Source: Streptococcus cuniculipharyngis
GTDB taxonomy: Bacteria > Bacillota > Bacilli > Lactobacillales > Streptococcaceae
DNA: 64,000 nucleotides
Direction of reading: 5' to 3'
Assembly (NCBI RefSeq): GCF_007859195.1
Contig: NZ_VOHL01000003.1
Coordinates: 1 to 64,000 of the forward strand
The first letter of the stretch is position 1. Each line of letters opens with the position of its first letter. The notes below the pieces were generated by a model that did no database searches, was not told where the DNA came from, and was given only the letters and a program-made list of their open reading frames with translations. The position numbers were made by a program, and so were the translations under genes. This document shows positions 1 to 64,000 of this stretch, piece after piece.

Positions 1-671
1 GGAGTCTCGCTTGGTGTTTCACTTGGAGTCTCTGATGGAGTCTCGCTTGGTGTTTCACTTGGAGTCTCTGACGGAGTCTCGCTTGGTGTTTCACTTGGTG
101 TCTCTGACGGAGTCTCACTTGGTGTTTCACTTGGAGTCTCTGACGGAGTCTCGCTTGGTGTTTCACTTGGTGTTTCACTTGGAGTCTCTGATGGAGTCTC
201 GCTTGGTGTTTCACTTGGTGTCTCTGACGGAGTCTCACTTGGTGTTTCACTTGGAGTCTCTGATGGAGTCTCGCTTGGTGTTTCACTTGGAGTCTCTGAC
301 GGAGTCTCACTTGGTGTTTCACTTGGAGTCTCTGACGGAGTCTCGCTTGGTGTTTCACTTGGAGTCTCTGATGGAGTCTCGCTTGGTGTTTCACTTGGAG
401 TCTCTGATGGAGTCTCGCTTGGTGTTTCACTTGGAGTCTCGGATGGAGTCTCGCTTGGTGTTTCACTTGGAGTCTCTGATGGAGTCTCGCTTGGTGTTTC
501 ACTTGGAGTCTCTGATGGAGTCTCGCTTGGCGTTTCACTTGGAGTCTCTGATGGAGTCTCGCTTGGCGTTTCACTTGGAGTCTCTGATGGAGTCTCACTT
601 GGTGTTTCACTTGGAGTCTCGGATGGAGTCTCACTTGGTGTTTCACTTGGAGTCTCGGATGGAGTCTCGCT
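1..671 (-). repeat. In-frame SETP tetrapeptide repeat array (12-bp units, 36-bp higher-order unit)
   Basis: About 56 consecutive SETP tetrapeptides encoded on the minus strand, continuing past the window edge. The DNA has a 36-bp higher-order period made of three 12-bp units with different synonymous codons (for example AGT GAA ACA CCA, then AGC GAG ACT CCA, then TCA GAG ACT CCA). One place near 150-180 has an extra 12-bp unit, which breaks the 36-bp phase. The peptide is invariant while third positions vary, so copy number changes by recombination while the protein sequence is held. All length changes in 12-bp steps stay in frame. Confidence 0.95.
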
Positions 672-3419
672 TGGTGTTGTACTTGAACCTGTTGAACCAG
701 AAGATGATGGAAGAGTTGATTTTCTAATCTCAACAATAGCAGTCTTAGGCTCTGAACGTTTACCTTGACTATCGATAGCTACATAAGTAATAGTGTACTC
801 ACCTTCTGTATTAGAATCTAATCCACCTCTATCAACAATCTCAATTGTTGGTGATGTTGACTCTTTGTTGTCACCATCATCTTCCTTATCAGTAGCGCTA
901 GCTCCACTCAACAACATTTCATCAGTGATTTCACGACCAGGATCGTAAGTTTTCTTCTTCGGTGGTGTTACTACTGGTGCTTCGTTGGTGATGTTGTTTT
1001 GCGCTGGCTCAGACATATTACGCCAGTTGTCGTAAGAACGAGCTGTGACACGCTCACCTTCTGGAAGGTTAACACCCTCTGGGGTTGGTGTTTGCAACTT
1101 ACCGTCAACCATTGGGATTTGCTCGTATTGAGGTGCCTCAGCAGTACCGGTGTTACGATAGTAGTTACCGTCGTTACCTTTAATGTAGTAAACTGTTACA
1201 GGTTCACCATTGCTATTAGGATAAGTCACTTCCAAACCAGCAGTATCTGGGTCTGTTGGAGGTGTTACTGGTACAGTGTCTGCACCCGCCCACACATCAT
1301 CGACAACTGGTGCAGCCGGAGGTGTCACGTCACGGACCAAGATACCAATTTGGTCTTGAACGTAGTTGTACGTTCCGAACTGGTCTTTCACTTCACGACC
1401 ATTTGCTGCATAAAGTTCACGCACTTCACGAGCTAGTTCTGCTTGCTCTGGGGTACGTTGAAGTCTATCCGTATTTTCTGGCAACTTATCATCATAAGCT
1501 TCGATTGTAACGACATAGAAACCTGGAGTGGTTGGCGTTCCTTCAATCACGAAATGCGATGAGCCTGCCTCCATGGTCACTTTACGAATTGTCACACCGT
1601 CTGGCAAACCTTTGGCAATCACATAGTCAATCTCGTTATTTGTTGCTGTGGTTTTAACATCAATTGGTTGAATAGCTTCACCAACTGTCACATCACGGTA
1701 AGCCCCTTGATAGGTGCCGTTGTCAACTTGGCCACGTGGATCTGATTGACCTTGTTTCTCCGCTGCCACTTGTTCTGGCGTCTTGCTATCATCTTGACCT
1801 GTGATGGTTCTGTCTGGTGCAATATTATCAACAAAGTAAAGTTTTGTTAATACTTGCCAGAAGTAGGCATTGGCATCACGAGCCACCACACGGAAGTCAA
1901 CTTGGTTGTTTTTATCCCAATCAATTGGGAAAGTCACTGTTTCATTCGCATTTGGATCGTTCAACTTGTAAGCCGCTGATGAGTCTTGCAAGTCTTCTGA
2001 CAAGGCTCCCGTGTAAACATCCGCATACTCAGTATAGGTATCTTGGAAACGAACAGAAACATCTTTCTCTGTTGCGTAACGGTAGTCTGACTCAATACGA
2101 GACACTAGAGATTCTTTGTGTGGTTGTCCATCAAAGGTAGACTTAACCGTGTATGGCGCTGATTCGATTTGCTTCCCTGTTTGTGGGTTACGGGCAATAA
2201 TCTTAACTTGCGCACCTTCACGCAATTGTGGCAACCATACTGATGTATAGAAAGGACGAAGAGCCGTGATACGTGGGTCTTCACCATCTGCTGGATCTGG
2301 AGCAGTTGGCTGGTCAGCATTCTTTTGCTCACGAGTTGCTGGGTCAACGACTGTATAGAATTGACCAGTGGCTACATCTTGGAAGTAGTAGTCCACGCCT
2401 TGAATAGCCGTGTATGACAAGTTTTGTGGGAAGGTACCCGCATCTGGGTTAGTTGTCCCTTGACCTGCTTCAACAATGTTGGCAGGGAAAATCTTGTTAG
2501 TGTCAAAGACGAAGGTTTGGTCAGGGTTTGTTGGGTCGTCGATAACGATAACACCAGCACCTTTTGGCAGGTTACCGATACGAGTGTTGTTGTCAACTTC
2601 TTCTTGAGTAGCTGCAAACATCACTGTTTGGCCTTCTGCTTCTTCGTTGTTGCTACCTGCTGCAGCGACATCTTCTTTGACAACATCAAAATTGATGACG
2701 TTCTTACGACCGCCACGCTCTGTTACGATAGCTGATTGAACTTCTGCTTGACCTTCTGCAAGTTTGTAACCAGCAAGGGCTGGTGCAGAACCTACTTCAC
2801 TCTTAGCAGATACTTCAAAGGTTGCACGCTCTGTTGTTGGTAGAGTCGTTACACCTGTTGTTGACTTGTTAGTTTGGTAAACAACTTCGTTTGACGCAAC
2901 GTCAGTATAAGTCACTTTGTAAGTAGTAGCGGCTACACGTGGTTGCTCAACAGTTACTGCTGCTGTTGTTGCAGTAGTTGGTGCAACTGATGCAGTTGGA
3001 GCTGCTGCTGGCGCTTGGCTAGTAGCTGCTTTAGCTGCTGTGCTTGCTGCTTCTGAAGTCGCAGTAGTTGACGCTGCTTCAGACTTAGCTGCCTCTGATG
3101 TTGCAACTGTTGATGCTGCTTCAGATACAGGAGCTGCTGATGTTGACTCAACAACTGGCGCTTCTACTGCTGGTGTTGAAACTGCAGGAGCTTCAACGAC
3201 AGGAGCTGCTGTGCTTGCCTCCACTGTTGATTCTGGTGTCACTACTGTTGTTGTACTTGAGCCTGACGTTGCGTCCGTCGAGGCTACGGTTTCTTCTGCT
3301 TGGACGCCACCTGCGAATACCGCAAATACCGTACCAATCAGTACTGACGCAGCACCAAACTTAAACTTCTTAATCGTGAAGCGTTGTGCTGTGTCGTGCT
3401 GTTTATTCTTTTTAAACAT
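1..3419 (-). CDS. Cell-wall adhesin with SETP repeat stalk, C-terminus cut by window edge
   Basis: Open from an ATG at 3419 to the window edge (1139 full codons), so only the N-terminal part is visible. Seen: a long signal peptide at residues 1-41 with a YSIRK-like motif (FTIKKFKFGAASVLIG) and likely cleavage after VQA; an Ala/Ser/Thr/Val-rich stretch at about 44-160; a non-repetitive region at about 160-915, whose part near 600-660 resembles Ig/cadherin-like surface modules (LPDGVT ... IEGTPTTPG); then unbroken SETP repeats from residue 917 on. YSIRK signals mark septally secreted, sortase-anchored proteins in streptococci, so an LPXTG anchor is expected beyond position 1 but not seen. An AAAGGAG site lies about 11 nt before the ATG. 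The Ser/Thr of the stalk could be glycosylated, as in serine-rich repeat adhesins. Ligand unknown. Confidence 0.9.
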   Translation of the reverse strand, partial: MFKKNKQHDTAQRFTIKKFKFGAASVLIGTVFAVFAGGVQAEETVASTDATSGSSTTTVVTPESTVEASTAAPVVEAPAVSTPAVEAPVVESTSAAPVSEAASTVATSEAAKSEAASTTATSEAASTAAKAATSQAPAAAPTASVAPTTATTAAVTVEQPRVAATTYKVTYTDVASNEVVYQTNKSTTGVTTLPTTERATFEVSAKSEVGSAPALAGYKLAEGQAEVQSAIVTERGGRKNVINFDVVKEDVAAAGSNNEEAEGQTVMFAATQEEVDNNTRIGNLPKGAGVIVIDDPTNPDQTFVFDTNKIFPANIVEAGQGTTNPDAGTFPQNLSYTAIQGVDYYFQDVATGQFYTVVDPATREQKNADQPTAPDPADGEDPRITALRPFYTSVWLPQLREGAQVKIIARNPQTGKQIESAPYTVKSTFDGQPHKESLVSRIESDYRYATEKDVSVRFQDTYTEYADVYTGALSEDLQDSSAAYKLNDPNANETVTFPIDWDKNNQVDFRVVARDANAYFWQVLTKLYFVDNIAPDRTITGQDDSKTPEQVAAEKQGQSDPRGQVDNGTYQGAYRDVTVGEAIQPIDVKTTATNNEIDYVIAKGLPDGVTIRKVTMEAGSSHFVIEGTPTTPGFYVVTIEAYDDKLPENTDRLQRTPEQAELAREVRELYAANGREVKDQFGTYNYVQDQIGILVRDVTPPAAPVVDDVWAGADTVPVTPPTDPDTAGLEVTYPNSNGEPVTVYYIKGNDGNYYRNTGTAEAPQYEQIPMVDGKLQTPTPEGVNLPEGERVTARSYDNWRNMSEPAQNNITNEAPVVTPPKKKTYDPGREITDEMLLSGASATDKEDDGDNKESTSPTIEIVDRGGLDSNTEGEYTITYVAIDSQGKRSEPKTAIVEIRKSTLPSSSGSTGSSTTPSETPSETPSETPSETPSETPSETPSETPSETPSETPSETPSETPSETPSETPSETPSETPSETPSETPSETPSETPSETPSETPSETPSETPSETPSETPSETPSETPSETPSETPSETPSETPSETPSETPSETPSETPSETPSETPSETPSETPSETPSETPSETPSETPSETPSETPSETPSETPSETPSETPSETPSETPSETPSETPSETPSETPSET

Positions 3420-3468
3420 GCAGAATGATTCTCCTTTTGATTATTTTTGTATTCAAAGATACAGGGTC

Positions 3469-3497
3469 ATTATAACCTACCCCCCCCCACCTGTCAA
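3469..3497 (-). promoter_or_regulatory. Adhesin promoter with 9-C/G tract in the spacer (probable phase-variable promoter)
   Basis: On the minus strand a perfect TTGACA (3497-3492) and a perfect TATAAT (3474-3469) are separated by exactly 17 nt (3475-3491). Nine of those 17 are a homopolymer (C on plus, G on minus, 3480-3488). The start would be near 3462, giving a leader of about 42 nt before the adhesin ATG. Tract slippage would move the spacer off its optimum. Confidence 0.85.
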
Positions 3498-3601
3498 ATA
3501 ATATGACTCGAAATGTTAAAAATTATACAAAACACCTTAATCAGTGTCAGTAGCCTTAGACTCTGTTTGTTAGGGTTTTCAAATCATTTGATTGTTTGTA
3601 T

Positions 3602-3632
3602 AAAAAATCTCCCAGACCAAGGGGCTGGGAGA
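3602..3632 (-). terminator. Rho-independent terminator of proS
   Basis: Inverted repeat TCTCCCAG / CTGGGAGA (3608-3615 and 3625-3632, 9-nt loop), followed on the minus strand by a run of T. It sits about 40 nt after the proS stop. Confidence 0.9.
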
Positions 3633-3673
3633 CGGATATTTTCTTCTGGTGATTGATGTAAAATTGTTAAATA

Positions 3674-5542
<1,869 letters not shown>

Positions 5543-5555
5543 TTACAGTTATAAT

Positions 5556-6815
5556 CTAGAAAAAGGTTCGCATAATATCATTCCAAGTGACTGCCACCAT
5601 AATGATGAGCATGATGACAAGGCCAGCAAAGGTGATATAGGTCTCTGTTTCTTGTTTGAGGGGTTTGCGACGGACAGCCTCTACGAGGTTAAAGAGAATT
5701 TTCCCTCCATCTAAAACTGGGATGGGCAAGAGGTTGAAAATTCCAATATTGATAGACAGGGAAGCCAGCAGGTAGAGGACATAATCAAAACCATTGTTGG
5801 CAGCATCACTGCTGACCCGGTAGATAGCCACTGGTCCACCCAGTTTATTGAGGTTGGGACGGAAAATCAAGTCTTGAAGGGCTCTAAAGATGCTTGTGGC
5901 TGATGAGAGGGTCATGTTGATCCCGCCAAGAAGCTTATCAAGGATCCCCGTCTTCAAGCCCGGTGATACCCCAATCAGAAACTGACCGTCAACTTGCTTG
6001 GGAGTGACCTCAACTTGCTTCTCCTGCCCCTTTTCTTTGATGGTTAGGGTTAGGGGTTGCCCTTCTGTCAAGTTCTTGGTTGACTTATCCACAGCTGTGG
6101 ATAAGTCTTCCCAGTTACTAATGGTTTGATCTTGAAGCTTGGTAATTTGCACTGGGCTGGTCAAACCCGCCTGGGCCACGGCCCCATTTGGTGTGACCTG
6201 AAACTGGTTGCTATTGGGATCCGCCACCCCTCCTTGGATAAAGGCTAGGAGGGTAAAGACGACAAAGGCCAAGATAAAATTATTCATCGGCCCAGCAAAA
6301 TTGGTGATGAGTTTTCCTAGGACACTGGCGTTCTGGTACTGAACATCCAAGGGGGCAATCCGTAATTCTGTCCCGTCAGTTTCAACAATGGTGGCCTCTG
6401 GATTGACCAAATAGGTCTTCTTGTCATCTAGGACCTGACCACTAAGCTCCAGCTGGTCTTCCAAATCATAAGCCGTGATGGCTATTGGGAGGCTGTTGTG
6501 GTCTACCTGTTTGTTAGACAGGTTGATGCGACTAACTCGTCCGTCTGCATCTAGGGTGATTGTCGCTGGCTGACCGGTTTTGATTTTGACTTGGTCATCT
6601 CCCCAACCCGCCATACGGACATACCCACCGATCGGCAGGATCCGAATGGTGTAGAGGGTGCCTTCCTTATCGCGATGGCTGAAAATTTTGGGACCCATAC
6701 CGATGGCAAATTCACGGACTAGAATCCCTGATTTTTTGGCAAAATAGAAATGACCAAACTCATGAACCAGGACAATCACGCCAAAGATAAAGATAAAGGT
6801 CAAGATACCTAGCAT
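5556..6815 (-). CDS. rseP: Site-2 intramembrane metalloprotease RseP/Eep
   Basis: 419 aa membrane protease. The zinc site HEFGH is at residues 18-22 in the first membrane helix; the second metal-ligand motif LDG is at 368-370 ([11 protein letters not shown]); a PDZ-like extracytoplasmic region lies between. In Gram-positive cocci this family (Eep) cuts membrane-embedded remnants such as lipoprotein signal peptides and anti-sigma factors, and processes small peptide pheromones. That link is notable here because a comS pheromone gene lies about 8 kb away, but no functional link is shown by the sequence. AAAGGAG precedes the ATG. It follows cdsA by 84 nt. Confidence 0.95.
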
Positions 6816-6899
6816 GGTGTTACTCCTTTATTGCAATAAATTAAGGCAGTTGGCTACTGCTAAAGCCCAAGCAGACACTTGGTAAAGAGACAGGTCTTC

Positions 6900-7700
6900 C
6901 TAAAAAAGACCAAAGAAATCCATGATAGGTAGGACAAAAATCATGCTGTCAAAACGATCTAGCACACCACCGTGTCCAGGGATAAAAACTCCTGAGTCTT
7001 TGACACCAAAGTGACGTTTGATGGCACTTTCCACCAAATCACCAAATTGAGCAAATAGACTAAAGAGGATAACCAAGAGGAGCATGACAAAAATATTGTG
7101 CGGCGCATAAACTGAGGGATCAATCAGCATGAAGATAAAGGCCACGATAAAGGCTAGGGCAATTCCTCCTAGACTTCCTTCAATGGTTTTATTGGGAGAC
7201 ACATGAGGAAGTAAGGGGCGGTGACCAATTTGACGACCAACAAAGTAAGCCCCTGTGTCGGTTGCCCAGACGATAAAAATGGCTAACAAGACCTTATTGA
7301 GCCCCGCCATCTGAGCCACGACCAGATTTTGAAAACCAATCCCAACATAAAAACTAGCGGCAATCGGATAAGCGGCATCTTCAAACGAGTAGGAGCGACT
7401 ATCTAGCACGGTTCCGCCCAAAAGAAGAAAAATGGTCAAGCCATAGGCTGTCAAGCTAGCATCAAGAGGGAGGGAACTAAAATAGTTTTGCAAGGGCACT
7501 GTCAGGAAAAAGGCTGCCAACATGGCTAGGACACCTTCAAACGAATAGACTTCCAAACCTTTCATCCGTAACAGTTCAGCAACTCCTAGCATGGCCAAGA
7601 TACCGGCTAAAAGTTGGAAAAAGACTCCTCCTAGTAGTAAAAAGACGAGGAAGACAGCTGCTGCTGCCGTTCCGTAAATGATACGTTCTCGTTGTTGCAT
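6900..7700 (-). CDS. cdsA: Phosphatidate cytidylyltransferase
   Basis: 266 aa with many hydrophobic helices. It makes CDP-diacylglycerol from phosphatidic acid and CTP, the branch point to anionic phospholipids. The CdsA signature is near the C-terminus (about 219-253: FGDLVESAIKR, then GHGGVLDRFDS), with the conserved VSPNKTIEGS segment upstream. It starts 11 nt after uppS, consistent with one transcript uppS-cdsA-rseP-proS, the conserved Firmicute order. Confidence 0.96.
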   Translation of the reverse strand: MQQRERIIYGTAAAAVFLVFLLLGGVFFQLLAGILAMLGVAELLRMKGLEVYSFEGVLAMLAAFFLTVPLQNYFSSLPLDASLTAYGLTIFLLLGGTVLDSRSYSFEDAAYPIAASFYVGIGFQNLVVAQMAGLNKVLLAIFIVWATDTGAYFVGRQIGHRPLLPHVSPNKTIEGSLGGIALAFIVAFIFMLIDPSVYAPHNIFVMLLLVILFSLFAQFGDLVESAIKRHFGVKDSGVFIPGHGGVLDRFDSMIFVLPIMDFFGLF

Positions 7701-7711
7701 GATTCCTCTTT

Positions 7712-8458
7712 CTAAAGGCCACCAAAACGGCGGTGACGACGGTTGTATTCTTCTAGGGCCAAGACTAATTGATCTTGATCAAAGTCTGGCCACAAAACAG
7801 GGGTAAAATAAAATTCACTATAAGCAGCCTGCCAAGGAAGAAAATTACTCAAACGTAATTCCCCACTCGTGCGAATAATCAAATCAGGGTCTCTGACTTC
7901 CACAGGCAGTGATGCCGTCATTAGCTGATTTGAAATCAGGTCTTCTGTGATGTCAGCCGGCTTCAGTTGGCCTGCAGCTACCGCCTGCGCCAAGCTTTGT
8001 ACAGCCCCTGTGATTTCTGCTCGACCCCCATAATTAAGGGCAAAATTTAGAATAAGGCCTTGATTGTCTTTGGTTAAGTCACACGCTTTTTGCAAGGCAG
8101 TGAGGGTCGGAGCTGGTAGGGCTGCTTGGTCACCGATCACTTGAACCTTAACCCCATTTTGATGAAGTTGAGGAACATAGTGATCAAAAAACTCAACTGG
8201 CAAATTCATGATGAACTTGACCTCGTCTTGCGGGCGAGACCAGTTTTCCGTTGAAAAGGCATAGACAGTCAAGACCTTGACCCCCAGCTCAGAAGCCTTG
8301 ATGGTAACCTTTTGCAGGGCATCCATGCCTGCCTTATGACCAAAAACCCGGGGCTGCATGCGTTTTTTGGCCCAACGCCCATTGCCATCCATGATGATAC
8401 CGATATGCTGAGGAACCTTTTCTAGACTGGTTTCTGCTGCTTTCTTTTTAAATAACAT
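7712..8458 (-). CDS. uppS: Undecaprenyl diphosphate synthase
   Basis: 248 aa cis-prenyltransferase. It builds the C55 lipid carrier used for peptidoglycan and for the capsule made by the cps locus in this window. The pyrophosphate-binding motif GIIMDGNGRWAKKR is at residues 20-33 with the catalytic Asp at 24; the C-terminal substrate region (RTSGELRLSNFLPWQ) is intact. A weak upstream promoter may be present (TGATAAAAT near 8495-8505), otherwise it has no clear one of its own. Confidence 0.96.
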   Translation of the reverse strand: MLFKKKAAETSLEKVPQHIGIIMDGNGRWAKKRMQPRVFGHKAGMDALQKVTIKASELGVKVLTVYAFSTENWSRPQDEVKFIMNLPVEFFDHYVPQLHQNGVKVQVIGDQAALPAPTLTALQKACDLTKDNQGLILNFALNYGGRAEITGAVQSLAQAVAAGQLKPADITEDLISNQLMTASLPVEVRDPDLIIRTSGELRLSNFLPWQAAYSEFYFTPVLWPDFDQDQLVLALEEYNRRHRRFGGL

Positions 8459-8570
8459 GATTTTCTTACGTTCACTTCCTAGGGATTAAGTTTATTTTAT
8501 CATAAGTCCAGTGGATTTGGTAACTACTGGCTCTTTTTCCGAGGATTGGGTGGCCAACACCGGCTATCAG

Positions 8571-8597
8571 AAAAAGAGTAGGCAACATCCTACTCTT
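8571..8597 (-). terminator. Terminator overlapping the yajC stop codon
   Basis: Perfect 9-bp stem AAGAGTAGG / CCTACTCTT with a 6-nt loop, then a run of T on the minus strand. The first arm includes the yajC stop codon (8590-8592). Confidence 0.85.
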
Positions 8598-8922
8598 CAG
8601 TCTTTTCTTGATTGGTAAGGTCAACTGCTTCTGAGCTATCAGTTGAGGGACTAGTTGCTGAAGGGATGTTGGCCTTGGCCACCACACGTTTAATAGCTGT
8701 TAACTCAAAGGTGAGATAGACACCATCGACATCCAAGACAATTTTCTTGTTGGCAAGGTCTACTTCGTCAACAATGGCATACATGCCACCGATAGTGACG
8801 ACTTCGTCTCCCTTGGTTAATTGACTACGTTCTTCCTCAGCCTTGCGTGCCTGTTTCTTTTGTTGCTGTTGCATCCAGAAAATCATGGCTAACATGACCA
8901 AGAAAATCAAAATAGTTGACAT
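8590..8922 (-). CDS. yajC: Preprotein translocase subunit YajC
   Basis: 110 aa. One N-terminal membrane helix (residues 1-15), a charged Gln/Lys-rich segment, then the YajC fold with the motif GDEVVTIGGMYAIVDEVD (about 38-55). The last ~25 residues are acidic and disordered-looking. YajC associates with SecDF at the Sec translocon; in streptococci its role is less clear. Single-gene unit with its own promoter (8951-8979) and terminator. Confidence 0.93.
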   Translation of the reverse strand: MSTILIFLVMLAMIFWMQQQQKKQARKAEEERSQLTKGDEVVTIGGMYAIVDEVDLANKKIVLDVDGVYLTFELTAIKRVVAKANIPSATSPSTDSSEAVDLTNQEKTEE

Positions 8923-8950
8923 GTTTTATCCTCCTTCAATCTTATAGACT

Positions 8951-8979
8951 ACTATAGCAGATTTTAAGCAATCTGACAA
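8951..8979 (-). promoter_or_regulatory. Promoter of yajC
   Basis: Minus strand TTGTCA (8979-8974) and TATAGT (8956-8951) with a 17-nt spacer; GAAGGAGG lies before the yajC ATG. Confidence 0.7.
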
Positions 8980-8984
8980 GGGGG

Positions 8985-9797
8985 TTAGTCTAGGATATTA
9001 CCGAGGTCAACTTGGACGTCATTGGTCTTGGTGTCTAATTTAGAGACTGTGAGTAGGGATTTGTAGGTCAAGTCAAGGTCACGTTCTTGCTTGTTATCAG
9101 CCAATACTGCTACACCAACAAGGTCACAATCAAATTCTTTGAGCAGGCTAGTCATGCCGACCACAGTTCCGCCACCTTTCAAGAAATCATCAACAATCAA
9201 GACACGACTGTTGGGCTTGAGACTGCGCTTAGACAAGAACATCTTTTCGATGCGGTTACTGGAACTACTAGCATAGTTGATCGAAACCGTAGAACCTTCT
9301 GTTACCTTTAGGTCACGACGGACAATCACAAAAGGCACATCTAAGACACTCGCCACTGCATTGGCTAGGGGAACTCCCTTAGTCGCCACTGTCATGACGG
9401 CATCAATTTTTTCATACCTAAAGCTATTGGCAATGATACGGCCGATATTGCGCAAAACCTTGGGACTACTCAGCAAATCAGAAAAGTAGAGGTAGCCTCC
9501 CGGCAAGATACGATCGCCTTGAGCCAGTTGTTCTCGCAGGTACTCTAATACTTCTTTTGCTTCACTTTCTGCCATACCCGGACGGAAAATAACGCCACCG
9601 CTAGCCCCAGCTAGGGTTTCGATTTCTCCGATGGAAGCCTGCTGAAAGGCCTTCTTGATAATGGCAATGTCTTCTGAGATAGACGACTTGGCAGATTCAT
9701 ATTTGTCTGCAAAATAGCCCAAGCTCGTCAGCTTATAGGGATTGTTCATCAGGTAGTTAGAAATCACTACCATACGTTCACTTCGTCTTAATTTCAT
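8985..9797 (-). CDS. purR: Purine operon regulator PurR
   Basis: 270 aa from the chosen start MKLRRSERMV. The frame is open to 9815, but that upstream ATG would lie only about 11 nt from the predicted transcription start and lacks a good ribosome site; family members start at MKLRRS. An N-terminal winged helix (about 1-75) is fused to a PRPP-binding phosphoribosyltransferase-like domain with the motif VLIVDDFLKGGGT near residue 195. PurR of Bacillus and lactic cocci senses PRPP and controls purine genes through CGAA-core Pur boxes. Downstream of yhaM on the same strand. Confidence 0.95.
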   Translation of the reverse strand: MKLRRSERMVVISNYLMNNPYKLTSLGYFADKYESAKSSISEDIAIIKKAFQQASIGEIETLAGASGGVIFRPGMAESEAKEVLEYLREQLAQGDRILPGGYLYFSDLLSSPKVLRNIGRIIANSFRYEKIDAVMTVATKGVPLANAVASVLDVPFVIVRRDLKVTEGSTVSINYASSSSNRIEKMFLSKRSLKPNSRVLIVDDFLKGGGTVVGMTSLLKEFDCDLVGVAVLADNKQERDLDLTYKSLLTVSKLDTKTNDVQVDLGNILD

Positions 9798-9832
9798 GCT
9801 GCTTTTCTCTTTCATATATCTTTACTATTCTT

Positions 9833-9861
9833 ATTATACCATCATTCAAGTAAAAAGCGAA
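9833..9861 (-). promoter_or_regulatory. Probable purR promoter
   Basis: TATAAT at 9838-9833; the hexamer 17 nt upstream (TTCGCT) is a poor -35. Two CGAA cores on the plus strand (9858-9861 and 9873-9876) lie just upstream and could be Pur-box halves, which would fit autoregulation. Tentative. Confidence 0.45.
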
Positions 9862-9884
9862 TATTATGACTCGAACAGGCCATT

Positions 9885-10844
9885 TTACTGTTTATCAATG
9901 GGATCAAGGTGAGGTTTATAGAAAGAACGACTGTCCAAGGCAAAAATTCGAGGGGTCAATTCTCCCTTATCCACCTTATCTAAGGCTGTCATCATCATCA
10001 TCATCTTGGCATCAATGTTATCAATTTGGTGCAAGATTTCCGCTTCCATCACCATGGGGCGCACCGGACTGCCATACTCTAGTTGGCCGTGATGGCTCAA
10101 GACTAGATGCCTTAACAAGAGGACCTCTTCTGACTGATCATCTAAGCCCAGCTCCATAACCACTTTAGTGATTTCTTCATTAACCAGGGCAATGTGGCCA
10201 ATTAAGTTGCCACGAATGGTATACTCGGTGTGGTCAGCACCTGTTAATTCCAAGACCTTAGCCAAATCGTGAATCATAATGCCAGCAAACAACAAACTTT
10301 TATTAAGGACTGGATAAATCGTCACTAGGGCCTCAGCCAAACGAATCATGGTTGCTGTATGATAGGCTAGCCCTGACTCAAAGGCATGGTGGTTGGTCTT
10401 GGCTGCAGGAAAATGATAAAAGGCCTGGTCATATTTGCGATAAAGGGCACGAACAATCCGTTGCCAGGTCGCATTTTCAATTTTAAACAACATCTGTTCA
10501 AGGTAATCCCGTGTTTCCTGCAAGTTGACCGGTGATTTTTCTCGAAAGAGGCTAGGATCATTGGGTTCTCCATCACGGGGGAGGCGGAGAGTGATTTGAT
10601 TAACCTGAGGGCTACCGTTATATACCTCTCGACGACCAGTCATGTGGACAACTCGACCTGTGGTAAATTCTTGCACATTGTGAGGCTGAGCATCCCAGAG
10701 ATTGCCGGAAATCTCACCTGTATCGTCTTGAAAGACCATTGCAAGATAGTTTTTGCCTGCCCTTGTCTTTCGCAACTCAGCCCCTTTGATGAGGTAGAAG
10801 CCCTCAAAAAGTTCATCACGTTTCATTTGGTTTATTTTCATCAT
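9885..10844 (-). CDS. yhaM: 3'-5' exoribonuclease YhaM/Cbf1
   Basis: 319 aa. An N-terminal OB-fold (about 15-95, VVHMTGRREVYNGSPQVNQI) precedes an HD hydrolase domain with metal ligands in HHAFESGLAYHTATM and MIHDLAKVLE. YhaM trims RNA 3' ends in Firmicutes. The start overlaps the end of rmuC by 29 nt; the first ATG pair (MMKINQMKRDELFEGF) matches the family start, so the overlap looks real. Confidence 0.94.
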   Translation of the reverse strand: MMKINQMKRDELFEGFYLIKGAELRKTRAGKNYLAMVFQDDTGEISGNLWDAQPHNVQEFTTGRVVHMTGRREVYNGSPQVNQITLRLPRDGEPNDPSLFREKSPVNLQETRDYLEQMLFKIENATWQRIVRALYRKYDQAFYHFPAAKTNHHAFESGLAYHTATMIRLAEALVTIYPVLNKSLLFAGIMIHDLAKVLELTGADHTEYTIRGNLIGHIALVNEEITKVVMELGLDDQSEEVLLLRHLVLSHHGQLEYGSPVRPMVMEAEILHQIDNIDAKMMMMMTALDKVDKGELTPRIFALDSRSFYKPHLDPIDKQ

Positions 10845-12102
10845 TATCTTCTCCTAAGTAGGCCGCATCTAAAAGCGTTTGGGGCAAGCGATCATCATAG
10901 TTGTCAATTTGGTCCAAGACACGAACCAAGGCCTTGGTCCTTGTTGTCATTAAGGTATCCAGGCTATTACTGGCTGTCCGCAGCTGCTTTTGGGTCTTGG
11001 CTAAGATGCCACCAAACTGATTAAACTCCGTCTTGACCTGACCTAGTATTTTACTAATATCTTGGGCATTCTTTTGGATATTGAGCGTTTTGAAGCCGAC
11101 AGAGAGTGAGTTGAGCAAGGCCGCTAGAGTGCTAGGACCTGCTACCAAGACCTGCTGTTCTCGCCGCAGACGATCAAAAAAGTCAGCCTGACGGACAATT
11201 TCAGCATAGAGGCTCTCTGTTGGTAAAAACATAATGGCAAACGGGGTAGTTGCAGGGGGATTGAGGTACTTGCTCTGAATGGCCTTGGCAAAGCCTTTAA
11301 CACTGGCCTGAAGACTCTTCCGGGCTTGTTCAATCGCTGGTTTATCCCCAAGCTCATAGGCTTCTTCCAAGCGGTAATAGTCCTCAAGGGGAAACTTGGC
11401 ATCAACGGGTAGGTAAACATAACCCTCCTCCCCTTGGGCCGGCAATTTAATCGCATATTCCACCCGGTCAGAGCTACCCGATACGGTCACATATTCTCGC
11501 TCATACTGTTGAGGACTGAGGATATCTTCGATAATCTGCCCCAGCTGCAATTCCCCTAGAATCCCCCTGGTCTTGCTGCCCGACAAGATTTTATTGAGGG
11601 TCCCAACATCACGGGCTACCGTCTGCATTTCACCTAGACCTTTATTGACACTTTCTAGCTGTCTCGAAACGGAATCAAAAGAGCTCTGCAAACGTAAATG
11701 AAGGGTTTTGTCCAGCTTTTCTTCTACCGTCTGCCGCATGGTCTCTAACTTGCTTTCGTTAGAGGCTTGCATGTCCTTGACGGCTTGGAACAACTGATTG
11801 TTGATGGCTTCCAAGCGACGATCTGACCAGTCACGATTTTGGGTCAGGTTGTGATTGAGCACTTGGTGAAGGTCAGAGAGTTGTTGGTTGAGGTCGGCCT
11901 GTAGGCGATTCATCTGACTCGCCAAATCCAATTGCTGATTTTTTCCCACCAATTCTAACTGATAGGTTAATTGATCTGACAAATTGTCAGCATGAGCCTC
12001 CAAAATCTGCTTTAAGTCTTGTTCAAGTTTGGCACTCTTCATAAAGAGCAGATAAAGGCCTACAAGTAGGGAAACTGTCAGGAAAAAAAGGGCAAGGGTC
12101 AT
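10816..12102 (-). CDS. rmuC: DNA recombination protein RmuC family
   Basis: 428 aa from ATG 12102. The frame is open to 12138, but AGGAG lies 5 nt before 12102 and nothing suitable precedes 12138; the chosen start also follows the thiN stop directly. One N-terminal membrane helix, a long coiled coil (about 25-170, rich in Gln/Leu/Asp), then the RmuC nuclease-like domain (about 180-390, with GILGELQLGQIIEDIL and VDAKFPLEDYYRL). RmuC limits inversion between short repeats in E. coli; its role in cocci is inferred. Confidence 0.92.
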   Translation of the reverse strand: MTLALFFLTVSLLVGLYLLFMKSAKLEQDLKQILEAHADNLSDQLTYQLELVGKNQQLDLASQMNRLQADLNQQLSDLHQVLNHNLTQNRDWSDRRLEAINNQLFQAVKDMQASNESKLETMRQTVEEKLDKTLHLRLQSSFDSVSRQLESVNKGLGEMQTVARDVGTLNKILSGSKTRGILGELQLGQIIEDILSPQQYEREYVTVSGSSDRVEYAIKLPAQGEEGYVYLPVDAKFPLEDYYRLEEAYELGDKPAIEQARKSLQASVKGFAKAIQSKYLNPPATTPFAIMFLPTESLYAEIVRQADFFDRLRREQQVLVAGPSTLAALLNSLSVGFKTLNIQKNAQDISKILGQVKTEFNQFGGILAKTQKQLRTASNSLDTLMTTRTKALVRVLDQIDNYDDRLPQTLLDAAYLGEDNDENKPNET

Positions 12103-12103
12103 G

Positions 12104-12736
12104 CTAGCTCCTATCTCTGCTTTGGATAATGACAGCATAGCCCGATGATAAGGTCAGGCTAATAGCTGACGCGGTAAATTCATTGCTGACATAGATTTTA
12201 CGCTGGAAATAATTTTGTGGTGTCAAGGGATATTTGGCTCCCTCAATGGTCAGTTGGCCCGCTGACTCAGCCAAAAAAGAAATATAGGTCATGCCCTCTT
12301 GGCGGGACAGGTGGTGCTGGCCAGCTAGGCAGTAACTAATATGATTTTGCTGATCCCGCAGGGTAATCTGACCGGCAAAGGGCATCAAGTCAGGATGACT
12401 GGGTAAAAAAACATTGGCCAAAGCATGGTCCAGGCGGCCACCCAAGGCTCCAAAAATGGTGACTTGGGCCTGAGGCCAACGATTGAACACCGTCAAGAGG
12501 GCTAACTCTGTATCGGTCTCATTTTTTTCAGCTTTGGCCCGAACTAGTTGCTTGGCTTGAGCTAAAATGAGCTGCCTTTCCTCCTCACTGACCGAATCAA
12601 AGTCACCAACAGCTAGATCCAATGGCAAACCAGCTTGCAGGAGGGCCAAGCACCCACGATCCACTCCCACAAAACCATCAAATCCCCTGCTAAAGTAAGA
12701 CAGGTCTCCTCCCAAAAAGAGGGCTATTTTAGGCAT
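12104..12736 (-). CDS. thiN: Thiamine pyrophosphokinase
   Basis: 210 aa. Converts thiamine to thiamine diphosphate with ATP. The catalytic N-terminal domain has GVDRGCLALL and LAVGDFDSVSEEE, typical of the family; the C-terminal beta domain binds thiamine. Its start overlaps the rpe stop by 8 nt, and rmuC starts 1 nt after its stop, so rpe-thiN-rmuC-yhaM are translationally packed. Confidence 0.93.
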   Translation of the reverse strand: MPKIALFLGGDLSYFSRGFDGFVGVDRGCLALLQAGLPLDLAVGDFDSVSEEERQLILAQAKQLVRAKAEKNETDTELALLTVFNRWPQAQVTIFGALGGRLDHALANVFLPSHPDLMPFAGQITLRDQQNHISYCLAGQHHLSRQEGMTYISFLAESAGQLTIEGAKYPLTPQNYFQRKIYVSNEFTASAISLTLSSGYAVIIQSRDRS

Positions 12737-13391
12737 TTAACACCTCTGTCAGACGAGCGACATTTGCCGCTAAATCCCCTTTAAAAAGGTAAGAGCCGGC
12801 AACAAAAACGTTGGCTCCTGCCTGTTGGGCTAGTTTGATGGTGGTGTCATCAATACCCCCATCAACCTCAATGTCAAAGGCCAATCCTCGCTCCTGGCGT
12901 AAGGTGACCAAATCTTGCACCTTGGTCAAGGTTGAGGGAATAAAGGCCTGACCGCCAAAACCTGGATTTACGGTCATGATTAGCACCTGATCAACCAAGT
13001 CCAAAACAGGTTCCAAGGCCGTTAGGGGCGTTCCTGGGTTGATGACCACACCAGCTTTCATCCCCGCCGCCCTGATTTTTTGCAAGGCTCCGTGAATATG
13101 GGGGGTGCTTTCAGTATGAATGGTCATAATATCTGCGCCTGCCTGAGCCAGGGCATCAATATAACGCTCGGGATTAACCACCATGAGGTGGCAGTCAAAG
13201 ACGAGTTTACTATGTTTGCGCATGCTCGCCACCACATCCGCACCAAAGCTGATGTTAGGTACAAATTGACCGTCCATCAGGTCAATATGGACATAGTCAA
13301 CACCGGTCTCTTCAATACGTTTTAATTCACTGGCAAAATTTGCATAGTCCGCCGCCAAAATAGATGGGGCAAGTTTGGTTACTAGGGTCAT
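12729..13391 (-). CDS. rpe: Ribulose-phosphate 3-epimerase
   Basis: 220 aa TIM-barrel enzyme interconverting ribulose-5-P and xylulose-5-P in the pentose phosphate pathway. Family motifs LAPSILAADY (7-16), VHIDLMDGQFVPN (34-46) and VNPGFGGQ are intact, including the catalytic Asp residues. GAGG precedes the ATG. It follows rsgA by 46 nt. Confidence 0.96.
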   Translation of the reverse strand: MTLVTKLAPSILAADYANFASELKRIEETGVDYVHIDLMDGQFVPNISFGADVVASMRKHSKLVFDCHLMVVNPERYIDALAQAGADIMTIHTESTPHIHGALQKIRAAGMKAGVVINPGTPLTALEPVLDLVDQVLIMTVNPGFGGQAFIPSTLTKVQDLVTLRQERGLAFDIEVDGGIDDTTIKLAQQAGANVFVAGSYLFKGDLAANVARLTEVLNA

Positions 13392-13437
13392 ATTTTCCTC
13401 TTTCTAAGGTCCGGAGCCCGGATAAGAACACGTGGGC

Positions 13438-14310
13438 TTATTTTTTCTTTGATACTTTCTTATAGGTTTCCCTACGGTTTTCAATTTCGCTCAATAATTG
13501 CAAATAGTTATCATAACGTTGGTGCCAGATTTCCCCTGTCTCCACTGCCTGTTTAACGGCGCAGGCAGGCTCATGTGTGTGGGTACAGGTTCTAAATTTA
13601 CAGGCCAAACTGACTTGGGCCAATTCTGGAAAGGCCTGATTCAACTCCTCACTAGTCGTCACCTCATAGTCTAGGGCACTAAAACCGGGGGTATCGGCAA
13701 TCAAGCCCTGATTAACGTGGAAGAGACTAACCGCCCGAGTCGTGTGTTTCCCACGCCCCAAACTCTCAGATATCTCTCCCGTTTCTAATTGTAATTCAGG
13801 CGCTAGCTTGTTGAGCAGGGTGGATTTCCCAACCCCTGTCTGCCCCATAAAGACCGTTACTTGATGGGAGAGATGGGGTAATAAATCCTCATAAGATAAG
13901 ATAAACTCATAGCCTATCTGACGGTAGCGTTCAGCAATTTCCCTCATCTCCCCCTGGTCGGTCAAAAGATCTAGCTTGGAAATGTAGACTAGAGGTTTAA
14001 TTTTTTTATAGGCCAAGAGAACCAAAAAACGGTCCAGAAGATTGGCATTAAAATCTGGCTCCTTGGCACTCATCACAACAACTGCCTGGTCAATGTTCAC
14101 AATGGGGGGACGTACTAGCGCATTATGACGTTCCTTGATTGCTAGAATGTAGCCCTCGGAATGTTCTGGAGCCGAAAACTCCACCCAGTCGCCGACATAA
14201 GGGGTTTGCCCCTTTTGACGAAAATTACCACGCGCCCGTGTTTGATACAAGTGTCCTTGATATTCCACATAGTAAAAACCTGCCAAGGCCTTAACAATTC
14301 TTCCTTGCAA
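13438..14310 (-). CDS. rsgA: Ribosome small-subunit-dependent GTPase RsgA
   Basis: 290 aa with a TTG start preceded by AAGGAGAG at 5-nt spacing; family members begin MQGKI, as here ([16 protein letters not shown]). OB-fold (about 1-65), circularly permuted GTPase (G4-like region SKLDLL, then [14 protein letters not shown], then [11 protein letters not shown]), and a C-terminal zinc motif ([14 protein letters not shown]). RsgA checks 30S maturation together with factors such as the KsgA encoded nearby. Confidence 0.96.
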
Positions 14311-14339
14311 CTGCTCTCCTTCTTGTTTTCTTTTTTTCT

Positions 14340-14367
14340 ATTATACCAAAAAAAACAAACTTGTCCT
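14340..14367 (-). promoter_or_regulatory. Promoter of rsgA
   Basis: Extended -10 TGGTATAAT (TATAAT 14345-14340), a T-rich spacer, and AGGACA as a 4/6 match to -35 about 16 nt upstream. Likely start of the rsgA-rpe-thiN-rmuC-yhaM unit. Confidence 0.65.
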
Positions 14368-14416
14368 ATTAGAGAGGAAAACTTTTGACATCGCTTTCTG
14401 AACAGAAGATAGACGC

Positions 14417-14441
14417 AAAAAAAGAGAACCGAAGTTCTCTT
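14417..14441 (-). terminator. Terminator of comS (UUCG tetraloop)
   Basis: Stem AAGAGAAC / GTTCTCTT closed by TTCG, followed on the minus strand by seven T. The hairpin begins at the comS stop codon, so it terminates the comS transcript before rsgA. Confidence 0.92.
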
Positions 14442-14499
14442 AGCCATTAATAATGAGCCACAGTAATAGAAATAGTTGGAGTAACAGTTGTTTTTTCAT
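14440..14499 (-). CDS. comS: ComS: small competence pheromone precursor (predicted)
   Basis: A 19-codon reading frame, MKKQLLLQLFLLLWLIING, directly downstream of comR, in the position comS always holds. It has two lysines and a hydrophobic body like known ComS precursors, which are exported and cut to a C-terminal 7-9 residue pheromone (XIP) that is taken up by Ami/Opp and binds ComR. GAAAGGAT lies 9 nt before the ATG (an adjacent GTG at 14502 is an alternative). The promoter carries a ComR box and a clean terminator follows. The C-terminus has a single Trp and lacks both the Trp-Trp pattern of mutans/pyogenes-type XIPs and the sequence of salivarius-type XIPs. The mature form cannot be fixed from sequence; a heptamer LWLIING-like end is only a guess. 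Confidence 0.85.
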   Translation of the reverse strand: MKKQLLLQLFLLLWLIING

Positions 14500-14533
14500 C
14501 ACGACTATCCTTTCTCTTTGTTATTACATGACT

Positions 14534-14577
14534 ATTGTAATACAAGATTGAAAGAAAGAACAGGACATGGATGTCAC
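14534..14577 (-). promoter_or_regulatory. ComR-controlled comS promoter (ECom box)
   Basis: Perfect inverted repeat GACAT-CC-ATGTC (14575-14564) starting 8 nt after the comR stop, then a T-rich stretch (TGTTCTTTCTTTC) and TACAAT as -10 (14539-14534). This matches the ComR box architecture of streptococcal comS and comX promoters: palindrome, T-tract, -10 about 24 nt away, no -35. Confidence 0.9.
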
Positions 14578-14582
14578 CCTAC

Positions 14583-15485
14583 TTAATCGGTGGCCAAATC
14601 TTTTGCGATTTCCTGAGCTAAATTCGTCAAAAAAACCTGATCGCCAATATCCTGGGCCAACAAAGTAGCCATGTCATAGATTTGTTTGGCCTTCGTCTTA
14701 TCCTTTAGATGATAAACGTAATATTTGGCCCTAAAGACAAGGGTTACTGGTCGATAAACTTGCTGCAAAGTTTGCTGGATAATGTCATCCATCCGGTCAA
14801 CCGCAATGAGCATCCAGTCATAGTCTTGGCTGGCAAGATAGGCCCCGGCAATTGTACTCAGGGCACCCAATAGGCCAACATTGTAGAATTCATGCCCTTG
14901 TATGGCTTGCTTTAGGACCTTATCCAAGCAAACCTTTAGGTTGTGAGGGGGCTTGACGTTCCCTTGACATTGCAAGGCGTAGTATTTTATCAACAGGAGG
15001 TCATTTAAACTATAAACATCCTTGATTAACACTTGACTCAAATAATCAGCAAACAAAAGGTCTGCCATGTCGCCCCGAGGCTCCACTTGCCAGTCCAACA
15101 AGCGTTCAATTAGGTCCAAGGTTAACAGTTCTTCCTCCGGCAAGAGGTCAAAATATGCCTGGTAGATTTCCGCAATGAGTTGGTTTTTTTCAGAAATCCG
15201 CTCAGCATCCCCATAGGAACTGCTCTTGAACAGGAGGTATTTTTTCTCAAAATAACTTTCTGGAATCTGAATATTATTTTCACCCAAGATATCTGTCACC
15301 TGAAGTCCCAGTGTTGCTGCAATATATTCAAGTTTGACTAAGGTTGGTAGGGATTTGCCCTGTTCAATCCTCATCAACTGTCTCACGGTCAACTCCGTTT
15401 CCATCCCACAAAATTGTTCTCGTGTGAGGCCACGGCGTTCCCGCTCTTGACGAATTTTTTGACCTATTAGCCTTTTTTTATCCAT
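14583..15485 (-). CDS. comR: ComR: Rgg/RNPP-type competence regulator
   Basis: 300 aa. N-terminal XRE-type helix-turn-helix (about 5-65: IGQKIRQERERRGLTREQFC, then ELTVRQLMRIEQGKSLPTL), followed by an all-helical TPR-like peptide-binding domain. The pattern of HTH, IPESYFEKK near 75 and LLPEEELLTLDLIERLL near 115 is that of ComR from S. mutans and relatives. Bound by the ComS-derived peptide, ComR activates comS and the sigma factor gene comX (not in this window). GGAGGGGAAGT precedes the ATG. Its promoter lies about 280 nt upstream and overlaps a cre site. Confidence 0.92.
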   Translation of the reverse strand: MDKKRLIGQKIRQERERRGLTREQFCGMETELTVRQLMRIEQGKSLPTLVKLEYIAATLGLQVTDILGENNIQIPESYFEKKYLLFKSSSYGDAERISEKNQLIAEIYQAYFDLLPEEELLTLDLIERLLDWQVEPRGDMADLLFADYLSQVLIKDVYSLNDLLLIKYYALQCQGNVKPPHNLKVCLDKVLKQAIQGHEFYNVGLLGALSTIAGAYLASQDYDWMLIAVDRMDDIIQQTLQQVYRPVTLVFRAKYYVYHLKDKTKAKQIYDMATLLAQDIGDQVFLTNLAQEIAKDLATD

Positions 15486-15538
15486 ACTTCCCCTCCTAAA
15501 TTTATCGATTTCCCAAGATGATAGCTGACATCATGCGT

Positions 15539-15692
15539 CTAGTTCTCAAACACCTCACCTGATGACACGTCACCCCTAACCGTCTTGGGCAAGAAGACTT
15601 TCAACATCATGCGCGCGTTTTCTTTGATTAACTGTAGCATCTTGACCTCGCCTATCATCAACAGACGCTAGGAACACGTCAAGCATTTCCAT
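15539..15692 (-). other. comR leader with two overlapping small reading frames (38 and 39 codons)
   Basis: In the long comR leader the minus strand holds ATG-15692 to TAG-15576 (38 aa, beginning MEMLDVFLASVDDRRGQD) and, in another frame, ATG-15658 to TAG-15539 (39 aa, ending LPKTVRGDVSSGEVFEN). Neither has a convincing ribosome site. They may be chance frames in a structured leader, or traces of an older gene or repeat. A small hairpin AGGCTT-AGC-AAGCCT lies at about 15706-15720. I do not recognise either product. Confidence 0.3.
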
Positions 15693-15765
15693 ACCTACTT
15701 TGTTAAGGCTTGCTAAGCCTCAACAACTATCAACTCATTATCACCAACCTAACTGATTTACTGTC

Positions 15766-15802
15766 ATTATAACATATTTGCATTTTTTGGAAAACGCTAA
15801 CA
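15766..15802 (-). promoter_or_regulatory. comR promoter with overlapping cre site
   Basis: Extended -10 TGTTATAAT (TATAAT 15771-15766), 17-nt spacer, weak -35 TTTTCC (15794-15789). The -35 lies inside TGTTAGCGTTTTCC (15802-15789), which matches the CcpA cre consensus at 13 of 14 positions. Binding there would block RNA polymerase, so carbon-source repression of comR is predicted. Confidence 0.65.
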
Positions 15803-16023
15803 ACTTCGATTCCTTTATTTTTTATCATTAGGGCTTATTAATGTTTGATATTTAAAACAAATAGAGGGGGATTTCTTGATTTTTAAGGATAATATCTGCT
15901 TATCTGTGATTAAGTAGGCTATGGAAGCTTTATTCGTGTCTTAGCAGATGATCAGCCGAATAGACCGGCTGAGTGCTCGCCAACTTTATGACAGGTAAGA
16001 GAAACACTCTAGCGCCAGGACAA
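15803..16023. other. Intergenic stretch without a recognised gene
   Basis: AT-rich region between the comR promoter and the ksgA terminator. The only structure seen is a small hairpin CAGCCG / CGGCTG at about 15953-15971. No reading frame of useful length. Confidence 0.5.
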
Positions 16024-16048
16024 AAGGAAAAAGCCCTTAACAGGGCTT
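16024..16048 (-). terminator. Terminator of ksgA
   Basis: Stem AAGCCC / GGGCTT (16031-16048) followed by TTTTCC on the minus strand, 3 nt after the ksgA stop. Confidence 0.8.
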
Positions 16049-16051
16049 GGT

Positions 16052-16933
16052 TTAATCCTTTACGGTTAACTCCATCAAGAGGCTATCTGACAAGCTGGCA
16101 AAGTCCTCAATAGACAGGGCCTCACCACGCAAGTTAGGAGCTAGATTGGCCACTTGGAGAGCTTGCTCCAGCTGGGCCTTGATGTCATCTGACTTGCCAA
16201 AATGGTTAGTCAGGTTATTCCAAAGGGTTTTACGCCGATGGACAAAGGAGGCCTTGGCCACACGGAAGAAAAAATCTTCATCCTTGACCGTCACCAAGGG
16301 CTGGTCACGACGGACCATTTTGAGGATGGCCGAGTCCACATTGGGGGCCGGCACAAAAACTGTCCGTGGCACGATAAAGGCCACCTTGGCAGTCATGTAG
16401 TACTGGACAGCGATGGACAGGCTGCCGTAAGCCTTGGTTTTAGGCTGGGCAGAAATCCGGTCAGCCACTTCCTTTTGCATCATGACGACAAACTCGCTGA
16501 AAGGGATTTTACTCTCAATCAGGTGCATGAGAATGGGCGTTGTAATATAGTATGGTAGATTAGCCACCACCTTGATCGGTAGGTCAGGATTTTTGAAGGC
16601 CTTGATCCGCTCTTGCAAATCCGCCTGCAAAATATCCTCATTAACCACGGTCACATTATCAACATGTCCCAAGGTGTCCGCCAAAATCGGAATCAGGCGG
16701 TCGTCAATCTCAAAGGCCATGACCTCGGCTGCATGTTCAGCCAAGAACTCGGTCAAAGCCCCAATCCCAGGACCAATCTCAATGACATTGACTTGTTTGT
16801 CAATCTCTGCTGTGTCAACAATTTTTTGTAAAATATTAGTATCGGTCAGGAAATTCTGACCGAAAGATTTCTTAAAGGTAAACCCATGACGGTCCAAAAC
16901 CGCCTTGGTCACACGATAATCTGCGATTTTCAT
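16052..16933 (-). CDS. ksgA: 16S rRNA dimethyladenosine transferase
   Basis: 293 aa. Dimethylates A1518 and A1519 of 16S rRNA in a late 30S maturation step, using SAM. Seen: [10 protein letters not shown] (N-terminal family motif), SAM site [15 protein letters not shown] (about 50-64), and the catalytic [11 protein letters not shown] (about 125-135). It follows rnmV by 2 nt, the standard streptococcal tatD-rnmV-ksgA cluster. Loss of KsgA gives kasugamycin resistance in other bacteria. Confidence 0.97.
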
Positions 16934-16935
16934 CT

Positions 16936-17505
16936 TTACTCCTTCTCGTAAGCTCCCAAAGCCTGCTCCACCTCAACTAAATCTATTCCGAAAAGGTTCA
17001 AACGTTTGAGCAGTTGTTTACCATTGCAGTAGCCAATGCGGAGCTTTTGGCCTAGGTATTCTCGTCGTTTGCGGCTATCAGCTCCCAAGACAAGCCCTAG
17101 TCTGACTAAATCAGCTTGGCGAATATCAGATGGTGCTCGGTCCTGAGAGGGACCACGCACACTAGCCAAGGCTTTTTCTAAATCAACAAAACTGGCATGT
17201 TCAACGCCCAAGGAACGTCCCTTGGTCTTAGAGCTTGGGACAGCTTCATGGGGATTAAGGAAGGCATGCTTGACAGTAGGTATGGCTTGACTAATCATTT
17301 TTCGAATCCGCTCGCCATTAAAGTCTGGGTCGGTCAGGACAATTACCCCCCGCAGATGATGCAGTCGCTCAATGCGCTCTAAATCAACCCGGTTGATAGC
17401 TGAACCTTGGGTTTCGTAGGTGTCGACCTCATAAAACCGTTTCAGATTGACGGTGTCGTCCTTGCCTTCAACCACAATCACTTCTGCAATCTTAATTTTT
17501 TCCAT
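16936..17505 (-). CDS. rnmV: Ribonuclease M5
   Basis: 189 aa. Toprim domain at the N-terminus ([14 protein letters not shown] at about 11-24, with the catalytic Glu, and [13 protein letters not shown] with the metal-binding Asp pair). RNase M5 matures the 5' and 3' ends of 5S rRNA in low-GC Gram-positives. The start overlaps the end of tatD by 14 nt, indicating coupled translation. Confidence 0.95.
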
Positions 17506-18289
17506 CTAACTGAAACACCTTCAACGCATTTTGGTAAGTTGCTGTTGCGACTTCATCAACCGTTAAGCCACGCAGCTCTGCGATTTTATCAACAACATAG
17601 CGGGTGTAGGCAGTGCGGTTTTCCCGACCTCGTTTAGGAACTGGTGCTAGGTAGGGGGCATCTGTTTCAACTAAAATCTTATCCAATGGCAGGTGTTGAG
17701 CTGATTCCTGAATGTCTACCGCTTTCTTAAAGGTCACAACACCGGAAAACGAAATCATCATGCCTAAATCAACAAATCGCTCTGCCATTGCCAAAGAGCC
17801 AGAATAAGAGTGCATAATCCCTCCGGCTGGTCCGACACCAACCTCCTTGATGATTTGGTAGGTATCCTCAAGGGCATCACGGGTATGGACAACAAAAGGT
17901 AGTCTCAACTCTTTAGCCAGTTCCATCTGACGCTGAAAGACACGCGCCTGCGTCTCCTTGTCAGCCGTCATCCAGTGATAATCTAAGCCAATCTCCCCCA
18001 GAGCGATAACCTTGGGGTGTTGGAGAGCATTGAGCAAATAGCTTTCCACGTCGTCATCATAAGTTCCAGCCTCAGTCGGATGCCAGCCAAGGGTTAGGTA
18101 AATCTCTGGGTATTGATCGGCCAGAGCCAAGGCCTTATCAATCGTTGGGCGGTCAAAACCAACCACATTGTGGCAGGTTACACCTAGCTCCTTGGCTAGG
18201 GCAAGTTCTTCTGCAACCCGACCGTCAAACTGCTCCACATTGAGGTGGGTATGGGTGTCAAAAATCTGTATCATATCTTGTTTGCTCAT
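17492..18289 (-). CDS. tatD: TatD-family metal-dependent hydrolase
   Basis: 265 aa TIM-barrel hydrolase. Metal ligands are visible: DTHTHLNVEQF near the start, GEIGLDYHW near 100, VVHTRDALEDT, IMHSYSG, and VETDAPYLAP near 205. TatD proteins have 3'-5' exonuclease / DNase activity. Start: ATG 18289 lies exactly 6 nt after an extended -10 (TGATATAAT), so its mRNA would be leaderless; an ATG at 18274 (MIQIFDTH) is the alternative and would give a 16-nt leader without a good ribosome site. First gene of tatD-rnmV-ksgA. Confidence 0.94.
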   Translation of the reverse strand: MSKQDMIQIFDTHTHLNVEQFDGRVAEELALAKELGVTCHNVVGFDRPTIDKALALADQYPEIYLTLGWHPTEAGTYDDDVESYLLNALQHPKVIALGEIGLDYHWMTADKETQARVFQRQMELAKELRLPFVVHTRDALEDTYQIIKEVGVGPAGGIMHSYSGSLAMAERFVDLGMMISFSGVVTFKKAVDIQESAQHLPLDKILVETDAPYLAPVPKRGRENRTAYTRYVVDKIAELRGLTVDEVATATYQNALKVFQLDGKN

Positions 18290-18295
18290 AAGTCT

Positions 18296-18304
18296 ATTAT
18301 ATCA
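18296..18304 (-). promoter_or_regulatory. Extended -10 promoter of tatD, leaderless type
   Basis: TGATATAAT on the minus strand (18304-18296), then AGACTT, then ATG 18289. The usual start point would fall on the A of the ATG. No -35 is evident. Confidence 0.7.
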
Positions 18305-18305
18305 T

Positions 18306-18339
18306 AAAGAAAAGATGAACAAGCTTATTCTCGTTCATC
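18306..18339 (-). terminator. Terminator of the capsule operon
   Basis: 10-bp stem GATGAACGAG / CTTGTTCATC (one G-U pair, 6-nt loop; 18339-18314) followed by TTTTCTTT on the minus strand. It ends the cps transcript just before the tatD promoter. Confidence 0.85.
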
Positions 18340-18383
18340 CTCCTGTCATCCATCTAAAACAGTGAGTAGCCACATCAAAGAGA

Positions 18384-19295
18384 CTATTTCTCCGCCGCTA
18401 CATATTCTACTGGTGGATTGAAAGTTAAGCCTGCAAGCAAGCCCTGCCAAACAATCTTGAATTTTTTGAAACGATAGCTTTTAGCCGCAAACAGAAGCAA
18501 GAAAGACAAGGCTATTTGCTTAAAGAAATAAACTGTTGCTGGCCAAAGGCCATCTTGTTTTTTGATATAGAAGCGGTTGCGTACGTTATAGAAATAGCGT
18601 CCCACACGGTCTGAATCTTCTTTGAGTAGCACACGCCAGGTAGTTCCTGCGTTGACTTGCATCTTGTGGGTAATTTGACTCGTCCCAACCAGATAGGCAG
18701 GCAAGTGTTTAGCAATCCGTAGGGAATACTCTGAATCATCTGCCCAGATAAAGAATTCTTTGATTGGCAGACCATATTCGATAACCACTTCTTTTTTAAT
18801 AAAGAAGGACACAAAGGTCGCCCGCTTAATCTTAACCAAGCTTGGATAACTTGGCAGTCCTGCATACCAGCCAGAATCTGCGACATCTTGCAAGTTCATG
18901 CGACAAGGAGCACCGTCGGTAAACTTGGCAAAACTACTCAAATAGCCAAACTTATTATCAAGGGCTTGGGCTGCCTTAACAAACTCCGTTAGGGTGTCAG
19001 GATGAGCAATGGTATCATCATCCATCAACCAAAAATAGTCATAATCACGAGAAGCACCTTCTTTAAGGGCAAAGTTGAAACCACCAGCTCCACCAAGGTT
19101 TTCACCCGTATTGATGTAGTCAATCTGGCCAGCTGCTAGGTAAGGGGCGAGTGCCTCTTCTGTGCCATCGGTACTTTTATTGTCAACAATTAAAATATCA
19201 CAATTAGTTTCCTGGGCCAACAAGGCATTCACACACTCCAATAAAAGCTCTTTTCTGTTGTAGGTAACAACTAGAGCCAACACATTATTTTTCAT
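18384..19295 (-). CDS. GT2 glycosyltransferase, probable galactofuranosyltransferase
   Basis: 303 aa, GT-A fold. The nucleotide-sugar site is seen as LALVVTYNRKELLLECV (about 5-21), NLGGAGGFN and the metal motif LMDDDT (about 90-95); further on is FIWADDSEYSLR, a WxDDxE pattern found in GlfT-type galactofuranosyltransferases. The C-terminal part is basic and hydrophobic, consistent with membrane association. The presence of glf in the same operon supports UDP-galactofuranose as donor; this is inference. Last gene of the cps operon, followed by its terminator. Confidence 0.8.
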   Translation of the reverse strand: MKNNVLALVVTYNRKELLLECVNALLAQETNCDILIVDNKSTDGTEEALAPYLAAGQIDYINTGENLGGAGGFNFALKEGASRDYDYFWLMDDDTIAHPDTLTEFVKAAQALDNKFGYLSSFAKFTDGAPCRMNLQDVADSGWYAGLPSYPSLVKIKRATFVSFFIKKEVVIEYGLPIKEFFIWADDSEYSLRIAKHLPAYLVGTSQITHKMQVNAGTTWRVLLKEDSDRVGRYFYNVRNRFYIKKQDGLWPATVYFFKQIALSFLLLFAAKSYRFKKFKIVWQGLLAGLTFNPPVEYVAAEK

Positions 19296-19438
19296 TATAT
19301 TCCTCTATTTTAATTTTTAATAACAAAGGATGCCACTGGGCAATTAATCCATCACGTCCAGGGAATCCTTGCCCTCAATGGGACTTTCTAGCCAATGCCT
19401 AGTCCAGTCAGGAGCTAGGTGTGCTTCTCTCAACAACA

Positions 19439-20389
19439 TTAAAAGGTAATCAGTCGTTTACAAAAAGGTAGGTGAGCAATCAAGAAAGATAGGAGCCCAC
19501 TCACAAGAAAAACAACAGGAATGGCAAGTAGGCTATTAGGGAACTGGGTAAGATCCCAAAAACGGCTCAATAAATTAATCAAATGAACATGTAAGATAAA
19601 AATCCCGGTTGTCAGCGATGAGGTCAATGTGATGATTGGTCGATACCTGTCAGGAAGCTCTAGCCGCATAAAGATAATAAAAATAGGAACCACCAAGATC
19701 TTAATCAGCAATGAATCATAGAAGTATTCTGCATAGGGCAGGTGAAAGACTTCCCGACAAATGGTAAATAGGATAACTGGTAATACCAATAGGCCCAGTC
19801 CTACCAGTCCTGCAAATGACTTAACCCAGCCACCAATGGCCTGTAAGAACTCTGACCGTCCCAACAAACCACCCAAAAGGTAGTAAGCTAACCAGGTCCA
19901 CAATCGAAAGGTTTGAATAACCTGTCCCTGCAAGGGCACCAAGGAAGATGGCAAAACGACATTCAAGGCCTGAATCAAGGTTCCAATGAGTAAGAAGCCA
20001 AGGCTACTGGATAAAAGAAGCCGATAGGATTGAAACCAGCGGTGTAAGGGAGGAAGCATGACATAAATGATCATTAAACTTCCAAAAAACCAAAACTGGA
20101 AAAAATAACCTCGTTGCACCAAAGCTGCTAACATGTTTCTTAGGGGATTGTGGACCTCGCTACCCCCACCCCATTTCACTAACCAATATAACAGTGTCCA
20201 AAAGCTAACAATAACTAACATGGAGATGATTTTCTTCCCCACATAGCCGTAGTCGAGCTGGGGCTTGTTGAGCAAGAAGTAACCATTCATCATAAAGAAC
20301 AAGGGAATTGAAAACGTTCCTAAATAGTAGAAATAAGCGTTTGGCGTCAACCCTTGGGATAAATCAAAACCATAATTTCTTGCTACCAT
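19439..20389 (-). CDS. Acyltransferase-3 family membrane protein, N-terminus short
   Basis: 316 aa from ATG 20389 (AGGTGA upstream; an in-frame GTG 20398 is preceded by a stop). About nine hydrophobic helices and the pattern FSIPLFFMMNGYFLLNK suggest the acyltransferase-3 family, which O-acetylates capsule sugars. The usual first helix with its Arg and essential His (LR...VVxxH) is missing: the protein begins at what is normally about residue 35-40. There is no room to extend it because a stop codon lies directly upstream. It may be a truncated, inactive gene or a diverged member with another role. Confidence 0.65.
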   Translation of the reverse strand: MVARNYGFDLSQGLTPNAYFYYLGTFSIPLFFMMNGYFLLNKPQLDYGYVGKKIISMLVIVSFWTLLYWLVKWGGGSEVHNPLRNMLAALVQRGYFFQFWFFGSLMIIYVMLPPLHRWFQSYRLLLSSSLGFLLIGTLIQALNVVLPSSLVPLQGQVIQTFRLWTWLAYYLLGGLLGRSEFLQAIGGWVKSFAGLVGLGLLVLPVILFTICREVFHLPYAEYFYDSLLIKILVVPIFIIFMRLELPDRYRPIITLTSSLTTGIFILHVHLINLLSRFWDLTQFPNSLLAIPVVFLVSGLLSFLIAHLPFCKRLITF

Positions 20390-20442
20390 AAAAATCACCT
20401 ACCCGAATCATTAGCTTGACTGACGGAACAAGTCTCAACACC

Positions 20443-21465
20443 TTACATGTCCCACTTGAAGACCGTTTTAAAGGATGTCGTCAAATCAGTTGCAAAAACA
20501 CGGTGAATATCATCAACAGATTGGACAGGATTTTCCAAGTAGATGATATTGCGTAGGCGATTTTGCACCGTCTTATCCTGCAACATCTCAACTGCCGCTT
20601 GAAAATCTGCACGCCCCGACCGTGAGGAACCCACAACGGTCAAGCCTTTTTCTAAAATATCACGTGTGTTGATGGCAATTTTATTTTCGCTAACACCCAT
20701 CAAGACCACTGTGCCTTGTGGTTTGAGGTAATCGATAATATCATTGATGGCTGGTTCACTGCCTTGACCACCAGCACACTCAAAGGCATGGTCAAAACTC
20801 AAATCAGCCGGCACCTCATTAGTCAGGTAGGTTGAATCAACAAAATTAAACAGGCGGAGTTTTTCCACATTGCGACCAATGACCGTGATTTTCATCTCAG
20901 GGAATTTATAGTGGAGGGCGGTCGCCAAGACATAAGACAGGCTACCATCCGCCAAGATAACCACTCGCTCACGTTGGTGATGGGCTAGCTTGTCAAAACG
21001 CTCAATGGCGTGCATGCTGACGCTCGAAAATTCCGACAGGGCGGCAATCTCATCTGCAATATCTTGATAAGGGACCACACGATCCACTGGGAGGGCAACC
21101 ACTTCCTGCATGAACCCATCAAAGCCACTAGATAAGAAATGGAGCCCTTTAAGGTAGTTTTCATAAAAGGTTTCATCCCCTAGATGAGGTGGTTGGTTGG
21201 GCACCATGACCACCTTTTGTCCAGGTTGATAGGTATTGGTTGGATCAGCTAGGACAATGCCGCTAGCTTCATGAATCGGAGCCATTGGTAGTTTTTTAGC
21301 TAGCACCTTAGGATCACGTTTTCCTTGGTAATAGCGCTGATCAGCATGACAGATGGCCATGTAATGGGGCTTGATTAAGACCCTGTCAGAGGTGTTCATG
21401 TCAACTTCTTCATATTTGATGGAAATGGTTTTAGGTCTAATTAATTGATAAACTTGATTTAACAT
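20443..21465 (-). CDS. tarJ: TarJ-like ribulose-5-phosphate reductase (ribitol-5-phosphate dehydrogenase)
   Basis: 340 aa from ATG 21465, which has GAGGAAA upstream; a TTG at 21480 is less likely. Zinc-type alcohol dehydrogenase fold: CHADQRYYQGKRD near 40, PIHEASGIV near 65, a nucleotide-binding region near 165-190 and FDHAFECAGGQGSEPAI near 230. This matches TarJ/Bcs1-type enzymes that reduce ribulose-5-P to ribitol-5-P with NADPH. It follows tarI by one nucleotide; together they make CDP-ribitol for the capsule. Confidence 0.9.
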   Translation of the reverse strand: MLNQVYQLIRPKTISIKYEEVDMNTSDRVLIKPHYMAICHADQRYYQGKRDPKVLAKKLPMAPIHEASGIVLADPTNTYQPGQKVVMVPNQPPHLGDETFYENYLKGLHFLSSGFDGFMQEVVALPVDRVVPYQDIADEIAALSEFSSVSMHAIERFDKLAHHQRERVVILADGSLSYVLATALHYKFPEMKITVIGRNVEKLRLFNFVDSTYLTNEVPADLSFDHAFECAGGQGSEPAINDIIDYLKPQGTVVLMGVSENKIAINTRDILEKGLTVVGSSRSGRADFQAAVEMLQDKTVQNRLRNIIYLENPVQSVDDIHRVFATDLTTSFKTVFKWDM

Positions 21466-21466
21466 C

Positions 21467-22174
21467 TTAATTTTCCTCAATCATGCTACGAGCAATCTTT
21501 AAGTCAGTAACCGTTGTAATTTTGATATTAGCATAGTCACCCTTGGCTAAGGCAACCTGTTTGCCACTGATAACAAATATTTTACAAGCATCTGTTAAGA
21601 CTTCCTTATCTTCAGCTGAAAGGGCCTGATAAAGGGTAAGAAAATCAGTCATGCGGAAACTCTGTGGTGTTTGACCTTGGTAGAGATACTGACGCTCTGG
21701 AATTTCTGAAATGACCTGACCATCTCGACTTTGAACAATGGTATCTGTCGCCTCAACTACTGTGTCAACCGCATCATTGGTCTGAGCCAGTTGGATATTT
21801 TCCTGAATAGTTTTGAGACTAACAAAAGGACGAACAGAATCATGGGTCACAATGATATCATCAGCAGTAATGGCCTGACGGTCATTGATAGCGTTAATGA
21901 TATTTTCAATGGTGGTATTGCGATCTGTGCCACCTGCAGTCACCCAGATACGCTCTTTATAGCTAGACAAATACTTGTCAATCAAGTCCTCTGTATAAGT
22001 CACCCAGTCCGGATGAACGCCCACTACAACCACATCAATTTCTGGCACCAAAATAAATTTCTCCAAGGTATGGACCAAGATAGGACGATTACCCAACTCC
22101 AAAAATTGCTTTGGCATATCCTGTAGGCCCATACGAGTGCCTTTACCGCCAGCTAAAATACCTGCATAAATCAT
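21467..22174 (-). CDS. tarI: TarI-like ribitol-5-phosphate cytidylyltransferase
   Basis: 235 aa, IspD/TarI family. The CTP site GILAGGKGTRMG is at residues 5-16, with PKQFLELGNRPILVHT following; VTHDSVRPFV near 110 is the second conserved motif. It activates ribitol-5-P to CDP-ribitol. The IspD role (isoprenoid MEP pathway) is less likely since streptococci use mevalonate and tarJ is next door. AAAGAGG lies before the ATG. Confidence 0.92.
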   Translation of the reverse strand: MIYAGILAGGKGTRMGLQDMPKQFLELGNRPILVHTLEKFILVPEIDVVVVGVHPDWVTYTEDLIDKYLSSYKERIWVTAGGTDRNTTIENIINAINDRQAITADDIIVTHDSVRPFVSLKTIQENIQLAQTNDAVDTVVEATDTIVQSRDGQVISEIPERQYLYQGQTPQSFRMTDFLTLYQALSAEDKEVLTDACKIFVISGKQVALAKGDYANIKITTVTDLKIARSMIEEN

Positions 22175-22234
22175 TCATTAAACCTCTTTCTTCTCTATCA
22201 GCCATTATAGCGGCTTTTCTTTCTGGCACTAGAC

Positions 22235-23236
22235 CTAGCCCCAGTTTTTGATTCCATTTCTGTATATTGGTTTGAGTAACCATAGGCCAATATAATTCGT
22301 CACTCGTGCCAAAGTAATAATTTTCCCAGTTTTACCTTCTGTTAAAACACTTGTATAAATCTTGATAGAAAGGCTCTTGATTAACTGATCATAAGCTTTA
22401 AATCGAGCGATAGTTTCAAACGACATCGGTGACAATAAGATGGTTTTTAAGGCAGAAGCATAATAAGAAGCTACTCTACGTTGCAAATAAATGTAATTTG
22501 GATGGTCTTCATATTCTGAGATATAAGTCACCAACTGTTGGCAGATGTCTAAAGTCATTTGAGCATTCTTGAGGCGTGACTCCTTGCTGACACTTTGACC
22601 GTCTCGGCCAAGACGATAACAATAGACGGGATAGTCAAAATACTGAATCGTCTTGGCAAAAGGAATCGGAAGGGTACAAAATAGTTGATCTGTGTAAAAG
22701 AGCCGCTCTGGTAGTTTCAAGCCAGCTGCACGAAGAACACTTGTCTTATAACACATGGCCCACATTCCTAAGATTGGTGGATTGGCCACTTCCGCAATTA
22801 AAAGCTCTTGGTGAGGGGGCAAATAATCACCATAGGCCTGTGTCTCCATCTCTGGCATGCTTGGACCTTTTAGAAAAGAAGTCACAACCAAATCTGTATC
22901 AATCACTTTCAACTGTTTTACCAGTTGGTCAAGAGCCTCTGTCTGTACCCAATCATCACCGTCTAGTAGCTTAAAGTACTTACCGCTGGCATGCTCCAAA
23001 CTATAGTTAACTGTCGTTCCATAGCCACCATTCGTTTTATGGACAGGAATAATACTAGTAGGGTATTTTTTCTGATAATCTTGGGCAATTGACAGAGTCG
23101 CATCCTGCCCACCATCATCAACCACAAAAATTTCCAAATCATCAATATATTGGGAAGCCACCAAACTATCCAAGGTTTCCTCAATATAATCCGCAACATT
23201 ATAAGCTGCAATTGAAATGGTTAATGTTTTATTCAT
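22235..23236 (-). CDS. GT2 family glycosyltransferase
   Basis: 333 aa. Typical GT-A start LTISIAAYNVADYIEETLDS, donor-site DDGGQDAT near 41-48 and metal motif LLDGDDWVQTEAL near 94-106. The C-terminal ~100 residues are helical and poorly conserved, giving no acceptor clue. Its donor sugar cannot be assigned. It lies between licD and tarI in the cps operon. Confidence 0.88.
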   Translation of the reverse strand: MNKTLTISIAAYNVADYIEETLDSLVASQYIDDLEIFVVDDGGQDATLSIAQDYQKKYPTSIIPVHKTNGGYGTTVNYSLEHASGKYFKLLDGDDWVQTEALDQLVKQLKVIDTDLVVTSFLKGPSMPEMETQAYGDYLPPHQELLIAEVANPPILGMWAMCYKTSVLRAAGLKLPERLFYTDQLFCTLPIPFAKTIQYFDYPVYCYRLGRDGQSVSKESRLKNAQMTLDICQQLVTYISEYEDHPNYIYLQRRVASYYASALKTILLSPMSFETIARFKAYDQLIKSLSIKIYTSVLTEGKTGKIITLARVTNYIGLWLLKPIYRNGIKNWG

Positions 23237-23311
23237 TTATTCTCCTTCTATTTTCCTATCTCAGTAGGCTTTACACCTTTAAAACTAGGCAACTCCTTGG
23301 ATGACTACTCC

Positions 23312-24130
23312 CTATAATTTAATAATTTCATATTGATGCGGTGCACGATCTTCAATAGGAGGCAGTTCCATATAATTAGGGCCATAAATCGCTTCAAGAT
23401 ATCCGATATAATCCATTGGAGCATTTACCATAAGATCTTCAAATTGTAGAACAGTGCCCCGACCAAAATACTTACTTGGAACAATCTCACGTAACTTATA
23501 GGCCCCCGTATAATTACCAGCATATTCCTCAGACATGTCATATTTACTAATCACTTTGATATAGTACTGCTGGTATTTCTTATAATTTAACACGTTCTCA
23601 ATCTTGAATACATCTGCTAATTTAATAATGACTTTTTCTAACAACGGACGATTTTTTTTATTGACATTAACAATTTTATTGAACTGCGATAACTGCACCA
23701 TCATTCTAGCAAACAGGTAGTGTTTCCCATGCCAGTATTTTTTTACTTTATTAGCTGGCATACCATCTAAAGGAAAAATATCTATCCACAAGGCTTGCTC
23801 AGACCTTTCATTACTATAAGTCATGATAATACTTGTGCTTTTATCCTGTAAGTTCATAAATGCTTTGGTAAACTCTGGGTTTACCTTTTCATTAACCAAT
23901 TGGTAAGGTGCCTTAAACTCTTCTTGTGGCAGATTCATCAGAAACTCATAATCAGTACGTGGCATGCCAATATCAATGTCATCATCCCAAGGGATAAATC
24001 CTTGATGTCTAACAGCACCCAGTAAAGTTCCCCCTAAAATATAATAGGTTAACTGGTGTTTTTCACAGATTCTAATAAATTCTTTTAAAATAGCCAATTC
24101 TTTTCGCTGAATCAGTTTTATATTGTCCAT
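23312..24130 (-). CDS. LicD-family phosphotransferase (predicted ribitol-phosphate transfer to capsule)
   Basis: 272 aa from ATG 24130 (GGAAGGAAGAG upstream; a TTG at 24163 is open in frame). The LicD nucleotidyltransferase motif is clear: YYILGGTLLGAVRHQGFIPW then DDDIDIGMPR (about 30-60). LicD enzymes move phosphocholine, or in related cps loci other polyol phosphates, from a CDP donor to a glycan. No licABC choline genes are here while tarI and tarJ are, so CDP-ribitol is the more likely donor; this is inference. The gene is more AT-rich than its neighbours. Confidence 0.88.
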   Translation of the reverse strand: MDNIKLIQRKELAILKEFIRICEKHQLTYYILGGTLLGAVRHQGFIPWDDDIDIGMPRTDYEFLMNLPQEEFKAPYQLVNEKVNPEFTKAFMNLQDKSTSIIMTYSNERSEQALWIDIFPLDGMPANKVKKYWHGKHYLFARMMVQLSQFNKIVNVNKKNRPLLEKVIIKLADVFKIENVLNYKKYQQYYIKVISKYDMSEEYAGNYTGAYKLREIVPSKYFGRGTVLQFEDLMVNAPMDYIGYLEAIYGPNYMELPPIEDRAPHQYEIIKL

Positions 24131-24263
24131 AACTATTACTCTTCCTTCCAATGAAGTCTTCAACTATCACAATAAACCCGCTGGCTTGGATTATATAGTA
24201 GTACAGCTTCTCACGAATTCTTACAGAAACTAACCCCCATAACACTTATAAATACTTTTTACA

Positions 24264-25613
24264 TTATTTTTTTAAGGTAAGTTTAAAAGTACCAAGCTTA
24301 ATCCCTCGATTAAATAGAATACCTCCCATAATAAAGGCCAAAACAAGCATAGTGAGATTTTGTTTATTTAAAATCGTTTCATAAAAACGATTAGAGAAAA
24401 AGAGCATCACTAAGTCATTAAACAAATAAGCATAAACAAATAAGCTAAAATCAAAATTTATAGCACTTTTTGCCTCCATAATTTTTCGATAACTTATTGA
24501 ATAATAGCCAGCTAAAATGGTTACTAAAGGAACAACTCCAAACCAGCCAAAATCATACAAGAATTGATAAAATGTTGTATAAACATTTCCTAAACCATAT
24601 GTTGCATTAGCTCTAACAAAAGGAAGATTAAGTAAAAATCCACTTTTCAAAAAACTATTATAAAAAGATATAAAAGTTTGTTCTCCAAACACCTCTGTTA
24701 ATCTAGGCAAATCATAGTTCTGAATAAAAGTATCTAAATTCCAAAGAGGAGCTCCAAAATAAATAAACAAATAATGGAAAATGTTATAAGAATTGGTTCG
24801 TCCATAAAGGCTTAGGGTACTCAAAAATAAAATAATTAGTACAATAGCCCATCGGATAAATTTTCTAAAAATCTTACGTTTTTGAAAAATTTGTAAACCA
24901 TTTCTTACAGATAAAGCATAATAAATAAAAGCAGTAAAGGTCATCACACGAAAAATTGGACTACGACTACCGCTGAAATACATACCAATAACAAGTAATA
25001 TGACAGTTAAAATTTGAGACCATTTTACTCTTTTGGTTACAATAAAATTATTAACAATAACATAAACAGTTAAATAGCTTCCTGCTAATACCAGCATTGA
25101 TAGGGCAGTATAATAGAATGGCCTATGGACGGCTAGGCTTCGGTAGATCTCAGGTCTAAATTTTACTAAATTATCATATAAAGAAATCATCTCTGATAAT
25201 GACCTTGACCCTCCATAAGCATTTGATAATCTTTGGAGAAACCTATAATTCGAATAAATTAGAAAAACAGATAATATATTGAATAGCCAAGATACCCATG
25301 ATGATAATTTCAAAAAAGAAAGTTTACTAGAAACTACTGTTGTCATATTTTTAAAACTATTCATTTTCCTATCAATTATAACTGCGTTATAGATATTGAA
25401 AAATGTAAATATCAAGTAGCTTCCTAGCAGTAAACCTAAAACTTCCGTATGAAAGATGATATTCAAATAACTTGTTGCTATCAAACACATAATGGATTGA
25501 ACTAAAAACATTAAAATGAATATCATGGATGGTGCCAAAAAATCCTTATTACATATATAATAGTTAAAAACTAAAAATAGTAAAGACAAGAAAATAATTA
25601 CATATAAAACCAT
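24264..25613 (-). CDS. wzy: Wzy-type capsule repeat-unit polymerase
   Basis: 449 aa with about 12 hydrophobic segments and a large loop in the C-terminal half, the usual Wzy layout; sequence similarity is not expected in this family. It joins undecaprenyl-linked repeat units outside the membrane. Markedly AT-rich compared with flanking genes, as serotype-specific wzy genes usually are. Position between the DUF4422 transferase and licD supports the assignment; no other gene in the locus could be the polymerase. Confidence 0.85.
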   Translation of the reverse strand: MVLYVIIFLSLLFLVFNYYICNKDFLAPSMIFILMFLVQSIMCLIATSYLNIIFHTEVLGLLLGSYLIFTFFNIYNAVIIDRKMNSFKNMTTVVSSKLSFLKLSSWVSWLFNILSVFLIYSNYRFLQRLSNAYGGSRSLSEMISLYDNLVKFRPEIYRSLAVHRPFYYTALSMLVLAGSYLTVYVIVNNFIVTKRVKWSQILTVILLVIGMYFSGSRSPIFRVMTFTAFIYYALSVRNGLQIFQKRKIFRKFIRWAIVLIILFLSTLSLYGRTNSYNIFHYLFIYFGAPLWNLDTFIQNYDLPRLTEVFGEQTFISFYNSFLKSGFLLNLPFVRANATYGLGNVYTTFYQFLYDFGWFGVVPLVTILAGYYSISYRKIMEAKSAINFDFSLFVYAYLFNDLVMLFFSNRFYETILNKQNLTMLVLAFIMGGILFNRGIKLGTFKLTLKK

Positions 25614-25670
25614 TGAATCGCCAGAAACTTTGTTTCTTCTAATCCTTTCTAGCCTAATTTAAATACCAAC

Positions 25671-26462
25671 TTAAAAACTCTGTCCATACTTTTTGCCCAT
25701 AAACTTAGCCTGCAAGAAGGATTTTCCTTTATGCCATAGATTAACCTTTTCCATGTACATGAAGGGCACTTCTTTGATGCTAAGCTCTTTTTTAGCCAAC
25801 CAAACATTGAACAAACGCTCACTGACCCGGCCAAATAGCCGAGCATCAAAGGCTGAATAGCCAGAGATATCTAAACGAGCATACAGTTGGTCAATAATCG
25901 GGAACAGCCAGCTACAATAATCATTGACCAAATCTTTGGACATGACAAACATGTTAAACATGTAGCCACTCCGTTGGGCCATGACCCTGTCAAAGACTGC
26001 CACATCATCAGGGGCAATTTCTGCTAAAATCTGACGGGTGACTTCCAAGTGCTGGGCATCGTGGGTGTGGGCATAATGCGAATAGAGGGTCTCAATGTAA
26101 TAACGACGTTTCTTAGGCAAAATCACATCTGCCTCTGCCAATAACGTCTCCAAATCCTCCTGACCCAAAATCACATCATCAATAAGCAGGTCCTCACGGT
26201 AGGGCTGAGCCTTCTTGGTCAGATAACGACGATAGTGGACCAAACCCAGATAATCACAATCCAAATTTTTCCAAGCCCAATAAAGACCCGTCAACTCACA
26301 ATAATAGGGATTTAAGTGGGAGATATGGTCTCCCGAGTCATCTCCCCTATAACCTAAATCTTCTTTCCCCAAACGTCCGACATGGAGTGGCAAATAGAGC
26401 TGGTCATCCTTAGGCATTTGAAACCGTTTATGGGTGGCAACGATAATCTTTATATTTTTCAA
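25671..26462 (-). CDS. DUF4422 glycosyltransferase
   Basis: 263 aa with a TTG start (AAGGAC upstream). The DUF4422 pattern is seen: KIIVATHKRFQMP, then GDHISHLNPYYCELTGLYWAWKN, then YLGLVHYRRY. These are capsule/LPS galactosyl- or galactofuranosyl-type transferases often encoded beside glf, as here (4 nt after the glf stop). Donor inferred only from context. Confidence 0.85.
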   Translation of the reverse strand: MKNIKIIVATHKRFQMPKDDQLYLPLHVGRLGKEDLGYRGDDSGDHISHLNPYYCELTGLYWAWKNLDCDYLGLVHYRRYLTKKAQPYREDLLIDDVILGQEDLETLLAEADVILPKKRRYYIETLYSHYAHTHDAQHLEVTRQILAEIAPDDVAVFDRVMAQRSGYMFNMFVMSKDLVNDYCSWLFPIIDQLYARLDISGYSAFDARLFGRVSERLFNVWLAKKELSIKEVPFMYMEKVNLWHKGKSFLQAKFMGKKYGQSF

Positions 26463-26466
26463 GTTC

Positions 26467-27579
26467 TTAGTCCTTCAATTCACCACGAACACATTGTAGG
26501 GCCGCTGCAATGACTTGGTGCATATCATAGTAGCGATAGTGACCTAGACGACCACCAAAGATAACATTTTCTTGTTTCGCTGCCAAGTCTTTATAAGCCT
26601 TGTACAAGTGGTTGTTACGGTCATTATTGACTGGATAATAAGGTTCATCTCCCTTAGCCCAAGTCTTAGAGTGCTCTTTGGTAATAATGGTTTTTGGCTG
26701 CGTACCAAATTCAAAATGTTTGTGTTCAATAATCCGTGTGTAAGGTGTTTCACTGTCTGTGTAGTTCACCACCGCATTCCCTTGATAATTTTCCATATCA
26801 AGTGTCTCTGTTTCAAAATGCAGGCTACGGTATTCCAACTCACCTAGCTCATAATCAAAGAATTCATCAATCATCCCTGTAAAGACAATCTTTGGATAGT
26901 CTGCCAAGTACTGTTCTTTGTTGGCAAAAAAATCAACGTTGACTTCTACATCAATATTGTCATGGGCCAACATTTTTTCCACGATTTGTGTGTAACCACC
27001 AATCGGGATACCTTGATAGGTGTCATTAAAGTAGTTGTTGTCATAGGTCAAACGAACTGGCAAACGGCGGATGATAAAGGCTGGAAGTTCTGTACAAGCC
27101 TTGCCCCATTGTTTCTCGGTATAGTCCTTAATCAATTTTTCATAAATATCCGTTCCCACCAAAGAAATCGCCTGCTCTTCCAAGTTCTCAGGTGTTTTGC
27201 CACCAAGAACTGAGCGTTGCTCATCAATTTTAGCCTGAGCCTCTGCTGGTGTCACCACACCCCACAACTTGTTAAAGGTATTCATGTTGAAGGGAAGGTT
27301 ATAAATCTCTCCCTTGTAATTGGCAATAGGGGTGTTGGTATAGCGGTTAAACTCCGCAAATTGATTGACATAATCCCAAAGTTCCTTGTCTGACGTATGG
27401 AAAATATGGGCACCGTATTGATGAACTTGAATCCCTTCTTCTTCACGCGTATAGATATTACCCGCGATGTGGTCACGTTTTTCAATGACCTTGACTTTCT
27501 TCCCTTTAAGGGCGGCTTCATGAGCAAAGACTGCACCAAACAAGCCCGCTCCAACAACTAAATAATCGTATTGTGACAT
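26467..27579 (-). CDS. glf: UDP-galactopyranose mutase
   Basis: 370 aa flavoprotein converting UDP-Galp to UDP-Galf. The FAD site YLVVGAGLFGAVFAHEAA is at about 5-22; IHQ-like segment VHQYGAHIFHTSD near 53-65, NLPFNMNTFNKLWG, and RVTYDNNYF/GGYTQIVEKML-type active-site segments are present. It shows that galactofuranose is a building block of this capsule. Tightly placed between wzx and the DUF4422 transferase. Confidence 0.96.
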   Translation of the reverse strand: MSQYDYLVVGAGLFGAVFAHEAALKGKKVKVIEKRDHIAGNIYTREEEGIQVHQYGAHIFHTSDKELWDYVNQFAEFNRYTNTPIANYKGEIYNLPFNMNTFNKLWGVVTPAEAQAKIDEQRSVLGGKTPENLEEQAISLVGTDIYEKLIKDYTEKQWGKACTELPAFIIRRLPVRLTYDNNYFNDTYQGIPIGGYTQIVEKMLAHDNIDVEVNVDFFANKEQYLADYPKIVFTGMIDEFFDYELGELEYRSLHFETETLDMENYQGNAVVNYTDSETPYTRIIEHKHFEFGTQPKTIITKEHSKTWAKGDEPYYPVNNDRNNHLYKAYKDLAAKQENVIFGGRLGHYRYYDMHQVIAAALQCVRGELKD

Positions 27580-27590
27580 AAGAATTTCCT

Positions 27591-29051
27591 TTACTTTACT
27601 CGTTTTAATTTGTTTAAGATTGATTGATAAATGCCCTTAATAAAGGGTTCCCCAGACCATAACAAGAGAAGACCGTAGAGGCCAAAAAAGATCATTCCTG
27701 TAATAGCTAGGCTGAAAAAAGGACTGACGGTCAGGATAGGTTTGAGCAAGACGGTTAGACCCGCTACTAAACCTGTCATCAAGACCACTTTCAAGACGGA
27801 ACTGTTTTTCAGCATGTCCAAAATCAAGTCTCGCAAAAAGAAGATTTGAACCAGGGCAACTGATAATTCTGCCATGCTGCCTGAAAAGGCTGTCCCGCTG
27901 GCTCCCATTGAGGGAATTAAAATCAGGTTCAAGACCAAGTCAACCAAGGCACCTACAATGGTTGAATAGACTACCAAGATTTCACGATTGGTTGGCACTA
28001 AGAGTTGAAAGCCCATCAAATTGGATAAACCAATGAATAAAATGGTTGGCATAATCAACTGCATAGGAAGAACCGCTGGTAAAAACCCTTCCCCTGAGAT
28101 AAAGAGAATACTCTCCTTGGCCATAATCATGAAATAAACCATCAAGGGCACTGAAATGACAAACACAAAATTGACAGCCTTCTGCACCAAGGCCTTAAAC
28201 TCCACGTGCTTGCCTTGTTCATAATAATTGGATAGGCGAGGCAGGAGAACTGCCCCCAAGGAAGTCACCACCCCAACCAAGATTTGTTTAAGTTTGACAG
28301 CCGCCGAATAATAACCAACTTCCACATCACCTGACATAAAGCCCAGTAAGGTGGTATCAACACTCAAATAAATGGTCGCAGATACTGACAAGAGAAAAAA
28401 GGTCAGACTGGGTTTAATGTGAGGTCGTAGGTCTAGTTTCTCAGTTGGTCTCAAACTCACTATCTTTCTCAGATTGATAAAATTTAAGAGATTTGAGCCT
28501 ACCGAAGCAAAAACACTAATGCCAGCATATAAAATGTAATCATCGGTTTCCTTGACCAAGACCAGTAACAACCCCAGGCCGATGACCTTAAAAACAATAG
28601 ACCGCAGGGTGATATAGGAATAACGTTCCAAGGCCCGATAAAGCCAATCGACACCCAGGACATTGAATAAGAGGGTTGACCCCAAGACCAGGTAAAGAAC
28701 CCTTTCCTGATTGAGACGGTCAACGGACAAGACTGCAATAACCAGGGCGATTAAGGCAAAAACCATCACAATCAAATTTAAGAGCATAATCTCTTGGACG
28801 GTTTTTTCTAACTTTCGTTGATCATCTCGAATCTTGGCACAGGCTCGAATGGCATAGGTTGGAATGCCCAACATGCCAACCATCGAAAAATACGAAATAA
28901 TAGATGTCGCAAAGGTAACAGTACCGATACCACTAGCACCCAAGACCCGTGAAGCATAAGGGAAGGTTATTAAAGGAAAAATAAAATTGGAAATGGTTAA
29001 AATAAAATTCATGATGAAATTTAACTTAACCGATTGATATTTATTAGCCAT
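27591..29051 (-). CDS. wzx: Wzx flippase for capsule repeat units
   Basis: 486 aa, about 14 membrane helices, PST/MATE-like polysaccharide exporter fold with the usual N-terminal motif (FPYASRVLGASGIGTVTFATS at about 30-50 in part). It moves undecaprenyl-PP-linked repeat units across the membrane for Wzy. GGGGGAG precedes the ATG. Confidence 0.92.
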   Translation of the reverse strand: MANKYQSVKLNFIMNFILTISNFIFPLITFPYASRVLGASGIGTVTFATSIISYFSMVGMLGIPTYAIRACAKIRDDQRKLEKTVQEIMLLNLIVMVFALIALVIAVLSVDRLNQERVLYLVLGSTLLFNVLGVDWLYRALERYSYITLRSIVFKVIGLGLLLVLVKETDDYILYAGISVFASVGSNLLNFINLRKIVSLRPTEKLDLRPHIKPSLTFFLLSVSATIYLSVDTTLLGFMSGDVEVGYYSAAVKLKQILVGVVTSLGAVLLPRLSNYYEQGKHVEFKALVQKAVNFVFVISVPLMVYFMIMAKESILFISGEGFLPAVLPMQLIMPTILFIGLSNLMGFQLLVPTNREILVVYSTIVGALVDLVLNLILIPSMGASGTAFSGSMAELSVALVQIFFLRDLILDMLKNSSVLKVVLMTGLVAGLTVLLKPILTVSPFFSLAITGMIFFGLYGLLLLWSGEPFIKGIYQSILNKLKRVK

Positions 29052-29064
29052 AACTCCCCCAATC

Positions 29065-29703
29065 TTAGTGGGCTCCCTGACGTGTTAAGACTTTTTTCAC
29101 CGTCAATAGCATGATTTTCACATCTAAGGCTAAGGATATATTTTTAGCATAGTAAAGCTCCAACTCACAACGTTCAGGGTAGTAAACTTCACTACGTCCT
29201 GATACTTGCCACCAGCCTGTTGCCCCTGGTTTGACTGATAGCAACTCCTTTTGCTCCTCAGCAGTGTATTCGCTTAACTCATCCTCCAGGATAGGTCTTG
29301 GGCCAATAAAACTCATATCTCCTTTGAGAATATTGATAAATTGCGGAAATTCATCAATACTAGTTCGACGGATAAACGCTCCAATATTTGTCAATCTAGG
29401 GTCTTCTTCAGGGGCTAGTTTATAGCTATTATCAATGTATTTTTGATAAAGTTTCTTATCCGATTTGAGAATCTCCTCAGCATTAGGAACCATTGACCTA
29501 AATTTGATAATCTTAAAGGTCTTCCGATTTAAACCAAATCGCTCTTGGGTAAAGAAGATACTTCCAGAATAACCTTTAACCTTATAAATGATAAAAATGA
29601 CAATGAAACTAGGGATAAAGCCTAGCAAAATCCCTAACAAGGCAATAATAATATCTATTAGCCGCTTAACATAGTTAATGTAAATATTATTTAATACATT
29701 CAT
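29065..29703 (-). CDS. cpsE: Initiating undecaprenyl-phosphate sugar-phosphate transferase (short form)
   Basis: 212 aa. One N-terminal re-entrant membrane helix (about 10-38), then the bacterial sugar transferase domain: FKIIKFRSMV, DPRLTNIGAFIRRTSIDEFPQ and GDMSFIGPRP. It transfers the first sugar phosphate to the C55 carrier. It lacks the long N-terminal membrane part of pneumococcal WchA (about 455 aa), so it is the short monotopic type; the sugar (Gal or Glc) cannot be read from the sequence. AAGGAGACA lies before the ATG. Confidence 0.9.
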   Translation of the reverse strand: MNVLNNIYINYVKRLIDIIIALLGILLGFIPSFIVIFIIYKVKGYSGSIFFTQERFGLNRKTFKIIKFRSMVPNAEEILKSDKKLYQKYIDNSYKLAPEEDPRLTNIGAFIRRTSIDEFPQFINILKGDMSFIGPRPILEDELSEYTAEEQKELLSVKPGATGWWQVSGRSEVYYPERCELELYYAKNISLALDVKIMLLTVKKVLTRQGAH

Positions 29704-29730
29704 TGTCTCCTTCTTTCTAAGATACGTTTT

Positions 29731-30483
29731 CTAATCTTCTGAACGCTTTGCCTTCTTTTTCTTACGTTTTTGTTTCTTCTCTGCAGCCTTACCGTATTCA
29801 CCGTAACGACCGTAACCACCATAACCACCGTATGAACCATAAGAATCCAAGGTTGGATCAACCTTATTCAAAATAATCCCCAAGAACAGGGCACCACTTT
29901 GCTCCAGTTGTTCCTTGGCCTTTTGAACAAACTTGCGCTTGATACTACCCGATTCTGTCACCAAAATGCTGGCGTCACACTGTTTAGCAATGATAGCCGC
30001 ATCAATAACTAGACCAATTGGTGGAGAATCAATGATGACATAATCATACAAGTCACGTACCGTGTTTAGCATCGTTGTAAAATTGGTATTCTGCAAGAGA
30101 TTGGTTGGGTTAGGTGGTACCTTACCTGACGGGATGACCATAAGGTTTTCCACATTAGTATCACAAATGGCATCAGACAACTGACTATTACCTGATAGGT
30201 AGCTAGACAAGCCTGTAATCCGACTAGTCGCCTTAAAGGTTCCTGTCATGACCGAATTCCGGGTGTCGGCATCAATCAAGAGGGTTTTAAAACCAGCGCG
30301 AGCAAAAGAGATAGCTAGGTTGGTTGAGGTTGTTGATTTTCCTTCATTGGGTTGAACAGAACTAACAACAATAATTTTCAACTCCGTTCCGCTAAATTGA
30401 ATATTTGTTCGAATAGAATTATAATACTCTTCTGCTTTTTTAGCTAAGAGGGCCTTGCCTCTGACTAATTCTAACTGTGACAT
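29731..30483 (-). CDS. cpsD: Capsule tyrosine kinase Wze/CpsD
   Basis: 250 aa cytoplasmic BY-kinase. Walker [21 protein letters not shown] (about 42-61), Walker A' LLIDADTR and Walker [11 protein letters not shown] are intact. The C-terminus is a Tyr/Gly cluster ([17 protein letters not shown]) of autophosphorylation sites followed by a strongly basic tail. It works with CpsC, which supplies the activating membrane segment, and is dephosphorylated by CpsB. Confidence 0.96.
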
Positions 30484-30494
30484 AAATCCTCCTC

Positions 30495-31187
30495 TTACAA
30501 CTTATCAGTATCTGGAACCACACCAAGCAAGGTGATTCCCAAAACTTCTTCAACATCTTCTGGACGCTTAACACGGTCATCTAAAATCTCCATCAACAAG
30601 ACACTGATGACAGCTAATACACCACCAACCAAGGCACCCAAAACAACATTACGCTTGATATTTGGAGATGATGGTTCTTCAGAAGGCTCTGCCACTTCTA
30701 GAGTGGTCACATCTTCCACACGGGTAACGCTCTTGATTTTCTCTGCGGCAATCTCACGAATAGAGTTAGCCAAACTACTTGCCAGTTGTGGGTCCTTATC
30801 TTCAACCAAAATTGAAATCACCCGGGTATCTGTCGGAATTGAGACCTTAACCTTTTTCAACAGGTCTTCAACGTCCATAGACAGACCATTGTTGGCGATG
30901 ACTGCTGATAGCACATCATTTGACCGAATAATTTCCTTGTAGTCGTTAACCAAGTAATCACCCGCCTGCAAGTCCTGAGTTGTGATGTTATTGCTATTAG
31001 AATTCTGATTAACCACGTAAATACGAGTTACCGATGTGTATTCTGGTGTAATCAAGAAAAGACTGATTAACAAACCTGACAAGGCTCCAACAACAGCAAT
31101 TAAAGTAATCAGAAACTTATTGCTCCATAATTTTTTCAACAAATAAAGCACATCAATTTCTGCAGTTTGAGATGGTTGTGTATTCAT
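30495..31187 (-). CDS. cpsC: Capsule chain-length regulator Wzd/CpsC
   Basis: 230 aa. Two membrane helices (about 30-52 and 175-197) flank an extracellular Wzz-like domain; the second helix is followed by a cytoplasmic tail that contacts CpsD. Pro-rich SEEPSSPN lies before the second helix, as usual. It controls polymer length and attachment. Confidence 0.95.
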
Positions 31188-31195
31188 TTTTACTC

Positions 31196-31927
31196 CTATA
31201 TAAATTTATTTTCTAGTAAGACGCTTGGGTTAACTTCAAATAGGTCCTGTGCTCGCTGACGCCCAAACTCTTTACGAATTAATTCTTGCGCTTCTTTCAT
31301 ATATGGGGGACGCTCTGTCAAATTGTGCATGTCACTGGCAACACAGTGGACCAAGTCTTCCTCTAAGAAATAGCGCGCCCGTTTTTTAAAAACCTTATGA
31401 CGGTCACCAAAGAATTTTGGCTTTAAAACATGATTGGAATTAATCTGAGTATAGCACCCCATGTTAATCAGCTCCTGTACCCGCTTTTTGTCAAATTCCA
31501 AAGCATTGTACCGCTCAATATGAGCAATCAAAGGGGTAATCCCCAGCAGAAGGACCTGGGTCAAGGCATTGTGCATGTCTTTCCAAGACGTTGTCATGCT
31601 GAACTCAATTAGGGCAAAACGTGTGCCCGCCATCGTAGGGACTGTCTGTTGCTCCAAACCTGCTTGAACGCGGTCAGAATAATAAAGTTCTCCACCATAC
31701 AGGAGGGTCAGGTCCGGCAACTGCTCAGCCACAGCCTCCTTGACAAGCTGGAAATTTGCCCAAATTTTTTCCTCAGGGGTTTCAAACATGCCTTTACGCC
31801 GATGAGATGTCGCTACAATGGTACGAACCCCCTGACGATAACTTTCCTTAATTAAGGCTAGGCTATCCTCCAAGGTTTTAGGCCCATCATCCACGTCAAA
31901 GATAATGTGCGAATGAACATCAATCAT
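31196..31927 (-). CDS. cpsB: Capsule phosphotyrosine phosphatase Wzh/CpsB
   Basis: 243 aa PHP-fold, manganese-dependent phosphatase. Metal ligands appear in IDVHSHIIFDVDDGP (residues 2-16), ATSHRRKG, IAHIERYN and ASDMHN. It removes phosphate from CpsD. The ATG directly follows the cpsA stop. Confidence 0.95.
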   Translation of the reverse strand: MIDVHSHIIFDVDDGPKTLEDSLALIKESYRQGVRTIVATSHRRKGMFETPEEKIWANFQLVKEAVAEQLPDLTLLYGGELYYSDRVQAGLEQQTVPTMAGTRFALIEFSMTTSWKDMHNALTQVLLLGITPLIAHIERYNALEFDKKRVQELINMGCYTQINSNHVLKPKFFGDRHKVFKKRARYFLEEDLVHCVASDMHNLTERPPYMKEAQELIRKEFGRQRAQDLFEVNPSVLLENKFI

Positions 31928-33382
31928 CTACCTACCCTCCATTGTATCTTGTATTGCTTGCTTAACAGTCGCTAGACTGTTGTCATCAATGGTCATCATG
32001 TACAGACTAGCATTTGGCATTGCGTAGGAAGTCAATTGCCCTGTTGAACCAGTTCCCGTTAGGGCTTGAGAAACGACTGTGTAACTCTGACCAGATTTCA
32101 ACTGGTTATTAGCCAAGGACATCATGGTTGGCAAAGGCATATTGGTCTGTACCGAACTTCCCAAACCATTGATAATATTAGAGAAATTTGACAGGGAATT
32201 AACTGATACTAGCTTGTTAATCACCGCAGCAATAACCTTTTCTTGGTTTTTACCACGATCATTATCCCCATTTGCCAATGAATAACGTTCACGAACAAAG
32301 GCCAGAGCCTGCTCAGAGTTGAGGCTGACATTGCCGACTGGGAAACTATACTTGCTATTAGTCCAACTCGTAAAGGCCTGGTCATTATAGACCTCAATCC
32401 CTCCGACTAAGTCAATCAAGGTCAAGAAAGAGGTAAAGTTGATACGAGCATAATAATCCAACTTAATGCCATAGAGATTTTCCAGGGTTTTCATGGATGT
32501 TTCCACACCGTAAATCCCCGCATGGGTCAGCTTATCATACTGATTGTTTCCCCCATCAGGAATTTGAACGTAGGCATCTCGAGGAGTGGTGGTCAATAGG
32601 ACCTTATTGGTGTTTTGATTGACCGTCATGATGATGTTAACATCTGAACGCGATACCGATGAGATGGGGCCGTAAGTGTCAATCCCACTGATATAAATAT
32701 TGAAGACCCCTGCATTCGTTTGTGTATCTGTAGTTGGTGGGGTGATTTCTTTTTTCACCTTGTAGCTATAAATGGTTTTAATCTTAGTCGCATAATCGTC
32801 TTCCAACAAACTCATGTAAGCACTGTTTAAAACCATTGCCTTGCTGGCCCCCGTGGTCAGCTTATTATAGGCTTCTGAATAAGAATCAACCTCTTGGGGA
32901 GTGAGGCTAATCCCTTTTTCTTCCTGTAATTGGCCTAATAAGGACTCAATATTGGTCCTATCCTTGGCCACTGGCGCTTGTATTTCCGTCACTTGTGAGA
33001 CATCTGTTATCTCGCTATCTGCCGGAACCACCACGCTCATTTCTACTTCAGAAAACGAGGCTGTTTGATTGAGTTTTCCGGTCACATCAATCGTCGATTT
33101 AAAGAAGAACAGCGTCACCAAACCAATTAGGGTAACGACCGTCAGTAAGACCGTCGTTATACGACTGGCCTTTTTTAAGAGAATCAGGACTAAACCTAAT
33201 AAAAATACAATCAACAGGACAACTGTATAAATCACATTGACCTGACTAAAATCTAAAAATTGATAGGAATACATGGTGAAAATCACCATTAAAGCAACGA
33301 TTGTGTAAACCAATAAGAGCGCCAAATTGGCTACTCCCCAGGCTGATAATCTCTTGCGACTCCTACTTCTTCTACTTGCCAT
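31928..33382 (-). CDS. cpsA: LytR-CpsA-Psr protein Wzg/CpsA
   Basis: 484 aa. A basic N-terminus, three membrane helices (about 15-100), an extracellular accessory domain, and the LCP catalytic domain (about 235-400) with DVNIIMTVN, TTPRDAYVQIPD, and the Arg-rich FVRERYSLANGDNDRGKNQ. LCP proteins attach capsule to peptidoglycan from the C55 carrier. First gene of the operon, behind a strong promoter. Confidence 0.96.
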   Translation of the reverse strand: MASRRSRSRKRLSAWGVANLALLLVYTIVALMVIFTMYSYQFLDFSQVNVIYTVVLLIVFLLGLVLILLKKASRITTVLLTVVTLIGLVTLFFFKSTIDVTGKLNQTASFSEVEMSVVVPADSEITDVSQVTEIQAPVAKDRTNIESLLGQLQEEKGISLTPQEVDSYSEAYNKLTTGASKAMVLNSAYMSLLEDDYATKIKTIYSYKVKKEITPPTTDTQTNAGVFNIYISGIDTYGPISSVSRSDVNIIMTVNQNTNKVLLTTTPRDAYVQIPDGGNNQYDKLTHAGIYGVETSMKTLENLYGIKLDYYARINFTSFLTLIDLVGGIEVYNDQAFTSWTNSKYSFPVGNVSLNSEQALAFVRERYSLANGDNDRGKNQEKVIAAVINKLVSVNSLSNFSNIINGLGSSVQTNMPLPTMMSLANNQLKSGQSYTVVSQALTGTGSTGQLTSYAMPNASLYMMTIDDNSLATVKQAIQDTMEGR

Positions 33383-33433
33383 GTTCAGTTCCTTAATTTA
33401 CTAAATCTTAATTATTCCTTAAAGTATCGCTTA

Positions 33434-33462
33434 ATTATATCATATTCACTTTGTTTTTTCAA
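33434..33462 (-). promoter_or_regulatory. Capsule operon promoter
   Basis: Minus strand TTGAAA (33462-33457) and TATAAT (33439-33434), 17-nt spacer; start predicted near 33427, leader about 45 nt. Confidence 0.85.
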
Positions 33463-33510
33463 TTTATAGCCTTTTTATCATCCTTTTTCTTCTCTCATCA
33501 AGATGACATG

Positions 33511-33519
33511 TGATAAAAT
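33511..33519 (+). promoter_or_regulatory. Extended -10 promoter of cpsY, leaderless type
   Basis: TGATAAAAT then AGAAAC then ATG 33526. No ribosome site fits between. An 18-nt stretch (TGTGATAAAATAGAAACA) is shared with the DUF3013 gene promoter near 41626-41645 on the minus strand. Confidence 0.65.
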
Positions 33520-33525
33520 AGAAAC

Positions 33526-34440
33526 ATGCGTATTCAACAACTTCATTACATCATCAAAATCGTCGAAACTGGCAGTATCAACGAAGCTGCCAAGCAGCTC
33601 TTTATTACCCAGCCCAGCCTATCTCACGCTGTTCGTGAATTGGAGCAGGAGATGGGGATTGAGATTTTCATTCGTCATTCTAAGGGCATTACCTTGACCC
33701 GCGACGGTGTCGAGTTTCTCTCCTATGCTCGGCAGGTCGTTGAGCAAACCTCACTCTTGGAAGAACGGTACAAGAACAAAACAGCCAACCGGGAACTCTT
33801 CAGTGTTTCCTCTCAGCACTATTCTTTCGTGGTTAATGCCTTCGTGGCCCTACTGAAAGGGATTGACATGAGCCAGTATGAGCTTTTTTTACGCGAAACC
33901 AGAACCTGGGAAATCATTGACGATGTGAAAAATTTTCGCTCAGAGATTGGTGTCCTTTTTCTCAACAATTATAACCGTGATGTCCTAACCAAGATGTTTG
34001 ATGACAACCAACTGACCTACACCAGTCTCTTCAAGGCCCATCCCCATATCTTTGTCAGCAAAGACAATCCCTTGGCCAACCGTCAACAGGTCAGCCTTGA
34101 TGAATTGGCTGATTTTCCCTATCTCAGCTATGACCAAGGTTTCCATAACTCCTTCTATTTTTCAGAAGAAATCATGTCACAACTCTCCCATAAAAAGTCA
34201 ATCGTGGTCAGTGACCGTGCCACCCTCTTCAACCTGATGATTGGTCTGGATGGCTATACCTTGGCAACTGGGATTCTCAATAGCAACCTCAACGACCACA
34301 ATATCGTTTCCATCCCTCTTGATGTTGACGATGAAATTGAGATTGTTTATCTTAAACACCAAAAAGCCAATCTCTCAAAAATGGGCGAAAAATTTCTTCA
34401 TTTTCTCCTTGAAGAAGTGCCTGACCCGACCAGTCTCTAA
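33526..34440 (+). CDS. cpsY: LysR-family regulator, CpsY/MtaR-type, divergent from the capsule operon
   Basis: 304 aa. N-terminal winged HTH (MRIQQLHYIIKIVETGSINE, then AAKQLFITQPSLSHAVRELE; residues 1-58) and a C-terminal periplasmic-binding-like effector domain. CpsY sits divergently next to cpsA in group B Streptococcus, and relatives (MtaR, MetR-like) control methionine uptake and resistance to neutrophil killing rather than capsule itself. Which target applies here cannot be seen. One of few plus-strand genes; shares a bidirectional terminator with rpmH. Confidence 0.85.
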   Translation: MRIQQLHYIIKIVETGSINEAAKQLFITQPSLSHAVRELEQEMGIEIFIRHSKGITLTRDGVEFLSYARQVVEQTSLLEERYKNKTANRELFSVSSQHYSFVVNAFVALLKGIDMSQYELFLRETRTWEIIDDVKNFRSEIGVLFLNNYNRDVLTKMFDDNQLTYTSLFKAHPHIFVSKDNPLANRQQVSLDELADFPYLSYDQGFHNSFYFSEEIMSQLSHKKSIVVSDRATLFNLMIGLDGYTLATGILNSNLNDHNIVSIPLDVDDEIEIVYLKHQKANLSKMGEKFLHFLLEEVPDPTSL

Positions 34441-34456
34441 GCTAAACGAATAACAC

Positions 34457-34493
34457 AAAAAAACCAACAGACTCGAGTTACTGTTGGTTTTTC
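34457..34493. terminator. Bidirectional terminator between cpsY and rpmH
   Basis: Perfect stem AACCAACAG / CTGTTGGTT with a 10-nt loop, flanked by an A run on the left and a T run on the right, so it works for both converging genes. Confidence 0.9.
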
Positions 34494-34498
34494 TTATC

Positions 34499-34633
34499 TT
34501 ATGCAGATAAAACTTTACGTCCTTTACGACGACGGCTTGCTAATACGCGACGACCGTTTTTAGTTGACATACGGTGACGGAAACCGTGTTTACGTTGACG
34601 ACGAATTTTACTTGGTTGATAAGTACGTTTCAC
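34499..34633 (-). CDS. rpmH: Ribosomal protein bL34
   Basis: 44 aa with a GTG start, preceded by an excellent AGGAGGT at 7-nt spacing. Sequence [20 protein letters not shown] and the rest is the universal L34 pattern (very basic, ending RKGRKVLSA). Component of the 50S subunit. Its promoter lies at the end of the upstream DUF3021 gene. Confidence 0.98.
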
Positions 34634-34707
34634 GATTTGGACCTCCTCATAGATTTTCGTATAGGTTTAGCCGGCTATTGTTGATCAGATACTAAACATA
34701 CCATATC

Positions 34708-34736
34708 ATTTTATCTCAAAAGATTGGCCTTGTCAA
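34708..34736 (-). promoter_or_regulatory. Promoter of rpmH
   Basis: Minus strand TTGACA (34736-34731), 17-nt spacer, TAAAAT (34713-34708). The -35 overlaps the DUF3021 stop codon, so no terminator separates the two genes. Confidence 0.75.
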
Positions 34737-35113
34737 GCTCTTTCTTTCAAATGCTGGTTAATCTTTTTGGCCTTAGCCAGACCATAAACAAACAAAATTC
34801 CCCAAATGATGAGATAAGTGATGAAAAAGTTGACGATAAAATCGGCGAAACTAGCTAGATTTACCCAACCATTATAGACATTCATCCCACCAATCAAGAG
34901 AAAGAGGGCCAGGCAGTGAAGAAACGAACGCAGCCACAAACTCCATTTTTCAATATCGTAAACCAAACTGACCACGCCAATCAGGGCACTGACTAGACTG
35001 ACACTGAGTACATTGCTCACGCTAGGGACTAATTGGAAAGTCACCAACTGCCACAAAAAGACGAATGAGCCAATGCCCACACCAACTGAAGCTGCTACCA
35101 CTATTTTTTTCAT
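34733..35113 (-). CDS. DUF3021 membrane protein, partner of the LytTR regulator
   Basis: 126 aa with four predicted membrane helices and a basic tail (KAKKINQHLKERA). It overlaps the LytTR gene by 4 nt (ATGA type). In streptococcal LytTR regulatory systems the small membrane protein holds its cognate DNA-binding partner inactive at the membrane (HdrM/HdrR and BrsM/BrsR of S. mutans). Role here by analogy. Confidence 0.82.
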   Translation of the reverse strand: MKKIVVAASVGVGIGSFVFLWQLVTFQLVPSVSNVLSVSLVSALIGVVSLVYDIEKWSLWLRSFLHCLALFLLIGGMNVYNGWVNLASFADFIVNFFITYLIIWGILFVYGLAKAKKINQHLKERA

Positions 35114-35553
35114 ATTCCTAAGGTCCTTTCTAAATTCTTGACATAACGACGACTAACTGAGGTTTTCAAGCCCTTGCTTAAATGAGCCAAGAGATTGCCT
35201 GAAAAACTGGCCTCCAAACTTTTGAGATGATTGATGTTAATAATGGTCTGCCGTGAAATCTGCACAAAGTCTGCCACATTCAACCGCTCCTTAAAGCGAT
35301 AAAGACGGTCTTTTAACTCAAAACGCTGGCTGGTCGGCTCCACAACCAAACGATCAGCCACCACTTCTACCAAAATCACATCTGCTTGAGCCAGCAAAAT
35401 AATGCGATCGTCAACCTTAATGGCTAACTTATCCAACTGACCAAAGGTTTCCAAATAAGCCACTAAAGCTGCCACCTCTTGGTCATAGGCTTGTTTAGAG
35501 AGGGTTATGAGTAACTCCTCTTGGTCCAAATCTTGTTCAAATCTCCATTTCAT
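35110..35553 (-). CDS. LytTR-domain DNA-binding regulator
   Basis: 147 aa from ATG 35553, which has AAAGGAG 6 nt upstream; the frame is open to 35586 without a site. The C-terminal ~95 residues are a LytTR domain (ILVEVVADRLVVEP, then LNVADFVQISRQTIININHL, SRRYVKNLERTLGI). There is no receiver domain, so it is not a two-component regulator but the DNA-binding half of a LytTR/DUF3021 pair. Extended -10 TGCTATGAT lies upstream. Confidence 0.88.
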   Translation of the reverse strand: MKWRFEQDLDQEELLITLSKQAYDQEVAALVAYLETFGQLDKLAIKVDDRIILLAQADVILVEVVADRLVVEPTSQRFELKDRLYRFKERLNVADFVQISRQTIININHLKSLEASFSGNLLAHLSKGLKTSVSRRYVKNLERTLGI

Positions 35554-35664
35554 TGATTTCTCCTTTCCCTTATGTACTCTTATCATAGCATGATTAGTAA
35601 CTCTTGTGGGCCAATCCTTGCCAAGTGGTTAAAAAAGACTGGTCAAAGGTCCTTATCTGCAAAC

Positions 35665-35695
35665 AAAAAGAGGATTGGTTGCTTCAATCCTCTTT
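35665..35695 (-). terminator. Terminator of khpB
   Basis: Perfect 11-bp stem AAAGAGGATTG / CAATCCTCTTT with a 7-nt loop, T run following on the minus strand, 5 nt after the khpB stop. Confidence 0.92.
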
Positions 35696-35700
35696 ATTCT

Positions 35701-36747
35701 CTACTGGTCAGCTAGGGTCACCACCACATAGCGATTGGGGTCACTACCCTCTGAATAACTAACAACACCATCCATCTTAGCAATGGTCTTATGAACAATT
35801 TTACGTTCCTGATTGCTCATTGAATCCATGACATAGTCCTCGCCTGAACTTAGTACCCGCTGGGCAATTTTTTGCGTGAACTCAATCAGGGTTTCCATGC
35901 GATGTTCAACATAGTCATGGACATTGATGGACACTGCAAAATGACGGGCATAGCGGTCATACAAGAAATTCTGCGCTAGCAACTGAAGAGACTTCAAGAC
36001 CTTACCATGGTAGCCAATCACGCGCCCTGCCTCTGGTGTTTCAATCTGAAGGCTGATTTGTCGACGGTCATACTTCACATCTAGGCTAGCATCTACATCC
36101 ATCTCATAGATAATCTGTTTAACATAGTCGGCCACCTCCTGGGCTGCCTCTTCTATCTTAACCTGACCGATTTCTTGACCTTCTTCAACAAGATGACCCG
36201 TCTCAGAACTCAACATTTCCCCACTAGATACTGACGCCTCTGCGACCGAATCAGGCACCAACTCAAGAGCCGTAACCACTTCGGGCTTTAACACCTCCGA
36301 AGAGAGCTCCTCTGATTTTCCAAGCTCCTCAACTGGTGCCGGCTCCGCCTCTACCAAGTCCTTGTCAAAATCTAGACCTAGAGCATCCTTCAACATTGAT
36401 TTCGAGAAAATTTTCGATTCTGATAGGTTTTCCTCCTTCACCTTATCAACCAATTCTCCCCGCTCTTCCAAGCGCTTAATAATGCTAGTCACCTTCCGTA
36501 ACTCTTTCGTATCACCAAAGGTTTGTGATAAATCAGGCTTATCCTTTTTAGTCGCCTGCAAATGATCAGCTAAAGCTACCGGGCTAATGGGTTCCATGTC
36601 AACCTGGGCAGGTTTTTTACCAAAACCAAGGAAACCTTTCTTCTCCCGCGAAAGAACTTGAATATGGGCCTTAATCCGAGAAATCTTCAACTCTTTTAGC
36701 CCCTTATCAATTGCCTCTTCAACAGTACTTCCTGTGAATACTACCAT
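35701..36747 (-). CDS. khpB: RNA-binding protein KhpB (Jag/EloR)
   Basis: 348 aa from ATG 36747 (AAGGAG upstream; a GTG at 36792 lies inside yidC and is rejected). Jag_N domain (about 1-50: MVVFTGSTVEEAIDKGLKEL), a long acidic Glu/Ser-rich linker (about 60-195), a KH-II domain (about 195-275, with VIGYHGKVLKSLQLLAQ) and a C-terminal R3H domain. With KhpA it controls cell elongation and division in pneumococcus. It follows yidC, the conserved rnpA-yidC-khpB order. Confidence 0.93.
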   Translation of the reverse strand: MVVFTGSTVEEAIDKGLKELKISRIKAHIQVLSREKKGFLGFGKKPAQVDMEPISPVALADHLQATKKDKPDLSQTFGDTKELRKVTSIIKRLEERGELVDKVKEENLSESKIFSKSMLKDALGLDFDKDLVEAEPAPVEELGKSEELSSEVLKPEVVTALELVPDSVAEASVSSGEMLSSETGHLVEEGQEIGQVKIEEAAQEVADYVKQIIYEMDVDASLDVKYDRRQISLQIETPEAGRVIGYHGKVLKSLQLLAQNFLYDRYARHFAVSINVHDYVEHRMETLIEFTQKIAQRVLSSGEDYVMDSMSNQERKIVHKTIAKMDGVVSYSEGSDPNRYVVVTLADQ

Positions 36748-36757
36748 GATTGTCTCC

Positions 36758-37573
36758 TTATTTCTTTCTCTTCTGTGCTTTTTTCTTGGCACGTCTGATT
36801 TTCATTGTTTTTTCTTTCTCTTCCTGGGCCAAACGCTGGCGCTCAGCAATTATTTTAAAGGGGTTATTCAACAACAAAATTTGGAAAACTTGATAAGCAT
36901 TAGATACTGTCCAATAAAGAACAACCCCACTAGCTAGATTGAAACTAATGAGCAAAATCATCACTGGCATCATATAGGTCATGGCTGTCATGACACTATT
37001 TTTCTCAATAGCTGATCTGGTCGTCAACCAAGATGATAAAAAAGTTAAAGCAGCGGCTAAAAGCGGTAGAATAAAATAGGGGTCAGGTTTCGCAATCTCT
37101 GTCCACAGAAAAGACCCCGTCTTCAAGAAATCCACCCGTGTCAGAGCCTGATAAAGGGCCAGGAGTACTGGCATCTGAATCAACAACGGTAGCAAACTGG
37201 CATAAGGATTGACCCCGTGTTCCTGATAAAGGGCCTGACTGGCTTCGGCCAGACGTAAACGGCTATCCGTATCCTTGCCTGGATATTGTGCTTGGAGGGC
37301 CCGCAACTGGGGTTGTAAATCCTGCATTTTTTGGCTAGATTTTTGTTGCATATTAAAGAGTGGAAGAAGCACTGTCCTAATCAACAAGGTAAAAAGCACA
37401 ATCCCTAACCAAATTTGGCCACCAAATGACAGGGCCTGAATCCCCTGGGCAAAGAAATAAACAAATTTTTCCCACAGACTAGCCGACTGGGGCGAAATCC
37501 TGCCCTGACCACAAGCCGATAGCAGAAGGAGACTTGCTCCCAAAACTGCACTAAGCTTTACTTTCCGTTTCAT
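36758..37573 (-). CDS. yidC: Membrane protein insertase YidC (lipoprotein form)
   Basis: 271 aa. Lipoprotein signal peptide with lipobox LLSAC (Cys21), then the five-helix Oxa1 core and a basic C-terminal tail ([17 protein letters not shown]) that can bind ribosomes. It inserts membrane proteins with or without Sec. Overlaps rnpA by 23 nt. Confidence 0.95.
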
Positions 37574-37916
37574 CTTCCAATCCTTCCTGATAAAGTTTCG
37601 CTAATTTCAAAACATGGAGGAGATTTTGTCGTATCTCCTGATGAGTCAATTCCTCAACACCCTTTCGTGCAATCACAACAAAATCATAGGGGCGCAGATG
37701 AGCACTAAAATCCTGTAAGAGATGGCGTAATTGACGTTTTATCGCGTTTCGAACGACCGCATTGCCTAATTTTTTACTTACAGATAGGCCGACACGAAAA
37801 TGTGGCTGCTCCTTTTCCAAAAAATAGACCACAAACTTTCGATTAGCCAGGCTGGTTCCCTGCCGAAAAATCATCTCAAAGTCTCGTTCTGTCTTTACCC
37901 GATAACTCTTTCTCAA
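37551..37916 (-). CDS. rnpA: Ribonuclease P protein component
   Basis: 121 aa, TTG start preceded by GGAG at 7 nt. Family motif pattern [22 protein letters not shown], and the RNR-type RNA-binding segment [16 protein letters not shown] are present. It is the protein subunit of RNase P, which matures tRNA 5' ends. Confidence 0.95.
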
Positions 37917-37947
37917 ACTATCACTCCAACTATTCTAAGGTTACTCT

Positions 37948-37956
37948 ATTATACCA
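37948..37956 (-). promoter_or_regulatory. Extended -10 promoter of rnpA
   Basis: TGGTATAAT on the minus strand (37956-37948). Just upstream is an inverted repeat TTGTGG-6nt-CCACAA. No good -35. Confidence 0.6.
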
Positions 37957-37996
37957 TATTTGTGGAAAAAGCCACAAGGACAGGGATAAATTAACA

Positions 37997-38030
37997 AACA
38001 GCCTCCTTAACAAAACTAAGAAGGCTGTTG
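37997..38030 (-). terminator. Hairpin at the end of the LacI-family gene
   Basis: Long stem AACAGCCT(T/C)CTTA / TAAG(G/A)AGGCTGTT; the following T content on the minus strand is modest (TGTTAATTTAT), so this is a weaker terminator. It includes the stop codon. Confidence 0.6.
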
Positions 38031-39032
38031 CAAATTTGGGGTAGAGTCACGTTCAATAATCTCATGGGTAATATGAGCAATCTCCTCTTGGCCTGTCTGA
38101 TTTAGGACTAATCTAGCTGCTGTCTGTCCCAACTCCATTGGAAAAATTTCAACCGAGGATAGCGAAGGCATTGCCATTTCTGCTAGAACTGAGTTATTAA
38201 AACTGATGATGGCATAACGGCGCGAAGAAATTTTCAAGGCCTTAAACAATTTCTGCAAACGAATAGCCATGGCATCATCACAAGTAATGAAAGCCTGAAT
38301 TTGACGATTTTTCTGTAAAAAACTCCGCAAGGTCTGCTCATTTTTCTCACTATCCACCCGCGATAACATCATGGCATAGCTTGGTCGCTGATGATCACGC
38401 ATGACTTCCTCATAGCCAGCATAACGGTCTGCCTGTACCAATTCATTCATGTCCGTATAAGCATAGCAAATCTGGGTATAACCTTTATCTAGCAGAAAAG
38501 TTGCCACATCCTGACCTGCTCGGTAGTTGTCATTGTCAACAAAGGCCACCTGAGATGTTGGCTGACCATAAGATTGACCAACCACGACACAAGCCACGTC
38601 TTGCTCTAACATAAACTGAAAGACAGGGTCATTTTTTTTAGAATATAAAAAGATAAATTTGGCAATATGGCCACTGCGAATCAGGTTTTGTAAATTGGTC
38701 ATCATCTCTTCTTCCGTCCGCCCTGTTGCCAAACTAACCATAAATTGATGTTCCGTACACACACTAGCAATTCCTTGAATCAACTGCATGAAAAAAGGAT
38801 TGTTTCCAAGAAAATCTTGATTTTCCCGAACTGGTAGGACAATACCGATCGTATTGGCATGACGTTTCACTAGATTTCTCGCCGAATAATTAGGGGAGTA
38901 GTCCAATTCCTTCATGGCCTGACGGACCCGCTGCTTAGTTGCCTCACTAATCATCGCACTGTCATTCATGACTCGTGAAGCCGTTGAGGGCGACACACCG
39001 GCCAACTTCGCCACATCTCTAATGGTTACCAT
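38016..39032 (-). CDS. LacI/GalR-family transcription regulator
   Basis: 338 aa. N-terminal HTH (VTIRDVAKLAGVSPSTASRV, then MNDSAMISEATKQRVRQAMKEL; 2-45) with the hinge helix, and a periplasmic-binding-like sugar domain. It resembles MalR-type maltose/maltodextrin repressors of streptococci, but the neighbours here are rsmE and prmA and give no target. AGGAGGAAAAAC precedes the ATG. Confidence 0.88.
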   Translation of the reverse strand: MVTIRDVAKLAGVSPSTASRVMNDSAMISEATKQRVRQAMKELDYSPNYSARNLVKRHANTIGIVLPVRENQDFLGNNPFFMQLIQGIASVCTEHQFMVSLATGRTEEEMMTNLQNLIRSGHIAKFIFLYSKKNDPVFQFMLEQDVACVVVGQSYGQPTSQVAFVDNDNYRAGQDVATFLLDKGYTQICYAYTDMNELVQADRYAGYEEVMRDHQRPSYAMMLSRVDSEKNEQTLRSFLQKNRQIQAFITCDDAMAIRLQKLFKALKISSRRYAIISFNNSVLAEMAMPSLSSVEIFPMELGQTAARLVLNQTGQEEIAHITHEIIERDSTPNLQQPS

Positions 39033-39043
39033 TGTTTTTCCTC

Positions 39044-39790
39044 CTAACCCTTTAGTTCCAGGGCAACACTAACCGCACTCAAGGCGTACAAGGGAGCCGT
39101 TTCTGCCCGCAAAATTCGTGGCCCCAAACCGACTGACACCGCCCCCAAATCAGTCAAGTCTGCCACTTCTGCTGGCGAAATGCCACCCTCTGGGCCAAAG
39201 ATAAAAAGGATTTTTTGACCCGGCTCCAACTGGGACAAGCCCTTGACCAGCTGAGCTTGCTCGCCCTGTTTGGCGCTTTCTTCATAGGCCAGAAAAATCT
39301 GGTCAAACTGAGCAACCTCTGCCAAAAAGTCTTTTTTATGGGCAAACAGTTGCACACTTGGGATTTTATTACGTTTGCTCTGCTGAGCAGCCCCCTGAGC
39401 AATTTTTTCTAGTTTTTCTGCTTTTTTTGCCAGTTTTTTAGCATCCCAACGAACCACCGACCAGTCAGCTGGAAAAGCCCATAGCTGACTAGCCCCAAGC
39501 TCTGTTGCCTTCTGGGTCACAAATTCCAGCTTATCCCCCTTGGGAAAGCCCATAGCAATAGTCACCGCAACGGGTAACTCGACATCATCAACCAAGTCTT
39601 CCACAAGGGTCAGCAGCTGCTCATCCCTATCACTTATCCTAGCCAAACGCTTGATGCCATCATCAAAGACCAGGACAACTTCGTCATCAACTTGCAGTCG
39701 CATGACGGTAAACATGTGCTTGCTGATGTCCTTATCAGTCACCTTAACTTGCTCGCCACTAGGCAAGCCCTTGATAAAATACTCTTGCAT
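39044..39790 (-). CDS. rsmE: 16S rRNA m3U1498 methyltransferase
   Basis: 248 aa from ATG 39790, which overlaps the prmA stop by one base; the longer frame to 39847 is not needed. PUA-like N-terminus (MQEYFIKGL) and a SPOUT C-terminal domain with the knot motifs FIFGPEGGISPAEV and VSVGLGPRILRAETAPLYAL. Methylates U1498 of 16S rRNA with SAM. Confidence 0.95.
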   Translation of the reverse strand: MQEYFIKGLPSGEQVKVTDKDISKHMFTVMRLQVDDEVVLVFDDGIKRLARISDRDEQLLTLVEDLVDDVELPVAVTIAMGFPKGDKLEFVTQKATELGASQLWAFPADWSVVRWDAKKLAKKAEKLEKIAQGAAQQSKRNKIPSVQLFAHKKDFLAEVAQFDQIFLAYEESAKQGEQAQLVKGLSQLEPGQKILFIFGPEGGISPAEVADLTDLGAVSVGLGPRILRAETAPLYALSAVSVALELKG

Positions 39791-40728
39791 TAGCCACCAA
39801 TCACTCCTGAACGATTCTCGGTCTTTTTGAAAACACAGGCATGCCACTCCCCTTGAATGAGATGGGTTTCAAGGAAAAATCCTGCCTCTTCCGCCTTATC
39901 CTTGACCAGTTCCCACTTGTCAGAGATAATCCCTGACATAATCAAATAACCCTCTGGTTTGACCAAGCGATAAGCATCTTGAGTCAAATGCACCAAGATA
40001 TCTGCCAAGATATTAGCCACAATCACGTCAGCCTCATGGGGCACCCCTCGTAACAAATCACCTGCTGCCACCTGGATATTAGCCACCGTTTGATTAAGAG
40101 CAATATTTTCCTCAGCCACGCGCACCGCTACATCATCTAAATCATAAGCATAAATCTCTTTTGCTCCCATGAGCGAACTAGCAATAGAAAGAACACCAGA
40201 ACCCGTGCCCACATCAATGACCGTCTCACCTCCACGCAGGACCTGCGACAGGGCAAAAAGACTCATCTTGGTCGTTGGGTGAGTGCCTGTCCCAAAAGCC
40301 ATGCCAGGATCCAGACGGATAACCTTCTCGCCTGCCATAGGCTCATACTCCGTCCATGATGGCACAATGGTTAAATCATGGGTAATCCGAGTCGGCTCAT
40401 AATATTTTTTCCAATTGTCCGCCCAATCTTCCTCGGCCAATTCAGTGACACTGACTCTTGCCTCCTCAATGGCCAAGTCTCGCAAGCCTTGCTCAATCCT
40501 TTCACGCACCCAAACCAAGTCCATGGTGTCCGGATAGTAGCCCGTCACGACAATTTGGTCGGATTGTTCCACGTCCAAAAAAATCTCGCCGAAACGATTT
40601 TCCTGCTCCAAATAATCCGCCGTGTCGCTAATGGCCACGCCCTGACTTCCTGTTTCAATCAAGAGATTGCTAACCAATTCCTCTAAATCACGCTTAACCG
40701 TGACCTCAATTTCTTGCCATTTGTCCAT
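39790..40728 (-). CDS. prmA: Ribosomal protein L11 methyltransferase
   Basis: 312 aa. N-terminal substrate domain, then a SAM-dependent methyltransferase with [28 protein letters not shown] and [11 protein letters not shown]. Trimethylates L11. The start lies 1 nt after the end of the frameshifted NUDIX gene, with AAAGGA upstream, so NUDIX-prmA-rsmE are one unit. Confidence 0.96.
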
Positions 40729-40729
40729 T

Positions 40730-41168
40730 TCATTTCCTTTCTTCCTGCCATTTGAGAAAATCGCTCAAACGCTCTTTTAACTGGGGAATAACCCTGTCAC
40801 TGGTCAAAAAATCCTCAACAGCTATCAGCCTGCCCCTCATCTCCAAAAACAATCTGCTCAAATACTGTCTGAGTGATTGGAGCCACCATAAAAACGGATG
40901 ACAGCCTAGGGTTGATAATTCCCTGATAGGTTCTTGCCCAGATAATTTCTTCTTTCTTTATGACTAATCCTAACTCTTCCCAGACCTCGCGCTGCAAACA
41001 GGCAAAAGATGTCTCCCCTTCTTCTCTTTCCCCACCTGGAAAATCCCACATATTAGGATAAGGGATATCTGGTTTATCGTCTCGTAAGATTGTCACCACT
41101 TGATTTTCCAACAAAAGAGCGATTTTTGCCCCCGAAAATACCTGTTCCTGCTCTAAAACATCCAACAC
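40730..41168 (-). pseudogene. NUDIX hydrolase with a C-terminal frameshift
   Basis: The first frame (41168-40815) gives 117 aa with an intact NUDIX box (GGEREEGETSFACLQREVWEELGL, about 45-68, in two parts) and stops early at ...EGQADSC. The expected C-terminal helix continues in another frame from about 40826 to a stop at 40730-40732: IAVEDFLTSDRVIPQLKERL, then [11 protein letters not shown]. The break is at a short C run (40833-40836; GGGGCAGG on the minus strand). Either one base was gained or lost, or this is a sequencing error. The catalytic box is upstream of the break, so partial activity is possible. Likely a nucleotide-pool sanitising enzyme. Confidence 0.8.
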
Positions 41169-41170
41169 AT

Positions 41171-41608
41171 CTAATACCTCGGATAAGGATAAAAGTCCGT
41201 CTCGGTCAAATCTGCTCTGCCATTGTCAAAGGCTTCCGCGTTCCAAACCATGGTAAAATCGTCCTGTTCATCGTCCAGCAGGAAATCCATGATGCCGTCC
41301 AGTCCCTCGTCAGCCACTTGATTGAGGTAGTGGGCAAAATAAGCTAAGAACTCACGTGAAAACCCCTTTTTAGGGTCAAACGGTAGGGCCACTAAATAAT
41401 CATCTGCGTCAAACTTGGTCTTGGCTGGGTTGTAAAAAAGAACAAACTCCTCCAAAACCACAGGCTCTTCCAGCTGATCTGCTCCAAGTTCAAGAATAAA
41501 GCTAAGCTCCACCGCATGATTCTGCTTTTGCCAATCCAGGGCATAATCATAGTGAAACTGCTTGTCCATTTCTTCTTCTAGTACACTCAAAAATCCATAC
41601 TTACTCAT
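41171..41608 (-). CDS. DUF3013 family protein
   Basis: 145 aa, acidic, soluble. Matches the streptococcal DUF3013 pattern (MSKYGFLSVLEEEMDKQFHY at the start, DDEQDDFTMVWNAEAFDNG later). Function unknown. It has its own promoter (TGATAAAAT near 41635 on the minus strand) and AAGGGG before the ATG; the damaged NUDIX gene follows by 2 nt. Confidence 0.85.
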   Translation of the reverse strand: MSKYGFLSVLEEEMDKQFHYDYALDWQKQNHAVELSFILELGADQLEEPVVLEEFVLFYNPAKTKFDADDYLVALPFDPKKGFSREFLAYFAHYLNQVADEGLDGIMDFLLDDEQDDFTMVWNAEAFDNGRADLTETDFYPYPRY

Positions 41609-41642
41609 GTCTTTTCCCCTTCTTCTTTGTTTCTATTTTATC

Positions 41643-41657
41643 ACAGTTTTTGCTATA
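41643..41657 (+). promoter_or_regulatory. Extended -10 promoter of the GIY-YIG gene
   Basis: TGCTATAAT (TATAAT 41652-41657) followed by a 26-nt leader with AAGGAG before ATG 41684. The divergent DUF3013 promoter lies within about 20 nt. Confidence 0.6.
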
Positions 41658-41683
41658 ATAGGTGGAAAAGCAAGGAGAAAAAC

Positions 41684-42517
41684 ATGGTGCAACATACTAT
41701 TATTGCAGCAGATAACGGTAAAGACAATATCACTGTCTATACCAAAGAACCTGGTGTTGTGACCTCAGCCCATCGTTCCGACCTCAACGCCCTCAGACAG
41801 CTACCTGAAGCACAAAAAGCAGGTATCTATATCCTCATCGGCGAGAATAAACGCTATATCGGTCAAGCAGCCACTTCCGTTTATTCCCGCCTCTACCAAC
41901 ACGATAAAGAAAAAGATTGGTGGAATCAAGTCATCTTTTTTGGGCGAGAAGACGGGCATTTGGACAAATCTCAACTAGACTATCTGGAAACCGTCCTCAT
42001 CAAGGAGTTTCGAGATGCAGGTTTTAATCTAGAAAATGCTACACAAGGAAATTCCTCTTGGATCGACAAAATCAGCAAAATTCATGCTGACAACATCTGG
42101 CACATCACCCAAAATGTGTTAGAAGAAGTCGCCAATATCCCTCTCTTTGAACCTTCTACAAACGAACAGGAAAAAGACAACGTCACAGACCACCATCGTG
42201 ATTACACCCTTGTCCTAGCCGATGGTTCTATCATTTCAGGAAAAAATCCTACTACCTGCTATGTCAATCTCTTCAAACATTTGCTTAAAGATCCAAAAAC
42301 AAAGGACCAGATACTCTCTTTAGTCACAACGGGCGGACCGAGCAGTCGTCTGCTACTCGGAACAGTTGAACGATTTGATAAATCTGGCATGCGATTGACC
42401 TCACCTATCACTCCTCATATCCATGTCTATAGCAATCTCTCCACTGCTGACAAAAAACGAGTCCTCCGTCGTTTCGCCAATCAAATCGGGCTATCTCTGA
42501 CCATCAACTGGGATTAG
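41684..42517 (+). CDS. GIY-YIG nuclease-domain protein
   Basis: 277 aa from ATG 41684 (AAGGAGAAAAAC upstream). The GIY-YIG motif is at residues 47-60 (GIYILIGENKRYIG), with a conserved Arg (VYSRLYQHD), and Glu in LDYLETVLIKEF, as required for this nuclease fold. The C-terminal half (about 175-277) has no recognised fold. It is 12 nt upstream of rarA on the same strand. Role unknown; it could act on DNA or RNA structures. Confidence 0.75.
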   Translation: MVQHTIIAADNGKDNITVYTKEPGVVTSAHRSDLNALRQLPEAQKAGIYILIGENKRYIGQAATSVYSRLYQHDKEKDWWNQVIFFGREDGHLDKSQLDYLETVLIKEFRDAGFNLENATQGNSSWIDKISKIHADNIWHITQNVLEEVANIPLFEPSTNEQEKDNVTDHHRDYTLVLADGSIISGKNPTTCYVNLFKHLLKDPKTKDQILSLVTTGGPSSRLLLGTVERFDKSGMRLTSPITPHIHVYSNLSTADKKRVLRRFANQIGLSLTINWD

Positions 42518-42529
42518 AAAGGAAGCTTC

Positions 42530-43828
42530 ATGACAGACAACCTCGCTCTTCGCATGCGACCCACATCTATTGACCAGATTATCGGTCAAGAACATCTGGT
42601 GGGGCAGGGAAAAATCATCCGTCGCATGGTGGAGGCCAATCGCCTAACCTCCATGATTTTATATGGACCTCCGGGTATCGGGAAAACCTCGATTGCTAGT
42701 GCCATTGCTGGTACCACCAAATACGCCTTTCGCACCTTTAACGCCACGGTGGACAGTAAAAAACGCCTCCAGGAAATCGCTGAAGAAGCTAAATTTTCCG
42801 GTGGCTTGGTCTTACTCCTAGACGAGATTCATCGCTTGGACAAGACCAAGCAGGACTTTCTTCTTCCTCTTTTAGAACAGGGGCTGATTACCATGATTGG
42901 GGCAACCACGGAAAATCCTTTTTTCTCCGTCACACCTGCCATTCGTAGTCGGGTGCAAATTTTTGAGTTGGAACCCCTGACTACCGACGACATCAAACAA
43001 GCGATTGAGCTAGCTCTAAACGACAAGGAAAGGGGCTATGATTTCCCTGTCCAGATTGATTCTCAGGCCCTAACCTTTATCGCAGTTGCTACCAACGGTG
43101 ACCTGCGTTCCGCCTATAATTCCTTAGATTTAGCCGTTCTATCCACCCCGCCAGAGACAGATGGTAGCCACCACATCACGCTGGAGATTATGGAAAATAG
43201 CCTGCAACGCTCCTACATCACTATGGACAAGGATGGTGATGGTCACTATGACACCCTCTCTGCCTTGCAAAAATCCATTCGCGGATCTGATGTCAATGCC
43301 AGCCTTCACTATGCCGCTCGATTGATTGCTGCAGGGGACTTGGCTAGCCTAGCCAGACGTCTAACGGTCATTGCCTACGAGGACATCGGCCTTGCCAACC
43401 CCGATGCTCAAATCCATACAGTGACTGCCCTTGAAGCTGCTCAAAAAATTGGGTTCCCAGAAGCAAGAATTTTAATCGCCAATGTTGTCATTGACCTTGC
43501 CCTCTCGCCCAAGTCCAATTCGGCTTATCTAGCCATTGATAAAGCCCTGGCCGATCTCAAACAGACCGGTAATCTGCCCATTCCACGGCATCTGCGAGAT
43601 GGGCACTATGCTGGCAGCAAGGAATTGGGCAATGCCCAAGACTATCTCTACCCCCACAATTTTCCAGAAAAATGGGTCAAACAAGATTATCTCCCAGATA
43701 AATTGAGAAACGTCAGCTATTTTAGCCCAAATCATACTGGTAAGTATGAACGGGCCCTTGCACTCAACAAGGAGCGCATTGACCAGTTAACCAAAAAAGA
43801 TGAAAGCCCTATCAAAAATAAGGATTAG
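42530..43828 (+). CDS. rarA: Replication-associated recombination ATPase RarA/MgsA
   Basis: 432 aa AAA+ clamp-loader-like protein. Walker A GPPGIGKT at residues 46-53, Walker B LLLDEIHR near 95-103, sensor 1 IGATTENPFFSV near 125-136, and a C-terminal tetramerisation region. It acts at stalled forks. Linked to the 6S RNA gene downstream, an arrangement conserved in streptococci and bacilli. Confidence 0.95.
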   Translation: MTDNLALRMRPTSIDQIIGQEHLVGQGKIIRRMVEANRLTSMILYGPPGIGKTSIASAIAGTTKYAFRTFNATVDSKKRLQEIAEEAKFSGGLVLLLDEIHRLDKTKQDFLLPLLEQGLITMIGATTENPFFSVTPAIRSRVQIFELEPLTTDDIKQAIELALNDKERGYDFPVQIDSQALTFIAVATNGDLRSAYNSLDLAVLSTPPETDGSHHITLEIMENSLQRSYITMDKDGDGHYDTLSALQKSIRGSDVNASLHYAARLIAAGDLASLARRLTVIAYEDIGLANPDAQIHTVTALEAAQKIGFPEARILIANVVIDLALSPKSNSAYLAIDKALADLKQTGNLPIPRHLRDGHYAGSKELGNAQDYLYPHNFPEKWVKQDYLPDKLRNVSYFSPNHTGKYERALALNKERIDQLTKKDESPIKNKD

Positions 43829-43831
43829 GAC

Positions 43832-43859
43832 TTGAAAAAATTTTAAAATATGGTATCAT
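43832..43859 (+). promoter_or_regulatory. Promoter of 6S RNA
   Basis: TTGAAA (43832-43837), 16-nt spacer, extended -10 TGGTATCAT (TATCAT 43854-43859). It starts 4 nt after the rarA stop. Confidence 0.8.
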
Positions 43860-43865
43860 AGAAAC

Positions 43866-44058
43866 ATAGAAGTTGCTGTGGTGTACGAATCCACACTAAG
43901 TGTTGACCGACTATTTTTTGTATTTTCGGGAGACAAAAGTCTTCTGGCAGTATGTAGGCCGTCTCACACGGAAACAACTAAGTCAGAGCGAGTCACCCAC
44001 CTGCTTACGATGTGCGGGTTCAATACAAATCGTGGGTAACGGCACCAATACAGCATAT
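43866..44058 (+). ncRNA. ssrS: 6S RNA
   Basis: About 190 nt between rarA and tRNA-Lys with no sensible protein frame. The ends pair (GCTGTGGTG near 43875 with CACC-AAT-ACAGC near 44042-44054) and the interior can form a long imperfect rod with a central open region, as 6S RNA does. It binds RNA polymerase and represses many housekeeping promoters in stationary phase. Exact 3' end not fixed. Confidence 0.78.
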
Positions 44059-44059
44059 T

Positions 44060-44132
44060 GCCTCCTTAGCTCAGCTGGCAGAGCAGCGGACTCTTAATCC
44101 GTGGGTCGCAGGTTCGATCCCTGCAGGGGGCA
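44060..44132 (+). tRNA. tRNA-Lys (anticodon CTT)
   Basis: Full cloverleaf: acceptor GCCTCCT / AGGGGGC (one G-U pair), D arm with AGCTCAGCTGGCAGAGC, anticodon loop CTCTTAA with anticodon CTT, T arm GCAGG-TTCGATC-CCTGC. No encoded CCA. It begins one or two bases after the predicted 6S end, so both may share a transcript. Confidence 0.97.
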
Positions 44133-44145
44133 TGTTTTGCGTACT

Positions 44146-44172
44146 AAAAGCCTTGATAACAAGGCTTTTTTG
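44146..44172 (+). terminator. Terminator after tRNA-Lys
   Basis: Stem AAAGCCTTG-ATAA-CAAGGCTTT followed by six T on the plus strand. Confidence 0.92.
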
Positions 44173-44242
44173 TTTACTTGTTCTACCAAATTATTTTTAG
44201 GATTTGATGTCCCATAATATTCACCAAAATGCAAATAGCAAG

Positions 44243-44269
44243 AAACCAGGCCAATATTGGTCTGGTTTT
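44243..44269. terminator. Hairpin at the end of the DUF4097 operon
   Basis: Stem AAACCAGGCCAA / TTGGTCTGGTTT with one G-U/mismatch; moderate T run on either side. Likely ends the minus-strand padR operon. Confidence 0.55.
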
Positions 44270-44272
44270 ACT

Positions 44273-45271
44273 TTAGTCAACAGTCACATGACCATCGCTT
44301 ACCGCAATTTTAAGGGAGGCTTGCTCGTCAGCAACTACCTTGTTAAAGGTTGCGACTTCCCCATCACTGTCCTTAATCTTTGTTCCTTGCGTCAATGCTT
44401 GCCCCACTAATAATTGACCAGAAGGTGCTGAGAGGTCAAAAGAGCTTGCCTTGTGACTGGCTGGATTTAATGTCATGGTCACATTGGTTTCCTCACCTGA
44501 AACCGTGACCTGACCTTTCAGCGTCAAATTGTTACCCTCCACTTCAGCCTCCTCAGCACTGATGGTTACACGCTCCAAGGTCGAATCTGTCATCTGCAAA
44601 GCATTCATACTAGAAGGGATTTTTACATCGGTCAGGGTTGAACCTGCTACCATACCATAGGTTTCCCCCAAATCCCAAACTAAGTTGGACACCTGACTTG
44701 ACTTAAAGGAGGCCAAGGCATTTGACGATACGAGCCGACCACCGGCTATTTCTGTTTGAACAAATTCCCCTGAACCTGAATAGTCTAGTGCCTTGATTTT
44801 CTGGTTGCTAACCTCCAAATCTCCATTGAGCAACTCCCCGCTAAGACGCTCTATAACCGCTCCCTTGGGAACAGCCAGAACAATCCTTGTCTGATCGGTA
44901 TATCTATCATTTACATTTAGGAAAAAGCTGGCTAAACTCAAGAAACCACCTATTTTCTGTTTACCTTCTTTTTGTTCAAGGCGGAGCTGGCCTTGATTGT
45001 CGGTCACCTTGAGCTGACCGATGAAATATTTACCATTATAGTAAGATAGGTGAACCTTATCATCCTTGGACTCTTCGATCCGTAAATCTCGGTACATAAG
45101 ATCTAGGTCTAGGCTCTTGATGGTCTGAAAGGTTTTGCTCTCTTGCTTTGGTGCATTCATCTCCTTAATGTCATCTAGGCCACCTGTCACATAGCCCGCT
45201 GTTAGCAGAGTCACCCCCAAGACCAAGGTCATCAAAAAACTAATCCCCCATACTTTTTGCCATTTTTTCAT
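44273..45271 (-). CDS. DUF4097 family membrane-anchored beta-repeat protein
   Basis: 332 aa. One N-terminal membrane helix (about 5-28), then a region of short beta strands typical of DUF4097 (repeating patterns such as IKSLDLDLMYRDLRIEES and VERVTISAEEAEVEGNNLTLKG-type steps). The domain faces outside. In enterococci and streptococci such proteins (LiaX-like) sense cell-envelope stress. The start overlaps the DUF1700 stop by 4 nt. Confidence 0.8.
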   Translation of the reverse strand: MKKWQKVWGISFLMTLVLGVTLLTAGYVTGGLDDIKEMNAPKQESKTFQTIKSLDLDLMYRDLRIEESKDDKVHLSYYNGKYFIGQLKVTDNQGQLRLEQKEGKQKIGGFLSLASFFLNVNDRYTDQTRIVLAVPKGAVIERLSGELLNGDLEVSNQKIKALDYSGSGEFVQTEIAGGRLVSSNALASFKSSQVSNLVWDLGETYGMVAGSTLTDVKIPSSMNALQMTDSTLERVTISAEEAEVEGNNLTLKGQVTVSGEETNVTMTLNPASHKASSFDLSAPSGQLLVGQALTQGTKIKDSDGEVATFNKVVADEQASLKIAVSDGHVTVD

Positions 45272-45834
45272 GCTTTTTTACCTCGCTTACTAATCCATCT
45301 CGCTAGAGCGACCAAGCTCCAAATAACCAACTTAACCAGTAGCCAAACAACCAAAAGGGCCAACAACAAACCGGCTAGGCAAAGCAGAGCCAAACCAAGA
45401 GCCATCATCATGGCTGCCATAGAGCCCTTGGCAAAAATAACTGCCTCTGCAAAACTGAGCACAACCCCAACCAATAAACCAAAAATACCAGCCAAACCAA
45501 AAAGGAATAGGGATACCACAAAGGCACATAGAACCATGATAAAAGGAATCATAATCGGACTCACAAGAAGGGCCGCCAAGGCAATCCAGAGAATTTTCAC
45601 CCCTGAACGATTTGGATAAGCACCATCCAGCAGGTGCTTGTCTAAAACATTTTGAATAATATCGTTGGCTGCCTCCCGTGGGTTGCCTAGTTCAGCAATG
45701 ACTTGGGCTTCCTGTTCCGGTCCAGCTTCATCAAAATACTCTTCAAAATAATCCATAGCCTCCTGATAATCCGCCTGAGGCAATCTTTTGAGGTAGCGTC
45801 TCAACTTGGCCAAATACTCTTTTCTAGTCATCAT
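45268..45834 (-). CDS. DUF1700 (HAAS-domain) membrane protein
   Basis: 188 aa. N-terminal helical HAAS domain (RKEYLAKLRRYLKRLPQADY, YFEEYFDEAGPE, ELGNPREAANDI), then three to four membrane helices rich in Ala/Leu. It is a usual partner of PadR regulators and putative adhesin-type DUF4097 proteins. The start overlaps the padR end by 11 nt. Confidence 0.85.
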   Translation of the reverse strand: MMTRKEYLAKLRRYLKRLPQADYQEAMDYFEEYFDEAGPEQEAQVIAELGNPREAANDIIQNVLDKHLLDGAYPNRSGVKILWIALAALLVSPIMIPFIMVLCAFVVSLFLFGLAGIFGLLVGVVLSFAEAVIFAKGSMAAMMMALGLALLCLAGLLLALLVVWLLVKLVIWSLVALARWISKRGKKA

Positions 45835-46144
45835 CTAATCTCCCTTCAATAATATCATTGACCCTAGTCTGATAGGCCTGCCACTCCTCCTTGAGAAAAA
45901 GCAAATGAGTTTGTCCTTCAGACGTCATCATGTAATATTTTCGCTGCCGCCCTTGGTATTCCCTGCTATAAGTCGTCAAATAACCCGCTTTTTGTAATTT
46001 CTTCAAAATCGGATAGAGAGTTGACTCCTTAATATTAGCAATCAACTTAACGGTCTGACTAATCTCATAACCATAGGAATCCTGCCGATCAACAATGGCT
46101 AAAATCAGAAATTCAATCAAGACCGATGAGGTTGGAAAGTACAT
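45824..46144 (-). CDS. PadR-family transcription regulator
   Basis: 106 aa, the size of the small PadR subfamily (PadR-s2). Winged HTH with the conserved YGYEISQTV, ESTLYPILKKLQKAGYLTTY and QGRQRKYYMMTSEG. Small PadR proteins repress their own operon, often in envelope-stress or drug-response contexts. AAAGGAGGAGGTCT precedes the ATG. First gene of padR-DUF1700-DUF4097. Confidence 0.9.
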   Translation of the reverse strand: MYFPTSSVLIEFLILAIVDRQDSYGYEISQTVKLIANIKESTLYPILKKLQKAGYLTTYSREYQGRQRKYYMMTSEGQTHLLFLKEEWQAYQTRVNDIIEGRLDDD

Positions 46145-46174
46145 AGACCTCCTCCTTTCTCTTATGTAATTTTT

Positions 46175-46252
46175 TTATATATAAATATTTTACACATTAA
46201 GTATAGATCACTTCTCCTTCCTTGTCAAGACTTATATATAAAATTTTTACAT
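46175..46252 (-). promoter_or_regulatory. padR promoter flanked by two near-identical 21-bp direct repeats
   Basis: Minus strand TTGACA (46228-46223), 17-nt spacer, TATACT (46205-46200). Two 21-bp elements match at 18 of 21 positions: 46232-46252 just upstream of the -35 and 46175-46195 just downstream of the start. The placement is that of autoregulatory operators. Confidence 0.75.
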
Positions 46253-46267
46253 ATTTTTTAGAGGCAA

Positions 46268-46294
46268 GAAAAAACAGCCCGGCAGGCTGCTTTT
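46268..46294 (-). terminator. Terminator of the MFS gene
   Basis: Stem CAGCC / GGCTG with T6 following on the minus strand, just after the MFS stop. Confidence 0.75.
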
Positions 46295-46298
46295 GCTT

Positions 46299-47513
46299 TT
46301 ATTTTTTCTTATAGGTTTCTGGTAGGGTCATAATCATCGCCAAGTAAATCACTGGCACGAGGAAGTAGAAAAGATTAGACGCCCAGTAGCCCATATTGGC
46401 ATAAATCCAACTCCAGATGAAGTTCAAAACAGTATAAAGACCATAAGTAATTCCCCAAATGATACCGAACATCAAGGTTGCTTTCTGTGGGTTCATATTT
46501 GGCAATTCATGTGGAATATTGAGATAAACCGCGTATTGGTAGAAAATCAAGAATCCACTGATAAAGAATGAGAGATAAGCTAAGAAAGGAAGTTTAAGAA
46601 CTGCCACTGAAACAATACCAAACGCCATTGTTGCAATAGCAAAAACCCCTAGCATAACCAAATAAGGTTTACGTTCACGGTTAACTGGACTCTTCAAACG
46701 AACCAAGGTTCCCATAATTCCTCCACCTGATACGGCAAGAATCATGTAACTCGCTTGGAAAATCTCAGGAAATTCTTTGGCCAATTGACCTGGAATACTG
46801 TTAAGAGACATAACATAGAGGATCAAGAAAGCACAAAACCCAATAGCAAATCGCCAAACAAATGGGTCCTTAATGGCCATACCATAGGAATAAGTTGATG
46901 GTGCTCCACCTTGACCACCTGTTTCAAAGTCTTCGGCACGAATTAACCAAACCACAAAGCTCAGAATAGCAACCAAGGCAACCCCACTCAGGGTAATTCG
47001 CCAGTCCATCCGCAAAGCATCCGCCCAAAAAGCAAAGGCAACAGCAATCAAGAAAGCGCCAATATTATAGCTAGCCGTGATGAAGGAAGAGTAGAAAATC
47101 TTCTTATCTTGAGAGACAAAACGCACCACCACCGGGTTCATGTAGACCATAATCATTGAGCCACCTAAGGCCATAATCATACGAGCAATAATATAGAACC
47201 AGTAGTTTGGCATCCAAGCCGCCACCATGGCAAAACAGAGCAAACCAATGGCAAGCTGAGAAGCTTTTTTAATGCCTAACTTAACCAAGACCGCTGCCGC
47301 TAAGAAATTGGCAACCACACGAGCAATGGTAATTGTATAATTAACCATTTCAGAGATAGTTGGATCTACCCCTTTATCGCCAAAAAATGTCGCAACGACC
47401 TGAGGCCCTAAATTAGACCCTCCCACCCAGCTGGCTGCAAAGGTAATGTAAGCAATCAGCAAGGTATAAAACATGAGAATGCCCGTTTTTGGGCTAACTT
47501 CTTTAGTTGTCAT
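46299..47513 (-). CDS. MFS transporter, substrate unknown
   Basis: 404 aa with 12 predicted membrane helices and a central cytoplasmic loop near 190-215 (RAEDFETGGQGGAPS). The sequence has the general MFS pattern (ARMIMALGGSMIMVYMNPVV near 110) but no motif that fixes a substrate; organic-anion or sugar-acid type transporters are possible. Single-gene unit. Its promoter carries two cre-type sites, so carbon catabolite repression is predicted, which favours a nutrient role. Confidence 0.85.
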   Translation of the reverse strand: MTTKEVSPKTGILMFYTLLIAYITFAASWVGGSNLGPQVVATFFGDKGVDPTISEMVNYTITIARVVANFLAAAVLVKLGIKKASQLAIGLLCFAMVAAWMPNYWFYIIARMIMALGGSMIMVYMNPVVVRFVSQDKKIFYSSFITASYNIGAFLIAVAFAFWADALRMDWRITLSGVALVAILSFVVWLIRAEDFETGGQGGAPSTYSYGMAIKDPFVWRFAIGFCAFLILYVMSLNSIPGQLAKEFPEIFQASYMILAVSGGGIMGTLVRLKSPVNRERKPYLVMLGVFAIATMAFGIVSVAVLKLPFLAYLSFFISGFLIFYQYAVYLNIPHELPNMNPQKATLMFGIIWGITYGLYTVLNFIWSWIYANMGYWASNLFYFLVPVIYLAMIMTLPETYKKK

Positions 47514-47533
47514 GACAACCTCCTAAATGATAT

Positions 47534-47598
47534 TGATAGCGTTTTCATACACTAGTTTAACAAGACCCCTAACATTTGTCAAAGAAAACGCTCACATT
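47534..47598 (-). promoter_or_regulatory. MFS promoter with two cre sites
   Basis: TTGACA (47582-47577), 17-nt spacer, TAAACT (47559-47554). TGAAAACGCTATCA (47547-47534) is a perfect cre just after the start point; a second cre-like element (AGAAAACGCTCACA on the plus strand, 47585-47598) lies just upstream of the -35. Confidence 0.8.
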
Positions 47599-47701
47599 TT
47601 TACAAGTATATTTTTTCACATTTTCTGAATAGACTTGATCCACCAAAAAGCTATCATGCTTTACGAGATTGCCCTAAGAAATCCAGGCCTTAAAACAAGA
47701 C

Positions 47702-47725
47702 AAAAAGCCCACTCTCGTAGGCTTT
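47702..47725 (-). terminator. Terminator of rpsD
   Basis: Stem AAAGCCTAC-GAGA-GTGGGCTTT with T5 following on the minus strand (one G-U pair, GNRA loop). Confidence 0.9.
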
Positions 47726-47745
47726 CTGTAATATATTTCTTAACA

Positions 47746-48357
47746 TTAAAGCATTTTGTTGTAGAATTCAACGACAAGTGCTTCGTTAATTTCTGGGTTG
47801 ATTTCATCACGCTCTGGCAAGCGAGTCAATGAACCTTCCAATTTTTCAGCATCGAATGATACGAAAGCTGGACGACCAAGTGTTGCTTCAACAGCTTCAA
47901 GGATAGCTGGTACTTTAGCAGATTTCTCACGAACTGAGATCACTTGACCAACTTCAACACGGTATGATGGGATATCAACACGTTTGCCGTCAACCAAGAT
48001 ATGACCGTGGTTAACGAATTGACGAGCTTGACGACGAGTTGTTGCAAGACCTAGGCGGTAAACAACGTTGTCAAGACGACGCTCAAGAAGAAGCATAAAG
48101 TTGAAACCAAGTGTTCCACCTTTAACTTTTGACGCTTGAACGAACAAGTTACGGAATTGTTTTTCGTTCATGCCGTATGAGAAACGAAGTTTTTGTTTCT
48201 CAGCCAATTGCAAACCGTACTCAGACAATTTTGAACGGTTGTTTGGTCCATGTTGACCTGGCACATAGTTACGACGTGCCAACTCTTTACCTGTACCTGT
48301 AAGTGAAAGACCCAAGCGACGAGCTTGTTTCCATGATGGTCCTGTATAACGTGACAT
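47746..48357 (-). CDS. rpsD: Ribosomal protein uS4
   Basis: 203 aa. N-terminal [20 protein letters not shown] and the S4 RNA-binding domain ([20 protein letters not shown], then [18 protein letters not shown]) are intact. It nucleates 30S assembly and can regulate its own synthesis. Single gene with its own promoter, long leader and terminator. GGAGG before the ATG. Confidence 0.98.
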
Positions 48358-48509
48358 CTAAATGTCCTCCATAAATAAAATAATTTTATGGAAATAGTCT
48401 TGAAAAAATCCTGATTCGTGCAGTTAATCTTCGCCCAAACAGCAAAGGTTACTTGATTCATAACTAACTGTTGACGAGCTCCATATTCTTTCGGCTGCTA
48501 TTTCACATA
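48358..48509 (-). promoter_or_regulatory. rpsD leader, possible S4 autoregulatory RNA
   Basis: About 150 nt of untranslated leader between the promoter and the rpsD ATG. It can form several hairpins, including one around the ribosome site (CCATAAAATTATTTTATTTATGG, with arms CCATAAA / TTTATGG). S4 represses its own mRNA through leader RNA in several bacteria; here this is inference from length and position. Confidence 0.45.
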
Positions 48510-48515
48510 AGTAAA

Positions 48516-48544
48516 AGTATAGCATAAAAAAAAGGACTGTGCAA
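48516..48544 (-). promoter_or_regulatory. Promoter of rpsD, overlapping the veg terminator
   Basis: TTGCAC (48544-48539), 17-nt spacer, extended -10 TGCTATACT (TATACT 48521-48516). The -35 falls in the loop of the veg terminator and the T run is in the spacer. Confidence 0.8.
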
Positions 48545-48551
48545 GTCCTTT
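48523..48551 (-). terminator. Terminator of veg
   Basis: Stem AAAGGACT / AGTCCTTT (48551-48544 and 48538-48531) with a 5-nt loop, followed by T run on the minus strand. Confidence 0.88.
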
Positions 48552-48555
48552 AGCC

Positions 48556-48822
48556 CTAATCCAAGTAACGAATCAAGGTTTTTTCGGTCAAAATATCAGA
48601 ATAAGTATAGGACTCAACATAAGTATTCTCAGTCACTCCTGACTTGTCCGTATATTCCACGATAAATAAAGACTGATAAACTTCGGTCAAACGACCAATT
48701 TTATTTTTCTCCCGCTTACGACCATGTTCCAAGGTCATCTCAACTAGCTGACCTTCATGTTTTTTGACATCTTCCTTAATTTTTTTCATTTTTGCCACAT
48801 CAGCAAAGGCATCACTGCTCAT
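48556..48822 (-). CDS. veg: Veg family protein
   Basis: 88 aa. Matches the Veg pattern: GQLVEMTLEHGRKREKNKIG, then RLTEVYQSLFIVEY and SYTYSDILTETLIRYL-like end. Small Sm-like-fold protein; in B. subtilis Veg stimulates biofilm formation, elsewhere its role is open. It starts 9 nt after dnaC, a conserved pairing in streptococci. Confidence 0.88.
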   Translation of the reverse strand: MSSDAFADVAKMKKIKEDVKKHEGQLVEMTLEHGRKREKNKIGRLTEVYQSLFIVEYTDKSGVTENTYVESYTYSDILTEKTLIRYLD

Positions 48823-48831
48823 CTTTTTCTC

Positions 48832-50193
48832 CTATCTTTCTTCAAAATGGGCAATGGTTGAAAACTTATTATATTCCTTTTGGAACATTAGTTTCACCGT
48901 TCCCCTTGCCCCACTCCGGTTTTTTTCTAAAATAACCTCAATGGTGTTATCAAGTAGGGCATTGTCATCTTCCTTGTCACCTCGATCATAGTAGTCCTCG
49001 CGGTAAAGGAAGGCAACAATATCCGCATCCTGCTCAATGGAACCCGATTCACGAATATCGGACAAAATCGGACGCTTATCCTGTCGCTGTTCCACACCAC
49101 GAGAAAGCTGACTGAGCGCAATGACCGGCACCCGTAATTCCTTGGCTAATATTTTCAGTTGACGAGAGATTTCTGAAACCTCCTGTTGACGGTTTTCAGG
49201 CCTTGTTCCTGTAATTAATTGCAGGTAGTCAATGACAATCAAGCCTAGACCGCCCTCAACCTCCTTGTCTAGTTTACGACTTCTGGCACGAATTTCAGTA
49301 ATCTTAATCCCTGGTGTATCATCAATAAAAATTGGTGCCTCAGCCAGAGTCCCTTGGGCAATGGTCAAACTCTGCCACTCTTGGTCAGTCAATTTACCCG
49401 TCCGCAAATGGTGAGAATCAACCAGACCCTCGGCGGCCAACATCCGGTCGACCAAGCTCTCTGCCCCCATTTCTAGGGAAAAGATAGCAACTGCCCGTCC
49501 TTGCTTGGTACCGACATTTTGGGCAATATTCAAGACAAAGGCTGTCTTTCCGACAGCTGGACGAGCAGCTAAAATGATGAGCTGGTCAGGATGCAAGCCT
49601 GTCGTCATCCGATCCAAATCACGAAAACCTGTCGGTAAGCCCGTAACATCTGTCGTCTGGCGTGACCGAATTTCCAAATTTTCATAATTGACCTTGAGGA
49701 CATCGGAAATCTTTTGAAAACCACTCTTATTGGAGCGTTCGTTAATATCAATTAACTGCTTTTCAGCCTTGGCAATTAGGTCATCGGAGTTTTCTCGTCC
49801 CTCATAAGCCTGACTAACCGTTTCCGTCAACCGACTAATCAGTTGGCGAAGCTGCGACTTCTCAGCCACAATCCGAGCATAGTACTCGGCATTAGAACTG
49901 GTCGGCACACTATCCACCAGCTCAGCAATATAGGAAACACCGCCAATATTGGCCAAATCTCCCTGACTGTCTAGGATATTTCGCATCGTCAGGGGGTCAA
50001 TGGCTTCATTGCGGTCATTTAAGCTAATCATAGCCTGAAAAATGACCTTGTGAGCGTATTTGTAAAAATCGTCTGGTTCAAGATATTCACGGACGGTAAT
50101 CAACTTATCCGTTGACAGAAAAATTGACCCTAAAACAGACTGCTCTGCCACCAAATCTTGTGGTTGAACGCGCAATTCTTGCACATCAGACAT
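48832..50193 (-). CDS. dnaC: Replicative DNA helicase (DnaB-type, named DnaC in Firmicutes)
   Basis: 453 aa from ATG 50193, which has GGGAGG upstream; the frame is open to 50223. N-terminal DnaB domain (PQDLVAEQSVLGSIF), linker, then the RecA-like C-terminal ATPase with Walker A AARPAVGKTAFVLNIAQ and Walker B GLIVIDYLQLI, plus SRQLKILAKEL. Opens the replication fork as a hexamer. Between rplI and veg. Confidence 0.95.
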   Translation of the reverse strand: MSDVQELRVQPQDLVAEQSVLGSIFLSTDKLITVREYLEPDDFYKYAHKVIFQAMISLNDRNEAIDPLTMRNILDSQGDLANIGGVSYIAELVDSVPTSSNAEYYARIVAEKSQLRQLISRLTETVSQAYEGRENSDDLIAKAEKQLIDINERSNKSGFQKISDVLKVNYENLEIRSRQTTDVTGLPTGFRDLDRMTTGLHPDQLIILAARPAVGKTAFVLNIAQNVGTKQGRAVAIFSLEMGAESLVDRMLAAEGLVDSHHLRTGKLTDQEWQSLTIAQGTLAEAPIFIDDTPGIKITEIRARSRKLDKEVEGGLGLIVIDYLQLITGTRPENRQQEVSEISRQLKILAKELRVPVIALSQLSRGVEQRQDKRPILSDIRESGSIEQDADIVAFLYREDYYDRGDKEDDNALLDNTIEVILEKNRSGARGTVKLMFQKEYNKFSTIAHFEER

Positions 50194-50231
50194 GGTTTCC
50201 TCCCATCTTGACAGACTTGTCAACCTTACTT

Positions 50232-50684
50232 CTAAGCTTGCTTGATGCTAAGATGAATCAAGCCGTCAACTTCCTTGTGTAATTTAACTGGCACCTCAAT
50301 CAAACCCAAAGCTCGAATCGGTTGTTCCAACTGGATATGGCGTTTGTCAACCTTAATGCCAAATTGGCTTTCCAGCTCCTCAGCAATTTTCTTGGCAGTG
50401 ATTGAGCCAAAGGTACGCCCATCTGGACCAACCTTTTCAACAAACTTAACCAAGACATCTTCTTGAGACAATTGTTCCTTGGTCGCCTTGGCTTGGGCCA
50501 AAAGCTCTGCCTGAGCCTTTTCTTCAGATTTTTGCTTGCCCCGCAATTCACCCAAAGCTTGACTGGTTGCTTCCTTGGCTAGATTTTTTTTAATCAAAAA
50601 GTTCTGAGCATAGCCTGTCGGCACTTCTTTGACTTCACCTTTTTTCCCCTTGCCTTTAACGTCTTGTAAAAATACAACTTTCAT
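50232..50684 (-). CDS. rplI: Ribosomal protein bL9
   Basis: 150 aa. The N-terminal domain [20 protein letters not shown] and [15 protein letters not shown], a long charged helix, and the C-terminal domain ([20 protein letters not shown]) are all present. Part of the gdpP-rplI-dnaC-veg unit; it follows gdpP by 1 nt. Confidence 0.97.
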
Positions 50685-50685
50685 C

Positions 50686-52638
50686 TTAAGTCTCCTTACT
50701 ATAATTTTTTATGATGGTTTCAATTAATAAATCGTGAGCCTGGGTGACTGTCTTACCTGTCAACTGACAAGCCGCTAAGTTATAGTGGCCACCACCACCC
50801 AAATCTTCCATAATTCGCTGAACATTAATGGATTGATGGCTTCTGGCTGAAATAGCGACCTGGTTATCATCCGTCTTGACAAGCACAAAACTGGCATCAA
50901 TATCCGCCATATTCAACAAAGTATCTGCTGCCTTACTAGCAATAACGGTTGAATAAACAAGATTATCAGCACCTGCAGCAATAATCAGATTGTCGTAAAG
51001 TTTTTCTCCTTGTACAATCAGCTGATTAATCTGCCGGTACTCTTCAAAACTGGTTGCCGAGATAGACTGAATTTCAGTGCTATCACTACCAACATTCCTA
51101 AGATAACTAGCCACATCAAAGGTCCGACTAGTCACCCGGGTTGAAAAATTTTTCGTGTCTAACATGATACCGGCCATGATGATACTTGCCTGAACCTTTG
51201 TCAAACGTGTCTTCGTTGACTGAAATTGAATTAATTCGGTAACCAACTCGCAAGCACTACTTGCACCACTCTCAATAAAAGTCAGAATCGCATTATCAGG
51301 AAAATCCTGATCCCTACGATGATGATCTACAACAATAACTTCTGTAAACCTATCGTAAAGTTCTCTTGACAGCGTTAAAGCGAGCTTAGAGTGGTCCACC
51401 ATAATCAACAGAGATTGCTCAGTAACCATAGATAGAGCCTCATCAATTGTTACTAAAATCGTCTGACCATCTTCTCTTAATCTTGACAAGGCTCGTTCAA
51501 TATCTTTACTAAGGTTTACAGGGTCGTAAACCACATAAGCCCGCCTCTGTAAACTAGCTGAGAAATACTGCATGCCAACCGCTGCACCAAGAGCATCCAT
51601 GTCTAGATTTCGATGACCGACAATAAAAACTTGATCTGTCATCTTAATCTTGTCTGAGATTGCCGTCATCATGGCTCGCGTTCGAGTTCTGGACCGCTTA
51701 ACTGTTGAAGCTGTTCCTCCACCAAAATACATGACTTTTTGATTATCCGTATTTTCCTTGACAACAGCCTGATCTCCACCACGCATGAGGGCCATATTTA
51801 AATTTTGATTGGCTAAGCTACCAATTTGGTCATAATTGCCACTGCCATAGGCTGCTCCTATACTGAGGGTTAAAGACAACTCCTTATCCTGAGAGGCTTT
51901 ACGGAAATCCTCTAGCATCTTGAACTTGTCTTCAATAAGCTCTTGTAGAACCTTATAGTCTGTAAAGAAAAGAAAACGATCACTTGATAAACGACGATAA
52001 AACATCTTCTTTTCCTGTGCAAATTTAGCAATAAAATCCGCTACAAAGCTATTAATCTGTGACACCTGTGCATCGGATAAATCATCGGTCATTTCATCAT
52101 AATTATCGACTGAAATCAAACCGATTACCGACTGAAATTCCATCCCATCTTGACTGATAACAGCATCAAAAAAATAACAAATCTCAGCAGTGTCATCTAA
52201 ATAGACTAGGTACTGATTGCCAAAGATAGTGACACTTGAATCTGCCAAATTTTTTTCCTTTTTTGAGATGACGTCCTTCATCAACTCAACATTCAAACTT
52301 CCTGAATCCGAGGTAAAAACAAGCTCAGCATAAGGATTAAACCACGAGATATCCTTGCTTGCCTTATCAAAACGGACAACCCCAACTGGCATCTTGTCCA
52401 ATAATTTTTTCAAACTATCCTCTGTTTGTTGATTTAATAAATCAATCTTTTCAACCTCTGTCAAACGGTAAGCATCCTGCTGATAAATCATTAGAGCAAC
52501 TAATAGACCAATACTTAAAAATGTTGCCAGCAGAAAAACAATCTCTGATTGAGATAGACGCCCACAGATGGCGATTAGCCCAAACAAGATGAAGCCGATC
52601 ATGATGAGATGAATTTTTGTAAAACGAAATGTTCTCAT
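50686..52638 (-). CDS. gdpP: Cyclic-di-AMP phosphodiesterase GdpP
   Basis: 650 aa. Two N-terminal membrane helices (about 8-48), a PAS-like domain (about 80-165), a degenerate GGDEF domain (about 170-300), then the DHH domain ([19 protein letters not shown] and [11 protein letters not shown]) and the DHHA1 domain near the C-terminus ([14 protein letters not shown]). It cuts c-di-AMP to pApA and so tunes potassium balance, cell-wall state and beta-lactam tolerance. Confidence 0.96.
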
Positions 52639-52660
52639 GCTATAAACCTCTTAAATGCTA

Positions 52661-52669
52661 ATTATACCA
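52661..52669 (-). promoter_or_regulatory. Extended -10 promoter of gdpP
   Basis: TGGTATAAT on the minus strand (TATAAT 52666-52661) with a weak TTGTTT-type -35 about 16 nt upstream. It lies about 23 nt before the gdpP ATG. Confidence 0.65.
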
Positions 52670-52723
52670 TAAAAGAGCTTAGAAACAAAGCCATAAGCTA
52701 GCTGGCTAGGGTTACCCCTTAGA

Positions 52724-54622
52724 CTAATTTTTACGGCTGGCCTTACGATTGCCTTCCAAATAAACCATGAGAATGGAAATATCAGCTGGATTGACCCCCG
52801 AAATCCGACTGGCCTGACCAATGGTTTCTGGATTGATTTTCTTGAATTTTTGCCGAGCCTCAGTGGCAATCGAATCAATATCATCCCAATCAATGTTGGC
52901 TGGAATGCGTTTTTCTTCCATTCGTTTCATCTTGGCCACCTGATCCAGAGCCTTGTTAATATAGCCCTCATACTTGATTTCAGTTTCCAAGAGTTCAATA
53001 ATCTTACTATCCAAGTCCTCTGCCGCAGGACCGATAAACTGAACCACCGTATCATAAGTGATTTCTGGCCGACGCATAAATTCTTTGGCTGTCATGGCAT
53101 CTGTCAAGGGTTTGAAACCGAGAGCTGTCACTTTATCATTGGTTTCCTTGATTGGCTTGAGCTTGATGCTTTCCAACCGCTTCATTTCGTTCTCAAATTG
53201 AGCTTTTTTAATCTCAAAAACCTGATACCGTTCATCATCCACCAAACCGATTTGACGGCCAATCTCTGTCAACCGCATATCAGCATTATCATGGCGCAAA
53301 ATCAAACGGTATTCTGCACGGCTGGTCAAGAGACGATAAGGCTCTAAGGTGCCCTTGGTCACCAAATCATCAATCATAACACCAATGTAAGCATCACTGC
53401 GTTTCAAAATCAACTCCGGCTTGCCCTGCACCTTAAGGGCAGCATTGATGCCAGCAATCAAACCTTGCCCCGCAGCTTCTTCATAGCCTGAAGTGCCATT
53501 GGTCTGACCTGCTGTAAAGAGGCCTGAAATGGTCTTGGTTTCCAAGGTTGCCCGCAATTGATGAGGCAAGACAATATCGTACTCAATAGCATAGCCTGTC
53601 CGCATCATCTCAGCCTTTTCCAAGCCTTTGATAGAGTGGAGCAAGTCACGCTGGACGTCCTCTGGCAAACTGGTTGACAAGCCCTGCACATAGACTTCTT
53701 CGGTATTGCGACCTTCTGGCTCTAGGAAAAGCTGGTGGCGGTCCTTGTCCGCAAAACGAACAATCTTATCCTCAATTGAAGGGCAATAACGTGGCCCGAC
53801 CCCCTGCACAATCCCTGAAAACATGGGGGCCCGATGGAGATTAGCATTGATAATGGCATGACTATCGGCATTGGTATAGGTCAACCAGCACGGAATCTGG
53901 TCTTGCACATAATCTTCATCCTTGGATAAAAATGAAAAATGGTTGGGTTTGTCATCACCTGGCTGGATTTCCGTCACCTCATAGTTGATTGAAGAGGCCT
54001 TAATCCGTGGTGGCGTTCCGGTCTTAAAGCGACCAATCTCTAAACCAAGCTTTTTCAAATTGTCTGCCAAAGTGACAGAAGCCAGGCTATTATTTGGTCC
54101 TGACGAATACTTTAAATCTCCGATGATAATCTCACCACGTAGGGCTGTTCCCGTCGTTACAATCACCGTTTTAGCCCCATAAGATTGACCCGTGGCAGTC
54201 ACAACACCCACAACCTGACCATCCTCGACCAAAATATCATCAATCATGGCTTGACGCAGGGTCAGATTCTCCTGATTTTCAACTGTTTTTTTCATCTCAT
54301 TGGCGTAAAGTACCTTGTCAGCTTGAGCTCGTAAGGCACGAACGGCAGGCCCCTTACCTGTATTGAGCATTTTCATCTGAATATAAGTTGTGTCAATATT
54401 TTTACCCATTTCACCGCCTAGGGCATCAATCTCCCGCACGACAATCCCCTTAGCAGAGCCACCGATGGAAGGGTTACAGGGCATAAAAGCCAGCATATCT
54501 AGGTTGATGGTAGCAAGCAGGGTCTGGCAACCCATACGAGCTGCCGCCAGGCTTGCTTCCACCCCAGCATGGCCAGCACCAATTACAATAACATCATAGT
54601 TTTCTACAAATGTGTGTGTCAC
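52724..54622 (-). CDS. mnmG: tRNA uridine-5-carboxymethylaminomethyl modification enzyme MnmG
   Basis: 632 aa with a GTG start (AAAGGAG upstream). FAD motif [20 protein letters not shown] at about 9-28, [13 protein letters not shown] and the C-terminal MnmE-binding helical domain are present. It modifies U34 of several tRNAs together with MnmE. The preceding region is NUDIX debris, not an operon partner. Confidence 0.96.
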
Positions 54623-54675
54623 TTTCTATCTCTCCTTTATGTTCGTGGTATATTTCGTTTGTCGACTTCGAGTTT

Positions 54676-55016
54676 ATCTTTCTTCTCTCACCAAATCTAG
54701 GTTGACAAGGTTGTCAACTCCTAACTCCTCTTTGATTTCTCGAACAATCGCATCTTGTACTGTCTTATTGACTTTAATAGTACCACCTAACCAATCATAG
54801 TGTCCCCCTCATGGTCTTTGGTGGGAAAAATCTTCCCATCTTTTATATCAATACAGTCACATGAATACAAAAATTTGATTGTCCAGTCCCGTTCTAAAAA
54901 GCATTTTTCAGTCTCTTTGATAAAATGTCTTCTAGATAGGGAACTAGCTTTTTCTCATTTTTGTTGTCTGCCCTTAGCCACTGAAAATCACTATGTTCTT
55001 CAGGGTCCAGCAGGAT
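54676..55016 (-). pseudogene. Degenerate NUDIX gene fragments
   Basis: Minus-strand frames with clear NUDIX remains but no intact gene. Reading down from 55016: a C-terminal tail (LDPEEHSDFQWLRADNKNEK, then KLVPYLEDILSKRL; stop near 54909), then in another frame FIKETEKCFLERDWTIKFLY and CIDIKDGKIFPTKDHEG, which breaks at a G run near 54806, then a third frame GHYDWLGGTIKVNKTVQDAI with REIKEELGV, a NUDIX box, ending at a stop near 54676. At least two frameshifts, and the order of parts suggests remnants of two genes. Confidence 0.72.
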
Positions 55017-55464
55017 TGTCCTTATTGATAACATGCTTTAATTGCCCGTCCCAAGCTGCTAATTCCGTCTTGAGGAAGGCTGGGTTAAGGTTGAGTTTCT
55101 CCAAGTCTGCAAAAGCAACCCACTCGCACTGGCGAGTAGACTGTCCTTCTTCCAGATAGCTAGCTGGATCAGAAAGAGGGGAAACCAAGTAGCAAAATTC
55201 AATTTGATGAAAGGCTGTTCCATCTAATTCAAATTGATTTTCAACGACAAAAGCTAGTGGACCAACCTCGACATCAATACCAATTTCTTCTTTAAGTTCC
55301 CGTTTAACAGCTTCTTCCGTCGTTTCGCCAATTTGAATAGCACCACCCAAAGTATAGTATTTCCCCTCTGGCGATTTGGCAAGATAAACTTGCTCATCTT
55401 TCACCAATAATCCTGTCGCTCTCACACCAAATACCTGCTGGTCGGTCCTTGTCCTAAAATCCAT
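55000..55464 (-). CDS. NUDIX hydrolase
   Basis: 154 aa from ATG 55464 (AAAGGAG at 6 nt; the frame is open to 55548). An intact NUDIX box is seen: GGAIQIGETTEEAVKRELKE then EIGI (about 49-72). N-terminal MDFRTRTDQQVFGVRATGLL is typical of a streptococcal NUDIX family of unknown substrate. The stop overlaps the start of the adjacent degraded NUDIX region, so this is a small array of related genes of which one survives. Confidence 0.88.
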   Translation of the reverse strand: MDFRTRTDQQVFGVRATGLLVKDEQVYLAKSPEGKYYTLGGAIQIGETTEEAVKRELKEEIGIDVEVGPLAFVVENQFELDGTAFHQIEFCYLVSPLSDPASYLEEGQSTRQCEWVAFADLEKLNLNPAFLKTELAAWDGQLKHVINKDNPAGP

Positions 55465-55563
55465 CCACAACTCCTTTGACAAAAAAGAGCCAAAACCCGC
55501 AGAATTGCACGTCAAAAAACGCACAAAACAATGAGCTTTGACTTTCATCGTATTGTTAAGGGT

Positions 55564-55593
55564 ATTTTATCAGAAAAAAACTGGACTTGTCAA
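55564..55593 (-). promoter_or_regulatory. Promoter of the intact NUDIX gene
   Basis: TTGACA (55593-55588), 18-nt spacer, extended -10 TGATAAAAT (TAAAAT 55569-55564). The leader is about 93 nt. Confidence 0.7.
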
Positions 55594-55658
55594 GTCAGAC
55601 TAGCCTACTGGAAGATAGTAAAAACCACTCTTCCTAGAAGAAAAGGTTATATAAAAGC

Positions 55659-56333
55659 TTACAGGCTCTTCTTTTTTTGGACAGTCCGAGAGAGACTAAT
55701 AGCCCAATCAGGGTCAAGAGATTGCAAATGGTCCAGTAGCTCTTGGTCAGACAGGTCAAGGAGAAGCAGATAAGTCAATTCCAGCCGACCTTGCTTAACG
55801 GTTACTTTTTCAAGCAGGGGACTGGTACCCAGTTGCTCCAAGAAGGTATCCAAATCATAACGGCTAGAACTAGCTTGAGGTAAGGAAATCGTCACCTGCT
55901 GTAATTGTCGCCCTTGTTTATCCGTCCACGTTTTCTCCAATATCAGAAAGACACCGCCTACCAGCAGAGTCATAAGGGTAGCCAACATCAGATAACCCAT
56001 CCCTGTCGCAAGACCAACGGCCGTCGCCATAAAGACCAGCAACAACTCCTTACTAGAACTAGCTGGTGAGCGAAACTTAATCAAACTAAAGGCTCCTGCC
56101 ACCGCCACCGAGGTCCCTAGATTGCCATTGACAAGAAAGATAACAACTGCAATCAAACTGGGCAAGACAACCAAGGTCATGGCAAATTCTCTGGAAGTTA
56201 GGGGATGAGAACGGTAAAGTTTAGCTAAGACCAGCCCTAGTCCCAGACTGACAAGAAGGCTGGCTAGCAACCAGATGGGATTGATGACGACACTAGCTTG
56301 ACGAAAAACACTTTGGAACATGGTACTAAGCAT
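55659..56333 (-). CDS. DUF4956 membrane protein
   Basis: 224 aa. About four membrane helices in the first 135 residues with the DUF4956 signature (NLGTSVAVAGAFSLIKFRSP, then ASSSKELLLVFMATAVGLAT), then a soluble C-terminal domain of alpha/beta character. This family is regularly encoded beside VTC-domain proteins, as here (8-nt overlap). Its function is not established. Confidence 0.85.
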   Translation of the reverse strand: MLSTMFQSVFRQASVVINPIWLLASLLVSLGLGLVLAKLYRSHPLTSREFAMTLVVLPSLIAVVIFLVNGNLGTSVAVAGAFSLIKFRSPASSSKELLLVFMATAVGLATGMGYLMLATLMTLLVGGVFLILEKTWTDKQGRQLQQVTISLPQASSSRYDLDTFLEQLGTSPLLEKVTVKQGRLELTYLLLLDLSDQELLDHLQSLDPDWAISLSRTVQKKKSL

Positions 56334-57060
56334 AGTGTGCCTCCTGACTTAACTGACTTTCCTGATGAAGTTGATAGGCTTGACCATATTTGGAAAAAGA
56401 AACTTTCTCAAAATTATAGGTTTCTAAGATAGTCTGCAACCAAACTGGAATTTGGTCCTCTACCTTAATTTCCATGACAACTTGGTTTTGAGGTAAGAGA
56501 GGGCTAGCCTCAAAACTGGTCAAGGTCAAGTGATTGACCTCCGCATAGGTCAAGTTGGTATCCACCGTTACCCTAACAGAATGGTCGTTTCGTCCCCTAA
56601 AGGATTGGCGTTTGTAGGCGATTAGCATTCTAGGAGTAATGGTGCCATAGCGTTTTTCTAAAAGAGCCAGTTGAGCCATCATACGGTCGTCAACAATTTC
56701 TTTACTCCCCTGACCTGATAAAAATTTTCCTGCTATGGCTGGTGTGGTTGCCACCCGATACTTGTACCCAATCCCCGCGATTTTTTGTTTGATTTCTAAA
56801 AAAGCTGGACTCGTCAGGAGCGGTTTGGGAGCATAGGTCCTAAGTCGAACCTTTTCCTTACCGTGTTTTTTAGCCAGAGAATCCTGAATCATGGTAAAAT
56901 CAGCTGTATCAAAATAAAGACTAGTAATGGTAGAACGTGCAAAAGTATCCTCCATCAGGTGGACTGCCAAATCAGCCATCAAATCTGGTAGGCACTGTTT
57001 GGGAACAAGATACTTGGTCTCCACACGCTTAAATTCTTTCTGGGTCATCTGTTTTGTCAT
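56326..57060 (-). CDS. VTC-domain protein (polyphosphate-polymerase-like)
   Basis: 244 aa. The VTC fold of the yeast vacuolar transporter chaperone catalytic subunit is suggested by FKRVETKYLVPK near the start, TSLYFDT, KVRLRTY, FLEIKQKI, AYKRQSFRG, RVTVDTNL and VVMEIKVE, which supply the basic and acidic tunnel residues. Eukaryotic VTC makes polyphosphate; the bacterial relatives are less well studied. Overlaps DUF4956 by 8 nt. Confidence 0.85.
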   Translation of the reverse strand: MTKQMTQKEFKRVETKYLVPKQCLPDLMADLAVHLMEDTFARSTITSLYFDTADFTMIQDSLAKKHGKEKVRLRTYAPKPLLTSPAFLEIKQKIAGIGYKYRVATTPAIAGKFLSGQGSKEIVDDRMMAQLALLEKRYGTITPRMLIAYKRQSFRGRNDHSVRVTVDTNLTYAEVNHLTLTSFEASPLLPQNQVVMEIKVEDQIPVWLQTILETYNFEKVSFSKYGQAYQLHQESQLSQEAHYA

Positions 57061-57131
57061 GCTTATTTTCCTTTCTGCACTAGGTTTAGTCTATCAAATG
57101 TCACTCATCTGCTCTGCCATTTTCCAAAAGC

Positions 57132-58352
57132 TTAACGACGAGGCATACCGCCACCTCCAGGCCCATTAGCTACAATATCAGTCATCGTCTGACCGTTATG
57201 GATAATAGTGCCACCCGTGTAAGTCGCCGTACCATCAAAGTCAATAGCAGAGGGACCACTAATCGTAATATTACCGCCTGTCACGGCTACATCACCATTG
57301 GAGTCAATGGCGTCTGTATCACCCTGAGCCATATTGATAGTGAGATCCCCACCGTTAATGGTCAGATTGACGCCCTCCATGGCCGTCATACTGTCCGACG
57401 ATTTAGTCCAATCCGTCGCATTGATACCATCATCTGTGGCATTGACAGTAATGGTCCCGCCGTTAATGGTAACAACCTTGCCCTCAATCCCTTCTGTGCT
57501 AGTCTCAATAGTAATATCACCACTGTCAATCACCAAATTGTTGCTGGCATGGATAGCATCATCACCAGCTTTAATAGTGACAGTGCTGTCCGCCAAATAA
57601 AGATTACCCATGGTGGTGTCCTCATCATTGTCTGAGTGGATGGCATCCTCGGTCGCTGTCAAGTTAAGGGTACTTCCTGTAATATTGAGAGCATCATTGG
57701 CCGACAGAGCATGCTTAGCTGCCGTTACCGTATAGGTTCCGCCCGTGATTTTCAAATCATCGTTGGATTTAATGGCATTATTGTAGTTACCTTGGACCGT
57801 GAGACTACCTGTTCCATTGAGGGTCAGGTCTTTTTTACTGTAAATGGCAGCACTAAAGTCTGTTGCTGTTCGATTGGCTGAGTCTGCTAGGTGATTTTGC
57901 GAGCCTTCAGCCAGTGTCACAAAGACCTTGTCTGCTGAGGTTACAGCAATCAAGGCATCTGTCCCTGTCATAGTAACTCCATTTAGAACGAGCTGGACCT
58001 TGTCACTATCTGCTGCCTCGACCAAAATCTGAACGCCCTCACTCTTCCCTGAAATCACATAGGTTCCAGCTTGGCTAATCTTGACTACAGAGCCTGCAAC
58101 GCTCACTCCATTGCCAGCTACTGTTGCTGAAGAACCGTTAAGCTTAATAGTACTAGCGGTTGCTGCATCATAGCTAGCGTCCAAGTCACGGTCTGAGAAA
58201 TAACTGGTGTTACTGGTCTGATTTACTACAAGAGCTTGATTGGATTGACTTGATGTCGCTCCTGTTGTTGAGGAATTTGCTTGGCAAGCCGTCAAGGTCA
58301 TCACCGCCATCAAGCCTGGTAAAATCAATGTTCTTTTGTTGTTTCTTGTCAT
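57132..58352 (-). CDS. Cthe_2159-like carbohydrate-binding lipoprotein, beta-helix
   Basis: 406 aa. Lipoprotein signal with lipobox MTLTAC (Cys23), a short Ser/Gln-rich linker, then a repeating pattern of short beta turns (TINGGTITVNATDDGINATD and similar steps), the right-handed parallel beta-helix of the Cthe_2159 family, which binds polygalacturonate/cellulose-like glycans in its founding member. C-terminus GGGGMPRR. It is commonly found with VTC and DUF4956 proteins, sometimes with CotH, which is absent here. A three-site phased promoter precedes it. Confidence 0.82.
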   Translation of the reverse strand: MTRNNKRTLILPGLMAVMTLTACQANSSTTGATSSQSNQALVVNQTSNTSYFSDRDLDASYDAATASTIKLNGSSATVAGNGVSVAGSVVKISQAGTYVISGKSEGVQILVEAADSDKVQLVLNGVTMTGTDALIAVTSADKVFVTLAEGSQNHLADSANRTATDFSAAIYSKKDLTLNGTGSLTVQGNYNNAIKSNDDLKITGGTYTVTAAKHALSANDALNITGSTLNLTATEDAIHSDNDEDTTMGNLYLADSTVTIKAGDDAIHASNNLVIDSGDITIETSTEGIEGKVVTINGGTITVNATDDGINATDWTKSSDSMTAMEGVNLTINGGDLTINMAQGDTDAIDSNGDVAVTGGNITISGPSAIDFDGTATYTGGTIIHNGQTMTDIVANGPGGGGMPRR

Positions 58353-58376
58353 AAGCCTTACCTTCTTTTTGCTATC

Positions 58377-58420
58377 ATTATAGGTTTGTTTTCTGAAAAG
58401 ATACTGAAAATTTTCTGAAA
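58377..58420 (-). promoter_or_regulatory. Promoter with three phased TTTCAG repeats (response-regulator-type site)
   Basis: On the minus strand TTTCAG occurs three times with exactly 11-bp period (plus-strand CTGAAA at 58415-58420, 58404-58409 and 58393-58398), then after 10 nt TATAAT (58382-58377). The last repeats replace a normal -35. The ATG is at 58352. Confidence 0.78.
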
Positions 58421-58432
58421 TTTTCCTTAAAC

Positions 58433-58459
58433 AAAAACCAAGCCCTGAGGACTTGGTTT
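58433..58459. terminator. Terminator downstream of mnmA
   Basis: Stem AAACCAAG / CTTGGTTT with a 9-nt loop; T run on the minus strand. It lies about 130 nt after the mnmA stop; the stretch between (58463-58591) shows nothing recognisable. Confidence 0.8.
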
Positions 58460-58591
58460 ATCATTTCTATTAACGATTTGTTCTTGATTTATGGGCAATA
58501 AGATAGCATAGTTCTTAGATCAGCCAAAACACCACTTACAGTTTTTCCTTCATATTCCTGATAAACTATCAATAGTCAGCACAACTTGGGA

Positions 58592-59815
<1,224 letters not shown>

Positions 59816-59819
59816 TCAA

Positions 59820-61523
59820 TTAAGCCTTAGATGTCAATTTTTTGAAATGTAGACGGCTTGTCAAAAAAATTCCTAGCCAAGCTAGTGAAGTCATCACCAA
59901 ACTTACTGTAAAGATTAGCGGAGCTTGATAGGTCAATACGAGTTTATTCATTCCCTGCTGAGAGGTCACAAGAGGCACTCCAATTTCAGATAATTGATAA
60001 TCACTTGACATCAACTTGACACCATTCAGGGTTAACTGTGATCCTGTGTAAACAAAGATAGGAATAGAGACTTTCTCCCCTGCTTGGGCTGTCCACTCTA
60101 CAGATAGTTGGTGATTAGTGACAGACTTTTTAAACTGACTGTTGGGAAAGATAATTTGTTGAGCATATAACTTATAGGTGTTTTTACCTGTCAAATCACC
60201 GTAAACCGGAACATAGTCTGGTGTTGCTTTCTGAATCACCCTGAGCAGTTTTCGTTTATCTACATCGAACAAGCTTGCTCGTGTCTGTTGGTAATCATCA
60301 AACAAGTAAACATGTTTACTCTTTTTTAAAACATATTCGTTGCGATGCGCCTTCTCAGCTTGTTGAGTAGCATACTGACTGGTTTCAACCATAGCTCCAA
60401 TAACTGCCAAACTCAGTAGAAATGATAATAACCACTGCCGCTGCTGAAAACTTGTTAGGGCGCGCCCCGCTAAAACAATTAACAAAACTGTCGTCGGTAT
60501 AAAAAATCTAAATGGAAACTGTATCAATTCAGCAAACTTTACACCTCTGTCAACCAAATCTTGCCAAGGAAAATAGCTTGTTGATAGAAAGAAAAACAGG
60601 AAATAAGTTATGGCTAAAACCCATTCCCACTTGGCTACCTTTTTCCAATAAAACAAGAAATAGCCTAGCTGGGCTATAAACAGAACGAAGAGAAACTGAG
60701 GTCGTGTTAACCAATAGCTAGAGGCTTGATTAATTGTATGTTTCCCCATCAAAGGATTGACAAAAGGATCTAGCAGAAGATTATCTTGTCGTAAAAAAAT
60801 TAGGGCCGTCCAAATATTCAAGGTTAAAAGCACCGCTAAAACAACTGACAAAGTTGTTTGCCCAAGTATTTTTAGCTTCGCTGAACTCTTCATCAAACCA
60901 TAAAGATAAAAAGGGACATACATCATGACTAAAAAAAGGGCACTCAAGACATGAACCTGTAACATCAGAGCAACCGATACCGCCAGACGAATGACTTCAA
61001 TTTTGTCTTGAAAAATTAACCGTATCATCGGAATTAGACAATAAGGCATTAGAGCTGCTCCCCAGCTAGAAAAACCCTGCCGGATAGACCAATATTGGAT
61101 AGAAAAAGTCGTCAAATAAAAGATGGCTAAAGCCAGGGCAATCGTCCCTCTAACCTTGACCTCCCTCAACAAAGCATACATTGAATTTCCCGCGAATAGC
61201 CCTAAAACAAAACGGGATAGCAGTTGATAGCCGAACCAGTTCTTACTCAAAAGAACTAAAATCCCTTGAAAATAAGCAAAAAAAGGCCCGTATAAAGCAT
61301 TGACAATTCGTCCCGATTGCTGAAAACCGTAAATCGAAATAAAGTAGTTCAAATTAAGTGACTTAATCTGCATCGCAGCATCATAAAAGCGATTATAATG
61401 AAAGATAGAATCTGAACCAAAAATGACATCACGACCTAGCCATTGCGGTAAAATCATAACGAAACTAGATAAAGCAATCAAAAGAAAGGGAAAATAACCA
61501 ACTATTTTTTTCTGATTAAACAT
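59820..61523 (-). CDS. Large polytopic membrane protein, possible GT-C type (YfhO-like)
   Basis: 567 aa from ATG 61523; the frame is open to 61607 but overlaps the divergent gene and its promoter. About twelve N-terminal membrane helices, an extracytoplasmic C-terminal domain (about 400-540) and a last helix near 545. The early loop has GSDSIFHYNRFYDAAMQ, an Asp pattern seen in GT-C glycosyltransferases. It could move a lipid-linked sugar; function not proven. Extended -10 TGTTATAAT lies 6 nt before the ATG, so the mRNA is probably leaderless. Confidence 0.7.
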   Translation of the reverse strand: MFNQKKIVGYFPFLLIALSSFVMILPQWLGRDVIFGSDSIFHYNRFYDAAMQIKSLNLNYFISIYGFQQSGRIVNALYGPFFAYFQGILVLLSKNWFGYQLLSRFVLGLFAGNSMYALLREVKVRGTIALALAIFYLTTFSIQYWSIRQGFSSWGAALMPYCLIPMIRLIFQDKIEVIRLAVSVALMLQVHVLSALFLVMMYVPFYLYGLMKSSAKLKILGQTTLSVVLAVLLTLNIWTALIFLRQDNLLLDPFVNPLMGKHTINQASSYWLTRPQFLFVLFIAQLGYFLFYWKKVAKWEWVLAITYFLFFFLSTSYFPWQDLVDRGVKFAELIQFPFRFFIPTTVLLIVLAGRALTSFQQRQWLLSFLLSLAVIGAMVETSQYATQQAEKAHRNEYVLKKSKHVYLFDDYQQTRASLFDVDKRKLLRVIQKATPDYVPVYGDLTGKNTYKLYAQQIIFPNSQFKKSVTNHQLSVEWTAQAGEKVSIPIFVYTGSQLTLNGVKLMSSDYQLSEIGVPLVTSQQGMNKLVLTYQAPLIFTVSLVMTSLAWLGIFLTSRLHFKKLTSKA

Positions 61524-61529
61524 GTTCCT

Positions 61530-61538
61530 ATTATAACA
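61530..61538 (-). promoter_or_regulatory. Extended -10 promoter of the large membrane protein, leaderless type
   Basis: TGTTATAAT, AGGAAC, ATG 61523. The start point should fall on the ATG. Confidence 0.65.
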
Positions 61539-61577
61539 TAAGCCTAGTGCTTTTTCCTTAACAAATCTAAAAGAACC

Positions 61578-61586
61578 TGATAAAAT
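61578..61586 (+). promoter_or_regulatory. Extended -10 promoter of the histidine phosphatase gene, leaderless type
   Basis: TGATAAAAT, AACAGAC (7 nt), ATG 61594. No ribosome site. Confidence 0.65.
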
Positions 61587-61593
61587 AACAGAC

Positions 61594-62199
61594 ATGGTAA
61601 CTAACATTTATTTTATCAGACACGCTCAACCAAATCTTGACAACCATGATGACTTCCAAAGAGAATTAAGTGACAAAGGTTTACAAGATTGTCAACTGCT
61701 TACACAATACTTTAAACAGATTCCTATCCATGCTATCCTGTCCAGCCCCTACAAACGGGCTTATGATACCCTTAAACCACTTGCCAAGAACAAACACCTT
61801 TCTATCCAAACAGATAGTCGTTTTCGAGAACGTAAGATTACATCTGAGTGGATTAAGGATTTTGACACTTTCGCCCAAAAACAATGGGCTGATTTTTCGT
61901 ATCATCTCCCTGCGGGCGAATCGCTCCAAGACGTACAAATCCGTATGCTTGATGGATTGACAGAAGCATTACACACCTACCCAGACAAAACGATTGTGAT
62001 TGGATCACATGGAACAGCTATTTCCAGTCTTATTCATTATTTTTATCCTGATTTTGGCTATCGTGACTTCTTTCTACTTAAAGATACCATGCCCTTTATC
62101 TTGAAACTTGAATGCCAGGGAAGACATTGTTTGTCAATCGATCTTTACAATGTATTTACAGAACAATCTTTTACTTATTTCTCAAATAAAGCAGATTAG
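61594..62199 (+). CDS. Histidine phosphatase superfamily protein
   Basis: 201 aa. The catalytic RHG-like motif is IRHAQPN (His10) and the second His is in GSHGTAISS near 137; Arg in SSPYKRAYDTLKPL supports a phosphate pocket. Substrate unknown (phosphoglycerate mutase-like or small-molecule phosphatase). Divergent from the membrane protein, 70 nt between the ATGs; ends at a bidirectional terminator. Confidence 0.88.
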   Translation: MVTNIYFIRHAQPNLDNHDDFQRELSDKGLQDCQLLTQYFKQIPIHAILSSPYKRAYDTLKPLAKNKHLSIQTDSRFRERKITSEWIKDFDTFAQKQWADFSYHLPAGESLQDVQIRMLDGLTEALHTYPDKTIVIGSHGTAISSLIHYFYPDFGYRDFFLLKDTMPFILKLECQGRHCLSIDLYNVFTEQSFTYFSNKAD

Positions 62200-62226
62200 G
62201 GGCTTAACATCCTTTGACTAAATAAC

Positions 62227-62261
62227 AAAAAGACAATCTCATTTCCTGAGATTGTCTTTTT
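62227..62261. terminator. Bidirectional terminator
   Basis: Perfect 15-bp stem AAAAAGACAATCTCA / TGAGATTGTCTTTTT with a 5-nt loop, serving both converging genes. Confidence 0.95.
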
Positions 62262-62284
62262 AAAACTAATTTAATAGACCTGAC

Positions 62285-63091
62285 TTATTGAAGACCCCAA
62301 GCAGCCAATCCCTGTGAATTATAAGCATTAATGGCCGCGTTAATTTGATCTTGAACAGTTGCTGTTGAGCCCCAACCTGGCATTGTTTGGAATAACCCAG
62401 AAGCACCTGACCCATTGTAGGCATTAGGATCACCATTTGACTCACGCGCAATGATATATTCCCATGTTGACTGAGGTACTCCAGTGGCAGCTGCCATTTG
62501 AGCTGCAGCTTCACTACCGACAACACCTGCACTATTTCCATTAGCCAAGACATAACCACCATAAGATGCTGCCAAATCTTGGTTAGGGGCATAAACATAG
62601 CCTGCTGGAGGTTCTGGCAAAGTTTCAGCAGAGTTTTCAGCTACTGCTACCGCCGTACCAGCAGTGTCCACTGCAGCTTCCCCTACAACAGAAGCAGTCT
62701 CTCCTCCTACCCCTTCCATTACTGATGAAGCACTTGCTTGTTCTGTCAACACTTCAGATGATACTACTTCTCCACCAAATTCCAAAGTCGCTGATGAAAC
62801 ACTTGCTGACTGACTTATTTCAGAGCTACTGCTTGCCTTACTAGATTTCTTATTTGTTGAACTAGTTGATGTTTTACTAGTCTTGCTTGAACTGCTACTT
62901 GATGATTGGGATGTTGCCTTGGTGCTTGAAGCACTTGACTCTACTGCGCTTGATGCTGAGTTTGCTACTTGATCAGTATTTTTCCCTGTCAATAGGCCAA
63001 ACAAACCGATTACTAGCGCTAGTAGGAGTACCAAGGCTCCTAAAATCTTAGTCAGACAAGATCCTTTTGATTTTTGTCGACGACTTGCCAT
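62285..63091 (-). CDS. Secreted/anchored transglycosylase-like protein with Ser-rich linker
   Basis: 268 aa. A basic N-terminus and one membrane helix (about 15-36), a long Ser/Thr/Lys linker (about 40-100) and a Val/Ala/Glu region, then a C-terminal lysozyme-like domain (about 195-268: [46 protein letters not shown]). Glu in ARESNG is the probable catalytic residue. Acts on peptidoglycan at the cell surface. Confidence 0.82.
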
Positions 63092-63201
63092 AATATATGA
63101 TTACCTTCTCTTTCATTAAATCTATTTTTAATATTACCCTTAAAATATTACTTTTTGATGTAATTTAGGTTAAAAAGATTACAAAAAGATGTTAAGTTCA
63201 A

Positions 63202-63238
63202 GTAAAAATGCCCCAATACTGTGATTAGGGCAGCATTT
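63202..63238. terminator. Terminator of the LysM gene
   Basis: Stem AAAAATGC.CCC / GGG.GCATTTTT with a small interior mismatch; A run and T run flank it on opposite sides. Confidence 0.85.
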
Positions 63239-63748
63239 TTAATACCAACCGTTAGCTAACCAAAAAGCTTGGGCTGCTGACCAGGAACCATAACGTTGTT
63301 TAACATAGGCTTCAGCCACACGCTCTTGATTTTCTGGAGATAAATCACCGTTCAAATAGCTCAAACTCAATTGGTAACGTCCATAATACTGACCATTTTG
63401 TGCTGTATAGCTACCACTTGATTCTTTTTGAGCAATCCATTCCTTGGCTGCCTGATCTGCCTCAGTTAAAACTGTTACCGAGGGTAAATTAGACTGACTG
63501 GGGATGGTTTCTTGAGGACTACTATCGGGCAAGTTTAATACCTGACCTAGTTTAATCAGATTTGCATCTGCTATCTGATTTAGTTGAATCAGTTGTTCAA
63601 GACTAGTCTGATGGCGACTAGCTATGCCTAATAACGTATCTCCCTCTTTAACTGTATAACTAGAAGCGCTAACTAGACTAGGAGCTACTAGACTGGTCAA
63701 CACAGTCAAGCCTACTACTAATTTTTTCAACTTAATGGTTTTATTCAT
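63239..63748 (-). CDS. Secreted LysM protein with transglycosylase-like C-terminus
   Basis: 169 aa from ATG 63748 (AGGTG 6 nt upstream; a GTG at 63757 is less likely). Signal peptide (about 1-28, ending VSA), one LysM domain (SSYTVKEGDTLLGIASRHQT at about 29-48, to about 73), a linker, and a lysozyme-like domain (AKEWIAQKESSGSYTAQNGQ, then YYGRYQLSLSYL). The pattern matches streptococcal LysM/transglycosylase proteins involved in cell-wall turnover. A hairpin and an extra AAAGGAGGTG lie in the leader. Confidence 0.85.
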   Translation of the reverse strand: MNKTIKLKKLVVGLTVLTSLVAPSLVSASSYTVKEGDTLLGIASRHQTSLEQLIQLNQIADANLIKLGQVLNLPDSSPQETIPSQSNLPSVTVLTEADQAAKEWIAQKESSGSYTAQNGQYYGRYQLSLSYLNGDLSPENQERVAEAYVKQRYGSWSAAQAFWLANGWY

Positions 63749-63769
63749 TTCTTTCACCTAGCTTTCTTT

Positions 63770-63785
63770 AAGATAGTTCTATCTT
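63770..63785 (-). promoter_or_regulatory. Perfect hairpin in the leader of the LysM gene
   Basis: AAGATAG-AA-CTATCTT on the minus strand, directly after AAAGGAGGTGT, about 22 nt before the ATG. Possibly a stabiliser or control of translation; no ORF uses the strong upstream ribosome-like site. Confidence 0.45.
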
Positions 63786-63849
63786 ACACCTCCTTTGTTA
63801 CTTAATAATTGAAACGAGGTTAACTTATGTGACAAAAAATTGCTAAATA

Positions 63850-63880
63850 ACTAAAGAACAACACCCTAAGGCATTGTTCT
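63850..63880 (-). terminator. Terminator of ecfT
   Basis: Stem AGAACAA / TTGTTCT with inner CC/GG and G-U pairs, then TTAGTTATTT on the minus strand, at the ecfT stop. Confidence 0.7.
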
Positions 63881-64000
63881 AGGATTTCAATAGAAAAAGA
63901 GATAGGGCCAATAGTATCATTAACATAATCAATAAACTATCTCGCCGAGCCCAACTTAGTTGGCGGTATTTACTACGACCATCTCCTCCTTGATAACCTC
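63879..64000 (-). CDS. ecfT: Energy-coupling factor transporter EcfT, C-terminus only
   Basis: Only the last 40 codons are in the window. GYQGGDGRSKYRQLSWARRD followed by a hydrophobic last helix (SLLIMLMILLALSLFLLKS) matches the end of streptococcal EcfT, the membrane coupling subunit of ECF vitamin transporters; the usual MEARGYQGG context lies beyond the edge. Confidence 0.8.
   Translation of the reverse strand, partial: GYQGGDGRSKYRQLSWARRDSLLIMLMILLALSLFLLKS

Follow-up and report, generated by a model that had tools for sequence, protein, structure and literature searches.

The first 64,000 nucleotides of Streptococcus cuniculipharyngis contig NZ_VOHL01000003.1 (hereafter the window) contain a gene for a ComR-family regulator followed by a very short open reading frame, and this arrangement raises the question of whether the two form a ComRS competence system and, if so, to which class the pheromone belongs. 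A sequence-only reading of the window had proposed a 19-codon comS 3' of comR, complete with ComR box, T-tract, -10 element, ribosome binding site and terminator, and each of these elements was found at the locus.

All of the elements lie on the minus strand. The comR gene (14583-15485) encodes a 300-aa regulator with a helix-turn-helix (HTH) and a ComR_TPR domain. Starting 7 bp past its stop codon is a ComR box that forms a perfect palindrome, GACATCCATGTC (14564-14575), and a T-rich spacer of 24 bp (14540-14563, with the T-rich stretch at 14550-14560) separates the box from TACAAT, the -10 hexamer of the predicted comS promoter (14534-14539). The ribosome binding site AAAGGA (14508-14513) stands 8 nt ahead of the ATG of comS (14440-14499; ATG at 14499, stop at 14440), a small hydrophobic open reading frame of 19 codons, MKKQLLLQLFLLLWLIING, located immediately 3' of comR with promoter elements of its own. 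An in-frame GTG is present one codon 5' of the ATG, at 14502. A predicted intrinsic terminator with an 8-bp stem, a UUCG loop and a T-run (14417-14441) overlaps the comS stop; the hairpin scored -9.3 kcal/mol (z -2.1), and 6 of 200 shuffled sequences were equally good. On this strand, comR-comS is located between rsmA and rsgA. The mature pheromone is predicted to be the final 7-9 residues of ComS, about LLWLIING. The ComRS identity of the locus is well supported, and judging from its sequence it most likely functions as a genuine ComRS.

Pfam PF18710 (ComR_TPR) matched the regulator over the full domain (E 6e-53). In phmmer searches, nearly the whole length of the protein aligned with three solved structures, 6hu8 (3e-57), 5jub (2e-54) and 5fd4 (2e-36), which we take to be the ComRs of S. 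vestibularis, S. thermophilus and S. suis, respectively. The species of these entries are given in part by PMC8605241. The fold predicted from these matches is clear. When the source genome (1.51 Mb in 14 contigs, 99.94% complete; G000 in our locus labels) was searched with the protein, a single full-length ComR was found, together with two further matches confined to the HTH, one of them weak. Two ComR-like HTH proteins that stand alone, without a peptide-binding domain, were also noted: one of 68 aa (L074:7096-7302, minus strand), which is 47% identical to the HTH of the locus ComR and adjoins the peptide operon on contig C14 described below, and one of 74 aa in genome G016 (L020:1489-1713, plus strand). 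These could be competitors for ComR boxes, or remnants.

The nearest named relative is Streptococcus sp. sy004, whose ComR is 72% identical. At the same place it carries a perfect box, 24 bp to a TATAAT, an AAAGGA with equal spacing and a 19-codon open reading frame, MKKLLVLQLVFNIWLLITG, with a hairpin and T-run shortly past the comS stop. The two ComS peptides are equal at 11 of 19 residues, including the Trp and the last Gly. Over 20 codons, the two genes differ 6, 3 and 8 times at the first, second and third codon positions, which would fit a translated frame, small as these numbers are. Another 49 loci went through the comS finder as well (L002-L021 and L034-L062; the sy004 locus appears twice among them, as L021 and L034, and L020 offers only an HTH). 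We consider the finder to work because, as a positive control, it recovered known pheromones of other genomes, namely ...LPYFAGCL of S. thermophilus, ...GNWGTWVEE of S. suis and many DWW forms.

The gap between rsmA and comR measures 566 bp in the window (15486-16051), as against about 165 bp in sy004, and holds a TATAAT about 285 nt 5' of comR. A known RNA in this gap was rejected, with no Rfam match at gathering scores and an unremarkable fold (z -1.09). A cin-box ahead of comR was likewise rejected, the sole site with at most one mismatch sitting 445 bp upstream.

To connect the pair with competence, we turned to the rest of the genome. It holds one sigX, 38% identical (E 1e-30) to a pneumococcal ComX query. 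The sequence-only reading had suggested looking for the same box upstream of comX in the full genome, and a perfect ComR box does lie ahead of sigX (C1:705625-705636), 24 bp from the -10 hexamer TATACT. Perfect boxes number five genome-wide, and in three cases a -10 follows at a distance of exactly 24 bp; these three each precede a gene, namely comS, sigX and a Trp-rich peptide. The box ahead of comS exceeds chance expectation because the three of five perfect boxes that have a -10 at this distance all precede genes. The other two (C1:370040 and C10:41297) were rejected as promoters, as they lie inside open reading frames of 308 and 565 aa, which by our own reading encode a glycosyltransferase and a pepF-like peptidase, and lack a -10 at 24 bp. 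With up to one mismatch allowed, 60 boxes were found genome-wide versus 20 for the reversed control. Among 100 site-orientations (50 of the 60 sites listed), five had a hexamer at 24 bp that agreed with the -10 in 5 or all 6 positions; three of these lie behind the perfect boxes and two behind one-mismatch boxes with GATAAT. The sy004 genome has three perfect boxes, all at 24 bp from a -10, ahead of comS and of two sigX-like genes, judged by eye to be copies of sigX. A fourth perfect box was not found in that genome, and an HTH search there gave ComR alone.

Sites matching the cin-box, TACGAATA, precede comEA, dprA, cinA, ssb and a hydrolase weakly like ScrM. For each of the first four gene products, at least one NCBIfam model scored above its curated cut-off; the ScrM-like hydrolase fell below. 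Of 27 cin-box sites, 9 have an open reading frame close behind, and 5 of these 9 lead to the genes just named. The motif was not enriched genome-wide, with 27 sites versus 64 for the reversed control. The genome also contains comEC and one oligopeptide-binding protein (SBP_bac_5). At the level of sequence, then, the analysis shows the gene pair, a promoter layout that comS and sigX have in common and that recurs in sy004, and late competence genes, several of them with cin-boxes. Two other loci (C1:164394-165420 and C10:16962-18000) each combine an apparent histidine kinase with two LytTR proteins, a small one and a response regulator, in what we take to be a BlpRH/ComDE-like layout. These two regulator-kinase loci could feed into competence.

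The third promoter with a perfect ComR box and 24-bp spacing leads to a 31-aa peptide, MWRFIWTVVRWVIVNAVRHAVWGWVKRWFNW (C14:23587-23737, minus strand; L027, L074), that is rich in Trp (7 residues) and cationic (five Lys/Arg, acidic residues absent) and is followed by ABC transporter genes. The peptide had no Pfam or NCBIfam match, and a literature search by title gave no such family, so a named family was rejected. A DNA search of 284 genomes returned matches in 7 others. In the four best-matching genomes (G260, G250, G225 and G162; L151-L154), two or three tandem peptides are followed by a similar ABC gene; a perfect ComR box was not found just ahead of the tandem peptides in these four, and in L152, the one locus checked with Pfam, they have a ComR_TPR regulator upstream. 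These features suggest, without proof, that the C14 operon is bacteriocin-like and tied to ComR-family control, and the peptide and its relatives possibly form a family of leaderless bacteriocins with ComR-type regulation. There is precedent in the salivaricins of S. salivarius, bacteriocins under ComR-family control (PMC6703854 section 5). Because the third box precedes a Trp-rich peptide and ABC genes, a bacteriocin-like weapon may be deployed together with competence.

We then asked how the pheromone compares with those already described. LLWLIING has a single Trp at position -6 and Gly as its last residue, with four residues between them, and the sy004 peptide, NIWLLITG, likewise has one Trp, at -6, and a last Gly. 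The classes set out in the available part of PMC5131902 are type I without WW (S. thermophilus LPYFAGCL), type II with WW and type III with the split WGxW of S. suis, to which Table 1 of a 2026 review (PMC13361665) adds the S. sobrinus XIP, LMCTIAR/LMCTIVR. Relative to those classes and that table, LLWLIING lacks a P-aromatic-aromatic, WW or WGxW end. No ComR peptide in the table has a single Trp followed by aliphatics and Gly, and MWLLLLFL, a single-Trp peptide listed there, belongs to RopB. The proposal that the pheromone falls outside the Trp-Trp, salivarius and WGxW classes thus holds against the confirmed XIPs tabulated in that review. Literature searches gave no single-Trp or fourth class of ComRS pheromone among the titles listed.

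The receptor pointed in a different direction from the S. thermophilus type. Among the database matches listed (120 of 1641), sy004, sy010, three relatives at 74-79% identity, one at 70%, H31 and S. chenjunshii were followed by proteins of S. salivarius, which at 51-53% identity are the nearest to bear the name of a studied species. Identity to S. thermophilus-type ComRs was 36-39% (36% to L056). In one genome (G208), two such genes flank ATPase and permease genes in what looks like a sarF-sptAB-scuR locus, the layout scuR-sptA-sptB-sarF being that of PMC6703854 section 5, and the pair has Ile in one protein and Met in the other at position 252 of that paper. We infer that the S. salivarius proteins near the locus ComR are ScuR and SarF because of this gene order, the similarity and residue 252.

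We compared the proteins at 14 positions drawn from PMC6703854 and the available part of PMC5131891 (89-92, 100, 171, 172, 174, 208, 248, ScuR 252, 282, 283 and 286), which cover pocket, closing-loop and dimer contacts and were read from the alignment. The locus ComR equals the ScuR-type protein P0025 at 9 of the 14 and the S. thermophilus-type L056 at 4, a result that with so few positions is suggestive only; for comparison, whole-protein identity is 52% to P0025 and 36% to L056. In the alignment, the locus ComR has the ScuR-type pocket features Q172, Q174, G208 and absence of Met at ScuR 252, and its A209, T212, Y245, F252 and N289, neighboring positions of our own choosing, also agree with ScuR-type proteins. 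The positions that differ from ScuR are 89, 90, 171, 248 and 252. At the last of these, where ScuR I252 is said to touch the pheromone Trp (PMC6703854 section 11), the locus ComR has V and sy004 has C, not the Met of SarF. With respect to S. thermophilus ComR, whose residue roles are described in the available part of PMC5131891, R35, R39, K87, Y91, K100, E117, E118, D147 and D283 are kept, and N208->G, Y174->Q, F171->L, R92->G, T90->S and E146->A are replaced. The sequence-only reading had supposed a new pheromone type with its own pocket. This stands only in part: N208, Y174 and F171 are indeed replaced relative to S. thermophilus ComR, but the 9 of 14 match is to the ScuR type, for which a similar synthetic peptide has already been published (PMC6703854).

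In that work, a random 7-codon screen with ScuR produced 22 activating peptides with Trp conserved at -5 and Gly preferred at -1. The prototype, LPFWLILG, could not do without its Trp at 1 nM, and its Gly also mattered; sBK4, a peptide of the screen in which both residues are shifted, was weaker. Further preferences of the screen, for Pro at position -7 and an aromatic residue at -6, are absent from LLWLIING in our comparison. ScuR neither binds nor activates PcomX, and the authors speculated in 2019 (section 11) that the ScuR signal may come from another organism. The native ScuR and SarF peptides are still called unknown in the accessible text of PMC12998947 (March 2026); native peptides are also so described in that of PMC12445099 (2025), in which ScuR is not named. 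Because of the 9 of 14 match and the published ScuR peptide, the locus seems to supply a naturally occurring example of a pheromone type with precedent in, and known only from, artificial peptides.

Phylogenetic analysis placed six window-type proteins together with support of 100/100. In a tree of 38 chosen rows, including 8 proteins from the 120 database matches listed (of 1641), the window type was sister to the ScuR/SarF-like proteins plus two ABC-linked rows (83/89). The alignment was reduced to 54 rows by omitting two translations shorter than 250 aa (L065 and L054), and a 48-row tree, also without six near-duplicate or odd rows (L067, L003, L059, L061, L057b and L047), gave the same ScuR/SarF join at 87/83; neither join was starred. 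Confidence in the join to these putative ScuR/SarF proteins is moderate.

We also surveyed ComS more widely. Among the matches listed from 284 Streptococcus genomes, one was near (G248, with a locus equal to that of sy004) and 13 had a full-length or nearly full-length ComR at 43-52% identity. The ComS survey covered the 14 genomes besides the source with a (nearly) full-length ComR of at least 43% among those matches. A readable single-Trp ComS was present in 5 of the 14 (G248, G113, G065, G256 and G191). That of G065 is not directly behind a perfect box, and that of G256 starts with TTG. G191 (HWFHIFG) has the W-x4-G ending of the window, and G256 (LWLYIVH) also places its Trp at -6 but lacks the Gly; the ComR of G256 sits elsewhere on the tree, away from the window type. 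In G076 (L039, about 2600-2660), an open reading frame of the G113 kind lies behind the second box with TAG in place of the Trp codon of G113. A single origin of the single-Trp ComS was rejected, as the tree needs two changes, with the W1 label there including the interrupted G076; the single-Trp ComS is thus scattered. In the remaining genomes, the comS region of G064 is disrupted, no comS was seen in G055, G167 (two genes) or G163, G067 offers only a TTG-started open reading frame of 25 codons without Trp, and in G209, in G255 and at one of the two genes of G208 an ABC transporter follows the box.

Several other arrangements were noted in passing. In loci L063 (G208), L045 (G209) and L047 (G255), a ComR paralog and a box are followed not by comS but by a gene for an ABC ATPase. 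G113 (L036) and G076 (L039) have tandem perfect ComR boxes, 129 and 118 bp apart, ahead of the comS-like open reading frame. Trp-free ComS candidates occur in L048, L049, L050, L051, L052, L066, L067 and L068, with ends such as ..ATMVLFTF, ..LVMAVR, ..LVMAIY, ..LTVLFR, ..LGIVIH and ..FVYLFY, some of which are reminiscent of S. sobrinus LMCTIAR.

We consider it probable that the locus is a ComRS with a single-Trp, Gly-ended pheromone that would switch on sigX through a receptor on the ScuR/SarF side. ComS would be exported and trimmed, and its C-terminal 7-9 residues re-imported by the oligopeptide importer. The peptide, about LLWLIING, would then bind ComR, its carboxylate pairing with K100 and its Trp entering a pocket lined by helices 10, 12, 14 and 16, comparable to the model of LPFWLILG in ScuR. 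Once bound to its box, the loaded ComR dimer would raise comS in a positive feedback and would also raise sigX, leading to DNA uptake, and the third promoter ahead of the Trp-rich cationic peptide and ABC genes. Several observations count against this reading. ScuR is inactive on PcomX, where the locus ComR would have to act; the Trp is at -6 in the window and sy004 versus -5 in the screen consensus, and the shifted peptide sBK4 was weaker; the aromatic and Pro preferred in the screen are absent; 5 of the 14 named positions differ from ScuR; the join to ScuR/SarF has moderate support; the single-Trp ComS of G256 belongs to a ComR elsewhere on the tree; the two LytTR loci could feed into competence; and the cin-box motif is not enriched genome-wide.

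An ordinary ComRS pair with a drifted pheromone, its likeness to the ScuR screen peptide being a coincidence of short hydrophobic peptides, is in our estimation unlikely, yet it has to be taken seriously. ComS varies widely, relatives have non-Trp forms (..LVMAVR, ..ATMVLFTF, ..FVYLFY), the Trp-Gly spacing is one off from that of LPFWLILG, and the single-Trp ComS needs its two changes on the tree. Drift sits less easily with the presence of Trp and the last Gly among the 11 of 19 residues common to the window and sy004, with G191 likewise ending in W-x4-G, and with a receptor that equals ScuR at 9 of 14 named positions.

That the regulator is instead a ScuR/SarF-like predation regulator, with the Trp-rich peptide operon as its main target and sigX controlled otherwise, appears very improbable. 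The inferred nearest characterized relatives do control bacteriocins and an ABC transporter rather than comX, and a ComR-box promoter does exist ahead of the Trp-rich peptide. However, the regulator is the sole full-length ComR match in its genome, 24-bp boxes stand ahead of sigX here and ahead of both sigX-like genes in sy004, and the latter genome, where the HTH search gave ComR alone, has no fourth perfect box. Least credible of all is that comS is untranslated or a chance open reading frame whose box promoter drives only a short RNA or read-through. Short frames are indeed common, 26 of at least 20 aa overlapping 14300-15700, but start, length, Trp, Gly and ribosome binding site spacing are kept in sy004, both loci have the terminator, and the comS differences favor third codon positions.

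Beyond the preferred reading of a ComRS with a single-Trp, Gly-ended pheromone, a broader scenario is conceivable, though we hold it only tentatively. LLWLIING and its relatives may be a fourth natural class and the ancestral ScuR/SarF signal; S. salivarius would have kept the receptor, lost comS and come to sense foreign W-x(3,4)-G pheromones, making bacteriocins without competence, while in the lineage of the window one receptor would still couple pheromone, sigX and a Trp-rich bacteriocin-like operon. The locus peptide would be a naturally occurring equivalent of the synthetic activators of S. salivarius ScuR, and a natural comS next to a receptor from the ScuR/SarF side narrows the peptides worth trying on ScuR and SarF to a short, concrete list. 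The pair also offers a natural ligand and receptor for asking how Trp-Gly pheromones are told from types I and II, and a candidate pheromone for making transformable a lineage for which we met no competence study in the literature.

Set beside known systems, the locus comes nearest to ScuR/SarF and the synthetic pheromone sBI7 (PMC6703854), with which it shares 51-53% receptor identity, 9 of 14 contact positions and a peptide with one Trp and a C-terminal Gly, the Trp being essential and the Gly favored there. It differs in that ScuR and SarF flank sptAB and have no comS nearby, whereas the locus has rsmA and rsgA as neighbors and a comS; in that ScuR has no action on comX, whereas a ComR box lies ahead of sigX here, where the locus ComR would be expected to act; and in the Trp-Gly spacing, which is three residues in LPFWLILG and four in LLWLIING and NIWLLITG. 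With the type I systems of S. thermophilus, salivarius and vestibularis it has in common the comR-comS order, the box and the T-rich spacer, and its ComR keeps their R35, R39, K87, Y91, K100, E117 and E118; the XIP there is of the P-[YF]-F form (LPYFAGCL, VPFFMIYY), and the pocket residues N208, F171 and Y174 are replaced in the locus ComR. Types II and III (the latter of S. suis) share a comS directly 3' of comR and control of sigX, but the locus peptide has neither WW nor WGxW, and their ComRs are about 27-33% identical and lie across a 100/100 branch of the 48-row tree. The S. sobrinus ComRS, as tabulated in PMC13361665, also departs from the classic aromatic classes, but with an XIP that lacks Trp and ends in a C-terminal Arg. 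The pheromone is thus unlike the published natural ones compared here, and the receptor probably belongs on the ScuR/SarF side of the family.
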